A stretch of 64,000 bases of DNA from Bugula neritina. Lineage: Eukaryota > Bryozoa > Gymnolaemata > Cheilostomatida > Bugulidae. Position 1 is the first letter of the stretch. Every line of letters begins with the position of its first letter. The stretch covers positions 28,586,673 through 28,650,672 of the forward strand of contig OZ037766.1 in assembly GCA_964035545.1 (NCBI GenBank), given 5' to 3'. The notes under the pieces are model-generated. The model was not told the origin of the DNA. It ran no database searches and saw only the letters and a program-made list of their open reading frames with translations. Shown here in pieces: positions 1-64,000 of this stretch. A program made the position numbers and the translations under genes.

Positions 1-4
1 CTTC

Positions 5-290
5 TGTTGAATGTGTGGCCATTGTGTAGAGTATTAATTGTGAAATAGGCTTTGGGTATTTATATTGATTGCTGATTCAACTTATCAAGCAAACTGATTG
101 AATGATTTAATTAATTGTTAATAAAACATTTATTGGAATGAAAAATATCATGATATGGTTTTGTGCAACATAAAACGGAAGAGAGGGGTAACAAGTATAT
201 AGCGATTCTAGTACATAAATTAATTAGTATATTGTCACGTGATTGTCATGAATGTGATTAGCGATAGGATCGCATAATTGTTTCTCAACA
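5..290 (-). repeat. 3' LTR of the copia element
   Basis: On the plus strand the segment begins TGTTGA at 5 and ends TCAACA at 290, a perfect 6-bp inverted terminus of the copia type. Next to it, on the minus strand, lies a purine-rich GAGGGTGCG at about 291-299, fitting a polypurine tract directly before the LTR. The predicted length of 286 bp is normal for copia LTRs. Only four bases lie outside it in the window, so the target-site duplication cannot be checked, and no partner LTR is visible. Confidence 0.65.
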
Positions 291-297
291 CGCACCC

Positions 298-3200
298 TCA
301 AGCATGTGATTCGATAGCTAATAGCTCCAGTGCAATTCTGGGATTGGTTTTAGGCAAGCTCTTAGTCATGAAATCGGCAGAGTTCTTCACTCCTTTGATG
401 TGTTGGTACACTATAGTGGTTTGCTCTCTGACAAAGTGGGACCTAATATCAATGTGTTTGCTCCTCTGATGTGAGTATGGTTTTCCCTTAGTGAGGGCAA
501 TGGCTCCAAGGTTGTCGGTGAAAAGTGTGTTAGGGTTATGCTGTTTCATCTTGAATGTTTTGCACAAAGTCTGTAGGAATAGCATCTCTTTTGTAGCTTT
601 GGCTAATGCCATGTATTCAGCCTCACATGATGATAAGGCCACTGTGGGCTGTCGTTGGCTGTTCTAAATTATAGGGGCTCCACCCAGTGTGAATACATAT
701 CCTGTTGTTGATCTTCGTGTAGAGGTTTCTTCGCCCCAATCTGCATCCACATAGCCCACTAGTTATTGTTGATTGGGAGTGAATCTGAGATTGAACTCTT
801 TAGTACCTTTAAGGTATCATAGCAGCCGTTTCAGGGCAGCAATATGTGCAGGTCCAGGTCTTTCTAGGTGTTGTGAGAGCTTTCCAATGATCCATGCTGG
901 GTCTGGACATGTGGCGGTCATAAGGTATATGAGAGAACCTATAACCTGCCTGTAGGGGTAGTCCTTTGAAAGCTCATATTCGTCGTCTGTTGCTTTTTCT
1001 AGTTGTAAGTCCTTTTCAGCAGGAGTATATACAGAGTTGCAATCTGCCATATTGTAGGTGTTCAGCAGCGTGTCTATGTAGCGCTCTTGAGACATAATGT
1101 ACTGGTCCTCATGTCTCCTAAAGTCTATCCCCCAGGAACCAGCTTAATTCTCCTCTATTAACCATGTTAAATTTTTGTTGCATCATAGATTTGGTTTGTG
1201 TTATTCTGTTGTCTCTCGGCAGCAGAGAAGGATGTCCTCAACCCAGAAAAGAATGATGGTGTTGGCTGATTTATCTGAAGGGTCCTCTTTTGAGTATAGA
1301 CAATGGTCTCCGGCACCAGATGTGAAGCTTTGCTCCTTGAGGAAAGCGGTCAGTGTTTGGTGCCAATTGCGTCTGCTTTGTTTGAGGCCATATATGAATT
1401 TGTTGAGACAGGAAAGCTTCCCTTGGTTGCTGGTTTCTTCGTACCCTTCAGGCTGTTGTGGATAGATTTCCTTATCGATTGGTGCGTTGAGGTACGCTCC
1501 TTTAACATCTAGTTGATGTATCTTCATGTTTTCATTTGCTTTTTTCTGTAACAGCAATCTGATCGATGTGAATCTGGTGGTTGGACTGTAAGTTTCGTCA
1601 TAGTCAACTCCTTGTATTTGTGAAAATCCTTTTGCTACGTATCTAGCTATATAATGAGTCTCACCTGAGGTTTTTTCCCTGCTTGAGGGTATAAACCCAT
1701 CTCTGCCCTTGGTCTTTTTTCTGTCTTCAGGTAGCGGCTGGATAGACCAGGTGTTTGAATCACGTAGGGTGTTCATTTCTTTGTCCATAGCTCTATTCCA
1801 GGCTTCTTTATTTTTTGAATTTACAGCTTCTTGGTAGGACTGTGGTAAGTTCGCCATCAGTGAGCAAGCATAGTCGGTGTCTTCTATGCATAGTCCTGTA
1901 GGTATGTAGGAAGCTTTCGTTTTCGTTCTGACTTACGTAGTCCAGGTTAGTCCGTGGCATTTGCTGAATCTGGTGCAAATTCTTGTGGCATGGTATTCTG
2001 GGTACCATTTCCACTGTTTTGTGTGGGTCCTTGTGGCATGATGTTCATTGCGTCATTTCTGCATTCTTATACAGGTTCTTGTGGCATGGTATTCTGAGTA
2101 CCATTTCTGCTGTTTTGTGCAGGTCCTTGTGGCATGAAGTTCATTGCGTCATTTCTGCATTTTTGTACAGGTTCTTGTGGCATGGTATTTTGAGTACCAT
2201 TTCTGCTGTTTCGTGGGGTCCTTGTGGCATGACGTTTATTGCTTCATTTCCACATATTTGTGGTATGACATTTCTGGATGTGACAAATTTCTGATTAGGG
2301 GTAAGTATAAGGTAATCTTTATCCTTTGTGTTGACACCAAAATATATGCCGCTTTTTCCCCGGTCATTGAGTTTTAACTATTTCCCTCTGAGTAGAATGT
2401 GCATTAGGATCTAAAAATGTGAATTTTCCTCATGTCAGCTAGCGTGCCTGTAAATAACTCATAGGCTGTCTTTCCCATCTGTCTCTGGTAGCTTCGGTTT
2501 CTTAGGTACTTGGCATGGTCAGCAGCAAAACTCCAGAAGGTCTTGGGAAGATTTGAATCTTTGAGTAGGCACCGTGCTGTGTCCATTATGGTGCGCCAAG
2601 TCCTCTCTGATTTACCATTCTGGTAGGATGAGTAGGGAGCTGTAGTGGTGTGTTTGATTCCCCTTTCACGTAGCACGGCTTCAAATGACTGTCCAAGGTA
2701 TTTCATACCGTGGTCAGTATGGATCTCCTTCACATTTCCTGTAGGTGCCACATCTGCGATGAATTGCTAAAGTGCAGTGGCGGCATCACTTTTGTGGTGT
2801 ATATTATAGGTGAACAACATGCTGGAAAATTCATCTATGAAGTTTATTATGTAGTTTTGTCCTCCTCTAGCAGTTGGTGTGATGGGTCCGCATAAGTCAG
2901 AGTGTACACGTTGTAGAGGCTGTGTAGCTTGTTCAGGTTTATCGTCTTGTTTGTGAGGTTGTTTGGTGATTTTACTTTTGTCACATGTCTTGCATGCAAT
3001 TTTTAATTATGCTCCGATTATGGTCATACCTGTTGTCACTTTTTCCAGCTCAATTATGTCATTGGTGTTTATGTGAGCCAGTGCCCTGTGCCAATCGGGC
3101 AGCGATTTTGCAGTATTCATTGAGTCACCTGCATTGGTTGTCTTGAGGAAGTACAATCTGCCTTTGGGCATGATTGGAAGAGTTGTCCTGTCGACTGTTA

Positions 3201-3390
3201 GTATATTTTTCTCTTTAGAGAAATTTACTTTTGCCCCTTTTTGTGTGGCAGCGTGGACTGAAAATAGGCTTGTTGGTATTGTTGGTGCCAGCAAAGCGTC
3301 TTTTAGATGAATCCGCTGCTTCATATTGTTGTCATCAGTAATAGTAAACTGATTTACTGAAATAATAAATGTGACGGATAAACAGAAGTT
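298..3390 (-). pseudogene. copia pol remnant (GAG-pre-integrase, integrase, RT, RNase H)
   Basis: Five separate open segments on the minus strand belong to one former pol frame: GAG-pre-integrase at about 3007-3355, integrase core at about 2404-2960, RT at about 1201-1857, the RT/connection part at 817-1095 and RNase H at 298-642. RNase H keeps the typical SSCEAEYMAL start; RT keeps the HQLDVKGAYLNAP block. The RT active-site block that normally reads YVDD is here WVED, a change at a catalytic aspartate. At least one stop lies between the first two segments and a frame change occurs near 1808-1857. It cannot encode a working polyprotein. Confidence 0.85.
1976..2275 (-). repeat. 96-bp coding tandem repeat in the copia pol linker
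   Basis: About three copies of a 96-bp unit lie between integrase and RT. On the minus strand each copy translates as a 32-residue polar repeat with the key words NDAMN, MPQGP, QNS, NGTQNT and MPQEP. One copy contains an in-frame TAA. The unit is a multiple of three, so the repeat grew while the frame was still under selection, or by chance in phase. Confidence 0.7.
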
Positions 3391-3391
3391 A

Positions 3392-6300
3392 TCAGATAGC
3401 ATAACTCATACCCTTCACTTTGAGTCTAGGCAAGTCTTTAGTTGGTAACTTTGGCATTCCTTCCAAGGTCAGCTGCTTCAACTCTGTTTCTAATTCCTCA
3501 AATCTGTTAACAACATCTACCTGCAAGACGTATGCAATTAGTTTGAATCAGACTCCTCAGACTATTAGAAAGTTTAGTCTTTTATTAGTGCAACTGTTTT
3601 CAGATAACAGACTATGATCTGGTAACTCGAGCCTCGTTCTGGTACCAAGTGCCAGTAGAGTTTCTGGTATTTGATGATATTTCTATAAAAAACTAAATAA
3701 ATATTTTATATTCATTAAAAAGTAACTTCATTTAGACACTACCCTCAAACTATAAATAAAATATTTGCATCTTGTATACCTCATGGCTGTCCTTTACACT
3801 AACATCTAGTCTCTGAATTCCCACACTCAAACTGTCTAGTCTTTTAGCAACTTCCTCATCCATGAAATTAACTACTTCCTGTCTAAAGTTCTGTCTGTGT
3901 GTCATAAGTTCTGTTTCTATTTCATCATACTTGGCTTTGATGGCCGCAATCTATTAACAGTTACACGCCTCCATACTTTCATTGATTTAGTCATAAGTTG
4001 CAAAGTGACATTGAACGTTATTAGAAAAATTAAAAACTAAAATATTCATAAAAAGGTTAAATAAAAAGCAACTTTTTTCAAAAACATGTATCTAGTGCAC
4101 TTACAATATAATGATATATGATGACTTTTAAAATACATTATTGCAAGAACTATTTTAAAAGCTATTTTAATGCGTGTGAGCGTGTGCTTGTGTGCGTGTT
4201 GTGTAATATATAGAAAATATTATATCTGTTCGACTCTAACCTGCTCATCTCTTGTTTTATGTAAAAGTTCTTTCTGTTCCCCAGTCTCCTTGTCAATCTC
4301 TACTAAGGTCACATGACTCTGCTTTAAAAGAGTAGACAACTCTCCTTCTTTCTTCTGAGCTTCAGTTTTCAACTCACTAAACTTCACTCTAAGTCTCTTT
4401 ACTAGAGCTGTGAGAGACACGGCCTGGTGTCGGGAACCTGGAGGCAGAAATGTTAAAAGATAAAATAAAAATATTTGACACTGAACAGAGACAGTTTAAT
4501 AAATTTACTTTATCTAACACAATTCACAATGCTGTTTAAAATATTCCTGTTGCCACTTGGTAGTTTAGTATTAGTTAGTGAATAAAACTCACGAAAGTTT
4601 AGAGCCGCTATCCCTGTGAGAAACCCCTGATGGAAAGAATTTTTTGTTAAGGCGAGTTAAGGACTTATTTAAATGAGGCACAGGAGCAATTATAACTGGA
4701 TGCTTTTTTTAACATCACCAACAGCCTTTGTCCGAGCTTGAACCCATGACCTTGTGTTTACTAGACAAACGCTCTAACCCCTAGACCACGGCTGCTCCCT
4801 TATTTTTTAGTAAATAAGAGCTTGCTTATTTTATATATTTATTGACATTATGTGCACAAATCTATAAAACATTATTTTGAGAGTTATGTAATTTAAACTT
4901 ATGGTTGTGACAAGATACAGCGTAATAAAGTAGTACAGCTGTTTGCTGGTTCCTTTTTTGTCAAGATATATGAAATTCCAAATGCAGCAACAGTTTATTT
5001 GAAACATGTAACAGCAAATTACTTAAAGCTACCACTTGAAAATTTTTAAAGATATTTTTACAATATACAGTTAAATAGTTATTTATTGTTTGATTAGTTT
5101 TTACAAAATAGTTACTAAAAACAGTACTATAACATAATTTTGCTGCATGTTGAACATAATTTGTCACAAACGGTACCACAGCGCCATAGTAATGATTATA
5201 ATAATATGAACCCACACTACAGAATGTCACATTCCCCTACCTTCAGAGCAACCAGTAGTAGTATCTAATTCAAAAACAGCACTAAAATATACAAATATTT
5301 TTTCTGGTCGACATAATATTTTGCTACCCTATGTACTACAGAGTCATAGTAAGGATGATATTAAAAATAACCACCACTATAAAGTGAAACACTCCCCTAC
5401 CTTTAGGGCAACCACCTTTGTCATCCATACACTGAGCACACAACACACTGTGACACATTTCACAAGCCATGGAGACTACAACACTTGTGTGTGTCTTGCA
5501 GTAACGTGGTTCAAGCCTATTCTTTTCTCTGACATACTCATCTATGTGTATGACATGATGATCAGGGAAGATATCTCCATGGCCCTGGTAATATTATATT
5601 ACAGCATTAACTCATAGGACACCCTAAGTTAATGTTTCCTACAAAAATACGTTCAGTTACAAATTCTAAAGTAATGTTTATGTAGCAAGCTAAGAGTGAA
5701 ACTAATACAATAATATAATCCTGTATTAGGATTCAAGCAATATAGAGAAAAATAATATGCAAAGTAAAACTTTCTAGTTCACAAAATCAATCAAATATAA
5801 ACACTTATGTAATGCAGTGTAGCCAATTTTTGGGTTTCAGTATAATGTATATGTTTTATATTTTATTATATAGGATTTGTATATCAGTCACTTCTCATGC
5901 TTTAAATCTCAAGTCATACGATCTTCAAATTGTAAAACCAGACTTTAAATCGTTTAAGTTGCAAAAACTACCTGCTGCCATGAAAGATTTTCACACAATA
6001 AAAACAAAATCTCAAACAAAACAAGGATCTTTTTTGCACTTCCTATAAGAACAGGTTTAGCAGATGAATGGCTGTAAGCGTATTGATAAACAGTTTATTG
6101 ACATTAAAAGACAATTAACAAAAGAAAGCAAACCTCTTGGTGTTTAGCACAAAATCTCCTACTACATTGATGGCAGTAAACTGTAGCCTTTTCTGTAATA
6201 TTCTTTTGTTTACATGAGTCACATGCTAAGTCAGCAGTATCTAGCGAGGGCAACTCTGAAATACTTGTATCATATGTGGCTCTACAATAACAGTGTTTTA

Positions 6301-6680
6301 TGGGATACGAAATTCTCTATATGATATGGTGCAAAATAAAATTTTGATTAATCAAGTAAAGTAACATTTTAAATTATTTAAGTATATCGATAATTTCTAA
6401 ACAAAATTAAATTAACAATAATAGTTGTTGACAAAGTATACTGCCATGAATAGCTATATAAAATAAATTGAATTATTTTTTCCCTGTTACCATAAGTACA
6501 GAGTTAGCATATGACAAACCTGCAGTTACCACATTTGAGAACTTTTGTTTTTTCCAAATATTTCTCAAGACAAGTTGAGCAGAAGATATGGGAACAAGGA
6601 AGTGTCTTGAGATTAACTGTGTGTTCAAAACAGTAGCCACAAATCTCAAGCTCAGCAGATATAATCGAACCAGACGCCAT
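3392..6680 (-). CDS. TRIM-like RING/B-box/coiled-coil protein
   Basis: Seven exons join in phase on the minus strand: 6520-6680, 6134-6281, 5401-5584, 4241-4437, 3780-3950, 3646-3682 and 3392-3516, giving 340 residues. Residues 14-53 are a C3HC4 RING finger (C14, C17, C29, H31, C34, C37, C50, C53), the E2-binding module of ubiquitin ligases. Exons 2-3 carry two B-box-like zinc modules (CDSC, YCHQC, FCAKH; then YCKTH, CEMC, CAQC). Exons 4-5 and 7 are charged heptad-rich coiled coil. No NHL, SPRY or other C-terminal domain follows; the frame stops a few bases from the broken end of the copia element, so the tail may have been lost. The exon 6 donor and exon 7 acceptor are weak and chosen for phase. 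RING and B-box identity is firm; the substrate is unknown. Confidence 0.85.
4585..4798 (-). repeat. tRNA-Thr-derived SINE, copy 1
   Basis: Read on the minus strand, a tRNA-like head (GCCGTGGTCTAGGGGTTAGA, then CTAGTAA in the anticodon-loop position and GGTCATGGGTTC in the T-arm) is followed by a tail shared with the copies near 19.3, 20.8 and 63.3 kb. That tail contains GCATCCAGT, ATAATTGCTCCTGTG, AATAAGTCC, and GGGATAGCGGC near its end. CTAGTAA would carry anticodon AGT, as in tRNA-Thr. It lies in the intron between exons 3 and 4 of the TRIM-like gene. Confidence 0.8.
5150..5262 (-). other. decayed tandem copy of a TRIM exon 3 splice-donor region
   Basis: This stretch resembles 5305-5425, which holds the 3' end of exon 3, its donor and the first part of the intron. 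Shared blocks include CTCCCCTACCTT-type sequence, ACTACAG and CATAGTAA. The copy keeps an AAG|GTAGGGG donor-like site at about 5239-5243 but has no exon body. By eye about 70 percent of positions agree. Confidence 0.55.
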
Positions 6681-8198
6681 TGACTGAAATCCAGAGAAAG
6701 AATGTTAACATTTATACGAACACTCAAGACTAGTTGCAACGTGACTATAAATTCTTTGCTATTCACATTGATGATAAAACTAAAAAGGATCATTGTCATA
6801 GTTAAACGAGTAAGACTATAAATTAATTAAATAACATTCGTATTGACTACAACTTCGACTTGTGAGTATCAGTGTGAAATTCATCTTGATTTAGATTGTC
6901 GAGTGAGATTCAAATTAGAAATCAGAAAAAAGTCATTGTGACTTCAGTAATTGCAAAAAGCTCAGTAGCAATAAAAAGAACTAGTACTAATAGTAATAGT
7001 GAGTAACCAGAGTCGGAGTGTGTATGACTGTATCTAATAAATTTACTTTGAAATTAAAAATTACTAAATTAAGCCAAACATTAGCAGTGTTTATTTTGAC
7101 TTCTAGAATTGTACATTTTATTAATTTATATAATAGCTAAGATAGTTAACCTGAACTTCTCCACAGCAAGCAAGGTGGCTGAAGTTATCGAAATAAAAAT
7201 ACAAGTTTATCTTCCAGTAGTAGAAATAAAACTGGACTTTTACAACAACGAAGGCAACACCCCTTTGACGGGAAATGCTTATCAATGAACTCTCGTGCAG
7301 CTTTGTGCAACAGTGATTATCATGGAGAAATGTTTTAATAGGAGGTTTTCGTTATCTCCCTAAAGTTTTCTAATTACATTGAGACTATAACTCCAAGTGC
7401 TTTATAACCTTGATGGCAGATGCAAAAAAGAATAAAATAAAAGATCATTTATATTTAAATTACAGTGCTGCATTAATTTATAATTTTTGTAGTCCCTGTG
7501 GTGGAATGGTTATGTAGTTGCTAACAAGTTGGAGGTCTCGCTTCGAACTCTAGTGACCATGGCCCACCCGTCCATGGGGCAAAATTTTTACAGATGGAAG
7601 CTATATCACCTTACTTTTTATGCAAAATTACCAAATAACTGGCCAGGCATGCATGTGTTGCACATGTTATGCTAGGGTTCTGGTTATATTTCTATAGTTG
7701 GATAATATTTAGAGAGGGTAGAGATGTATTCTAATTAGCCAGCTATATAATATTGCGTTTTATAGTTATGTACTAATGCAAAATTGAAAGATTGCAATCA
7801 TGTCATCAATATTTAATTACCTACATAATATTTTGGTGTACTTCCAAATGTAGAGTGTAGTAATATGCTGTAAGACTCTAAGGTCTAAGCTCTATTAAGA
7901 AATAATATAATTGCACAGTATCATGTTCCACATTCATACTTGTCAAATAGAATGCAAGCATTAAAAATATTAGTAGTAGAAGTCAACTAGCAATGTTCAA
8001 TGAACCAATGACTGCAAAGTTTCCTTGTTTGATTAGCCCAGATAAAACTAGAGTATAATGCGCGTCTAGGACAGACACTTTTACAAACGCAACGGTTTAG
8101 GTTTTGTATACAACCAGGAATTTTCTAAGCTGGAGTTGAGAGCTAACTCTTGCTACTGTTAATCGTTTGTAGTTCTTTGAGTAGCAGGCTGTAGGTGC
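6681..8198. other. divergent intergenic region, no gene seen
   Basis: Lies between the start codon of the TRIM-like gene on the minus strand and the TATA box of the Roco-caspase on the plus strand. I see no ORF or exon with recognisable coding content. It holds one tRNA-like element at 7492-7560 and otherwise AT-rich unique-looking DNA. It should contain the promoter and 5' UTR of the TRIM-like gene. Confidence 0.5.
7492..7560 (+). repeat. tRNA-like element (SINE head or tRNA pseudogene)
   Basis: Begins GTCCCTGTGGTGGAATGG, matching the tRNA-like elements at 13.7 and 42.9 kb, and has a decayed T-arm (CTTCGAACTCTAG). The anticodon arm does not fold convincingly, so it is not called a functional tRNA. 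A following 100-odd bases may be its tail but do not match the main SINE family here. Confidence 0.45.
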
Positions 8199-8244
8199 TA
8201 TATAAAGGAAATGGGTTGACTTCAAGCAGTGATCATTTCTACAT
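8199..8244 (+). promoter_or_regulatory. candidate TATA box and leader exon of the Roco-caspase gene
   Basis: TATATAAA at 8199-8206 is followed about 25-35 bases later by a plausible start region near 8228. A strong donor (ACAT|GTAAGT) begins at 8245. A matching acceptor (TTCTTTAG) ends near 8982, just before the ATG at 9000. This would make a short non-coding leader exon spliced to the first coding exon. Inferred from motifs and spacing only. Confidence 0.4.
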
Positions 8245-8999
8245 GTAAGTATTTTTATAGTTCATAGTTCAGGTTAGTTGCGTTGTTGTCATTAAAAGTG
8301 TGTCTAGGAGGTATGGCTGAAGGATAGTGTATAGCAGGAGCACACAACTATGTTTGAAATAGGATTACTTGTGTTGGTTAAACTATCTTTTAGGGTCTCA
8401 CTTTTTGCCAACCAGTTACTGGTTTAGTGGTTTCTAAACATAATGATAAACTCATCACAACATAAATAAGTGTGAATATATTTTATTATTAACTAATTAG
8501 CAAACTGATTGATTGAGGTGATTGATCTTTTAGCTAGGAACTAAACTGTAATGCAAATATTGAAATAAGACTTGAGTTGTTAAAAACCTCCCCCTCTCCC
8601 TCTTCATAAAGTCATGAGTTAAACACTATAAATGTTGTACATTGTGCTATCTATGATCTACAAATATGGGTTCATATAATTCTACTAGAAGCTTATCTGG
8701 GCGATTTGTCTGGCCTCAACTTTTCAACTTAGATTTTGAAACCAATGAAAAAATAAACTTACAGTACCAAGATGCAGGGCACTCGGGAAGATTTTATTTG
8801 AAATTAGTCAATTTATAGACCAATCAAGAATTGTATGTTAAAATGTTATATTATCTTTTTATTATAGGTATACGGTTATACAATTCTCAGGTGTCACTTG
8901 GATGCTACAAGTTTCGATTATAGCCAATAATTGTATGAAAGTGTACAAATGCTGTTTTGAAGTTTATTCAATTTTATTCTTTAGCTTAGAAGGAAGAAA

Positions 9000-11900
9000 A
9001 TGGGTGGAATTATAAACCGTCAAGCTGATCCAGGTTAGTTTATGCAGTCACCTCAGTTATTAAATAGTGTCCACATTGCACAAAATAATGTTACAATCTC
9101 CAGCTACTAAATTTGTGAGCATAACTTCCGTTCTATTATATACATGTTTGTATATAATGGGTGGTGTGTGTTATCTGCTTGTTCCCTATGTGAAATGGGG
9201 CTAAAGTATAAGATTGAAGTTTACCCAAAAATATAATGTTTAATGTTATCCAATGCTTTCCCACTCACCCTATTGGCTTCAAAACCGCCATTGTCAATCA
9301 ATGATAAAAAATATGTTCACTAATTCGTGGGTGTAAGCTGCAACTTGACTATAGCTGATGCCCATTTATGAAGATAAGCATTTTTCTGACAAAGCAGTGT
9401 TTGTTGATTGGTTGAATCTTTAAAATAACCTTGAAATACCTGGCATTCTATTTACATAGAGGGAAAACTCTATACATATATAGCGTAGGGTGTTCCTATC
9501 AGAGCTTTATAGTGATAACACTTTGTATAAGCAGTATTTACCCTATAAACTATACACACTATAGCCTAACTAAGTTAATGGTTTATCAATTACAAACCAA
9601 TAAAAGTATATACATAGATGTATGTCTAAAATCTAAATATAGTAAGGATTTGTTATTGCATTAAATTTCAGCTGAGACAAAATTATGACTATGGATCGGG
9701 CATCAAAAGCAAGCAATGTGCTTTCCTAACTATTTTCTACTTTATGATTTTCAAATTTGTAGATAATGTCTGAGATATTCATTAATTAAGTGCTTTGAAG
9801 CTACTGAAAGTAAGAATTCATTGTTAAATCAAGGGCTTAGCTCTCATATTGTATACTTAGCAATCAAGCTATTATTACTAGAAAGCTTGACTATAGCATA
9901 CATACAGATTTACACCACTATTTCCTGTAAACTCCAAACCCCTATTGCCTGCATTTTACTTAAAACTTAACCATATTTTTAAAATAGAAATATTGCATCA
10001 CGCTCCTTTAGACAGTGGATCTTAATGTTGATTACTGAAATCTAAAATAGTTACTAGAAAATTATTGCTCTTGAAACTCTTGCAGCTAGAACTACTGTTG
10101 AGTGTATTCTTAACTTGGGCTTAGCTTTGTATATATGTATATATCGTATATAAAATAATTGTTACCGGTTAAACAAACTTGTTAGTTGGTGTTTATTTGA
10201 TGTGCTGCTATTACTAAAAAACTTTATCAGCTATGCAGTGTACAATTATTATGAAAACCATATTCAAATTGCTTTTACTCTTACTTATAATTTCAAAAGT
10301 TATATTTTAAGATAAAACCATTTTTGCATGACTTGTAGTTATTTCTTGTTCTTTCTCAATAACTAAACTATTATACATACCTATTACCTATATATTTGAA
10401 AGAAATTTATCTGTTTTAATAAAGTGATTTTCCTTTCAGAAAATTACACATCAAACATTAAGCTAGGTGATGTGTTAGGAACTACGAAAAGGTGTAAACA
10501 TAGAGATGTCTTAAAAGAGTATTGGGGTCAGCAGGTCAGCGAGATGCTAGTGGATGGAAGGCTTCCAGCTGCACTGTTTATGTGGTGGCATGAATCTCTG
10601 AGAATACTTCGTCTCAGAAACTTGAGCTCCACTGCAGACTTGTCAAGGTAAATTCAGTTTGATAACTTTTCAAGGTAAACTTAGTGTAATACCTTATATA
10701 TTTTTAAAATATTCTATAGATTGAGATTTTCTGCGCAGTAGTAACAGGTGCCTGTATTTGTACAGATGTTGAAAAACTTCAATACAGAAAAGTTTACTGA
10801 AAGTAATTTTATTTTGCTGATAGCATATATAAGCTTGATATTGCATATGCACATATAGATATTATTATGTAGATAACTGCAGAGCTATATGCAGTTTTAT
10901 TTCTTTGGGCATATGAATTTAAATGATTCGGCAATGCTATTCTAGCTGATAAATTGCAACCCAGCAATACTATCCTTATAAATTGCTACTGCAAGCTAGC
11001 AATGCTATCCTTATAAATTGCTACTGTAAATAAAACTGTATAAGAATAATTGTAAAAATCTTCTATTGTATATTTAATACAGCATTATATACAACTTCAT
11101 GTTTCAGCTGTTAAGGTATTATGGCAAACTTGTATTGTTTTAAATTATATTTTAACTGTTTAAGCTTAGCAATTAGAAAGTTATAGTAAATGTAGGATTA
11201 CTCTAACATATTTGTAATAGCTAAAGTGATGCGAGTTAATGTTTGGGAATTAAAATTGAATTTTTCTTTTAATGTTATTTGAAAAACTCGTATAGTTGAT
11301 TCATTTCGTAATGCTATTATTGTGTTAGTATTGTATTCTGCCATTTCATTTATTGCTAATCCATACTGGGAATATTAATATAATAATAGGTTGTTTACAT
11401 AACAAAAGTAAGAATTTATTTATTTATAGCTTGTCAAGACTAGTCAACCTGACTATCCTCAATTTGAATGACAACAACTTTAGCAAAGGATTCCCAGAAG
11501 TAGTTACATCACTTCCTTCTCTTAGAGCTCTGTGGATAGAAAATAGCAGACTAACCCAACTTTCACCAAGGTGAGCTGTATAAAATACACCTGAGTCGTG
11601 TCATTGTTTCTATTTTTTCTATAAAACTTACAATTAGTGATGTTTCATGGGGTTTCTGGTAGAAATGGCACATGTAAAATGGCACAGGTGAAGATGACAC
11701 AGGTAAAAATGGCACAGGTAAAAATGACACAAGTAAGACTGGCATAGGTAACAATAGCACAAGTAAAAATGGCACAAATGACAGAGTAGATAAAAATAGC
11801 ACATTTTCAATATTAGGATTTGAGATGGTGGTAGGGGTTTAGAATGGGGCTTAGCTTTGGAGATTGGGGTTTGAGTTTGGAGTTGGATTTAAAGGTTTGG

Positions 11901-14900
11901 GAAAATTTAACATTAATGTGCCATTCTTACCAACTTTTCCATTTGTGCCATTCTCACCTGTGCCATTTTTACCTGTGCCATTATTAGTTTCATAAATTAG
12001 GTATTTGTCTTTGAAACATAACTACCATTACTCTGCATAGCATAACTAACTTGAACTAGTTCTTATTGGTAGTGGTGACATATCAGCTATTTCTAGAAGT
12101 ACTGCTGATTGTTATAAAGTTTGAAGTAATTAAATTTTATTGCTCTTTTTTCAAAAATGTTGCTCATTTTTTAAAATTTAATGCTGAAACTTAATTGGTA
12201 ATGATTTTCCAAACGGCAAGCATAAATTTATTTCTTAGTCTGAATCAAATTTTTAGATCTTACACTTCGAGTTAGATAAATTAATAGGTGTTTCACTCAA
12301 AATATAAAAAATGATTAACAATAAAAGTTTTTTGTTACTTCAAATGTTCAAGTTAAAAACACTAAAATAGAAACACAGACCAGTGAGTGAAAAACAATTA
12401 ATTTTGTTTGGGTATAATGTGTAGCTCTTAAAATTAAACACTTTAAATGGAAAAGTTTCATTGGCTCAAGATGTTCATGCATTTCTGCTTTTTTATTTGT
12501 AGGCTATGCAAGCTGAAGAATCTTGAGCGTCTGTATTTGGATAATAACAATTTCAGTTCCGGACTTTCAGAAGCAGTTGCCTCCCTTGTATATCTTGAAG
12601 AATTATGGCTGAGAAACTGTAGGCTAACCTCTCTACCATCAAGGTTTGTGCTAAAAATGTTTTTGCAAATAATTGTGAAAAAAAGAGTTTTGTTTATTTT
12701 TTTCAAATAACTTTGAAGCAGTTTGACCTAATTATCTTGGAGATAGAAAGCAAAGAGCCAATTTGTGGTTAGCATAGCAAATATTATTTGATAACTACTT
12801 GTACCGTACCCAACTCTAATAGATCAGATGTTAGAAACTCAGACCATAAGAGTTATCTTGTCACCAGTTATAGTCTTGTGAGGCTGAATGCTGAAAGATT
12901 TTAACAAATCATGTATTTAGACTGATATAAACAGGGTATAGTTGATACTTAGATGATAGCTAGACTATACTTTAGTGATGTTTAGATAATACCTGGATAC
13001 CTAGGTGATACCTGGATAGTGCCTAGGCAATGTCTGATGCTACCTAGGGAATATTGTCTAGGTCATACCCATGCAGGTGATATTATCTAGGTCATACCCA
13101 TGCAGGTGATATTATCTAGGTCATACCCATGCAGGTGATATTATCTAGGTCATACCCATGCAGGTGATATTATCTAGGTCATACCCATGCAGGTGATATT
13201 ATCTAGGTCATACCCATGCAGGTGATATTATCTAGGTCATACCCATGCAGGTGATATTATCTAGGTCATACCCATGCAGGTGATATTATCTAGGTCATAC
13301 TCAGGTCATAATATCTAGGTCATACTCGAGTCATAGTATCTAGGTCATACTCAGGTCTTAGTATCTAGGTCACACTCAGATGATATTATTTAGGTCATAC
13401 TCAGGTCATAATATCTAGGTCATACTCAAGTCATGATATTTAGGTTACACTCAAGTGATGTCTAAGTAATGTTCCAGGGATATTTCTGTCTGTTTCAGCT
13501 TTGTTAGGTTGAGTCGTCTAAAGACCCTCGACTTGAGTGACAACAACTTCAGTTCTGGTCTGCCAGAGGTGCTCACGTCACTCACTGCACTTACAGATCT
13601 GTACTTAGAGAATTGCAAACTAACTGCTCTGCCTTTGAGGTAAGGGGATAAAGAGTAAATAAATTTTAATGTTAGAATTGTGAAACAAGTTGTAAAATAA
13701 TTGCCCCCACTGGGAATCGAACTCGAGCCCTCTGGCTTGCAAGCAAGTGTGCTACCATTACACCACGAAGGCCAAATGTGAAATGGTGCTCCATGATTTT
13801 GTATGCAAATATAAGTTTTTAAAAGTTCTACCGACATTACGCGTGAACTACTGAGTATTTGATTTTCAATATTGTAGTTAAATTATTGTAACGTCTACAT
13901 TATTTATTATTTTACCAAATAGTTGAGTTTTACTGTAGTTGAATTGCAATAATATATCAATAATATATACATTATGCATTATTCTACTACAGTATGTACA
14001 ACATGCAAATGTTGGATAGTCTCAGCCTACAAAACAACAACTTCAGCTCAGGTTTTCCAGAAATCATCACTTTCCTCAAGTTCTTAACAAGGCTAAACAT
14101 GCAGAGCTGTAGCTTGTGGGCTTTACCGCCTTTGTAAGTATTATCTAGAACTTTATATACTGATTCACTGACTACACTAGGTACAGAGGCTACAGCATTG
14201 CGATTAACAGATACAATCATAAACATAATAATTATTATCATAATGTTGTAGATCTTGAACTGAATAAATATGTTATTATTTTAACATAAAGTATTGCAAC
14301 TACAAATAGAACACATTTAATTTAGCTTTCCACCATTAAACTATGTGCTCAATATAAAGAGTTTTACAGTGTACCGATTACAATTTGTGGTACATCAGTT
14401 TTTAAAAATAATTATTAGGTTGTATGAAAATATACTATACTGTAATATACTATGCTGCATCATATACTACATTGTGTGGAATACAATGTATTGTAGTGTG
14501 CTGCATTGCATCGTGCTTCATGCTATTATATTGTATTATATCACATTATTGTGTTATATTTTGTTCTGTTGTATCATATGTCTTGATATAATCTTATAAT
14601 ATATTATAATGTATAAAATATTGATTACCTACATTGGCTATATAACAGAGTTGCAGTGCAATATAGCTTCTATAGTCTCAAATACAATATAATATCTTTG
14701 TAGACTGGCAAATCTTCAAAGACTTAGGATTCTAGAGTTGAATGGTAATGACTTTATCATTGGGCTGCCTCAAGTCGTCACATCATTTGAATCACTCATA
14801 TGGCTTAAGATAGGGAACTGCAGACTAACTTCCCTTCCTCCCAAGTAAGAGACCTCTTCTATATGTTATATAAGACTGTTACAATGTAATGTAATACCCC

Positions 14901-17900
14901 TACCTCAACTTGTATAATGTATTGACTGGAGAATATTGGTGAAATTATTTTACTTGTGATTAGTATATAGGCCTATTATGATTTTTTTCTTACAAACATA
15001 GTATGAATTACCATATGTTTCGGGTATACTAATCACTGCTAATCAACTGCACATTCATTCACTTTTACAACTTGCATAAGTGTAAGTGTCCTACAAGGAT
15101 CCTAGACATTGTACATTGTGACACTAGGCACTATGCAGTATGCATTGTGATAATTGATAGCTGTTTTTCCTAGTAATAAATAAAAGTAACACAACTCCAA
15201 AACAAAAAAATTAAAAGCAAGCCCTTACTTCAACGGCTGAAAAATTATCAAAATATTATATGACAAGTCGTAGAATTTTTAGCTCATCAGTGTTCAGCAA
15301 ATTATGACAATAGTCTTTAGTAAATTTAATATCTGGTGGCAAAAGACAAATTTTTTTATATAAAGATTAAAAAATATATAAGTTGTGCTAAAACTGGATG
15401 AGATTTTAATATTACAGACTTGTATAATTATTTAGCAGCTTAATATAATTAATTATTCTTTATTTGCTAACAAATTATTATCAATTTCTATTTTTTAGCA
15501 TTGAAAAGCTACAGCAGCTTAAGCACTTGGATTTGGCTGAAAATAATTTAACAACACTCCCTGAAAACGTGTGCAAGCTGGAAAAATTGGAGACATTGAA
15601 TTTGGAGAAAAATCCCCTTTTGGTGTCTTTGAATTTGCAAATGTTGAAGCTGAGTAACTTGAAAAAGCTAGATGTGCGAGAATGTGCAGCTTTGTCAAAT
15701 CCACCTAAAGAGATCTGCAAAGAAGGTTTGCCAGCCATCTGGCAGTTCTACAGAGATTTGGCTAAAAGCGATGGCCAAAATCAACCTCTGGTGACGGTTG
15801 CAATAATTGGAGCTGCTTTTGCTGGGAAAACAAGTCTAATCAGAACTTTACAAAATCCTGAAAAGGTTCGAGTTCTGACTGACCGAAGTCCTGATGCTGT
15901 TGTTGATGAAACTACGAAGGTGTTTAATATAGAAGAAGTAGAAGTAAACAACACAATTCTCAGACTAGTTGATATGGGTGGACAGGAAGTGTATCACATA
16001 ACTTATCAACTTACATTGAAACAAAACTGCATTCCAATTGTAGTTGTGAATATGGAGCATTACCGAAAGCAAGCTACAGCTTCTGGGCACAGAGAGGCTA
16101 CAAGAAGACTGGCATTTGATTGGTTGGCGCATTTGTACGTCGCGAATCCCGCCCTTGGTCCTGCTAAGCTTGTTTTGACCCACAAAGACAAATTTTCATC
16201 AGATGAGTTTACTCAGTTGAAAGAGCAGTTTATCATTACTGTGAATACAATTCGCAACGAAATTGTAAAAGAAGATGCAATTTGTGAAACAAAGTTAAAA
16301 AGAATTCAGCATTTCATTGACAGCGAAAGTGTTTTTGCTGCTCGAGATGTATACGAAATCGGAAAGAATGATAGCTATGCTGTGTATGATAAGTTAATAC
16401 TCAGCATATTTTATTCTTGTCAAAAGTTTACCAGAGTTCTGCCCAACATCTGGCTAGAGATTGAGGAAGTGGTCTCAACGCTCCCCTCTGTGTATAGTAC
16501 AGAAGATCAGATTATTTCAGAGCTGGATAAAGCTGGAAAACCAATGTTGCCAAGTGAATTACACACAATCCTAACATACATGCATGATAGTGGCAGCCTT
16601 CTAAAATATGAAGATATTGAAATTCTCAGGCCTTACATTTTTCATAAAATCTCGGAGGTTACGAAGTTGCTGACAGTTCTATACCACCATGATGACAAAG
16701 TTTGGCAAACAAGAAAACAAATGTTTCAACTCATAGCTTTACCTGGCGAAGAGGCACTAGAGAAAGAGCACTTTGAAAGTTTGATCTGGTCATACCAAAC
16801 AACTGGAGTTATGGACCAACAGCTTTTCTGCTATTTGATAAAAACAGAAACTGGGTTTAAAAGTGACGTGGATGCTCAGTTAGCTTTATCTCTCCTTCAA
16901 TCTTTCCGTCTGCTGTATGGACCACTAACTATAAATTCCAGACCATGCCTCATTGTTCCGTCTTTTCATTCTGAGTACCATCAGTCTAACTTTCAAATCA
17001 AGCAAGACATCACGTTGCAACATGAAATACTCTGCAAAGGCCTTCCAGTACCACTTTACGTTTATCACCAGATGACCGTGGACGTACTGAAAATGTTTTC
17101 AGAGAACACAAATTCTGTCTCCATAAAGAAAAACGGAGTCAAACTGTTTCACGATGGCTCGTTCCTCAATTTTGTCCATGACGCTTTTTCAAACAGAATT
17201 ATCATCCAAGTGGCATCAGCTGTGAGGAAAACTACGCATTCGTGGAGTAATCTGATTGATATTGTCAAGACTATTTCTGCCAATGTGGTTGAGGCATGGC
17301 CAGCTAGCAGACTGATGCACATTTCCAGCTGCTCCCATTGCCTTCTGATCAACAATCCTCATCCGGCAAGACAGATTTCTCCGGGCTGGTGCAAACAAAA
17401 TGCTTTCTCGGAAAAAGCTGTTTACCAGAAGTTCTACAGCGTGTTCACTGTCTTGTGTAATGGAGACCAGATACCAAGTCTTTTTGTCAATCCTTGTAAG
17501 TTATAGTTTCAAATTGAGGCTAATATTAGTTTGCTAAAGTTTTTAATATGTGTGGGTAAACCCAAAACATCAGATTCTATGACCATTCAAAATTTCCCAT
17601 TTTTAGAGCTACATTATTCAAAAAGTTTTTTATTTGTTACGTACACATAAAGGGGACTGAGATTAGCATTAAATCTTAAATGTTAGAAGTGTGTAAGCAT
17701 TATATTGGCGCTATTCCAACATGAATGACATGTAGGCTGCTGAATCAGCTATTGATCTTTTAGTGAAGTTTATTAGTTTTAAGGAAATATACTTTTGTTT
17801 TTTGCAGGCTTATTTTTAGATGACCATGAGATGAATCACCTCAAAAAAGTTGTGACCAAGTTGAAGAACAAATCAACTCAAAGCAGCCAAAGGCTTGCAG

Positions 17901-20900
17901 GTAAAGACAATTCTTCTATTAAACTGTCATTAATATTGCACATCTGTTGTACATAAAGTTTATTTTTAGTCTACAACACAACGCTTTTTAGCCCTATTTG
18001 GCTATTCCACACACAAGGTATTATAATATCCTATCTGCAGATTTTACAGAAGTCTTTGCTAACTAACTTAAATAAGCTGCTAGTAAATATGGCATTATGA
18101 AATAGGGTCTCAAATAAAAGTTTAACTTGTCCCTGAAAGTAGAATTATAATTTGCGCACATTTGCTTGCTTGCACACGCACGCACGCACACACAACAAAT
18201 AAGTAATGCATATTTGAATAATCATGAAATATCTTCCCATATAAAATGTAGGTGAAGAAGTTGAAGAGGTCCATACAAAGACAGCTGGCACTTCCGTCAG
18301 CTCATCTGCCAAACAACGTAAAGGAAAACAAAAGTCAAGTCATCTGGGCACGAGTATATAACTTAATTATACAGTTGCTAAATTCAAACTACCATGAAGT
18401 TTAGTGTGGTGTATTATATAAGCAGTATTTATAGTTGTAATTGTCCTACTTTGACGTTTATACTGTTTTGTATAGTAACGAAGTATATGAACCAAAACTA
18501 ACCACAGTTTTATCCAAGTAGTGGCATTCCATGTATTTTATAGAAAATAGGTATAATACTGATGTAAGGTTACCTGCTCCCTTTTGATTTTACAAGTAAA
18601 TACTAATTATCCAATTTATGATGTATTCTATAGCTAACTAGCTGCAAGATCACATATTATTGCTACTATATTGTATGGCTTGTGTTATTCTTAGAAAACT
18701 ATATGCTTTAGAAACATATGCATGAATTGGTATATATGGTATATGGTATATGGTATGTGCGTGTGCGTGTGCGTGTGCGTGTGCGTGTGCGTGTGCGTGT
18801 GCGTGTGCGTGTGGGTGTGCGTGTGCGTGTGCGTGTGCGTGTGCGTGTGCGTGTGCGTGTGCGTGTGTGTGTGATGGCTAATATGTTAAGTGCATTAGTG
18901 ACTTTTTCGTATCATCTTATACAGCTTAGTCATATATTATTTTGGTAGAAAAACGTGAAGATACTCTATTCACTACATTGGAAGTTCCACGAGAGAAACT
19001 GACTTTAGAGCCGGCAGAAAAAGAGGAAGTGGATCCACTGTCTGATGATGATGACTACATGGAGCCGGCTGATGACCCCGAAGGTCACGATGTGCTCTTG
19101 AGACTTCCTGTAATACAAACCAGGAAAGAGCGCATTAAAAAACTTTTTTTCAACAACGAGAAGGTATATTAAATGTATTAAAAACCCAATAAGCTTTATC
19201 GAGTTTATTGTGCTATCCCTGCAAAACCCCTTAATGGAAAGGGTCTTTTTTAAAACAGGCTAAAACTTCACTGATGTGACACAGGAGCAATTATGACTGG
19301 ATGCTTTTCTTAACACCACCGCTGGTGTTTGAGCTCAACCATTGATTTGGTGATTACTAGGCCAACACTCTAACCATTACACCAAACTTGCCTTTTTTAA
19401 ATTTAATATTTGAATATAAACAATATGCAATGAACACTTAGTCAACATTCTTAAAACTTGATTAATACCAATTTTAGGTGTTTCTAATGACAAAGACCAG
19501 AGGGAGAGCATTGATAATCAACAATCAAAAGTTTGCTCACTCTCCAAAAAGACATGGCTCGAAAGCGGATGTTAAAAACTTGAAGTACATGCTCAAAGAA
19601 TTGAAGTTTGTCGTATCGTTATTTGAGAATCTTTCAGCAAAGGTACAAGTCATAATATTTTACTGTAAATATATTTAGAAACTATCATTTTTACAACAAC
19701 TATAAAATATTATAAAGATTTGGTTTTAAAATTACTTAAATTTGAATTCACAGTTATATAGCCCTAAATTTCAACATCTATGGGATGCTGTTTGCCTGCT
19801 ATAGTGCTTAAATCAAATATACCTGCTGAGCCCGTTTGCTACACGAACTCCATGCTTATGTATCTCTGAACTATGTTATACTTTTTCTTTTTTACGTTTT
19901 TCTTAGTTAGATTAGTATTAGAGAAGATGGGGGTCTTCACCAAGCTTAAGTATGCATTGCTGTTGCTGCTTGTTTCATGTTATCAATATGCGTTTTGGTG
20001 TCCCTAGCATGGTCAAGGTGTTCCAGGGCTTTGCATTCAAATAGTACTGCATCTGTATTTTACTACAGTTGTTTATGCCAACTTGATCAGGCTATTGCTT
20101 GATCAGTTTTGTTTGTGTACTATTGCAATTCTCATTTTTATGGAGCAGACAATTTCTTATTACATCATGGTTTTTATATAGAGTAAGTTTTAATAACTGG
20201 GAAATAGCATTTTGTACCCTCCTTAATATTAGTCTATGCTTGATTATTAATAGCGGTAACTTTGATAGTCAGCTGCTTTTTAAAAAAGGAACACCTCAGA
20301 GTTGATGGCCGCTTTTATAGACAAGTTTATTCTGTCACCCTATCGGCCATTGCAATTTCTTTAGTTGAATAGCAAACATTTTAGAAAGATAATCTGAGCT
20401 ATATATTTCATTCGTTTGTTTTTTAAACTATTTTATCGTTATATACTTTTGAACAGCTTTATCCCAGATTTATCATTAAGTTGTTTATTTTGCTTTAGAC
20501 ACAATATTTTAAGTTGATGCTTTATTAGAAACTGTGTTGTAGCAATTAATTTAAAATGTTTGATTTAAGAATGACATCTTATACACAAAGATATCAATAC
20601 CTATAAACGTTTTGCAAGTTAGTGATGGGTGCTGTTTTGAAGCATTGAATAAAAATTGTTACTTTTCCATAACTATCAACAGTTTATAAAAGTTTTATAA
20701 CATTTGTGGTCTTTGGCTAACATGCTGACCTATTAAACACAAAGTTAGTGGTTCGAGTCCTAGCACTAGTGGTAGTGTTAGGAAAACATCTAGTCAAAAT
20801 TGCTTCTGTGCTACATATGAATAAGTCCTTAGCCCAATTTAACAAAAACCTTTTTAATCAGTGGTTTTCACAGAGATAGCAACTATAAACTTGCATGAGT

Positions 20901-23118
20901 TTATAAGACTGTTACAAATTTGCAAGTCATTTTATAATTTCAGGACATGCTGCATGTCATCAGGAACGAGGTTGCCGACAAACGTCATGCAGACTACGGA
21001 ACATTCTGGCTCTTTCTCTGCTCCCATGGAACTGACTCTAACCACATCTATGGTTCCGATGATGTTCTGGTGAACATGAGAGATGTGTACGATTTACTTA
21101 CGGCTTGTAACTTTCCTGAAATGGCTGGTAAGCCAAAGATGGTTGTAATACAGGCTTGCAGTGGAGGTAAGCTTGCTGTTTTATACAAACAGAAGGAAAT
21201 AATTTGGATAAATTCAAATTCAGTTATGCAAAAGACATATTAAGATTTTTTTTTTTAAATAAAATAAAACAACTGTGAAATTTTTTTTCAAAGTGGTTTT
21301 AGTCTGTTAATCTAGGTTCAAATATAATATTTTTGTCATAAATATGTTTTAGACAGAATAGATGGTGGTGGTAAAGGAATCTACACATTGAGTAAAGAGG
21401 AGAGTTTAAGTGTATCTGAGAAAGGTTCACAGACGGTTGTTAGAGCTCTTACTATGCAACGTGATGGTAAAATGGAGAAAAAAATGGAGGGACTGAACTA
21501 CGATGATCTTCTTACTCTCAAGTCCAGCTTTGAGTGTGAGTATTTTGTGTTGCAGCTTTACTTTACAATGTGTAGCCATTTATATGCTAATTATATAATG
21601 ATTGTTCACCCACTTCTATCTGCACCTGTAATATATGCTGTGAGTCATTGTTACATATATGATATACACCATATACACTCTGAAATTTGAAGCTCAAGTG
21701 TGTTAATTAGTATTTAAATGAAGATATTATATTTTGAACTATAGCTGGACTAAATTCATTTACATGTATTACAAGAATGTCAAACATATTAGATGCACAT
21801 AAAAACATACACTGTTAACAGATGGTTATAAATATGTTTTTTTTAAACAATCATGCTGCAGTTGTATGCATTATAAAGCAAGTCTAATAGAAATGAGGTG
21901 ATTAAGTTTGTTTTAAAACTTACTGAGAAAAACTCCAGTTTGATTGTCTGATTTGTTGAACCATTTGATAAAGTTAAAGTTGAGCATATTTTTGGTAATT
22001 TTAAGAAATTATTACTTTTATGTGCAGGTTTAAGTTTAATTATAGGCATAACACACCAATAGGCAATTTTTTATTTAAATGATATATTGTGTAATTAAAT
22101 TAAATTTTAAAAATATAACATGCAAGAGAAATCTTCATATAAAATCAAAAGGCTATACCCTCTAAATTGCAGTTTTATTTTAATTTTTTCAAAGGGTATT
22201 GCAATCCTACTCTGTCTCAGAAAACCAAAAATTTTCTAAGAATTATTAAAATAAATTTTGTTGCTTGAAATTAACAGTATGTCATTGTTAATATGAATAT
22301 GGCTTTTTGAATAGATATCAAGTTATGTCTTAAACTTCCCCTTTTCCGTTGATCTGACAAAATATTATTAAAGTTTTGACCTCCCTTTTCATATGACAAA
22401 GTGTTAGCTACGTAAGGAGTAAAACAGTTTAGCATGTGGTAATATAAATGGATTTTATTTCAGCATTTGTATCCAGGAGACACCCAGTCTATGGCTCTCT
22501 GATGATACGGTGTCTGGTCAGGACAGTGTGTCTTCACGCCTGTCATCGGGATATGTACGAGATCTTCAGAATCGTAAGAATCTAGCATATTCTTTCTAAT
22601 TAATGTTAGTGCTGGGCCAGTACCAAGGAACATCTTTCTTAAAATCAGCTCAGCACTGTGATACAGAATTCATACTATTTTTAATTATACTGCATAATAG
22701 TTCATATAGGGTTGTAAGTACATAGAAACTTTTGAACTATTTCCTTTGGCATCTTTGGGAGATATGAGAGCAGACACCTAAAATATTGTAAATATGCAAA
22801 ACACATGATTGTTTAGCAAAAATGAAGAATATAGCAAAATTAAATCATCAAAATAAAATTTTGCAAAGCAATAAGTCATATTTTGATTGGATGTTTTATG
22901 GAAACTAATAAGCCATCTACCTTTTAGCTTGCTAAGATTTCTTTTCTATCATTAACTAATGATGATCTGTGTAGGTACAGCAAAGAGTGAGAAAATTCTG
23001 TATAAGAAGAGACCTTGAGTCTCGTCAGTTGCCAGTGGTTACAGATACGCTCAGTTATATGAGAAAGCTTTATCTCTTCCCTGGATACAATGGATCTCGG
23101 CTAGAAACCAAAAAGTGA
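9000..23118 (+). CDS. LRR-Roc-COR-caspase fusion protein (Roco-caspase)
   Basis: Sixteen coding exons join without a phase conflict into 1380 residues: 9000-9033, 10440-10647, 11430-11570, 12503-12643, 13499-13639, 13993-14133, 14704-14844, 15499-17495, 17808-17900, 18252-18317, 18949-19163, 19478-19642, 20944-21166, 21353-21535, 22464-22573, 22975-23118. Residues about 70-400 are leucine-rich repeats. Roc GTPase spans about 410-600, with P-loop GAAFAGKTS (420-428), switch II DMGGQ (474-478) and THKD (543-546). COR follows to about 980. A basic then acidic linker (about 981-1105) precedes a caspase: RGRALIINN, SHG with catalytic His1189, QACSGG with Cys1233, p10 block VSRRHPVYGS with the expected S1 arginine, and the end motif RKLYLFPG. 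All key GTPase and protease residues are present. Roco proteins are GTP-regulated dimers and caspases are Asp-specific proteases; a sensor-protease role in cell death is inference. I do not recall this fusion as a standard family. Confidence 0.9.
11651..11990. repeat. fold-back minisatellite in Roco-caspase intron 3
   Basis: The left arm (about 11651-11805) is a degenerate tandem array of GGCACAGGTAAAAAT-type units. The right arm (about 11918-11985) is the reverse complement of the same unit (GTGCCATTTTTACCTGTGCC). About 110 bases of GT-rich DNA lie between. Single strands could form a long hairpin. It could be a non-autonomous DNA transposon with subterminal repeats or an inverted minisatellite. 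Confidence 0.65.
13048..13450. repeat. 29-bp minisatellite in Roco-caspase intron 4
   Basis: The unit CTAGGTCATACCCATGCAGG plus TGATATTAT repeats about eight times at 13048-13279 with almost no differences between copies. From 13280 to 13450 it passes into shorter degenerate relatives built from CTAGGTCATACTCAGGTCAT. Near-identity of the first block suggests recent expansion, so copy number is probably polymorphic. Confidence 0.9.
13703..13772 (-). repeat. tRNA-like element in Roco-caspase intron 5
   Basis: On the minus strand a 70-base segment has a 7-bp acceptor-like stem (GCCTTCG with TGGGGGC), a D-arm (GTGTAATGGTAGCAC) and TTGCAAG in the anticodon-loop position. The anticodon and T stems are mispaired, so this is probably a SINE head or pseudogene. 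It matches the element at 42887-42956 closely in the D-arm and anticodon arm. Confidence 0.5.
14430..14610. repeat. AT-rich simple repeat in Roco-caspase intron 6
   Basis: Irregular runs of ATACTATACTGTAATATACT-type sequence with TATTGTATTATAT. They give spurious long ORFs of Tyr/Ile/Leu codons. No coding signal. Confidence 0.6.
18756..18872. repeat. (GTGCGT)n microsatellite in Roco-caspase intron 10
   Basis: About 19 copies of a hexamer GTGCGT with few interruptions lie between exons 10 and 11. Alternating purine-pyrimidine sequence of this kind can adopt Z-DNA. The 76-codon ORF over it is an artefact of the repeat. Confidence 0.95.
19192..19393 (-). repeat. tRNA-Thr-derived SINE, copy 2
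   Basis: Minus strand reads a degenerate head (GGTGTAATGGTTAGAG, CCTAGTAA) and then the family tail (AAAGCATCCAGTCATAATTG, CTCCTGTGTCACATC, CCTTTCCATTAAGGGG, GGGATAGC). It lies in intron 11 of the Roco-caspase. The head is more diverged than in the copy at 63.3 kb, so this is an older insertion. Confidence 0.8.
20703..20902 (+). repeat. tRNA-Thr-derived SINE, copy 3
   Basis: Plus strand carries a decayed head (TAGTGGTTCGAGTCCTAGCA at the T-arm position) followed by the family tail (AACATCTAGTCAAAATTGC, ATGAATAAGTCCTTAGCCC, CAGAGATAGCAACTATAAAC). It lies in intron 12 of the Roco-caspase, opposite in orientation to copy 2. Confidence 0.75.
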
Positions 23119-23288
23119 CACCTTGATGACTACAAGAACATATCTACGGATATAGGCTTTGTTGAGGTTTTCATACCATTTAGTATTTTTAATTTTTGAA
23201 AGTTTAATTTTTTTATTTTATCTCAAAATAACTTTTTGCATGTCACAAACACATATTTTTTTAATAAGAAGAGATACAATTTTATTTA

Positions 23289-23294
23289 AATAAA
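23289..23294 (+). terminator. candidate poly(A) signal of the Roco-caspase gene
   Basis: AATAAA occurs about 170 bases after the TGA stop of the last exon, a usual spacing for a short 3' UTR. Other A/T-rich matches exist nearby. Confidence 0.4.
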
Positions 23295-24326
23295 GTATAA
23301 TTTATCGAGGTATCATGATGTCTTGTGAAATCTTAGCTCCTCTGTATTTTACTGATGGAACATCTTTTTTTCCTGTGCTATAAAATACATTGTTCTAATT
23401 CTAACATCTTTAAGAGATCTCATGCAACCTTTTGATTTAAAAACATCATTGCAAAGACATCTATCATCAAATCAGTACAGTAACCCATATAGCTGTTCCC
23501 TTACCAATATTGTTTTCTGTTATAAACAATGCATATGTTGATATCATGCACCATGTTAACAGATAGCTATGTTATGAGTATCTTTATCTGTAAAACACAA
23601 AATAGCATTCAATGGATATGACATAACACTGTAACTAGCAATAAGTTAAGTACACAAGTTTAAACTGTTGTTTGGCATTGCTTATTTTCTTACTTAGTTT
23701 TACTAAAAAAGCATATGCAGTAAGTACATACTATAATGTTATGTAAAGTATTAAGATCACGACAAAAAAGTAATAATTCTGTATTTATTATGTAATTATT
23801 AATAATTTTCTATACTTAATCAGATTATTCTACATGATCATGCATTTTGTAGTCAGAATAATATTATACTCTATTGAAAAAGAAAGCTAATATAACGTGT
23901 AAAATAGAAACATGCTATAGTTCGCTGAAAACAAAGCTCATAATTTTCACATCAATCACCCAGGAAATACTAATTGAAACGTCTCATATCTGCTCAAACT
24001 GTTTTAAAATAACATGACTTCATCTCCTTAAGGAGGATAATACTGATACAACAGCGACTTTGTTTAGACATATGCAAGATTGAAAGATTAATTTATCATT
24101 CACTCATGCGACGCCACGTTCATGAACATCTGCAATCACAAAAAGTCATTATCCAATCAAAACAAATTACTAATAGCCATGCTACACCAGTGGCTGAAGC
24201 TAGTAACACATTTCCAGGCTACTCTGAATTGATGAAAGCTTGACAAAAGTTCAAAACAAATAAAACCTGGAAGGAAATATATGCAGGCTTATTCTACTAT
24301 TACTTTTTAAAAAGTTGCTTGAAGTC
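23295..24326. other. intergenic, no gene seen
   Basis: AT-rich DNA between the Roco-caspase and the MULE transposase with no exon-like segment on either strand. It may contain the left terminal inverted repeat of the transposon. I could not pair one by eye with the DNA after 27304. Confidence 0.4.
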
Positions 24327-27304
24327 ATGGGAAGTAAGCGAAAATACTTTTATCACAGCCAAAGAAAGAAAAAGAAGCTTATTTTAAACTTGCAAGGAAA
24401 GAAAGCCAAAGCTCAGCCCACACAGGAAAATGGTTTTGAAGGGGCATCAAGCACCTCCCCTAATGCGGTTAGTAAAGATCCTAAATTGTGTTTTAAATAT
24501 GGCTACTGTTGAGACTTTTCAATGAGAAGCTGTAGTTTAATGGTTAAAGCACTGACCTAGTAGATACTAGATCTTGTGTTCAAATCTTGGCAGGGCTATT
24601 GGTAATGTCAATAAGGGTAGTTATTATTACTCCAGTACCACAAAACACTCTCAATTCATGTTGCCTTAACAGTGAGAGATCTTAGTCTTAGCCCTTGCTA
24701 TTAGGGGCTCTCACAAGGGTAGATAGTTTAAACTAACATCCCTCAGGAAAGATGTACATATCTATACGTAAAATTATTTGCAAGGATAGTGGATGTTCGT
24801 TAGTCTCTAATGATATTTTTGGTGATTATCAAATGGTTGAATTACTTTTATAGCTAGGTTCATTAGTTCTGCACAAAGCAATTGCTCGGCTGCAGCATAT
24901 ATATTAACAATGGGCAGCTGACTTTATCCTAGTATAGCAGTAATGTGTAGCGCAGCAACATCCTAGCCAATAATTTTTAGTAGGTAATTATGCATCTAAA
25001 TTTTACATTTTTGTAAATATATCAATGAAATTAAAGCAACATGAAGAAGAGCTGGTAACCTTATACCTCCTTGCTAAGTGTTTCGTCTAAACAGCTCAAA
25101 ATTGTTTATTTTAATACAAATTATTGCTTTAAATGGCACTCAATAAAATATATTTAAGAAGCACTCTTGTAAGGTTAGTTATATCAATAAAAAGAAATAT
25201 ATTAGTAATTAAAGCTGTTTCATGGAATATAGCTTTAAACTTGTAAATGGTAATAACAGCACACCACTGGGTGTAACTTGTTTGGGTGAATTTAAATATC
25301 ATAATATGAGACATTTTCTTGGGCAAGAGTAATCATGAAACTCTTTTGAAAACAGAAAGTGAAACCTCTAGGAACTTTTATTGAAATAAAAAATTAAGAG
25401 ATTGAATAAAATTCCATGCTCATTGCAGAATAGAATTTAAATTTAAGCAAAGCTTTAATTGGTTTATGATTGTGGGTAATAAAATCCTGAATTAATAGGC
25501 ATGGCATCACCATTTTGTATTAAAATTTTTTACTGAATTGTTATAGGCTGATGCTGATGGGAATCAACTGGATAACAACTCTACAGGCACAAAAGAGTCA
25601 GTAATACTGACAAATGCGGCCAAAAATTCAAGTTTTCGAAAGATTAGTCTATATCGTTCTTGTACAGCTGGTATCACAAACACTGCTAGTGTTACTACTG
25701 CAGATATTAAAACAAGCCCAGATGAAGTTGAGGGTAATGATCAGTGTAGTGGATATAGAGTAGTGAGTTTGAAGTTTCTATCTGACCTGGTATCTGCTGC
25801 AGCTTGTCCTTCTTGTGGATATCAGAGGCTCGAATTTGCTGAGTCAGCAAAAAAGGGTCAGGCTTCCAAATTTTCGGTGACTTGTTCTGAGTGTTTAGAG
25901 TCTACATTTTCTGACTTTTCTTCTTCTTATGTTTCAAAAACAAAATGCCGATCACATGATATAAACTATAGATTTGTATTCAGCTGTAAGGCCAATGGGT
26001 TGGGGTATAAACAAGCAAGAAACTTCCTCTGTGACCTTAATACCTCCCCTCCCATTTCTTACAGTGGTTTCTCCACGGCCCTCAACTCTCTTTATGAGGC
26101 CAGTAACACTGCCATCAGTGAGCACTTTGCTCAGATTAGAAGCATCGTTAAGCAACAGTACATAAGAATGGGACAAGCTAGTTGTGATGCAGATGTTGTG
26201 AACATTTGTGTTAGCTATGATGGTACATGGCAGAAACGAGGTCATTCCTCTCATATTGGTGTAGGAGCTGCTATAGATTTGCTAACTGGTTATGTGCTTG
26301 ACTTTGAGATATTGTCAAACTTTTGTGCTGAATGTGAAAAAGGACCACGGAAAGATGATGCAAAATATGTTGAGTTTAGGAAAAAGCATGAAGGAAACTG
26401 TCACAAGAACTTCCATGGATCGAGTGGTATGATGGAGGTGGAGGCAGCTAAGCGAATCTGGGAGCGCTCTGTAACACAAGAGCTTCATTACATAACAATG
26501 TTGAGTGACGGGGATGCAAAGGCATATGAAGCAGTTTCAAAGTTGAACTTTTATGGTGATAAGAAGGTACTCAAAGAAGAGTGTGTCAATCATGTTTCTA
26601 AGCGATTGGGCGCTGCATTAGAAAAGCTTGTGGCAGACAGCAGAAAGCAGTCCATTAAACTTGGAGGCAAAAATGGATTAAACAGAGTATGCATTCAAAG
26701 GTTACAGACTTACTATATGAATGCTATTAAAAAGTACACAGGAAACTTAGAAGAAATGAAGAGAGAGATCATGGCTGCTCCGTATCACGTAACCTCAACA
26801 GAAGAACAAGCACAGCACCAGTTCTGCCCAGCAAATAGCTGGTGCAGCTACAAGAACTCAGATAATAAGGAGCCAGTCTTAAATAAACTTCCTCCATATT
26901 TTTTAGAATACCTACTTCCAGTGTATGAGAAGTTGTCCGAAACAAAGTTGCTTGGGCGCTGTCGTAGAGGGGCAACACAAAATGCAAACGAAAGTTTTAA
27001 CGGTGAAATATGGCGGAGATGCTCTAAAACAACATGGGTTGGCCCAAAATCTGTAAAAGTAAGTGCGAATTTTGCTGCCATTGTGTTTAACAGCGGCACA
27101 GAAGAGCTAATAAAAGTGCAACGAATCTTTGGTTTAGTAGACGGTGAAAATGTGTTGAGAAATGCTAAAAAAATGGACTCTACAAGAATGGCTCAAAAAA
27201 GAAAGTGTCCCATTGCTAGAAGAATAAGGAAGCAAAAGCAGATTAAAGAAAGGCAGAGACAAATTCAAAAAGAAGGTGTGGGATATGCTGCTGGCAAATT
27301 TTGA
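24327..27304 (+). CDS. Mutator-like (MULE) transposase, two exons, intact
   Basis: Exons 24327-24467 and 25547-27304 join in phase 0 to give 632 residues. The N-terminus is basic (MGSKRKYF then RKKKK), fitting a nuclear and DNA-binding tail. Two CxxC pairs (CPSC, CSEC) suggest a zinc module at about residues 130-165. The RNase H-like catalytic core shows SYDGTW (Asp272), LSDGD (Asp368/370) and NESFNGEIW (Glu529), a plausible DDE triad. CAEC and the later NCHKNF and NHVSKR blocks are typical of the invertebrate Mutator-like transposase family. There is no frameshift or internal stop. The ORF alone can be opened at a GTG at 25763, but the in-frame upstream exon makes ATG 24327 the likely start. 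A cut-and-paste DNA transposase by family; whether it is active or domesticated is not decided by sequence. Confidence 0.85.
24525..24745 (+). repeat. tRNA-derived SINE variant inside the transposase intron
   Basis: A tRNA-like head (GTAGTTTAATGGTTAAAGCA, CCTAGTAG, GTTCAAATC) is followed by a tail that shares only general features with the main family (CTTAGCCC, GGGGCTCTCACAAGGGTAG). It is probably a related but distinct subfamily. It lies wholly inside the intron at 24468-25546. Confidence 0.55.
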
Positions 27305-30300
27305 GCTCACGCACTGATCAGGTTTAACAATTCTGATAAATTGCCTCTATAGCAGGCTTTTGCTTCCAAAGTTTCCAATTTGAAAAATTAATATCAACTA
27401 AATTAAGGTCACTATCACGTGTTGAAAAAACCTTAATTGGCATATTATGATGATATCAGTAAAAGCTGAACTTGATTTGAAAGTCTTCATCATATTCAAT
27501 TGCAACATGAAGAGTTGTGTGCTTAGGATTTTACAAACAATTGTTGATTAGATTTTAATTGTTGTGCTTATAGCTCTTCTCAAGGGTATATCTGACTGTT
27601 GATTTACTTTATAGAATAACAATAAAACTATTGCAGCATGCCATTCAATAATGAATAACTCTATGTATAAAAAGCACCTGAGGAGTACATGCATACACTG
27701 CCATCAATATGCATGGTGTGATTGTTGTGATGATTACGCAGTACAAAACATGCAGCTGTTAGCATTGCAATACATTTTAAAATGCCACATTTATTAACAC
27801 TTCTTTTAAACTCAACTAGGGTATAGTCGCATTGTATAAATTCATCAGTATTAGATCGATTTTATGCAAACTCAAATAAAAATTTACATAACAAACACTT
27901 AGTACTCAGAAAATGGGAGCCTCATTAATTTACATAATTTATCAATTTCAATATATTAGCATCTATCAATTTTAACTGTATTAACTAGTGAGGAAGTCTG
28001 CTCTCTAGCTTATGCTTAGAATCACTGCTGCACATATAGAAATAAGTATTGAGTTCGATTGTAACAGCTTGCTGGTCATACAGACAAAACACAAGCATAG
28101 CGAGTATATAAATACATCCTATGTTATATTAAAATCATGCAATCTACTTTATTAGCATCATATAACTATGCACAATTAACTTTATAAAAGTATTGTACCA
28201 TGCATGCTATGCAAATCATTATAATATATTCTGTGTTAAGTTTTAGTAGTTATTAGCTGAAAAAATTAAGCCCTATGTTTATATTTTTGCAATATAAACA
28301 TCTCATAAATGTTTGTATTTTCTACACAGCAAACATTTACTAGGATTGCAAGCCATTGCTGTTGAGCCAGCATTAGAACACCAAATTCAGGACTTCTCAT
28401 ATTTTAGTTTTATTGCAGTCTTATTTGCAGCATTGTTATACAGATTAGCTTTAGTCTGGCTACTAATAATCTTGCTTGGCCTTACTCAATGCTTTTCCTT
28501 TATTCTAGCACTTGACAGGTCCTGTCTGATCATTTGTTTCTTTGTCGAGTGGTTTTTACAACTACCATGACCAATAAATTCAAATAAGATGTTTGGTTTC
28601 GCAGTTGTCATGACCACATATGAATAAATTTAAATATAGTTATAAAGTCTGTGACAAGATTTGTGTCTGTCTTTAAATAAAACTTTACCTGGGGTAGATT
28701 AGTTATCTGTATTCACAGGTCTAGCTCCTATAATAAGTCTCCTAAGATTAACTTGAGAGTATTGTATAGTAATGCAAATAACTAGCAGGGTAAATTAACC
28801 AACAATAAATATTCTACTGTGATTGAATGCAAGAAAATATGAATATCTTTCACATTGTCAACTGTCAGGTGATATAATCTTTTAGAAGCTCGAATGTAAT
28901 TTGTTTGATGAAATATGTTTTTATTTTACATATATCTCAGAAAAGACCAATTTTTGGTAACTTACAAAGCTTGAATAAATGTTTCTTATTATAAAATTGC
29001 ATAACTTAGTAGGCAGTTCTACAATAACCAGTGCAAAGATAATTGTGTTAAGTTTTGTATTCATCATTTTGTAAAGATATGCAGACATCCCATTTATACC
29101 TTTTTAGAAAATATATAGATGGGTTACTTTTGAGTTGTCGACTGTGTTCTGGCATGGTTGTTGCGCAGCAGAATGTTATTATTACTTATAAGTACCATTA
29201 CAATTGTTGGCTTGATTTTACTATAATATTGTATATATTTAAGTTTATTTTGTGCAACAGACATAAGTAAGATAACCTGCTGTTTTATTCTAGGAGTAGT
29301 AGCCCTGCAGCTTATCTCACTTTAGTCTAGAGTTTTCACCACATATAGAATTAAATCTATAGAAGCGTAACCATTATGCAATTATAATAGATAAGTTTAA
29401 GGTGCATGAGTCAGTTTAAGTGTAATATCAACCATATCAAAATAATAATCTGCGTTGAGCTGAAATATAATGTGCACTGTTTAGATATTTATTGTTTATA
29501 ACTTTATTTCTTTTTATTTAACAAATCATATATTCATATAAATTACGAAGTTTTACAATTTTATATAATTACATTATGTCACTTGGTATATTATATTAGC
29601 CTACATCTTATGCAAAATTCTCTAATTTTGTTTTTACTATATCCATATAGCTTGTTGCAGCTGGTGTACTTCATTGGTGTGGTTAACTGCGTTCATAATT
29701 ATGACCCTTTTTCTGTTTTCAGCTATATTGACATTATTTTTATACTAACAACTAGTCTCTTGCAAAGAATAAAATATTCATACTGAAACTGTATTTCTGC
29801 AGATACCAAGTTAAACACTTGATAACAATGCTCAATTTAAACCAATAACAGCTGGCCAACATTATTTTGCCCTTATCCATAATATTGCAATCGGAAGACA
29901 AAATATAAAAGTGATGATTTCTAATTGATGATGTATTAGAGAGACGTAACTTTTTGTTAATTAGGTCAAGTTTGTTGACTGAACAACAGCTATTTCTATT
30001 TTAAAGGGCGATACAAGATATCAAACTATCAACTATTTTTTATTAACAGAATTGCGTTGGAAAAATTAATTGCTTTCCAGATCCAGTAACCACAAAGAAT
30101 ACAAAAAAATCAAGACTAAATAAGGCATCATTTCACGTGTGAGCTCCCAAGTGAACATTATAGAGTATGTTGCTTGACCGACATAATATAGTCTAGACGT
30201 AACCTCCAATTTTCTTTCACTCATTACACTCCGAAAGTTAGCCACGCTGATATTATCAGCTAAATTGAAAATAATATAGGCCTATACATTTTGCTAGTGG

Positions 30301-32169
30301 CTAGAATTTTGCATCTTCTTTTAGGAGTTGCATGCTCTAAGTTTAGCATGAGTATTATAATTACTGATTTAGCGAATGCGATAAATGCGTTTATACACTA
30401 GAAGTGGTTATAAAATAATGTCGCTGGCGAATTTTGAAGACAGTGGCCATTGAAATAATCATAATAATTATAATAATACTTGGCGCTTTGAAAGTGTTAG
30501 CTTTGTGAGCCATTACAGTTGTAATTATTTTTGAAGTATTGTTACCAACTATGAATTGCTTGCTATTATTGATTTGTTAATTTCCACAATTCGTCTTACA
30601 GTTACTCTTACTCTTAGTCTTAGTCTTACTAAGAGTAAGAGTCTTAGTCTTACTCTTAGAGTTAGGGACATTTTCATTTTCATTTTGATTTTAATCTTTA
30701 AAAATAACTTAATAAGTAAACTGTTAAGTTATTGTTTAACTTTAAGTTATTATTATTTACAATAACTCTTACTTAAACTTTTACTAAAAGTTTTAGCTCA
30801 TAGAACTGAAATATTAATTGTCATTATAATTATGAAATCATAATCATTGTAATTGTGATTATCATATTTATATTGATCATGCATACAACTTTCATAATCA
30901 TGATCATAATGCCTAATGGTAATCATAAAATGTATTTGGTATTGCACAGTAATACTAATATTATTAGTATTACTATCAGTATCAGTATTACTATTAGTAT
31001 TACTGTCACTTGAGTATCAATCTGATAGTATGACATTCACATTGACTTTCACTTTCATCATCATAAAGGATAAATCATTAAATGATAATATGTTATTGTT
31101 AATCATCATAGTCACTGTCAGTCACCAGTGTAATTTTCATGGTGCTTATACTATTCCTTACAAAATTACATTGAATATCTGAAATTGGTGTGTTTATGAG
31201 AATCACGGTAATAATTTTTATGATTATAGTTTTAACTAATAATTTGTAATCATAATCATAATGACTATTGTGCTTATTTTTGTTAACCTAATGAGTAATG
31301 AGTGAAACTCAGTTAGTGTGGTGATGACTATCATTATGACCAGCAATACTATAATTATGGTTACACTAATAATAATAATGGTTGTGATAATTATCAAATA
31401 ATAGTGATCATAACAACAATATTTATGCTGATAAAGCTAATAGTCTAATAAAAAACTAGGTCAACCATTTTTATTGTGCAACATTTACATCAACAATTTT
31501 CATGTAGTAAACCTAATGTTATTGTAAATAGTTGAGTAAGAGCTGATAAACATTTAGCAGCTGATATATTTTACAAAGTAAAGTAAGATATCCTTTATTT
31601 GTATTCATAACCACAATTTTTTACTCTGAATAATATTTTATGTCATTAGAGTAAATGTACTAGTGCAATATGTTTTGTCAATTTTACTCAATTTATTTCC
31701 CACTTAAAATATTTAAAATAATAAATTAATTAAATCTTTTGATATACTTGTTTCATATTTTTACCCAGATAATTACATTATAATAAAAAAGGTTTTAATA
31801 CAATGTTTAGTCATCTTCTGCTCTTTAATACTTTTTATCATTAAATGCTCATTTAGCTATATTATGCATTGTAAGAATACATTCTGCAATGTTGGATAGG
31901 AAAAATATTCAATATGCTCTTGTTGAAACACAGTTTATACAAGTCTAAATAATGCATGTATCAAATAATTTGCCTTCCTTTTTATAGAATATATGTTTAG
32001 TGTGTACATCATTTTGTGTTTACTAAATTTAGTAGATTTCATTTTTTTAGAATTTTTAGCATTTAGTTTGCTCAATTCAAATTTAGATATTACTTTCCGA
32101 TAAAAGATTAATCTATGTTGATAGGTCACTTTATATGCTCTCTTTTTACCCAGTGGGGGAAGATATAAT
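27305..32169. other. 4.9-kb gene-free region
   Basis: No exon with recognisable coding content or conserved motif was found on either strand. The short ORFs are AT-rich and hydrophobic by composition. The first kilobase may include the right end of the MULE transposon. A self-complementary simple-repeat block occupies about 30556-31430. Confidence 0.5.
30556..31430. repeat. cryptically simple, self-complementary repeats, block 1
   Basis: Runs of CTTACTCTTAGTCTTAGTCT with its reverse complement (30595-30665), AATCATAATCAT with ATGATTAT, and TAATACTAATA with TATTAGTATTA. Many segments are adjacent to their own reverse complements, so the block is full of potential hairpins. A sister block lies at 39130-39800. 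Confidence 0.7.
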
Positions 32170-32844
32170 ATGAAAAGATACCGGGAAAGTATTTACCACC
32201 GGATGCTAAAGAAAGGCATAGCATATAGTGGAGTACTGCTGGCAGTTGAAACTGTGCTAGCTTTTGGTGGATATCTTTATTATAAAAAGTTGAAAAACTC
32301 ACAAGGTAGTCAGTATATGCAATATGTTGTAGTACTTGGTACACATAGGAGTATAACAGCAGTTGTAGCTCAACAATAGTTTCTAAAGCATTCTGTTTTA
32401 TTGTCAACTTTCCAAGATAATCTCTCAAACTCTCTTACCAAGCTTTCTTGTTCACTCTATGTACATAGAATTTATTCTGTTACTGCTGATCGTATATCTA
32501 GTAGGCCTCAGATTTAATATCTCTGTTATGTAATAGGAATTAATCAGTCATTTTTCTCTCACTTCTATTAGCTGTCATAAAATTCTGAAAGTTATCTACT
32601 CTTTAGAGCCATGATGTATAAATGTTCCACAATAAGTAATTATTACCAAAGATGTAGTCTGCAATACATTTGTTATTTGCGTAAATTCATGTGATATTTA
32701 TATTTAGAGTATCGTCAAACCCTCTATGAGCGAAATTCCAAAATTTTGTCGCTATACTACTATGTTGGCGGGAAACTTGGTCAAACTGATTTGAAAGACA
32801 AGGACTTGGAGTTATGGCATGCTGCTTCCAAAATGGAGAAATAA
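32170..32844 (+). CDS. CEBPZOS: CEBPZOS-like small single-pass membrane protein
   Basis: Exons 32170-32305 and 32708-32844 join in phase 1 to give 90 residues. A short basic N-terminus (MKRYRESIYHRMLKKG) precedes one hydrophobic segment at about residues 18-37, followed by YYKKLKNSQ and, after the splice, EYRQTLYERN, LSLYYYVGGK and a final DLELWHAAS. This order of basic start, one membrane helix, Y/F-rich KxxxSQxxRQT, and a closing tryptophan is that of vertebrate CEBPZOS, a protein of about 80 residues reported in mitochondria. The ATG at codon 12 is an alternative start. It is convergent with HYKK, their stops 922 bp apart. Homology is judged from remembered pattern, not alignment. Confidence 0.75.
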
Positions 32845-33330
32845 TGACCTGCCGGTATTGTTTAAAGTTGGCAGGTAAAAGCAGGTGCAGCTGGTGGGGT
32901 CACAGGGTCTATGCTGGGAACTGATGGCTAATTATTGCATAGTGCTGTTTCCTTGTGGACATGATAACTCAACTACCGAATCAGAAAATGGTGATCAGGA
33001 ATTCACCTTCGTCTAAATGTGTTTTACAATCTATTAATTGGTTTATTTATTTTGATTATAGTTTGATTTCTATTTGTGATGAAGTCCAGTGAAATTACCT
33101 TTGAGTTATTGTCTTTTATCTTGTTCTATATTTTTACATACAGTTGGAAATATAGTATTATCAACATCATGTGGTTTATAAAATGTTGTACTCAGAGTAG
33201 GATGTGTTTATCAGTAAACATGCATGCAGATAGTTTTATGGTTTAATTGCTTGCCAAGTATTGTAAATATTATGATTGGTCGATAACTGACGAAAGAGTT
33301 CAGGTGATATGACAGGTTGTACATCACTTG

Positions 33331-33336
33331 AATAAA
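33331..33336 (+). terminator. candidate poly(A) signal of the CEBPZOS-like gene
   Basis: AATAAA about 490 bases after the stop codon of the plus-strand gene. Another AATAAA occurs near 33584. Either would end transcription before the convergent HYKK gene. Confidence 0.3.
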
Positions 33337-33671
33337 AACCTGGCTAAAGGTTAAAGGTTGAGGATTTACTGAAGCACATGCACCTCTTAAACCACTGTTG
33401 CGGTGATACATAGACGCATGAAATATAAAATAATTTAGACTTCTGTGCATTCAGTATTCGCAATAATAATTGTTATTGTCTTCATAACTAATAGGCTGTT
33501 ATTCTGGAAGTAAACCCATTGATTAGATTGGCATATGAGAGAATCATTATTTTGCATTAAAATGCATACTCAATTTCTTGGCAATAAATTTTGAAAAAAA
33601 AAACAAGTTTATAATGATGTTTGCTGTTGGTTATTATTTATTGAATAAAATAATTTTTTTCAATTTAAGGT

Positions 33672-33677
33672 TTTATT
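33672..33677 (-). terminator. candidate poly(A) signal of HYKK
   Basis: On the minus strand AATAAA lies about 90 bases after the HYKK stop, in the context CAATAAAACC. Further A-rich sites follow within 40 bases. Confidence 0.45.
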
Positions 33678-33766
33678 GAACCTAAATCCTACTTGCATAC
33701 TGAACTGGACAACAAAAATAATACAAAATTGAGAACCACAAAAAATGTATTGAGTTAAAATTTAAT

Positions 33767-36700
33767 TCATTTCAACCAGTTTTTCGACACATCACATGGC
33801 TGTTTGCTCCACAAGTCCTTTAAAACTTTCTGTCCACCTTTCTGTGTGATCAGTAGATAAGGGTCTTTGCGTACGGAGTAGTAGTATAGCCCAAGGAGAA
33901 GAGACTGCACAAGTCTTCCAGCTATACAGTAATAAAGGACATCTAGCTCGGACTGTTGCAGTATCCGTAAACTTAGGTAACCACGGAGACAGAAGCCAGC
34001 TATCTCTTCAGGGTTAGCTTCATGACAACATGTCATCATATACATCATATAAATAGCTACGTCAAATACTGTGTGATTAAAGTGAGAGTCATTGAAGTCT
34101 ATCACTCCTACGATAACTTTTGCATCTTCAACTTCTTTAAAGAAAATGTTGGTTTCATTAAAATCACCATGGATTGGGCCTATAAAAAATATCAGTCGCA
34201 AGAATTAATTTGGTAATAATTTAACAATATTTCATACTAATAAAATATTTTGATACAAAAAAGTTGAGGCAATTCATCAAGAATGACACAACTAGTTATT
34301 GATGAAATTAAGTTTTCTAATTTCTAGTTGTATATTAGTTTAAGGTTGCAGCACACTTGATTCACTTTGTATTGCCATATCTTACAACATTACTGCCATC
34401 ATGACCATACAAACTAAAAAATGACATCACCAACAGTACTGCCAGCATTCAAACCCATGACCTAGTGCTCAGGAAACCTTAGCTACTCAATTTTATAGCA
34501 CTTAAAGTTTAGCCTATTATAAATGCTTGCTGTGTTGGAAAAAACACAGTAATATTTTTATTGCAGCGGATTCTCCATTGAGAAAACAACTCCAGCTAAT
34601 GCTGCTATTTAAATTAACTCAAACTTCATTTATCCAATTATCAGTTTCTGTAACATAATATTATATGTTAATTGAAGTTGCACAGTAATGGTGAACAGTA
34701 TTGGACTAGGTATTTAATGCCACCTTTAGGTGTGAGAGCAAGGTCATGTTGAATTTCATCCCATTTATCAAGCACTTCCAGGATAATACTTTTTGACTCC
34801 TCATCTTCCATCAAGTCAGCGTGAGATCTGAGGCTAGAGAGAGATGACAGACTCCAGGTGAAGTTTTCCCGAACTAAATTCTCATCTGTGTACCCCTAAA
34901 AGAAGACAACTCTTTCTCTTGCCCTTCAAAGCCATGTTCTAATCGGGTGGCGAAATGGCAGAAGACAATTCTAGTGGATTATTATTGTAACTTTATCCAT
35001 TATTTTTATTCATTTGCAAAAGCTGTGATGTACAATGTGGTGTTACTGTTCTTATAAATGATATGTAATAGTAGAAAGTAAAATGAATTCAATGAGCAAT
35101 AACCCAAAACAAAGTGGCACAATTTAACACTTTTAACCAATTACCATTAGCAGCATAAAATATATATTTTGCTGTCAGGGCAGCTCTACAATAATATAGA
35201 TCAATTTTTCCTAATACAAATTGATATATCTTTTCAAAACTAAGGTTGCAAGATTTTTATGACATTGTTTTGATATTACATAACATGCTCTACAACATAG
35301 CAGCTCAAATATTCGTGCAGCAAATACTAACCTCGATACTGTTATGAAGTTCAGCCAGTAGTTGCCCCCCTTGAAAAGCTATAGCCTCAGTGATGTCTGA
35401 TTTAGTCAACAAATTTCCCTCCATAAATTCAAACAGTGCTACCATGTGTAGCTTGGAGTCGTCTCCACATCCTGATTAGTAAACACTCGATCAGACAAAC
35501 TTCCACCACAATATGATTAATCAAAGCCTTTTACATAATATAATAGTTTAATCTAATTTTCATAATTATTTTAGATTTATATATTTTAGAACTATATACT
35601 AGCAATGTCTAAGTATTGTAATTACTCTAACAATGCAGTTACAACCAAATATTTATACGTGACTTTTATTGGTATCTATTTATGTTTACTTTAATGCACT
35701 AAAAAGTAAAAGTTAGGCAACCTTCATGCTTTATACAATATAGTTTTTGCAGCCCAAGTATCGTACTTGAGAATGATTGTGATTTCAATCACCTTGACCT
35801 AATAAAATCTAAATATTTTTTGACAAAAAATGTAGAGTTTAATTGTATTGGTTTTAGGCAGATTTTTTTCATGATTAATTTCAGTTGATTACAAGTCAGG
35901 TTAACAGCATATCTAAACGTGGGCAATTTCTTTAAATTTTCAGATAAATAATCAAGAATGAAATAATATATTTCAACATGTTATTTGCTCTGTGTTACGC
36001 CCAATGATTTCTACATACTTGTTTCACCAGTGAAAGTCCTGTTCTTAGTTCTCACTACTTTAGGAGAAGGAAATCCTTTAGATCTCACATGTTCAGAAAA
36101 TCTAATCTGAGCTACTGGAAATATAAGCAATGATGTCTTAGTTATGTTTCTATTACCTGTATATAACCAACCTATGAGTTAATGATAAAACGTACATTAT
36201 GTCATTAAGTTACCTCATTTAAAACTAAAGCTGAAAGTTATTTGGTATTTTCAAACAAAACAATAATCAATGTGTTATTCATGAATATTGATCTATAATA
36301 TACTATTAATATGCATCTCTTAATACTTGCTAAATAAAACTTATAAAATAAAATTGTGACATCATTAATTATCTGTCCAATTATGCACGATGCTAAAGGT
36401 GAGACAACTTCATATTGTATATTATCTTTTATATTGTTATATGTTATCTGTTAACAGTGAGTGAGTAAATATTAAGGGTATAAGTACACACTTGTGTTAC
36501 TTACAGATATGGGCACTGTGACTCTCGCTATCAAAAGAGTTGAATATTTTTAGAATATATTCCTGCTGGTTTGGTTGCGGGAGTTTGAAATTTGTCTCCC
36601 CATCAGTTACTGTAATGTGGAAACTTTGGTCAGCATAACTATTGAGCTCTTTCGCTGATGCAACCTACAATCAAATATTAAATTGGCTACTTTAGGAACA

Positions 36701-37104
36701 GTAGCGGAGAAATTGAGATAGCCTAAACTCTTTAAATTTTTTTATAAATTTTGGTTTTTGTGGGAGCTAGTAGGGTGTCATCCCAAATAGATGCTTCCTA
36801 GTTAGATGCTTGGCTGGGAACTGGGACTGGGAAGCACCTATCCGGGATGAAACCAGAGGTAGGTGCAGTAATGGAGAAATTGACAAAAGCCTGTTGAAAT
36901 TTGCAGTTGGAGTCTGTAAAAGTTTTAGACTTTAGTACAAGTTTGGATACTAGTAACCCATTGGCCATAGCAGTGAACATATCTACTAATAATTTATCTT
37001 CAAATTCCTCTCACCTTAAATCCATAAATGGAATTCGTTAATTCGGCAACTTCTTTAAAACTGAGCCGAGACTTTGAGTCTGCGTGTTCACACGATTCAG
37101 TCAT
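33767..37104 (-). CDS. HYKK: hydroxylysine kinase (APH-fold kinase)
   Basis: Six exons join in phase: 37015-37104, 36505-36664, 36019-36114, 35332-35471, 34724-34895 and 33767-34179, giving 356 residues; human HYKK is close to this length. The fold is that of aminoglycoside phosphotransferases. The catalytic loop is IHGDFNETN (His223, Asp225, Asn230), and the metal-binding IDFND has Asp247. The N-terminal SYADQSFHITV and YILKIFNS strands hold the nucleotide pocket. HYKK uses GTP to phosphorylate 5-hydroxy-L-lysine in lysine/collagen breakdown. The start ATG fits the family N-terminus. All motif residues are intact, so the gene looks functional. It is the most straightforward gene here. Confidence 0.9.
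34423..34500 (-). repeat. tRNA-Thr SINE fragment
   Basis: The minus strand has GGTCATGGGTTTGAATGC and TTGGTGATGT, matching the T-arm and the start of the tail of the main SINE family. The rest of the tail is absent. It sits in the last HYKK intron. Confidence 0.55.
36694..36895. repeat. hairpin flanked by direct repeats in HYKK intron 1
   Basis: GTGTCATCCCAAATAGATGC at about 36776 is nearly complementary to the segment ending CGGGATGAAACC at about 36853, a stem of about 24 bp with four mismatches. On both sides lie related direct repeats: AGTAGCGGAGAAATTGAGAT near 36700 and AGTAATGGAGAAATTGACAA near 36867. It looks like a small inverted-repeat element inserted in, or duplicated with, its flank. 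Confidence 0.5.
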
Positions 37105-39129
37105 TGCTGTACTGAAGTAGGCGTACTAACAAGTCCAGATGTGTTGAATACCACTACATAACCTCTGTGGTGACAGCTCTTCAATCTAGGAGTGGATATA
37201 AATAATGCGTAGGACAATAAAATAATTATTCTCATTGACGTACTATATAAGTGGCACATAGCCAACAGCAATTGCAAAGGAAATACATTAATACTCGTAT
37301 AAGTAGCTTACTACAAATTTAACTTTCAAGCGGCAACTTTTTGGTGACATTTTGAGCATGTCATGTATCCCTTGCTAGCAGGGGGGGGAGGGGTTGATGC
37401 CTACACCACTATACTTGCTAGTAGATGAGACCAAACTCACATTCTTGTGGTCATACGAAACTAGCAAGTGCTTTGTACATTAGTCACTGGCATTGTTTAT
37501 AAATACTTTCAGGTATTTATTTATTTATGCGTGTACTGCAGCTAAGCTACTATAGCAAATTTACGGGCAAGAGAAGACAATTTCCACCCATATATTCTCA
37601 ACTCAACATAATATTCTTACTTATTTATAATTACACTTCGCTAATACACAAAGTATATTCACCAGAAAAAGGGATTGCTTTGAATATGATATAAACTATA
37701 GTGTATCATGTGTAAATATACTTCTCATACAGTATATCAATATTTTTAGACACCCACAAATGGATAGAGATACAAATAATCAAATTACTAATATATAAGT
37801 ACTAACATGCAAGACCTCAAGACATTCCTAAGCATATTTCTAGTAGTCATATATGCATTATATAATACTATGCTAGCGGTTGTAGGTTTTCAGAAAGCAA
37901 TCATACGTTGTTTATATGCCAAAAATTCTTTGAAATGACATGACTCAATATCAAGATATAAGTTAATGCATTTTCAAAAAATATTATATCAGCTTTTGAA
38001 GCTAGTGTATAACAGATTTCAAAACAATTTCACGAGCATTATTAACAGTATATACTTACAATTCTCTAAATGTATTTGCAGTTATGAATATATAGGGGTT
38101 TAGTAATAATTTGGTCATTGTCTGTGTGCAAACTACATACAGGTAAGAAAATGTTTTGATATACTCCATCTGTAGTAGTTAAAAACTAACACTAACAGTT
38201 CTTGCTGTAGGGGTTTAAGAAGATTGAGACAAAAAGTTTGGCACCCATTGGAGCTGTATTTAAAATATTCATCAACTAGTCCATCCTAATGTACATGATT
38301 TGTGCACATGCATGCATTATTTACATACATAAATATTCAGGTTAGCCTAAAAAATTCAGGTTAACATAGACTCTTTTGGAGTCTATTGTAGCCTTTTGTA
38401 ACTTCATTATTTTGTTATTTGATATAGTATTGTACAAGAAAATTCCACCTATTGTAAGGCGATAGCTCATTAGTTAATAACAAGTGCTTTAGTCAATGCT
38501 TTCCTTTGTGCTAGGTAATTAAGCTGGGTTATAAATAGCTAAAGGTGAATAAAACTTAATTATTCGGAGCTCCTGAACATTTTTTAAAAAACATGATTTG
38601 TCTTAAAAATTAATTCACTTTAGCGTTTTAAATGGTTTTGACAACTAAACGTGCTTATAACATCTAGTATAACAATACGTGTAATATTCTCCATCTGATC
38701 AACGTGGTAGTTGTAGTTGCAGGCATTCTAACGTCACGGTTTGTACTGTAAGTCTTCTACAGAGTGCTAAAATGGGTTGTACTGCACATCTGTTTTCTAT
38801 AAGAACACTATTGGGGTTAAGCGCGATAAAAATTTTAAGCCTGGCATTAAATTGAGTGAAGGAAACCATACACATGGCTATATAGTAAATTTGTGTGGTT
38901 ATTGACAACGTAGAACTTGCGTGTTTCACGTGTAGTTTATTTACATTGATGTGCTTGTACACAGCTTACCTCGATCTGTAAAATAAACGTGGATTAACGA
39001 AACTTCTTCAAATTCTCAACTTTTAAAACCAACTCTACGTAAAGAAACAAGAGGAAGAAAGTCTATTAATTTTTAGTTTTTACATTCAATGACTCAAATT
39101 ATAGTTATCATTTTTGTAATAAAATTAAA

Positions 39130-39382
39130 TGCAATCAATATCATAAGGATACTGGGAGTGGGTCATACTCATAAGTCATATTGATATTGAATTTGATATT
39201 CATAATAATATTGAATTTGATAATCATAATCATAATGCCTAAGGCTAATGGTTATGATAATCATAATGATTATCATCATTTAATTCACTCACTCTGTGAC
39301 TGATAGTAAAACTAAACGTAAATTTAAAACCTAACTATTCAGTATTCAACAAATTATGTGCAATACTTATACTTATAGTTAG

Positions 39383-39419
<37 letters not shown>

Positions 39420-39800
39420 GTACTAGTATAAGTAAAACTAAATGATGGATAAGTGATAAGTCACTGGACAGACTAAAAGTAAATTACTTAAAGTTAATTC
39501 TGTAAAGTCTGACTTGTAGAGTTAGTCTAATACTAATAGTAATACTATTACTATTAGTATTACTAAATCTCAATCTAATACTCATGGCAATAAAGATAGT
39601 AATAACTACAAGTAAATGAAATTCAAACTGTATGTTGTACTTTTATCCCTCTACCTCTGATTACATTCCCATTGAATGATTGATATTCACAGTGGAACAA
39701 TTTCAACGTTGATATAAAAATATTTTATGCTTGCATTGATAAATTGAATTAGAAGTAGAAACTAATACTAATAGTGCATAATACTAATAGTAATAGTAGT
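39130..39800. repeat. cryptically simple, self-complementary repeats, block 2
   Basis: Contains AATCATAATCATAATGCCTA followed by its partial complement GGTTATGATAATCATAATG. It also has an (ACT)n run at 39384-39418 and TAATACTAATAGTAATACTA with its complement. The phrase ATAATGCCTAA also occurs in block 1 near 30909, so the two blocks look related, not independent slippage products. Confidence 0.65.
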
Positions 39801-42800
39801 GTAATATTTTACATTTAATTGTAAAACCCATGCCACAGCCATCTTTAGAGTAAAAACTAGACTAAAGTTTAAGGAAAGCAAACATAGTCGGGTAGCTCTA
39901 GCTGTTAGACTTTTTTTAGAGCTCTTCCTCAGTTATTTTATATGGAGTACTGCTCAAAGATTTTATTATTCCTGATCCTAGTTGATCCTAAGAGTAAAAC
40001 CTCAAAAAAAGGATTGATTATCGAAAATTTGAATTGAAATTAATTTTAAACATGCATTTTGATCTTTTCATTTACTTGAGCATTATTTAATTTACTGTTA
40101 AATTATTAATATTTTTATTGATATCCACCCATTACCATGTTTATTAACTTTAGAATTGTTTAAAATGAAGTATACGATAATTAACATTAGATTTGGCAGG
40201 CTGATCTCTATAAGATTCAGTTAATGAAATATTTATCTCAATGTCGGAGCTGTGTAATACCAATAGTGTTATTTGTAGCGCTAATTGTATCTAAACTCTA
40301 AAGCATTGTGGTTGATAAACCTATAATATTCCTTTATTGTGGTAAATTGAGTGTGTTATCAGAACCTTTACTTCTACTGACTCTGAGAATGGTAAATTTT
40401 TATCAGTAAGCTGACTGTATGTTTACAATTAGACTAACTGGCAGCAATAATAGAGTAAGTCATGTTACTAGTTCTACGCAGCCAAAGCTTGTAACTATTG
40501 AGTTGTTAAGGGAACATTTTCACTAGTAAAATTTATCGAAGCAACAATTCTGCTACTTGTGCAGTTCAGCGTTGCTTTGGTGTTGGAACTGCAGGCCAAA
40601 TACGTTTGTAATAGATGCCAGCTGCACTAAATTGATAGTCTTTCAGTAGGGTGGTGCACCTGATATTGTAGTTAGGCATCTTAGGGTTAGTATTATAACT
40701 GGACAGCATGTTAGAAGTCATGGAGCTGGGAGTACTGCATTTAAACAATGCTATTGTTCACCTCATAGGTTTTAGGAATTTGACTTCATGCTTGGCATGT
40801 GAAACCAGTTGCTACTTTCACATCCTGAATACCTGGCACTCAATCAATGCATAATTATTTGAAATTTCACTGAATGAATCATAGTAGCCCGTGTGACATG
40901 TCCAGTCCTGTACTCTACTAGAGTTACTCACTGGTAGCACCTGTTATGACATGTTGAGGCATGTCACAACAAGTCATGGCTGTCCTGGTATTGTCCCACA
41001 AAATAAAAGTTGTCTAAAATATTTCTTCCGTTCAAATTGGTCACAGTCTATTCTAACATGTATTTTTATAATTAAAAGCTTATTTTTTGCACCAAAAGCA
41101 ATATGCTGGTATAGCAGGTATACAATGAAAACTATAGTGGCAAAAGTTGTATCTCACTTGTTCTTAATTAACTTTCAATATTAAAAAGCTCTCTCAAGTT
41201 TTTGTGTTTCACCAGAATACTGATTGTAGTGACTGGATAGAAAATTCTAGAAAAGTTTACAAAGTAATATTGTTCTATGAAGGTTTTTTCTCAGACGCTG
41301 TTAGACAATAACTGACTGATATGCAATCTACAATGCCACTTTAGGATGTATAATATAGTCCCTTATGGTGGTGGGCTGTACGTACTAAATTTTAGGTGGC
41401 AACATATTCAAACCTTTCATCTTTTAGCGTGTTTGGCTTTCGGCCAAGTTTTGTCTTTGAAACACCTGATACCCTGCATTTGATACCCGTGTGCTAGCCT
41501 ACACATTGTATTCCCATATCATTGATACGGGTTGCTCATAGTAGCTGTATAGTACACGTGTGCATGCCACGAGTAACGCATAGAGAGCTAGTACAATACT
41601 GCATTAGTGATCTAACCTCACAATAATATTGATTTATTAATCTCTATTCAGGATAAACAGCACTTAGTGTGGAGTATAGACACATGCTATTCCACTATCT
41701 CTGTCTACTAGTGTTGAGTATACAGTTCTCAAGTGTTGTAACTGCTATCCAATCCTGCTGCTCATTACATTGGAAAGAATTCAAAAGAACCCTTTTACTA
41801 ATTAGCATGTAAGTAGTATTAGTACTATTTTTAGAAAGTATGTTTATTACTATGCAATAATCAGAATTATTTTACTATCAGTGTGTTTAGTAAAGCCCAT
41901 GCTATGATAGGCTTAGCTGTTCAGTCCATGTTTCAGGGTAGACTATTCATTATTCAGAACTGGAAAAAATAATGTTATAAGTACACCAATAAGGTTGTAT
42001 AACACTTCCTAAATACTTGCAGAAGGTAATATTAAAGTTTCGTAAACTGTATAAATTAAACTATAATACTTGCAGAATTGTTCTTTGTAAGATTGTTTCA
42101 AGTTTGCTTCACATTATAATATTATATCAAACTGTTGATGTGGGGAAACTAATTTTCATATCTCCTGTGGTAAAGCACATACAATATACATAGTACCAAT
42201 GCAGTCTATCTTCAACTATTTCTGGTCAGCTGCTAGCTATTCACAGGGTGGATGGGGGGGGGTGAATGACTGCCCCCATCCTCCTGGATATTCAGATTTT
42301 AACTGAAGGTCAGTGATTCACAGTTTCTTGGCCTAAGAAACAGCCGATCATATGCATCCTCTGTGGATATCTGTTTGGTCTATATTTAGCCTTTGGTCCT
42401 GATTAATTGGCAAAACATGTTCAGTGAACTCATATCTGATAATTAATATTTGCATATCTTCCTGTAAAATAGCCTGTAATATGAAATTTTATACTGTTGA
42501 GATGTTCTTACATAAATTTTGTAATTTGAAGAAGTTTGAAATTGAATCTACAAATAAAACTAGTTCACTTACTGACCATATTAAATAAACCACTGTATCG
42601 TTCTTGGCTCTGTTTTGGTTTTGCTTTACATTCTTGTTCAGTGATTTTATCCATCATTAGGCTCTGGTGTTGTAGTTATGAGTCACAACACCAGTTTTCA
42701 TGTTTGGATTTTAACCAAACTGCTGTGCCTTCTGAAATTAATGCATTAATTTGCAGCTAAAATGATAACTATGTACAATATAAATTGCTTCTAGTAGTGT

Positions 42801-42886
42801 CTACTGGTAATTCTGTGTTGAAATTTGTTCATAAAAACTACTTCATGTAGTTATATTAAGTGCGGACAGCTTTTTATAAAACTTTT

Positions 42887-42956
42887 GTCCCCACTGGGAT
42901 TCCAACCCAAGACCTTCGGCTTGCAAGCAGGTGCGCTACCGTTACACCACAGGGAC
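42887..42956 (-). repeat. tRNA-like element with intact acceptor and D arms
   Basis: On the minus strand, GTCCCTG pairs with TGGGGAC over seven positions (two G-T pairs), the D stem GTGT pairs with GCGC, and the T arm TTGGG-TTGGAAT-CCCAG pairs over five. The anticodon arm (CCTGC TTGCAAG CCGAA) does not pair. So it is a tRNA-derived repeat head or pseudogene, not a called tRNA gene. A tRNA scan could overturn this. Confidence 0.5.
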
Positions 42957-43991
42957 CACTGAGTAAACTCAACACTACACTTTTCGTTTTTGCCAATACT
43001 TCTGACAAAAATGTTGTGCTCCAGCATTTCATAGTAACTTAAGCTAAGTAGAAAGGGGCACCTATGAGCCTTGACTATTGATTGATATTTGCTAAGGGAT
43101 TCACTCTTCCCAACAGACAGACACTATGGATATTTTACATTAGTGCTGGGGCAGTATTGTTGATCTCACTGTGGTTGAGTCAAGTTAGTGCTGCACCACC
43201 ATTGCTAATGGGGTCGGTTTTGTTATCAGTAAAATTGTTTGTGATGCAGTTGATGGAAATTGTTTTATTTCCTATACTAATTATTCAATTTTTTTCTAAA
43301 TTTTCCCAGCACTAATGTATGTTCATTCATGTAGTTCATTTTTATACTCGTAAGTCATATATTAAGGTAATGTATTAAGGTACTCTTGCTTTATGTTAAT
43401 GTAGTCATCAAGTTTGAAATTATTGATTTTCATAGAGTAAATGTAGTGGTGTGATAGTTTTAAAACTAGGCCAGCGGCATCAGTTATCAGTTTGTTATTA
43501 TAAGCCGTATATTGGAGTTACATTAGACCTTGAACTTAGTATCATTTCACTAATCAGTAAGTTAGTTAAGTGGACAGCCACTCAAAATACTAGCAAATCT
43601 TAATTTATAGCTTCCACCTTTGATGAGAAGTTTAGTATTAAAATATTTACACTTACGCAGAATATTTTAGGTTAGTTTCAGTTTCAATACTAAAACAGAT
43701 ATAAAAAAAGTTTGAATAGGTTTTTCCACTTTTACATTTTCTAGTGCAGTAAAGTTGATGGTGAGGTATTTTAAAGCAGATATATGGGCGTTATCTTCAT
43801 GCTATTTCATATACTATATGTACGTATGGACGTATATATGTACATATGTATGTACGTGTAGATATTCATATATGTAGATATATATTTAAAGTAGACTGTT
43901 GTTTAGTTTTCAACTTCTATTACAATTTTAACAGATGAGAAAACGACTATAACTCAAGAAAATACAAGAGAAGCAGAGAGAGATTTCCAAG

Positions 43992-46900
43992 ATGTCTGCA
44001 GATGTTACTGAGAATGTCTCAGCAGAAGAGATGGTGTTTGATGAAGAGATGATGGCCAGGGAGGCAGCGAAGGTTTTGGCAGCAATACAAGAAGAAGTTG
44101 ACGGCAGTATGTTTATTACTCTCACCTACTGTAACAACATGCTTTTGGTATATTGTCATTAGACATTAGATCGTTAGGCACACGTTTTCTGGTTTTAAAC
44201 TTGTAAATTTCCGTCAGAAAATATTCAACATTTGGAGAACTTGGTTAAGATAGAGAACGCTGCCAATGTGCTGCCTTAGCTAATAGTAAATCAGCTCCAA
44301 GATTTGGATTGTTGAAAACTCAGAATTAGTTAAAGTCTATCAGTGCACAGGCCATGTGGGATTGTTTAAATTATTTATCTTTTATTATTGAAACTCAACT
44401 CTCACAAGTTCACTAACCTTTTCAATGAGATCTATCAGCACTATACTACTGTATACTAATAACTACTATACTATTATAAGAAATATATTGTGCTATGATG
44501 ATAAATTATATTATTATAGTAACTCTGTTATACTTAGCTAAACATATTTGGGTAGATTATTTATTGGTGAATAGTTGAAACAGTTGCAGAAAGATCATAG
44601 AGTATAGACTAACCAATGGGCCCATCTAATTGCTAGAGACAAATAAACAGGCAAAATATTTGTGACTTCTTTAGTTCACTGTGTAGTATTTTCCCTTATA
44701 TGCAATGTTTCAAAATCAATTCCAATTTTAAAATTATTCATGTTATTAATACTTGCCATAAATGTGTTAAGCAATAATCATGGATAGCAAACTGCAGAAA
44801 TATATTTACTCGTGCAAATACTACTCACTGAACTAAAGAAATGCATTAGAAAGAGGAAGTGGGAAGAAGCTATATGTGTTCTCCTGATACGTTGTATAAC
44901 GTCATAGTCTGTGTTCCTAACATCTCCCTTCTCTCTGTAGACGTATCATCTGGCAGTGTATACTACTTGGGGCAGGGATCTGACAGCTATGATGTGAATA
45001 TGAACACCTCAGTTGAAAAGGGTAGGCAACTCTGCCAGTTATAGTATTTATAGAATTTTGTTATGTGGAAGGTAATGGTTTCCAACTCATGTTGTGAATT
45101 GCTAGAAATGAAACCTTTGAATATGTAAATCTTTGTCAGATTGGAAGTAAGAAACCACTCCCATTTTAATAGAGTAAAAACCGATTGCCAAAAAACCCTC
45201 TCCTGTTCCTTCCAAACAAGTTTTGTTTAATTATAAATACAACATGATGTCCCACTACCAACCCTTTTCCCATCTAATATCTCAATGCAACACTGATGAT
45301 TGTAACAATGGTAAGGGATGGTTGTTTCTGGCTAAAAATTTATATCTCAAAATTGATTGATTTGTCTGGTTTAGTTATCAACATTTCTTCCATTTTTTTA
45401 TTTTTCAATTTTTGTTGTGAAAACTAGAAAATTTATTAACTCTTTTGAAGGAAAACAGCAGTGTTACCAGTATATAGTTACATGTGGAAAGCTCATAGTT
45501 ATGAGTTTAGCAACTGCCTTTTGATCATTTATTAGCCTTTTAGTGCAACTCTGTTCCTGTAATTATTGTATTATGATGTCAAACAATTATCTGTTAATAG
45601 GTTTTTCTGTTGAACTCAGTTGAACTCTCTCTCGAACTCTGTATTACAGAATTAAGTTAGTATTGTGGACTGTATAAGACTGTTAGCGTATTTGTCTTCC
45701 TGCTTTAGGCGAATCTAGCAATGATACATACGTAGCCTCAGTTTCAAATAAGACGTTCATCCGGATAGAAGGTCAGTTAGTAAATGGAGACAACTCCTCA
45801 GCCCTCAATGACTCCCGGGATGCAGACGTCAACATGAGCTCAACTTCGACCCCCGAGTCGACCAATCAGGAGCTAGAACCGTCTCCAAACCCAGCAAATC
45901 TTACATATAGTTTTAGTAACAGTGACTGCAACTCCCTCAACGTCACTAGGACTATAGAAGCTAGGCCTCAGGCTATTATGAATTGTGGTGAATCCCAGAC
46001 TACAGCCACTGAATGTCGTATGAATGAGTCAGGTGATGACTCAGACCAGTTACAGAGCACTTCCTGTCCGGGAGATCCAGTCACTCAGTCTGCAGAACTA
46101 ACCGCTTCTGAACAGTTGAACAGATCCTTAGAAATCAATGGCTCCATGTCCATGTCTATAGAGAATAAGACAGAGTATGATTTTACTAGTAGCACCTCCA
46201 TCTCACATTCCACACCTGTCTCGGCCAATGAGAGGGCAGAATCTAAAGTGGCTGCTAAAGGGTTAAACAAAGCTCCAGCTAAATGCAGAAAGTCTAGCAT
46301 ACTGCAGGTTAAGAGTGGCAATTCGGACAAGAGACAATCTCTGCCTGCTATCAGCAAACCTTCCAAACTTGCAAAACCACGGGAGAGCCTTTTACCGCCC
46401 CCACCCGCTACAAGTACGTAAACTAAGGCTAACTCTAGCCATTCAATAGACTATAAAGTTTTAAATAGCTGTACAGTTTTTGTGCACCAAGTTGCCTGTT
46501 ATTAAATTATGCTGTTAAAATTAGTAGTAATTACTTTCAGTGGTAATTGCCCTGTTAGATGTTTCATAAAGGCTGTTGAACTGCATACCACACTCTAATA
46601 TTACTCCGTTAGCATGCTATAATCAACAGCACATGTGTCAGTAATTATTATATCTTATCTAATAAGTATTACTAGTTCAGCTGAGTTTACGATGCTGTAA
46701 AAGTTAGTGTAAGCACTTAGTTTCTAAACCGGAAGAGTAGGTCCAGCAAAAAAAACAAACCAACACTGTTATAAAAATGTTTCACTAAATATACAATAAT
46801 TATAGTTGCTACAAATAGAACTGTATTTGATACCAAGACTTATTTTTCCTCCTGGCAATGAACATATCTCATTTCAATGAAGAAGTTGATTCTATTGGTA

Positions 46901-49900
46901 CTTGACGATTTTTTGTTTTCTTTTGTAGAAGAAAAGTTAGACCCTCCCAACAAGGTTAGTAGGTCAAGGTTATATTAATACATTGTTATTGTTCGGGAGT
47001 TTTAACAATTGGAAATGGTTTCATAATTTCCTCCTAGATTATTACTCGTCAAACACATGTAGCAGTTGTCTTCTCTACTTAGCCTGTGATCCAGAAGAGT
47101 AAGCCCAAGAGTAAGTGGGCTGACATATCTAAACAAATAGAGGAGAACGCAAAGGCCCCACCTAAAGCTACACCTAGAAATGCGCAGTCTAAATTACACA
47201 CAGGTTTGTCTCCCATCAGCATTCAATGTATACAAGTTATTTTAAGGCTTTGCCATTAATTTACTTTCTACTTTCAATGTGTGTCTTTGATTAGCATCAT
47301 GCTGCCAGGGTCTGTGGCAGCATGAGTCTGTGGCAGCATGGGTCTGTGACACTACCAAACATCAAATATCTTTTACTTTTTTAGTGTTTACAATTTTGTG
47401 AGACATATTTCAGTTGTCTACATTACTATTCTATGCACATTTTATATGTTTTTATTATACACTGTCTATATTATTATTCTAAATTATTCATAATACTATT
47501 CTATGTTACTATTTTATTTTGTCCATATTACTGTGCTAAATCCTAGACCAGAACCAATAGAATGTGCATAATATAATTTTATTACCACAAATATTGTTAT
47601 ATTAACATAGAATTGTCTTCTTCCGAAGATGACACTTGTAAGTTGCTACAGATTTCCAACTATTTATTCTTGGTATTCACTCGCCTATTTGTATTAGACT
47701 AATTTATTTATTGCACAGCTTGCAGTTTTATTTATTGCAAGCTATACGAATAGTGGATTGGTGTAAATTATAATGTAGTTGAAAGCATTTTCATATAATT
47801 ATGTAGATGGGTTATGGGGTATTATCATTGCATATTTATAGACTTTTCGTATAGAAATTGCTGTCAGTTTTTGCCGAGTAGCAACTTGGGAATCTTAAGT
47901 CAGCTTTCAGTGGTTATTTGGGTTTTTTATGTTCAAAACGCTTCTAGTAATAAATTTATAATAAGCAAAGGTGTGTGGGTGGGCAATTCTTCATCCATCG
48001 AATACATGTTGCGTTATTCGTTTTTTACGCTATGGATAGTATAATAATATAATTGATTATGAGGCTGTTTTAGTATCGGCAAGATGAAGTTTTGCATTCT
48101 CTAGTTTACTTTACCCGGTGCTTTATCTGTGTAGATGTGCTGTGAGTTGTGAGTAATGCAGCATTATGGGATATGTTGGGAAGTTGTCTGCTTGATGGTG
48201 GAAATAGTTATGGAAATTGAAGCTTCTTATACTCAGCTATGAGCTAATGAATGGACATGTTAGTCTAATGTCAGACCCCTTGCATGACCTTTAGTGAGGC
48301 CAAGAAAGTAAACCCTGTATTTTCCTCTAGTCGTGTAAAAGGCATGGCTTGTGGGAAATTTGTTTTGGCCAACCTCAAACATTATGAGCTGAAAGAATTT
48401 AGGTTTTTGGGATGAAAGTTTGGTCTTGTATTTCACATTTTGTCCTATATTTCACATTTAATCCTATATTTCACATTTCGTCCTGTATTTCACATTTTCT
48501 CTTATATTTCATGCAGCTCCAGCCAGAAAGAATGTAGAGAGGTCACTGAGTGCATGCAGTAATGAGTCGCAGCTAAGTCAGGTGTGTAATACTTGGAGAG
48601 TATCATTTATTTTAGTTTGAATATTGCTAAAATTTTCATACTTTGTAAAAATAATTTCAATTTGATTAAATCATGTGAGTGTATTTACTGTCTGTGATTG
48701 TCAGAGACTTGTTAAACTTAGAACTGGATGCAGGGGTTGTGATACTATCACACCTGCTAGAGATATTGACTTCAGAGTTTGCTTTATAATCTACAAGGAC
48801 ACTTTACACAGAACCTTTTAGTTATTGATTCCTTTTTCCAGGCATCCACTGTATCCACTAAAAAACCACTGAAGAGACAAAGTTTACTACCTCCTGCATC
48901 AGCCGGTGTAAAACAAGGTAGGTGAAGGTTGATGTAGAAGATTTGGTTCTCAAGCTAACAGTTTAGTGCTCAACCTACAGCCATTTGATACAATGGTTCA
49001 CTATAATCATCTTGTAGTCTGAGGGACAAGTAAGAGTTTCCTTATATTGGGAATCTTAGCACACTGCATAGAATAATAAACAGGAAATTAATCTGCAGTT
49101 GCCATAGGGGTGTAATATCTACAGGGGTATAATATCTACAGGGGTGTAATATCTACAGGATGTAATATTTACAGGGGTATAATATCTACAGGGGTATAAT
49201 ATCTACAGGGGTGTAATACCTGCAGGGGTGTAATATCTACAGGGGTGTAATATCTACAGGGGTGTAATATCTGCAGGGGTGTAATATCTACAGGGGTGTA
49301 ATATCTACAGGGGTGTAATATCTACAGGGGTGTAATATCTACAGGGTTATAATATATGTAGGGGTGTAATGTAATTGAGAAAGTCTTTAAATCAATTTAA
49401 AACTGCCAATGAGTAATTCACTCATCGAAAACTGAAACAATATGGACAAGCTAGCTTATGCAGCTAAATATTTATTTATTTAGTTATCCAGTTTCCATCA
49501 TTTAGTTTTCTATCCTGAAACCTCTGAGTAATAAGGTACTGTAAAGAGAAATAAAATATTCAACATCTTGTGCGAAGTCTATGAATATTCCTATCTTATC
49601 AGTCATATTCTCACTTATACATGTTTTAGATTTTAAAAAGCCTCGGGCGTCCCTCCTACCCCCTCCTTCATCTAAGCTGAAAGGTAAGGAATTAAGTCTA
49701 ACTTTAAAACATCAAAGTCATGTTTTGTGGCAGTTTTATTCTTGGTAAAATATTGTTTATACTGAATGAAAATTATATCTTTGAATAAAGCAACTATAGT
49801 CAAAGAGTAGACAACTTCAACCAATACTAGAGTAGTACCATGAGGAGTCTATAATGAAAATTCAATATATTTAGTTACTCAAAGTTAAGTCAGCTTTTAT

Positions 49901-52900
49901 TCAGCTCTATAAACTATACAGAAAAGTGTCTTCAGACACGCATGTATTCTTTCTGATCAAAAAGCAATGAATTTCTTTGTTTTATAGATTTGCATGCAGT
50001 TAAACAGATTGATTTTTATTTTAAAAATATTTTTACGATACCTTGTCGAACGAGCATAAAACACTAATATTTTTGACACTCATATTTGGATTTTGAATTA
50101 TTGGTGATCAGAAATGTTGCTTTAAGGTGAGTCACTTTGATGAATATAATGTTTTCTATTTGAAAGGATGAGCAAAAATTAAACTCAGCGGTGTTTACAA
50201 TATCACAGTTTCATTCTGCAAAGAATTGAAAACTCCTAATTGTGATCTCTTCTAATGATAGCAGGGAAAATGGAAACTATTTTATAATTTATTAAGAATA
50301 GATATTAGATTTCTAAGGTGCCCCATATTTCATTATTGTTATTATTTCTCATTTTACTATGAAATGACCCTCGGGGAAACTATTATTCCGAAAGCTTTAT
50401 ACAAACAGCAATGTTATTGGTCTCCTGGTTATCAACTCTTTAACTTAAAAAGAACAACAAAACACTGGATATAATATACACAATTACATTGTGACCTGCA
50501 GTGGGTTAATACCCCATGTGTTGGTTATAGCTGCTTGTAGTGTTGAAATTTCTATACTCTTTTGGATATAGTGTTTTGGTGGAGAGAGTGAAAGCTGTTT
50601 TACCTCAAGCTCTCAATTGACAACAATAAGTATCATTACAAAAGAATAACACTCATGAGTAAATTCACTTTGTTAGTAGTTTGTGGCTTTGTTTACGTGC
50701 TGCCAGTTCACTTGCAGAGTTAGCTCAGTTTAGAAGGCAGCATACTTTTTGGCAGCGAGAAATGCCAAGTTATATTTCATAAATTTCGGAGGGAAATATC
50801 GTAGTTCTTTGGGTAATGGATCGCACATGTGTTGTCATAGCAACGTGGGACTCTATACAGTGGCTGCATGCTTGAGTGATTCTGACTAGTGGGTCATATC
50901 TATACAGACAAGTTACTACTAATACTCTCACTAGAAGGCTAGTAGTGTGTGGACTCCGGATATACCATAGGCTGAGATCCTACCGTGCAAACTTTCCTTT
51001 CTGTGGACTACTCATCATGCCTTCCAAGACTGTTACCACGTATACTATTTATTTCAAGTCTATTCTTTCAGCTGACAGCAAAGCATCCAAATCGGGTTCT
51101 GGATCCGCCACTGTTACACCACAGACAGCCCCCAGTGTGCATGTGAATGGCACAGCACCCATCAACGTAGTCAATGGTAACGCAGCCAGTATACAGAGGG
51201 GTAAACCCACGTCCCAGCAAACTGGAAGACTTCAAAAAGGTACTTAGTCTAATAGCCAGAGTAGTACATGTAGTTGTAATTGTGTATAGTTAGTACAGAA
51301 ACTTGCTGTGAAACTGTTAGCACTCTTCACTAACCTTTCCTTTATGTAGCAACTCTCTGAATACACTAAACTAGGATAGATGCTTCATTATATAATATTA
51401 TTATACTGTATTACACTATATTATATTGTATTATATTGTACTATGCTGCACTATATTATACTGTATTATATTATATTATACTATATTTTATCACACTTTA
51501 TTATACTATATTACGCTGCAGTATACTATATTATACTGTATTATACTATATTATACTGTATTTTATCACACTTTATTATGCTATATTACACTGCAGTATA
51601 CTATATTGTACTGTATTATACTATATTATACTGTATTTTATCACACTTCATTATACTATATTACACTGCAGTATACTATATTATACTGTATTATTCTATG
51701 ATATACAGCATTTTACTACCACATTATTATACTCCACTGAATGTTAGGAACTATACTGCATGGATAATACTAAGTATAGTGTAATATAGTATACAGTAGT
51801 CACTGTTGTACTATAACAACCAACAATATTAACATATTTTAATCATTAATACCTATAAGTAGCATTCCATGGTGCAGTCACAACCTGCAGCCAGTGGGAA
51901 ACGACTCCTTACGAATGTTGTAATCTGAGTTGCTGGCCGAAACTACTATCAATTCACACAGCAAATTGTATTCTTTTATTGCAACTTTTATCAATGCTTT
52001 TAGTAATACAAATTTTCACATGACTACAGCTTGACTTTGTTCAATGGATTGAGTTAGTATTCAATGGGAAATAATTATAATTTGTAAACCTATGTCTTGA
52101 ATTCACATCCCCTGCACAGTTAGTCTATATATTACGCAACACTGAGTGTCGGATAGCTAATGGAAAGTCACTGTTGTAGCAGCAACGGAGAAAGGCACCA
52201 GCAAGTCCCAGAGTCTGCTTCAAACTAGACTAGATGAAATGACTAGACTGTGTGACGACAAAGATGTCTACAGCAGGGGACTAAAATCTGAGCTCTTATC
52301 TGCATGTCGCAGTGTAGAGAGTCTTGGAGTTGTCATACAGTGTCTAAGTAGAGTGGTAGAGGAGCAGAATGTGAAGCTAGGTGAATATAATATAGTATAT
52401 AATATAATATTATATGATATCATGTATGGTATGATTTATAGTATATATAGTAGAGTACAGTATATAGTAGAATGTATAACTCTCTGTATATAGTAGAGTA
52501 CAGTATATAGTAGAATGTATAACTTAGTGTATATAGTATATAGTAGAATGTATAACTCAGTGTATATAGTATATAGTAGAATGTATAACTCTCTGTATAT
52601 AGTATATAGTAGAATGTATAACTCTCTGTATATAGTATATAGTAAAATGTATAACTCAGTGTATATACTATATAGTACAATGTATAACTCAGGTAAAGCT
52701 CGAGAATCTCAGCAACTGATGGTAAAATCTCACGAAGAAGAACTCACAAATCAAACCACAGAATTGGAACTTCTCACACAAAACTATGAGCAGGAAAAAC
52801 AGGTGAGTATTTCTTTCTATATGTCTTTCTATTGGGGGAGGGGAGGGGGGTCATTTAGCATGTGTTTCCTGTTCGCAGGCTTTTTTGTCTCTGCTAACAG

Positions 52901-55900
52901 TTTCGGTGCCTCTTTCTGTACAAATCTGCGTATCCATCACTTCCCCTACAGGCTTGCATCTTTATTCGTCTGTATTTCTTTTATTATATCTTTTCTTGAT
53001 TAATTTCCTTCTCTGTACATCCATATGCTTGGACTATCAGACGAGTGAAGTTTGTATACGTGTATCCATGGTAACTATTTCGCTCTGTATAACAGGAAGT
53101 AGTGCGACAGCTGACAGAAGCAAAAGAGAGAGAAATGAGACAGCTGCAGGCGGGCCACGATGAAGAGTTGGAGAAGATGAAAGAGAGGCTCACCACAGAG
53201 CACCATCAGTACATTGATAGTCTGAGAAATGAGCATTGCACTCAAATAGATACTCTGAATGTAAGCTTATAAACAGTTGCTTTAACTTGCCTGATGCGTC
53301 TCTCCGATGCGTTTACTGCCAGTAAAAGTTGTAGACATTGTTTAAATATTTGCAGTAAACAGTGGTCTCAAACGATTGAAAAACATGTTTGAGTTGGATT
53401 TTGAGTTAAAAAGTTGTTTTTATTGTTTTTCTAAGAGTTTTTTCATACTCTGTCGCAATAGAGTGTTTGGTACATTTTACCAGTTGATGAGAAATGGTCA
53501 ATTTTGTTTTGTCACACTTGTACTTCGCTTTATAGTATAATTGTATTATATGTACTGTGGTGTAGAAAGAAGTGAAAAGACTTGCGGCGGAGTGTGACAG
53601 CTGGCAAGTGAAATTTTATGAAGCCACTGAGGCTCTGCATCGAGATATGGACCACAGGCTGCAAGTAAGTGCCGTTTTCACGGGTTATCAATTGAGTTAG
53701 CACCTCTGGCCACTGTAGTATGGTTATACTTTTTGGTTTAATTATGGAAGGCCAGGAGAAGGTGGTGAGAGCACCTGCTAGCCTCCTGTCATATGACAAG
53801 AGCACCTGCTAGCCTCCTGTCATATGGTGTCAACTGAATATATAAGTGGCAGTAACCTTCCCGCTCTCTAAAGCCTCTAAAGCTACTAGAATTAGGTTTA
53901 TATTAAACAGAGAATTTCGTTTAAAGTATTTATAGAATGTCTGCTGTTTGGTAACTTAATGGTAGGGTAACTGTTGCCAGGTGGCGCTGCAGCCCTACAA
54001 AAACCTTCCGATGGAGATAGAGAGTCTGAAGGCAGTCATAGAACTCAAGTCTCATGAAAATAAAGAGTTACGAATAGAGAATAATCACCATAAACAGAAG
54101 GTTAGCCAATGCCATTAGTTACCTGTTGTTTGCGTATCCATAGTAACATGGCTAGCGGCATCATGTTCAGATTGCCTGTCACTTTTATGCAAGGTTCACA
54201 GCATTTAATGTTACGGGTTTTTACATTTAGGAGTTGTTTTACTTTCAGGTGGAGAAAATTCCCGACTTAGAAAAGCAGTTGTATGATACTAAACAGAAGT
54301 TGGAGAATTTACAGGCTCTGCTGGACATCGTGTCAGCTAAGGTAAGTTGAGAAGGTTCTGCCAAGAAGTACATTACAGCAGCAGCATTTTGAGCTAACTT
54401 ACATTCGTGTCATATTCGAGGGTGCCGTAAATAAGTGTTCCTCTTTTATTGGTTAGTGTAACTATTTATAGCCTATCGAAAGAAAAGATTTCAACTAGAG
54501 AAAATTTGTATTTTAGCTACTAAATATATTGAAGGTGTGACAACTTCTAACATACTGAGTAAAACTCTGAAGTTTTTAGTGTCAGTGAAAAGATAACTCC
54601 ATAACTCTTGAGTTCTCTGAAGTTTTCTATAGTGAGATTACAATCTCTCTGCCATGTTATTATCACTACTCTCAGCTAGACCGTAAAGTTGTAGCCTAAA
54701 AAGGTGACTGTATCAACCTAATTTTCAGGAGAAGGAAACGGCTGAGAAATATCACAAGGTGACTCGTCAAGCTGTGCAGGAGAAGAAAGAAAATCACAGG
54801 CTAAGCCTAAATATGGAGGCTTTGGCACTTAAGTTGGAGGAAGTTGAGTTTTCTCAAAGCGTTCACAACGACACGCTCAACGGCTGGTAGGTCAACTTGT
54901 GACTCACACCAAGGTGACCTGACAATACCGGACTGAGGTCAATTTATTTAGAGGCCTGCTGTACAGTTATAACTTTCAAATATATGCAGTGAATGCTTCC
55001 ATTCTTAGGGGTTGTATTTTAGTTGAGTGAAGCTATTTCAGTGGCAAAGTTCTTAAAACTTGATCATACACTACATTCCCATGCTCTGCATTATTCGAAT
55101 GGATTTTTCATTCAATGCAAGGGACAGCATCAATCTAATGAAGCAACAGCCATAGGTTAGCGCAGCTACAAATCCATCAGTACGAGCATCCCATACGAAT
55201 CCATTTAAGGGTCTCTTAAATGCCTTGGTTGATTTGATAAAGTTAATTTTATATAGCAATAATTTTATGTAATATAATTATAGTAGTTATCCATCGAAGC
55301 AAAGAGTTAATAGAATATAATCACACTGTGATGAGTCGCCATCAGCTACTGTTCAGAGAAACAAGCTGACTGTCATTGCTGACTCTTTGTTGGTGTTTCA
55401 GTGATCTGGACTTGTCTACAGTTTCTCTGCCGGCCTACAGTGTCAATAGTCCCGACGCGTCTCCTAGTCAGTTTACAAGGTCATTTTCAAGGTCATCTGG
55501 TAAAAGGCGAAGTAAACGTGGCAGCTCTAGTAGTAATAACTCTACCTGTGAAATACCTGAAGTGAGTTTTCTCCTCTTTCTCATCACTTTTATGTACATT
55601 ATTTCTTTCAGATGTCTTTTATTTCTGCTAAGTTGGAGCCTGAAGAGAAGTAAAGTTTCAGTCAAAGTTACCTGTCAAAGCTATTAGTAAACTAAGCAAG
55701 TTTTTATATAGTTCTAAATAGGATGCCTTTTGGTTTAATTTGGTTTGTTTTTGGGGTAATGATTTACTATATAAAATAATGTTGACTAGGGGGGACTTGC
55801 CTGAGTCTAACTTGATATTTCTGCAGATTTCCTTCTAGTTTTCAAAGTTCAAAAATAAATAAAATAAGAATTACTACATTAGTTCTACATAATATAAACA

Positions 55901-57397
55901 TTCTATGCTTTTACACTGTTGTTTTGTATGTTTTATGATGTTAAACTAATTAGTTTGACTATTTTTAGTAATACAAGTTAAACCTGAAGTGTAGTGTTCT
56001 AGTTCATTTAGTTATAGATTTTATTGTGCTGTCAAGAGTGCATTGGGATTCCCGATGTATTGGGATTCCCAGCGTGAAGGGATTTCCCAACGCACAGGGG
56101 ATCCCTGATGCACGGGAATCCCGAAAGACCGTGCCTATTAGTTACTATGTGGTGTCCTCTTTATGACGGTGTAGGTCATGTGATTTATTCTAATCTTTCA
56201 TTTGTTTCACACTAATTTCAGTTCATGTGTTTTCTTACATAGCATGCTGCCTGCTAGTCTATATGGGTAAGTTTTGCTTCGGCACTCAACAACAACTGCT
56301 GCCTATTTGCTGACTTGCTAACCCTCACTCTGCTTCCACGTAACTAGTTTCACCTCCCCTAGAAATGCCCCTTTCATACATGGCCACGAGTTTTTGATGT
56401 TTTACACCCATGAAGTTCTTTATTTGAAATCGAAAATTCACTGATATTTCTGACTGACTTTTAAAAAAGTTTTTGTTGCACTTAAAAATACTTCAATATA
56501 ATTTATTAATAAAATATTACCCTAAGCTGTAGTTGTGGTGTAAAGCATGGTCAGTTTTGGAAAGGTGCTAAGTCCTAACTAAAACCTTATCAGTATAGTT
56601 GAGTAGAGTATTGATGTGGGTAATGATCTTTTGAAGTATAATATTTGAGTTGTCTTCTCTTTTTAAGCAGCTACAAAACGCTTTAATAATTAGTGAGGTG
56701 GCTGTGGAAACTATTTACCTGACACTGGGGTGCCAGCCTACATGGAAAGTTTTTGAAGTTATACTTGCTTTTAAAAAATTAGACATGAATTAAATGCTTT
56801 TTAAATATATCAAATCAAAATTATAGTATCATTTTTATTTTCCTAGGGATGCTAAATCTATTATAAATATGTTATTCCTTATTCAACATGATTTCAAAAC
56901 TAATGCAGGCTGGATTACACATTTAATAATATATACTCACTACTATATAATATATATTCACTGCTGTATGGTATATTCCTACTACTATATAGCATATACT
57001 CACCAATATATAGCATATACTCACTAATATATAGTAATATATTGCTTAGTCTACCGCACTGTTAACTGGCACATTCTTTTAGCCATTACTAGAGTTTGTA
57101 TGATGACTTTACATTCCATTCTGTACTGTTAGTGCCTTAGTTTTTTAATGCTGCCCAGTGTACATTACACTTGGCTAATTCACATATTGGTATACTATAG
57201 TTGCACCTGATGTCTGTATATTTTAGCGTGAGAGACAAATCTCACCTGCCAAGCACCTTGTTCTCAGGTCACCCAGCTCTAGTCCGAGTCCGACTTATTT
57301 AACTTCCCCAAGAAAACATCAAGTGTTTGGATTTATCTCCTCCAATCCCCGGGCTTCAACTCTACCAAAATCTTATCGATCTACTAGAAATCACTAA
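43992..57397 (+). CDS. MTUS1/ATIP-like microtubule-associated coiled-coil protein
   Basis: Nineteen exons join in phase into 904 residues: 43992-44106, 44941-45021, 45709-46413, 46929-46954, 47083-47203, 47611-47637, 48517-48581, 48842-48917, 49630-49683, 51072-51239, 52180-52380, 52693-52802, 53096-53260, 53566-53664, 53981-54100, 54249-54341, 54729-54886, 55402-55561, 57227-57397. The first half is Ser/Thr-rich and disordered with basic SLLPP motifs. Residues about 480-790 are a long coiled coil. The block EIESLKAVIELKSHENKEL and the later ENHRLSLNMEALALKL resemble the C-terminal coil of vertebrate MTUS1/MTUS2. The tail is Ser/Arg-rich with SPRK. MTUS1 (ATIP3) binds and stabilises microtubules and interacts with EB1. 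Family assignment is from remembered pattern; the N-terminal half has no clear match. Confidence 0.75.
48428..48516. repeat. 21-bp minisatellite forming an exon's polypyrimidine tract
   Basis: About four units of TATTTCACATTTCGTCCTG type run directly up to the AG at 48515-48516, the acceptor of the MTUS-like exon 48517-48581. Confidence 0.7.
49105..49372. repeat. 17-bp minisatellite in an MTUS-like intron
   Basis: About 15 copies of AGGGGTGTAATATCTAC with small variants (GTAT for GTGT, CTGC for CTAC) lie between exons 48842-48917 and 49630-49683. Confidence 0.9.
51380..51795. repeat. 75-bp higher-order AT repeat
   Basis: ATACT/TATTATACTGTA simple sequence organised in a period of about 75 bp, marked by the repeated landmarks TTTTATCACACTT and CACTGCAGTATACTATA at least three times. 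Overlapping ORFs in all three plus frames are artefacts. Confidence 0.85.
52390..52692. repeat. 33-bp minisatellite ending at a splice acceptor
   Basis: About eight copies of a unit of about 33 bp (TAGTAGAATGTATAACTC plus TCTGTATATAGTATA) fill most of the intron after the exon ending at 52380. The last copy, TGTATAACTCAG, supplies the acceptor AG of exon 52693-52802. Confidence 0.85.
53766..53826. repeat. 28-bp direct duplication
   Basis: AGAGCACCTGCTAGCCTCCT followed by GTCATATG occurs twice in tandem, separated by ACA, in an MTUS-like intron. Confidence 0.8.
56036..56130. repeat. degenerate GGGATTCCC palindrome array
   Basis: Five or so copies of a unit containing GGGATTCCC or GGGAATCCC alternate with CGCA/GTGA spacers, in the last MTUS-like intron. 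The unit core is a near-palindrome. Confidence 0.6.
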
Positions 57398-57634
57398 GTT
57401 AATGTCAAACGTTTTTTAACTCTTATTTTATTTTTTAATGTTTTATTTATTAACTAGCAAATTCTTGTTGTTTTCCCAAATGTTGAATAATTTATCCTGT
57501 ATTTGGAATATTTTTGTATTGTTTTTCGATGGGATAAATTGTGAGTTCTAGATTTTATTCAGCCAACTGTGTTAATAGAGCTTATTTTATTTTGTACACT
57601 AGTATATATTATTATATTTTCTCCACTTTTAGTA

Positions 57635-57640
57635 AATAAA
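57635..57640 (+). terminator. candidate poly(A) signal of the MTUS-like gene
   Basis: AATAAA about 240 bases after the TAA stop, in AGTAAATAAATTC. Confidence 0.45.
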
Positions 57641-58870
57641 TTCATTAGATTAGATGCCATTCATTCATTTGTCTTTCTCGTAAGACTACAATAACGGTGA
57701 TGAGAAAACGTTAGCTGGTTTTCAATGCATCAAATTCTGTGTCTCACAATGCTAACAGCTACTTGCCAGCAGTTGCAGTAGTAGTGACTTACAAATTAGA
57801 TTGTAATGCTACATTATTACATTATGCTATTGTTGACTGATGGAGTAAATTTCACTAATGGAGTAATGGAAGCTTACTTAGTTTCACAGTAATGACTGCA
57901 AATAAAATAGAAGATGCTTGTGATCTGCACTTTCAACTGTTTCTATAAGTCTAGACTTCAATGTATGGAAAACTGTCAAATGCAAAGTCAATTTATTTTC
58001 TAATATTTTATTTTCTACACATTTACTCAAATTGAGGACATCAAAAGAAACTATTTACAAAATACAGGAGTGCAATCAGCAAAAACGTAAAATGAAAAGA
58101 ATTTATATAAACTTCTACACTTTGAAAAATAAATTTAAATAAACATATTATAGTAAGAAAATGATTAGATTTGAAAATAAGCTTTAATTTTTTTGCATTA
58201 GTAGCAAAATTTGAAAAGTTAATATTATAGAAGGAATGAATTAGAATTTATTAACAAAAAACAGTAGCTTCGCAGCAATCAAGAGAAAGCAACTACTAGG
58301 AAAATATAAAACATACTATAGATATGATATAATTTGAGTGACTATCAAGCATGTAGGTAAAGCACATAGAGAAAAATAAGCTATAAAGGCAGCAACTTGC
58401 TACTTAGGACTCGCTATTTCTACCAGAATTATACCTGGCATTGTAGGAAAATGGTAATGGTATTATTTAACTTCCCAGAATGCATCAGTGAGCACTTTTG
58501 GTAGGCAAAGGTGCTCACCGATGTCTTGATTTGAAATACATTCAGTTGGCTTTCATTGGCATAAAAACTGATAGCAGAATATTAACAATAAATCATAAAC
58601 ACCTTTTTTAAATTACTAATGATTGAGCATTTATCCACTTTCTATGTGTATAAACTTTAATATAAACTGATTATAAAGTGTTTGTTGTGAAGATCGTCAT
58701 GGTAACATGGTTACATACATTCAAGTGTTGGTAAGTAAATTCATTTTCTCATTGTTAAAAATTCGAGATGCGAAGGCAAAATTATATCTACTATAATAAG
58801 CTTGAAACAATGAATGATCAGCTGTTTGAATAGAAAATCTTTTGATCCATTTTTTTTAATAAAAATTATA
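57641..58870. other. convergent intergenic region, no gene seen
   Basis: Separates the 3' ends of the MTUS-like gene (+) and the glypican (-). It should hold the glypican 3' UTR. No coding segment or repeat was recognised. Confidence 0.4.
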
Positions 58871-61800
58871 TTACACTTTAAGAAAACTCAATATCATAAA
58901 CAGGCTGACTAGAAGAATATTTGCTGAAATAATTGACGGCTTCAAAATGTCACTTGAGGATGTGACGCCATCTTTAATAGACGACACTTTGGCTGTAACT
59001 TGCTCTTCTACAAGTTCTATGGAGTTGTCCGCACCTGTGTCATCTGATCGATAAGTCAATGGTTTTGCTGAATCAGTTACTATAAAAAGAACCAGAACAT
59101 ATTAATTTACAAATGACAAAAAGCAGGAAAACAATAAGTGTGTGTAAATTATAGCAGTAACCATTGAAATCAAATGCGTGCATTCAAAGGTAAAGGGCGT
59201 ATGAAGTCTATATTAATTGGTGAGGTAGAACAAGCTAACACTCTTAACGTATGCAGACAAAATGTGCGGTCACTCTAGCAGTTTGCTGAATTCACTTACA
59301 AATCGATATCCATATTTTACACTTCTTGCAGAGAACTGGGAAGTTGAAGAAATACAATCATTATTATAATAGTTATCACCATTATTTATTCATTCAAATG
59401 TTTTTTGATTGAAAATACATTGTTTATATTTTATGAAAATACAAAATCTGTCCCTGAAACTGCTATGTGATTATTTCAGAAAATTTTAAAGTAAAATAGT
59501 TTCAAAAATATTTAATTTTAATTTGATATTTACAAAACATTTAAATAAGACTGGCTTTAAGATATAAACTTGTCTGTAACATCCATATGACAGTGATAAT
59601 GTTCTTACAAATTTTCCCAATCTGTACTTCTGACCCACCTGTGTTGGCTGGTTTATTCTTAGAGTGAGATTGTGTTCGCAGAGGTGCAACAGTACGGGAC
59701 GCTCCTAACAAGCTCGGCTTTCCACTATCTTCATCATCAGGTCCTCCGCCACCAGGCGAGATCTCATCATCACCAGAACCTGAGCCAAGCTCATCATCCG
59801 AATCTTGCTTGTCGTCTGATTTGAGAAAAATTTTCAAGACATCCTGCAAAGTGACAGTGTAGAGTTATTAGTGGCAGTGTAGAGTTATCAGTGACAATGT
59901 AGAGTTATTAGTGACAATGTAGAGTTATTAGTGATAGTGTAGAGTTGTTAGTGATAGTGTATATATACTCGTAGTTATTAGTGACAATGTAGAGTTATTA
60001 GTGACAATGTAGAGTTATTAGTGACAGTGTAGAGTTATTAGTGATAGTGTAGAGTTATTAGTGACAATATAGAGTTATTAGTGACAGTGTAGAGTTATTA
60101 GTGACAATATAGAGTTATTAGTGACAGTGTAGAGTTATTAGTGACAGTGTAGAGTTATTAGTGATAGTGTATATACTCTTAGTTATTAGTGACAATGTAG
60201 AGTTATTAGTGACAGTGTAGAGTTATTAGTGACAATGCAGAGTTATTAGTGACAATGTAGAGTTATTAGTGACAGTGTAAAGTTATTAGTGACAATATAG
60301 AGTTATTAGTGACAATATAGAGTTATTAGTGACAATGTAGAGTTGTTAGTGACAATATAGAGTTATTAGTGACAATGTAGTGTTATTAGTGACAATGTAG
60401 AGTTATTAGTGGCAGTGTAGCGTTATTAGTGACAATGTAGAGTTATTAGTGACAGTGTAGGGTTATTAGTGACAGTATATATAGATCTATTAGTGACATT
60501 GATTGAAGCTGAAAAGTAATAAGTATGACAATTCTATTATATTAAAATTACTTTTTCATTATAGCAAAGACCATGTAACCTGAAGACTAAGAATAGCAAT
60601 GAAAGTAAAATATAAGAGTATTGGTTATATTGGTTGACACTCACTTTGCGAATTTTCTCGATTGACTCAATAGTAGCATTGACTTCTGGTAGCTGGTCAG
60701 GATACCTTGAGAATTGGTCTTGAAAGTCCAAAATCATCTTTTTTTTGTTCTCCCTAAAATTTGCAAACAAATGGGCAATTATGATATAAGTGCTGTATTT
60801 TAGTGAATAAACATTTTTGGTTTACAAGATTTTAAAAATGTAACATTGATCTCAAGGTTTGCGTTTTTCTTGATTCAATAATTTCGTCCACAAGTTTGAT
60901 AACTCTCCATGTACAATTTTGTTCTATAATTGAACACTTTAGGGCCTCAAGTTTAGACTATCCATTGTCATGAATAACTGTTCTTCATGTTGCAATATCG
61001 GATGAGTCTACATAATTTATTAAGTTTATTAATCTGTTTATATTCGAATAGAGATTTATTTAGTTAAATTATTGCGTAACTGTATAGTTATTTTTAAATT
61101 TCATATCAAGAACTTTTATATTTAACAGGTCTGGGAAACACAATGAAACTCTCCTTTCCCTAATTATAATTGCTATCAAATTAATGTGAGAACTTAGATC
61201 TGAAACAGGCAACTTACTAACCCTGAAGTTACCTGTCGATACCAAAAACCTGAATGTTGCATAATATTGCTACATGTACATTGTGTGAGCATGTTTTCCC
61301 ACATTATTTCAGTTTCTCATGGTTAAACAAAAAATTATACATAAAGTTCTCAAATTTTCCTGATACTTATCTATCATGCAATACCTAGAGGCATAAATAT
61401 GTGCGAGCACAACAAAATCACAATGTCTTGCCGTCTAGCTAGTGTAGCATATTCTTATTGTATAAGCTTGCTTTTCAATACATTGCATGTCAAAAACTGT
61501 GCAAAAAGCCATACAAAGTGTCATGACATGCATAATAACCAAACAAACTGCTCTATATCTACATACACGTTTACTTGTAAAGCATAAATTGACACTAACA
61601 CCAAAGTTTGATAGTCAAAGAATACATTTTGATGTACACAGCATTAAGTCTTGGTGCAGTTACATAGCAGATTCAGGTCGAATTCATGCAACTGTGCACT
61701 TGAGATGCTTAGAAGTTTCTGGAATAAATTAAAACTTGATTTTAGATTTGAAAATAGTTTTCAATACTCTAACCATCTCACAAGCCTGACGCATACTCTG

Positions 61801-63878
61801 ATACTATGAACTTACTGGTTGATGACTTCTATTAGTACAGAGCTGTTAAATATAGTTAATACACTGCAGTGTCACTCTATTGTATGCATTGTTTTCACTT
61901 AATAAATTAGCATAGAAAATTTTATTTTATCTTGAAAGGTTTTGGTAAAAAAATTTTCTTTTAGTACTTCATATTTCACACCAAAACATATATATACATT
62001 AAAGTAGTAATTAGAATTTAGATGATTCTAGCTTAAATTTGAATAGCTCTTCCAAAACACAGGTAAAGTGACTTTTCAAATTAAATCTAAAATAAAAACA
62101 ACAAATGATTGAATAATTAACGCATATAATACTATGTATTCAATATTATTATGAGCTGATATTATTTGTGATTAGAAGTTGTTTCCCCTACCTTTCAGTT
62201 AGCCCATCCCAACAGCTTGTTCCAATAGTAGGCTCATTTGCACAAATAGAGGTGTGAAGGTTGGCGTAGAAACCTTGAGCTTTGAGCTCTAAGTTCACAA
62301 CCAGCTTCTCCAGATCTCCACTGAAGTCTCCTTCGTAACTCGTGGTTGACGGTTTCGTCCACGCCTTCCCGTGTGATCTTGACCTGATGGTCTCCATGGC
62401 TGGGTCGCCACAGTACTGTGCCAGCTGGTAAATATCAAAGTTCAAAGATATTTATAAGAATATTTGCATGAAATATGATTGACGAATGAAACAGCAGATT
62501 AGAGCTGCAAATATTTGCTACCTATTAGTTTTTTTTACTGGTTAAGCGAAGCAGCACAAATAAATAAATTAAAAGTTGAGTGCTATTTTAGAAGCAAAGA
62601 TTCAAAATTGAAATATTTAATAAGATCAACAATTACAATCAATTCAATTACAATGCTTTTTAAAAGAAGATAAATTTTCTGACCTTTGTTTGATTTAAAA
62701 CTATTTCAAGTTTAAAGCTACTGTATGCAGTTTGATAAAATGAACACTTCTTTGTGGTGAATACCAATTTTAGAAATTGTGCCTCCAATCATTATTACAC
62801 TCTTTTATATCACTATTTTTCTTAATTAACTCCCTTTTTTCTTTTAATTGGAACCTCAAATGATTAAAAATATATTAAAACATATATTTTATCTACTCGA
62901 CGAAGCATACAGCAGCTACAAAGTTGTTCAACATCACATAGGGACAGCAGCATCACGCAGGGATGACAGCATACCTTTGTTTTGTACTTGGGATAGTCAA
63001 GTATGGCCTTCTCTACACTAGATTTGAGTTCAATGTGATAGTCGTTGAGCAGAGTGTGAAGATTGACTCGGTCGAGTATATACTGAGAGAGTATTTTTGT
63101 AATCTTCATGTGGAACTCCCAGTTAGTGTCCAGCCAGACGAGACTGTGCATGCAGACCAGAAAGACATCTTCGCAGAAGTATCGACACGGCCTCATCTAA
63201 TATCATAAGCCAGAAATTATCACATGACTAAAATTTTATATTGTTGTACATGCAGCCGTGGCCTAGGGGGTTAGAGCATTTGCCTAGTAAGCACGAGGTC
63301 ATGGGTTCGAACCCCAACAAAGATCATTAGTGATGTTAGAAAGAGTATCCAGTCATAATTGTTCCTGTGCCCCATCTGAATAAGTCCTTAATCCAGTTTA
63401 AACAAAAAAACCTTCCATCAGGAGTTTCTCACAGGGATGATGGCTATAAACTTAGATGAGTTATATTGTTGTACATGTACATACAGTACGCACTTCAACA
63501 TTACAAATATGAATCATTCTCTTAAATAAATGAGTTTAAACAAGTAAAAACTGACAAATAAACAATTATTAAACTCACACCTTTCAAGGAGTACATAATA
63601 TGACTATTGTATTCTTTCAATTTTAAATATTTTGATCACATCATCAATTATTAAGAGCATTTTCAACCAAAACTGTGATCTACTCTTTGTTTAAGCTGTC
63701 GGCTTTTATCAACTGATGTGTTCTTATAATGGCAACAAATTTAATGGAAGGAAATACGTACGTCTGCATAGCCGTAGCATTTCTGGCAATGATTTAGCTT
63801 TACTAAATCTCTCATACAAGCCTCCATAGGAAGGAAATCTCTGGTGAAGTTGAGAGTTTTAAATATCAATTCCATTGC
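58871..63878 (-). CDS. glypican, 3' six exons (5' part outside window)
   Basis: Exons on the minus strand: 63762-63878, 62975-63196, 62192-62424, 60645-60753, 59639-59843 and 58871-59079. They join in phase into 364 residues ending in a stop. Glypicans are GPI-anchored heparan-sulfate proteoglycans that tune Wnt, Hedgehog, BMP and FGF signalling. Cys patterns fit the family core: MEACMRDLVKLNHCQKC, then RPCRYFCEDVFLVC, then ICANEP and SCWDG. A stalk follows with acidic Ser-Gly sites (ELGSGSGDDE and DEDSGK), typical glycosaminoglycan attachment. The last exon ends with a hydrophobic tail of about 18 residues after Ser/Asp-rich sequence, fitting a GPI signal. Vertebrate glypicans are about 560 residues, so roughly the first 200, including the signal peptide, lie upstream. 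Subfamily is not assigned. Confidence 0.85.
59853..60490. repeat. 20-bp minisatellite in a glypican intron
   Basis: About 31 copies of AGAGTTATTAGTGACAATGT with frequent CAGTGT and GATAGTGT variants, occupying most of the intron at 59844-60644. A few units are altered to ATATATACTCGTAGTTATTA. Confidence 0.95.
63236..63477 (+). repeat. tRNA-Thr-derived SINE, copy 4, with 17-bp target-site duplication
   Basis: The SINE body is 63253-63460 (208 bp). It is flanked by TTATATTGTTGTACATG at 63236-63252 and again at 63461-63477, a perfect 17-bp duplication. The head reads GCCGTGGCCTAGGGGGTTAG, CTAGTAA at the anticodon position (AGT, Thr) and GGTCATGGGTTCGAACCCC at the T arm. The tail matches copies 1-3. 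Perfect flanks and a well-preserved head mark it as the youngest copy here. It lies in a glypican intron. Confidence 0.9.
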
Positions 63879-64000
63879 CTACAAGGGAAGATAACTCTTT
63901 CTTATGAAGAGAATACAGATACTTAGGCTAAAATTTTTTTATGGCGATAAAACATTTTATTATAATATAATAATACAATAATATAATAGTTTCCATCATC

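Follow-up and report, generated by a model that had tools for sequence, protein, structure and literature searches.

Roco-caspase genes in the bryozoan Bugula neritina: a large family predicted to join leucine-rich repeats, a Roc GTPase, COR and a caspase in one chain

The window, by which we mean the whole stretch of 64,000 nucleotides of Bugula neritina DNA that was analysed, carries on its forward strand a Roco-caspase gene (9000-23118) whose 16 exons, once spliced, form one uninterrupted frame of 1380 codons that closes with TGA (Table 1). All 15 introns are of the GT-AG type and the phases match throughout, bearing out a first-pass annotation that had described 16 exons with unbroken phase. 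From N- to C-terminus, the encoded protein has leucine-rich repeats (LRRs), a Roc GTPase, a COR domain, an acidic linker and a C-terminal caspase. The motifs reported by the same annotation are all located in the spliced protein (GAAFAGKTS at residue 420, DMGGQ at 474, THKD at 543, SHG, SRRHP at 1300 and KLYLFPG at 1364), except that its QACSGG is QACSGD after splicing, because that reading runs on into the intron. The gene region contains no N bases. At the level of the genomic sequence, a single 16-exon LRR-Roc-COR-caspase gene is thereby confirmed, which would be transcribed as one unit. Paralog alignment is unconvincing over the N-terminal region encoded by exons 1-2, where one paralog was tried. 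Intron 4 holds a 29-bp minisatellite (13.6 copies, 13051-13425) and intron 10 a TGTGCG array (19.7 copies, 18756-18873). Outside the gene lie a Mutator-like transposase frame on the forward strand 2.4 kb downstream (25547-27304; Pfam PF20700, 211 bits) and, upstream on the opposite strand, a RING-finger frame (6504-6704).

Table 1 Exons of the Roco-caspase gene and a nearby signal, in window positions
Feature	Position	Strand	Content
Exons 1-2	9000-9033, 10440-10647	+	N-terminal region, begins MGGIINR, mostly ahead of the repeats
Exons 3-7	11430-11570, 12503-12643, 13499-13639, 13993-14133, 14704-14844	+	Five LRR cassette exons
Exon 8	15499-17495	+	Final LRRs, Roc GTPase and COR, all in one exon
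Exons 9-11	17808-17900, 18252-18317, 18949-19163	+	Linker from COR to caspase
Exons 12-13	19478-19642, 20944-21166	+	Caspase large-subunit region (Arg1114, His1189, Gln1231, Cys1233)
Exon 14	21353-21535	+	Caspase inter-subunit region
Exons 15-16	22464-22573, 22975-23118	+	Caspase small-subunit region: SRRHP (Arg1302), KLYLFPG, stop
AATAAA	23289..23294	+	Possible polyadenylation signal, 171 bases past the stop

The sensor part of the protein is recognised by Pfam as LRRs and has a modular design. Exons 3-7 are 141 bp each, all in intron phase 2 and with two repeats per exon, and the one paralog examined has two LRR exons of 144 bp built in the same way. Over the LRR end of exon 8 (70 or 71 codons), dN/dS ranges from 0.48 to 1.08 and lies above the values for Roc (0.11-0.25) and COR (0.15-0.33) in all six paralog pairs compared, with small counts and no significance test applied. 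A second comparison, with a relative that is 95% identical (P0002), gives differences at 8 of 68 LRR residues vs 26 of 587 elsewhere (Fisher p 0.018), leaving out two terminal differences where P0002 reads into an intron. The LRRs evolve faster than the GTPase, linker and protease, which show purifying selection.

The switch part comprises Roc (approximately residues 412-620) and COR (approximately 630-930), both extents being estimates. The Pfam Roc model scores 26.9 bits on the whole protein, just below its cut-off of 27, and 28.2 bits on exon 8 alone; the G1, G3 and G4 motifs (GAAFAGKTS, DMGGQ and THKD) are present. For COR there is no Pfam match in the whole protein, nor in exon 8 even at E 1: the COR of the window gene is too diverged for Pfam. 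Among 34 aligned exon-8 members including the window gene, however, the same permissive threshold of E 1 yields COR-A in 31, COR-B in 9 and Roc in 33. A profile built from these 34 members matches two bacterial Rocos and P0001, a Roco without a caspase, with 99.9% probability (E 4.1e-34) over 525 columns that span the final LRRs, Roc and COR. It is because of the COR matches in alignment members and this profile match that we call the window protein a Roco. There is no Pfam match at E 0.001 to a NACHT or NB-ARC ATPase in the window protein. The P-loop is intact in 16/16 paralogs, and GTP binding and nucleotide-dependent dimerisation are predicted for the window protein. In the available part of a study on the bacterial Roco CtRoco, that protein is mostly a monomer with GTP and a dimer without nucleotide, dimerising largely via the C-terminal half of COR (PMC6337361).

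At the C-terminus, Pfam Peptidase_C14 covers residues 1114-1358 (141 bits, E 5.6e-41, profile positions 1-227 of 233). Among solved structures, CED-3 is the best match to the caspase (E 6.6e-28), and the alignment extends over both subunit parts. Among the 60 of 189 structure matches listed, all are named CED-3, caspase or interleukin-1-beta convertase, which we take to be animal proteins; one of them is by name an engineered caspase-2. These matches, together with the intron-rich gene, speak against horizontal transfer of a whole bacterial LRR-Roc-COR-caspase gene. That explanation draws on the identical architecture published for bacteria (PMC8195603, in the part of the paper available), and we consider it highly improbable.

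By alignment, the window caspase keeps His1189 (SHG) and Cys1233 (QAC), presumably the catalytic pair, as well as Arg1114, Gln1231 and Arg1302, which we take to form the S1 (Asp) pocket; in the same alignment it departs from CED-3 in having QACSG for QACRG and SRR for SWR. Since the catalytic residues of one paralog (L072) are not resolved, 15 of 16 paralogs could be scored, and the small subunit is resolved in few paralogs only. The catalytic His is kept in 15/15 and the Cys in 13/15, the exceptions being L064 and L070. Tyr takes the place of the Cys in L064, a possible pseudo-protease. The S1-pocket Gln position is more variable: 8 of the resolved paralogs have Glu there, 3 retain Gln, 3 have Val or Leu and 1 has His; with the Gln kept in just 3/15, cleavage after Asp is uncertain for most paralogs. 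Three Glu-type members (L061, L066 and L067) have low dN/dS over the exon with this position and so are not decaying, and Glu-type paralogs may have an altered caspase specificity. As c-FLIP binds other caspases and does not cut, the caspase half could in principle be a scaffold or decoy, i.e. a non-cutting regulator that binds other caspases. Replacement of the S1-pocket Gln in 12/15 resolved paralogs and loss of the catalytic Cys in 2/15 would fit such a role; the retention of all five residues named above in the window gene, and of the Cys in most paralogs, does not, and we judge a decoy function to be unlikely.

The window gene belongs to a large family. We find at least 94 Roco loci in the genome, of which 87 are followed on the same strand by a caspase no more than 9 kb away and 2 have no listed caspase row; the other 5 were outside the caspase check. 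The total is made up of 92 loci, the union of the exon-8, long-frame Roc and COR lists, plus two COR rows without a caspase; the 92 are spread over eight contigs and include the 87 for which a caspase is shown. An exon-8 protein search, in which 67 of 174 candidates were scored, gave 67 copies, all full-length or nearly so, namely the window exon and 66 others at 43-49% identity; two of the 67 have one internal stop. A listed caspase row follows 55/67 of these copies at 0.7-7.1 kb downstream. Roc rows in open frames of at least 460 codons (39 of 150 listed) give the same picture: 32/39 have a listed caspase row downstream at a distance of 9 kb or less, and all seven without such a row carry the start of a caspase by spliced alignment (in L072 its first part only). 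Finally, for 21/23 COR-A rows a caspase row lies on the same strand, 2.0-3.4 kb further downstream. Neither in these three sets is any caspase row found upstream, nor is any on the opposite strand. One of the two COR rows without a caspase row is LRRK2-like. The probability of a caspase match arising by chance is at most 0.3% per locus and, because the same-strand downstream caspase is family-wide, chance neighbourhood is very unlikely. The caspase list comprises 150 of 176 matches, with rows standing for exons rather than genes, and candidates were scored in part, so the family counts are lower bounds. A very long open frame in one exon-8 copy was set aside, as it runs through unread bases.

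Viewed from the caspase side, a listed Roco lies no more than 12 kb upstream of 98/150 listed rows but not of the other 52, which means either that plain caspase genes exist too or that the Roco partners of these rows were unscored. Other caspase architectures may exist in the genome, given these 52 rows and the locus L068. Small contigs such as C58, C90 and C99 have strong Roc-model matches with several internal stops, perhaps Ras- or Rab-like genes and possibly from a cobiont. An exon-by-exon profile search of the same genome found 1 row for NACHT, 4 for CARD and 11 for Death; NLRs may nonetheless be present, but the contrast between a single NACHT row and at least 87 Roco-caspase loci is large.

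We also applied a spliced aligner, which reproduces the window model, to 16 paralogs; the locus L068, where a caspase row has no listed Roc and the spliced alignment is weak (score 455), was left out of the paralog counts. The alignments extend from COR across the linker and into the caspase large subunit. Of the resulting models, 15/16 are without a stop, and the stop in L066 falls where the linker is poorly aligned. Averaged over 12 paralogs and the NCBI protein P0029, identity to the window protein is 0.50 for Roc, 0.39 and 0.33 for the two COR halves, 0.20-0.25 for the linker, 0.48 around a conserved RIKKLFFNNEK stretch and 0.46 for the large subunit. Distances in Roc-COR and in the caspase large subunit are correlated (Mantel r 0.78, p 0.0001, n=13 including the window gene), a pattern consistent with a single fusion in an ancestor and later duplication. 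L064 does not follow it: its Roc-COR groups with L060 and its caspase with that of the window gene (support 0.96), as though the caspase end had been exchanged.

P0029 (EB796_002463) is a paralog from Bugula neritina, 35% identical over exon 8, whose single automated NCBI gene model has Roc and C14 above the Pfam cut-off and COR-A and COR-B below it. The model is without the first caspase exon and its start may contain an intron, so that it supports the joining of the two halves and is not equal to a transcript. Its UniRef name is caspase family p20 domain-containing protein, i.e. the Roco-caspase arrangement already sits in databases. An assembly join, which the first-pass annotation had raised as a way for its proposal to fail, is not borne out, and both it and a chance neighbourhood are rejected in view of the region without N, the arrangement repeated in paralogs and the joined NCBI model. 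The proposal itself, one gene fusing a Roco to a caspase, is supported by the single frame and by the recurrence of the arrangement across paralogs.

In the window gene, the linker between COR and caspase contains a serine followed by an acidic run (PLSDDDDY at residue 1064), and RIKKLFFNNEK sits just ahead of the caspase core. A conserved autocleavage site in the linker was considered and rejected, the candidate Asp varying among the aligned rows. In pairs of L061, L066 and L067, dN/dS is 0.11-0.29 for the linker exon, compared with 0.19-0.23 for exon 8 and 0.10-0.23 and 0.07-0.32 for two caspase exons. Such conservation and selection are not expected of a non-coding gap between two genes, and the fusion therefore looks coding. 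If a Roco and a caspase gene were instead co-duplicated neighbours that are separately expressed, one might point to retention of intron 8, which would stop the protein a few residues past exon 8 (frame 15449-17506), to two AATAAA between 17496 and 20944, and to a Met that, in the window gene as in 12/12 aligned paralogs, immediately precedes the caspase core. For a Met in this position, however, ordinary caspases offer parallels. Upstream of the shared Met, the serine-acidic run occupies the same place in 14/14 aligned rows, the window gene included, and this, the purifying selection on the linker exon in three paralogs, the fit of the exon phases throughout and the NCBI model that joins both halves of P0029 make two separate genes very unlikely.

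Among 1137 candidates, a protein search that used the caspase part of the full chain as query gave no hit at E <=0.01, and one with residues 400-1380 returned only P0001 (7999 candidates scored). Both missed P0029, which does carry the fusion, and are hence poor evidence that the fusion is absent elsewhere. Viral contigs yielded no relatives of the Roc-COR exon, and prokaryote genomes gave 5 distant loci; the open reading frames of three of these (L074, L076 and L077) have no caspase motif by eye, and L077 looks like an unrelated GTPase. Five further proteins (P0030 to P0034) are Roc-COR frames of 523-687 aa at 26-35% identity, several of which end at or near a Pro-Cys like that of the exon-8 donor, so that related genes may exist in other animals.

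How does this arrangement relate to known systems? In apoptosomes and NLR inflammasomes (APAF1, CED-4 and NLRs), a sensor with a nucleotide switch gathers caspases; the switch is a STAND ATPase, and the caspase is recruited through a CARD or PYD. The Bugula neritina Roco-caspase differs from these in having a GTPase switch and a covalent caspase. A close parallel is bacterial: the available part of a 2021 eLife paper describes LRR-AP-GTPase(Roc)-COR proteins with variable C-terminal effectors, including caspase, and proposes a counter-invader role for them (PMC8195603). As there, the order is LRR, Roc, COR and C-terminal effector with several copies per genome; unlike the example given in that part, one bacterium with 11 paralogs and a different effector in each, no fewer than 87 loci of Bugula neritina share one kind of effector, and their genes are rich in introns. 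Animal Rocos, as covered by the accessible portion of another paper, comprise LRRK1/2, DAPK1, MASL1 and the ROCOs of Trichoplax, the latter with CARD and death domains among others; they share the Roc-COR core with Roco-caspases, and several the LRRs, whereas that portion describes none of them as carrying a caspase domain (PMC4104024). Brown algae provide a further parallel, i.e. a large ROCO family with shuffled 72-bp LRR exons, all in phase 2, proposed to be immune receptors; the phase is the same in Bugula neritina, with exons of 141/144 bp that hold two repeats. The algal proteins are mostly LRR-ROC-COR only, three adding peptidase IPR009003, three DUF900 and none a caspase, and the word "caspase" is absent from the text of that paper as available to us (PMC11378527).

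The LRR-Roc-COR-caspase architecture itself is thus not new. The first-pass annotation had called the fusion unfamiliar, which does not hold for bacteria, where it is described (PMC8195603, same part), and does hold for animals, as we could not find the animal version or its expansion described among the literature matches listed. Judged by title and abstract, with preprints and most subscription papers outside the scope, none of these matches reports an animal Roco-caspase, and none of those on bryozoan caspase or immune expansion describes one.

Initiator caspases are switched on by proximity. The probable reading of the family, in our view, is a diversified set of single-chain sensor-switch-proteases, with an LRR sensor, a Roc-COR switch and a dimer-activated caspase, forming an intracellular germline receptor repertoire. 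A ligand would be sensed by the LRRs, the Roc-COR pair would be a nucleotide-controlled dimerisation device and the C-terminal caspase would be the output. In the untriggered state, a GTP-bound monomer would keep the caspases apart; binding of a ligand by the LRRs, or loss or hydrolysis of GTP, would then favour the COR dimer, in which two caspase domains could meet on their linkers, activate by proximity and cut themselves. Activated caspases would lead to cell death or inflammation. The sensor-switch-protease in one chain envisaged by the first-pass annotation is supported by our analysis; its trigger, GTP-controlled COR dimerisation, changes direction, since CtRoco is a monomer with GTP and a dimer without nucleotide (PMC6337361, as available), making the GTP-bound Roco-caspase more likely the off state.

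With at least 87 loci diversifying the LRRs, the family would constitute a germline repertoire of intracellular receptors. Bryozoan colonies also remodel their zooids, and the proteins might rather be developmental or housekeeping regulators of apoptosis, comparable to the Roco kinase DAPK. According to the accessible parts of two papers, DAP kinase is a Roco that works in apoptosis (PMC8195603) and LRRK2 has a role in trafficking (PMC4104024). The presence of 87 or more loci, the faster evolution of the LRRs and the cassette design of the LRR exons, however, have the look of a recognition repertoire, and we regard a developmental role as rather unlikely. The immune reading suggests that a Roco-caspase is a one-molecule version of a death-triggering immune receptor, and perhaps Roco-caspases do the work of NLRs. 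More tentatively, it is possible that the bryozoan lineage swapped NLRs for Roco-caspases, as scores of single-chain, GTP-gated apoptosomes with LRR cassettes that can be reshuffled via equal-phase exons, caspase ends that are sometimes swapped (L064) and, in many members, an altered specificity (Glu for the S1 Gln).

Animals are mostly known to link sensors and caspases through death-fold adaptors. If our reading is true, the chain from sensor to caspase would be covalent throughout, with a Roco GTPase as its gate, and would resemble bacterial conflict systems in this. The family would then offer a simple system, with a protease read-out, for studying the control of Roco dimerisation by LRRs and nucleotide, which is a central issue for LRRK2, and would suggest one way in which an animal where a single NACHT row is detectable could sense threats inside its cells.
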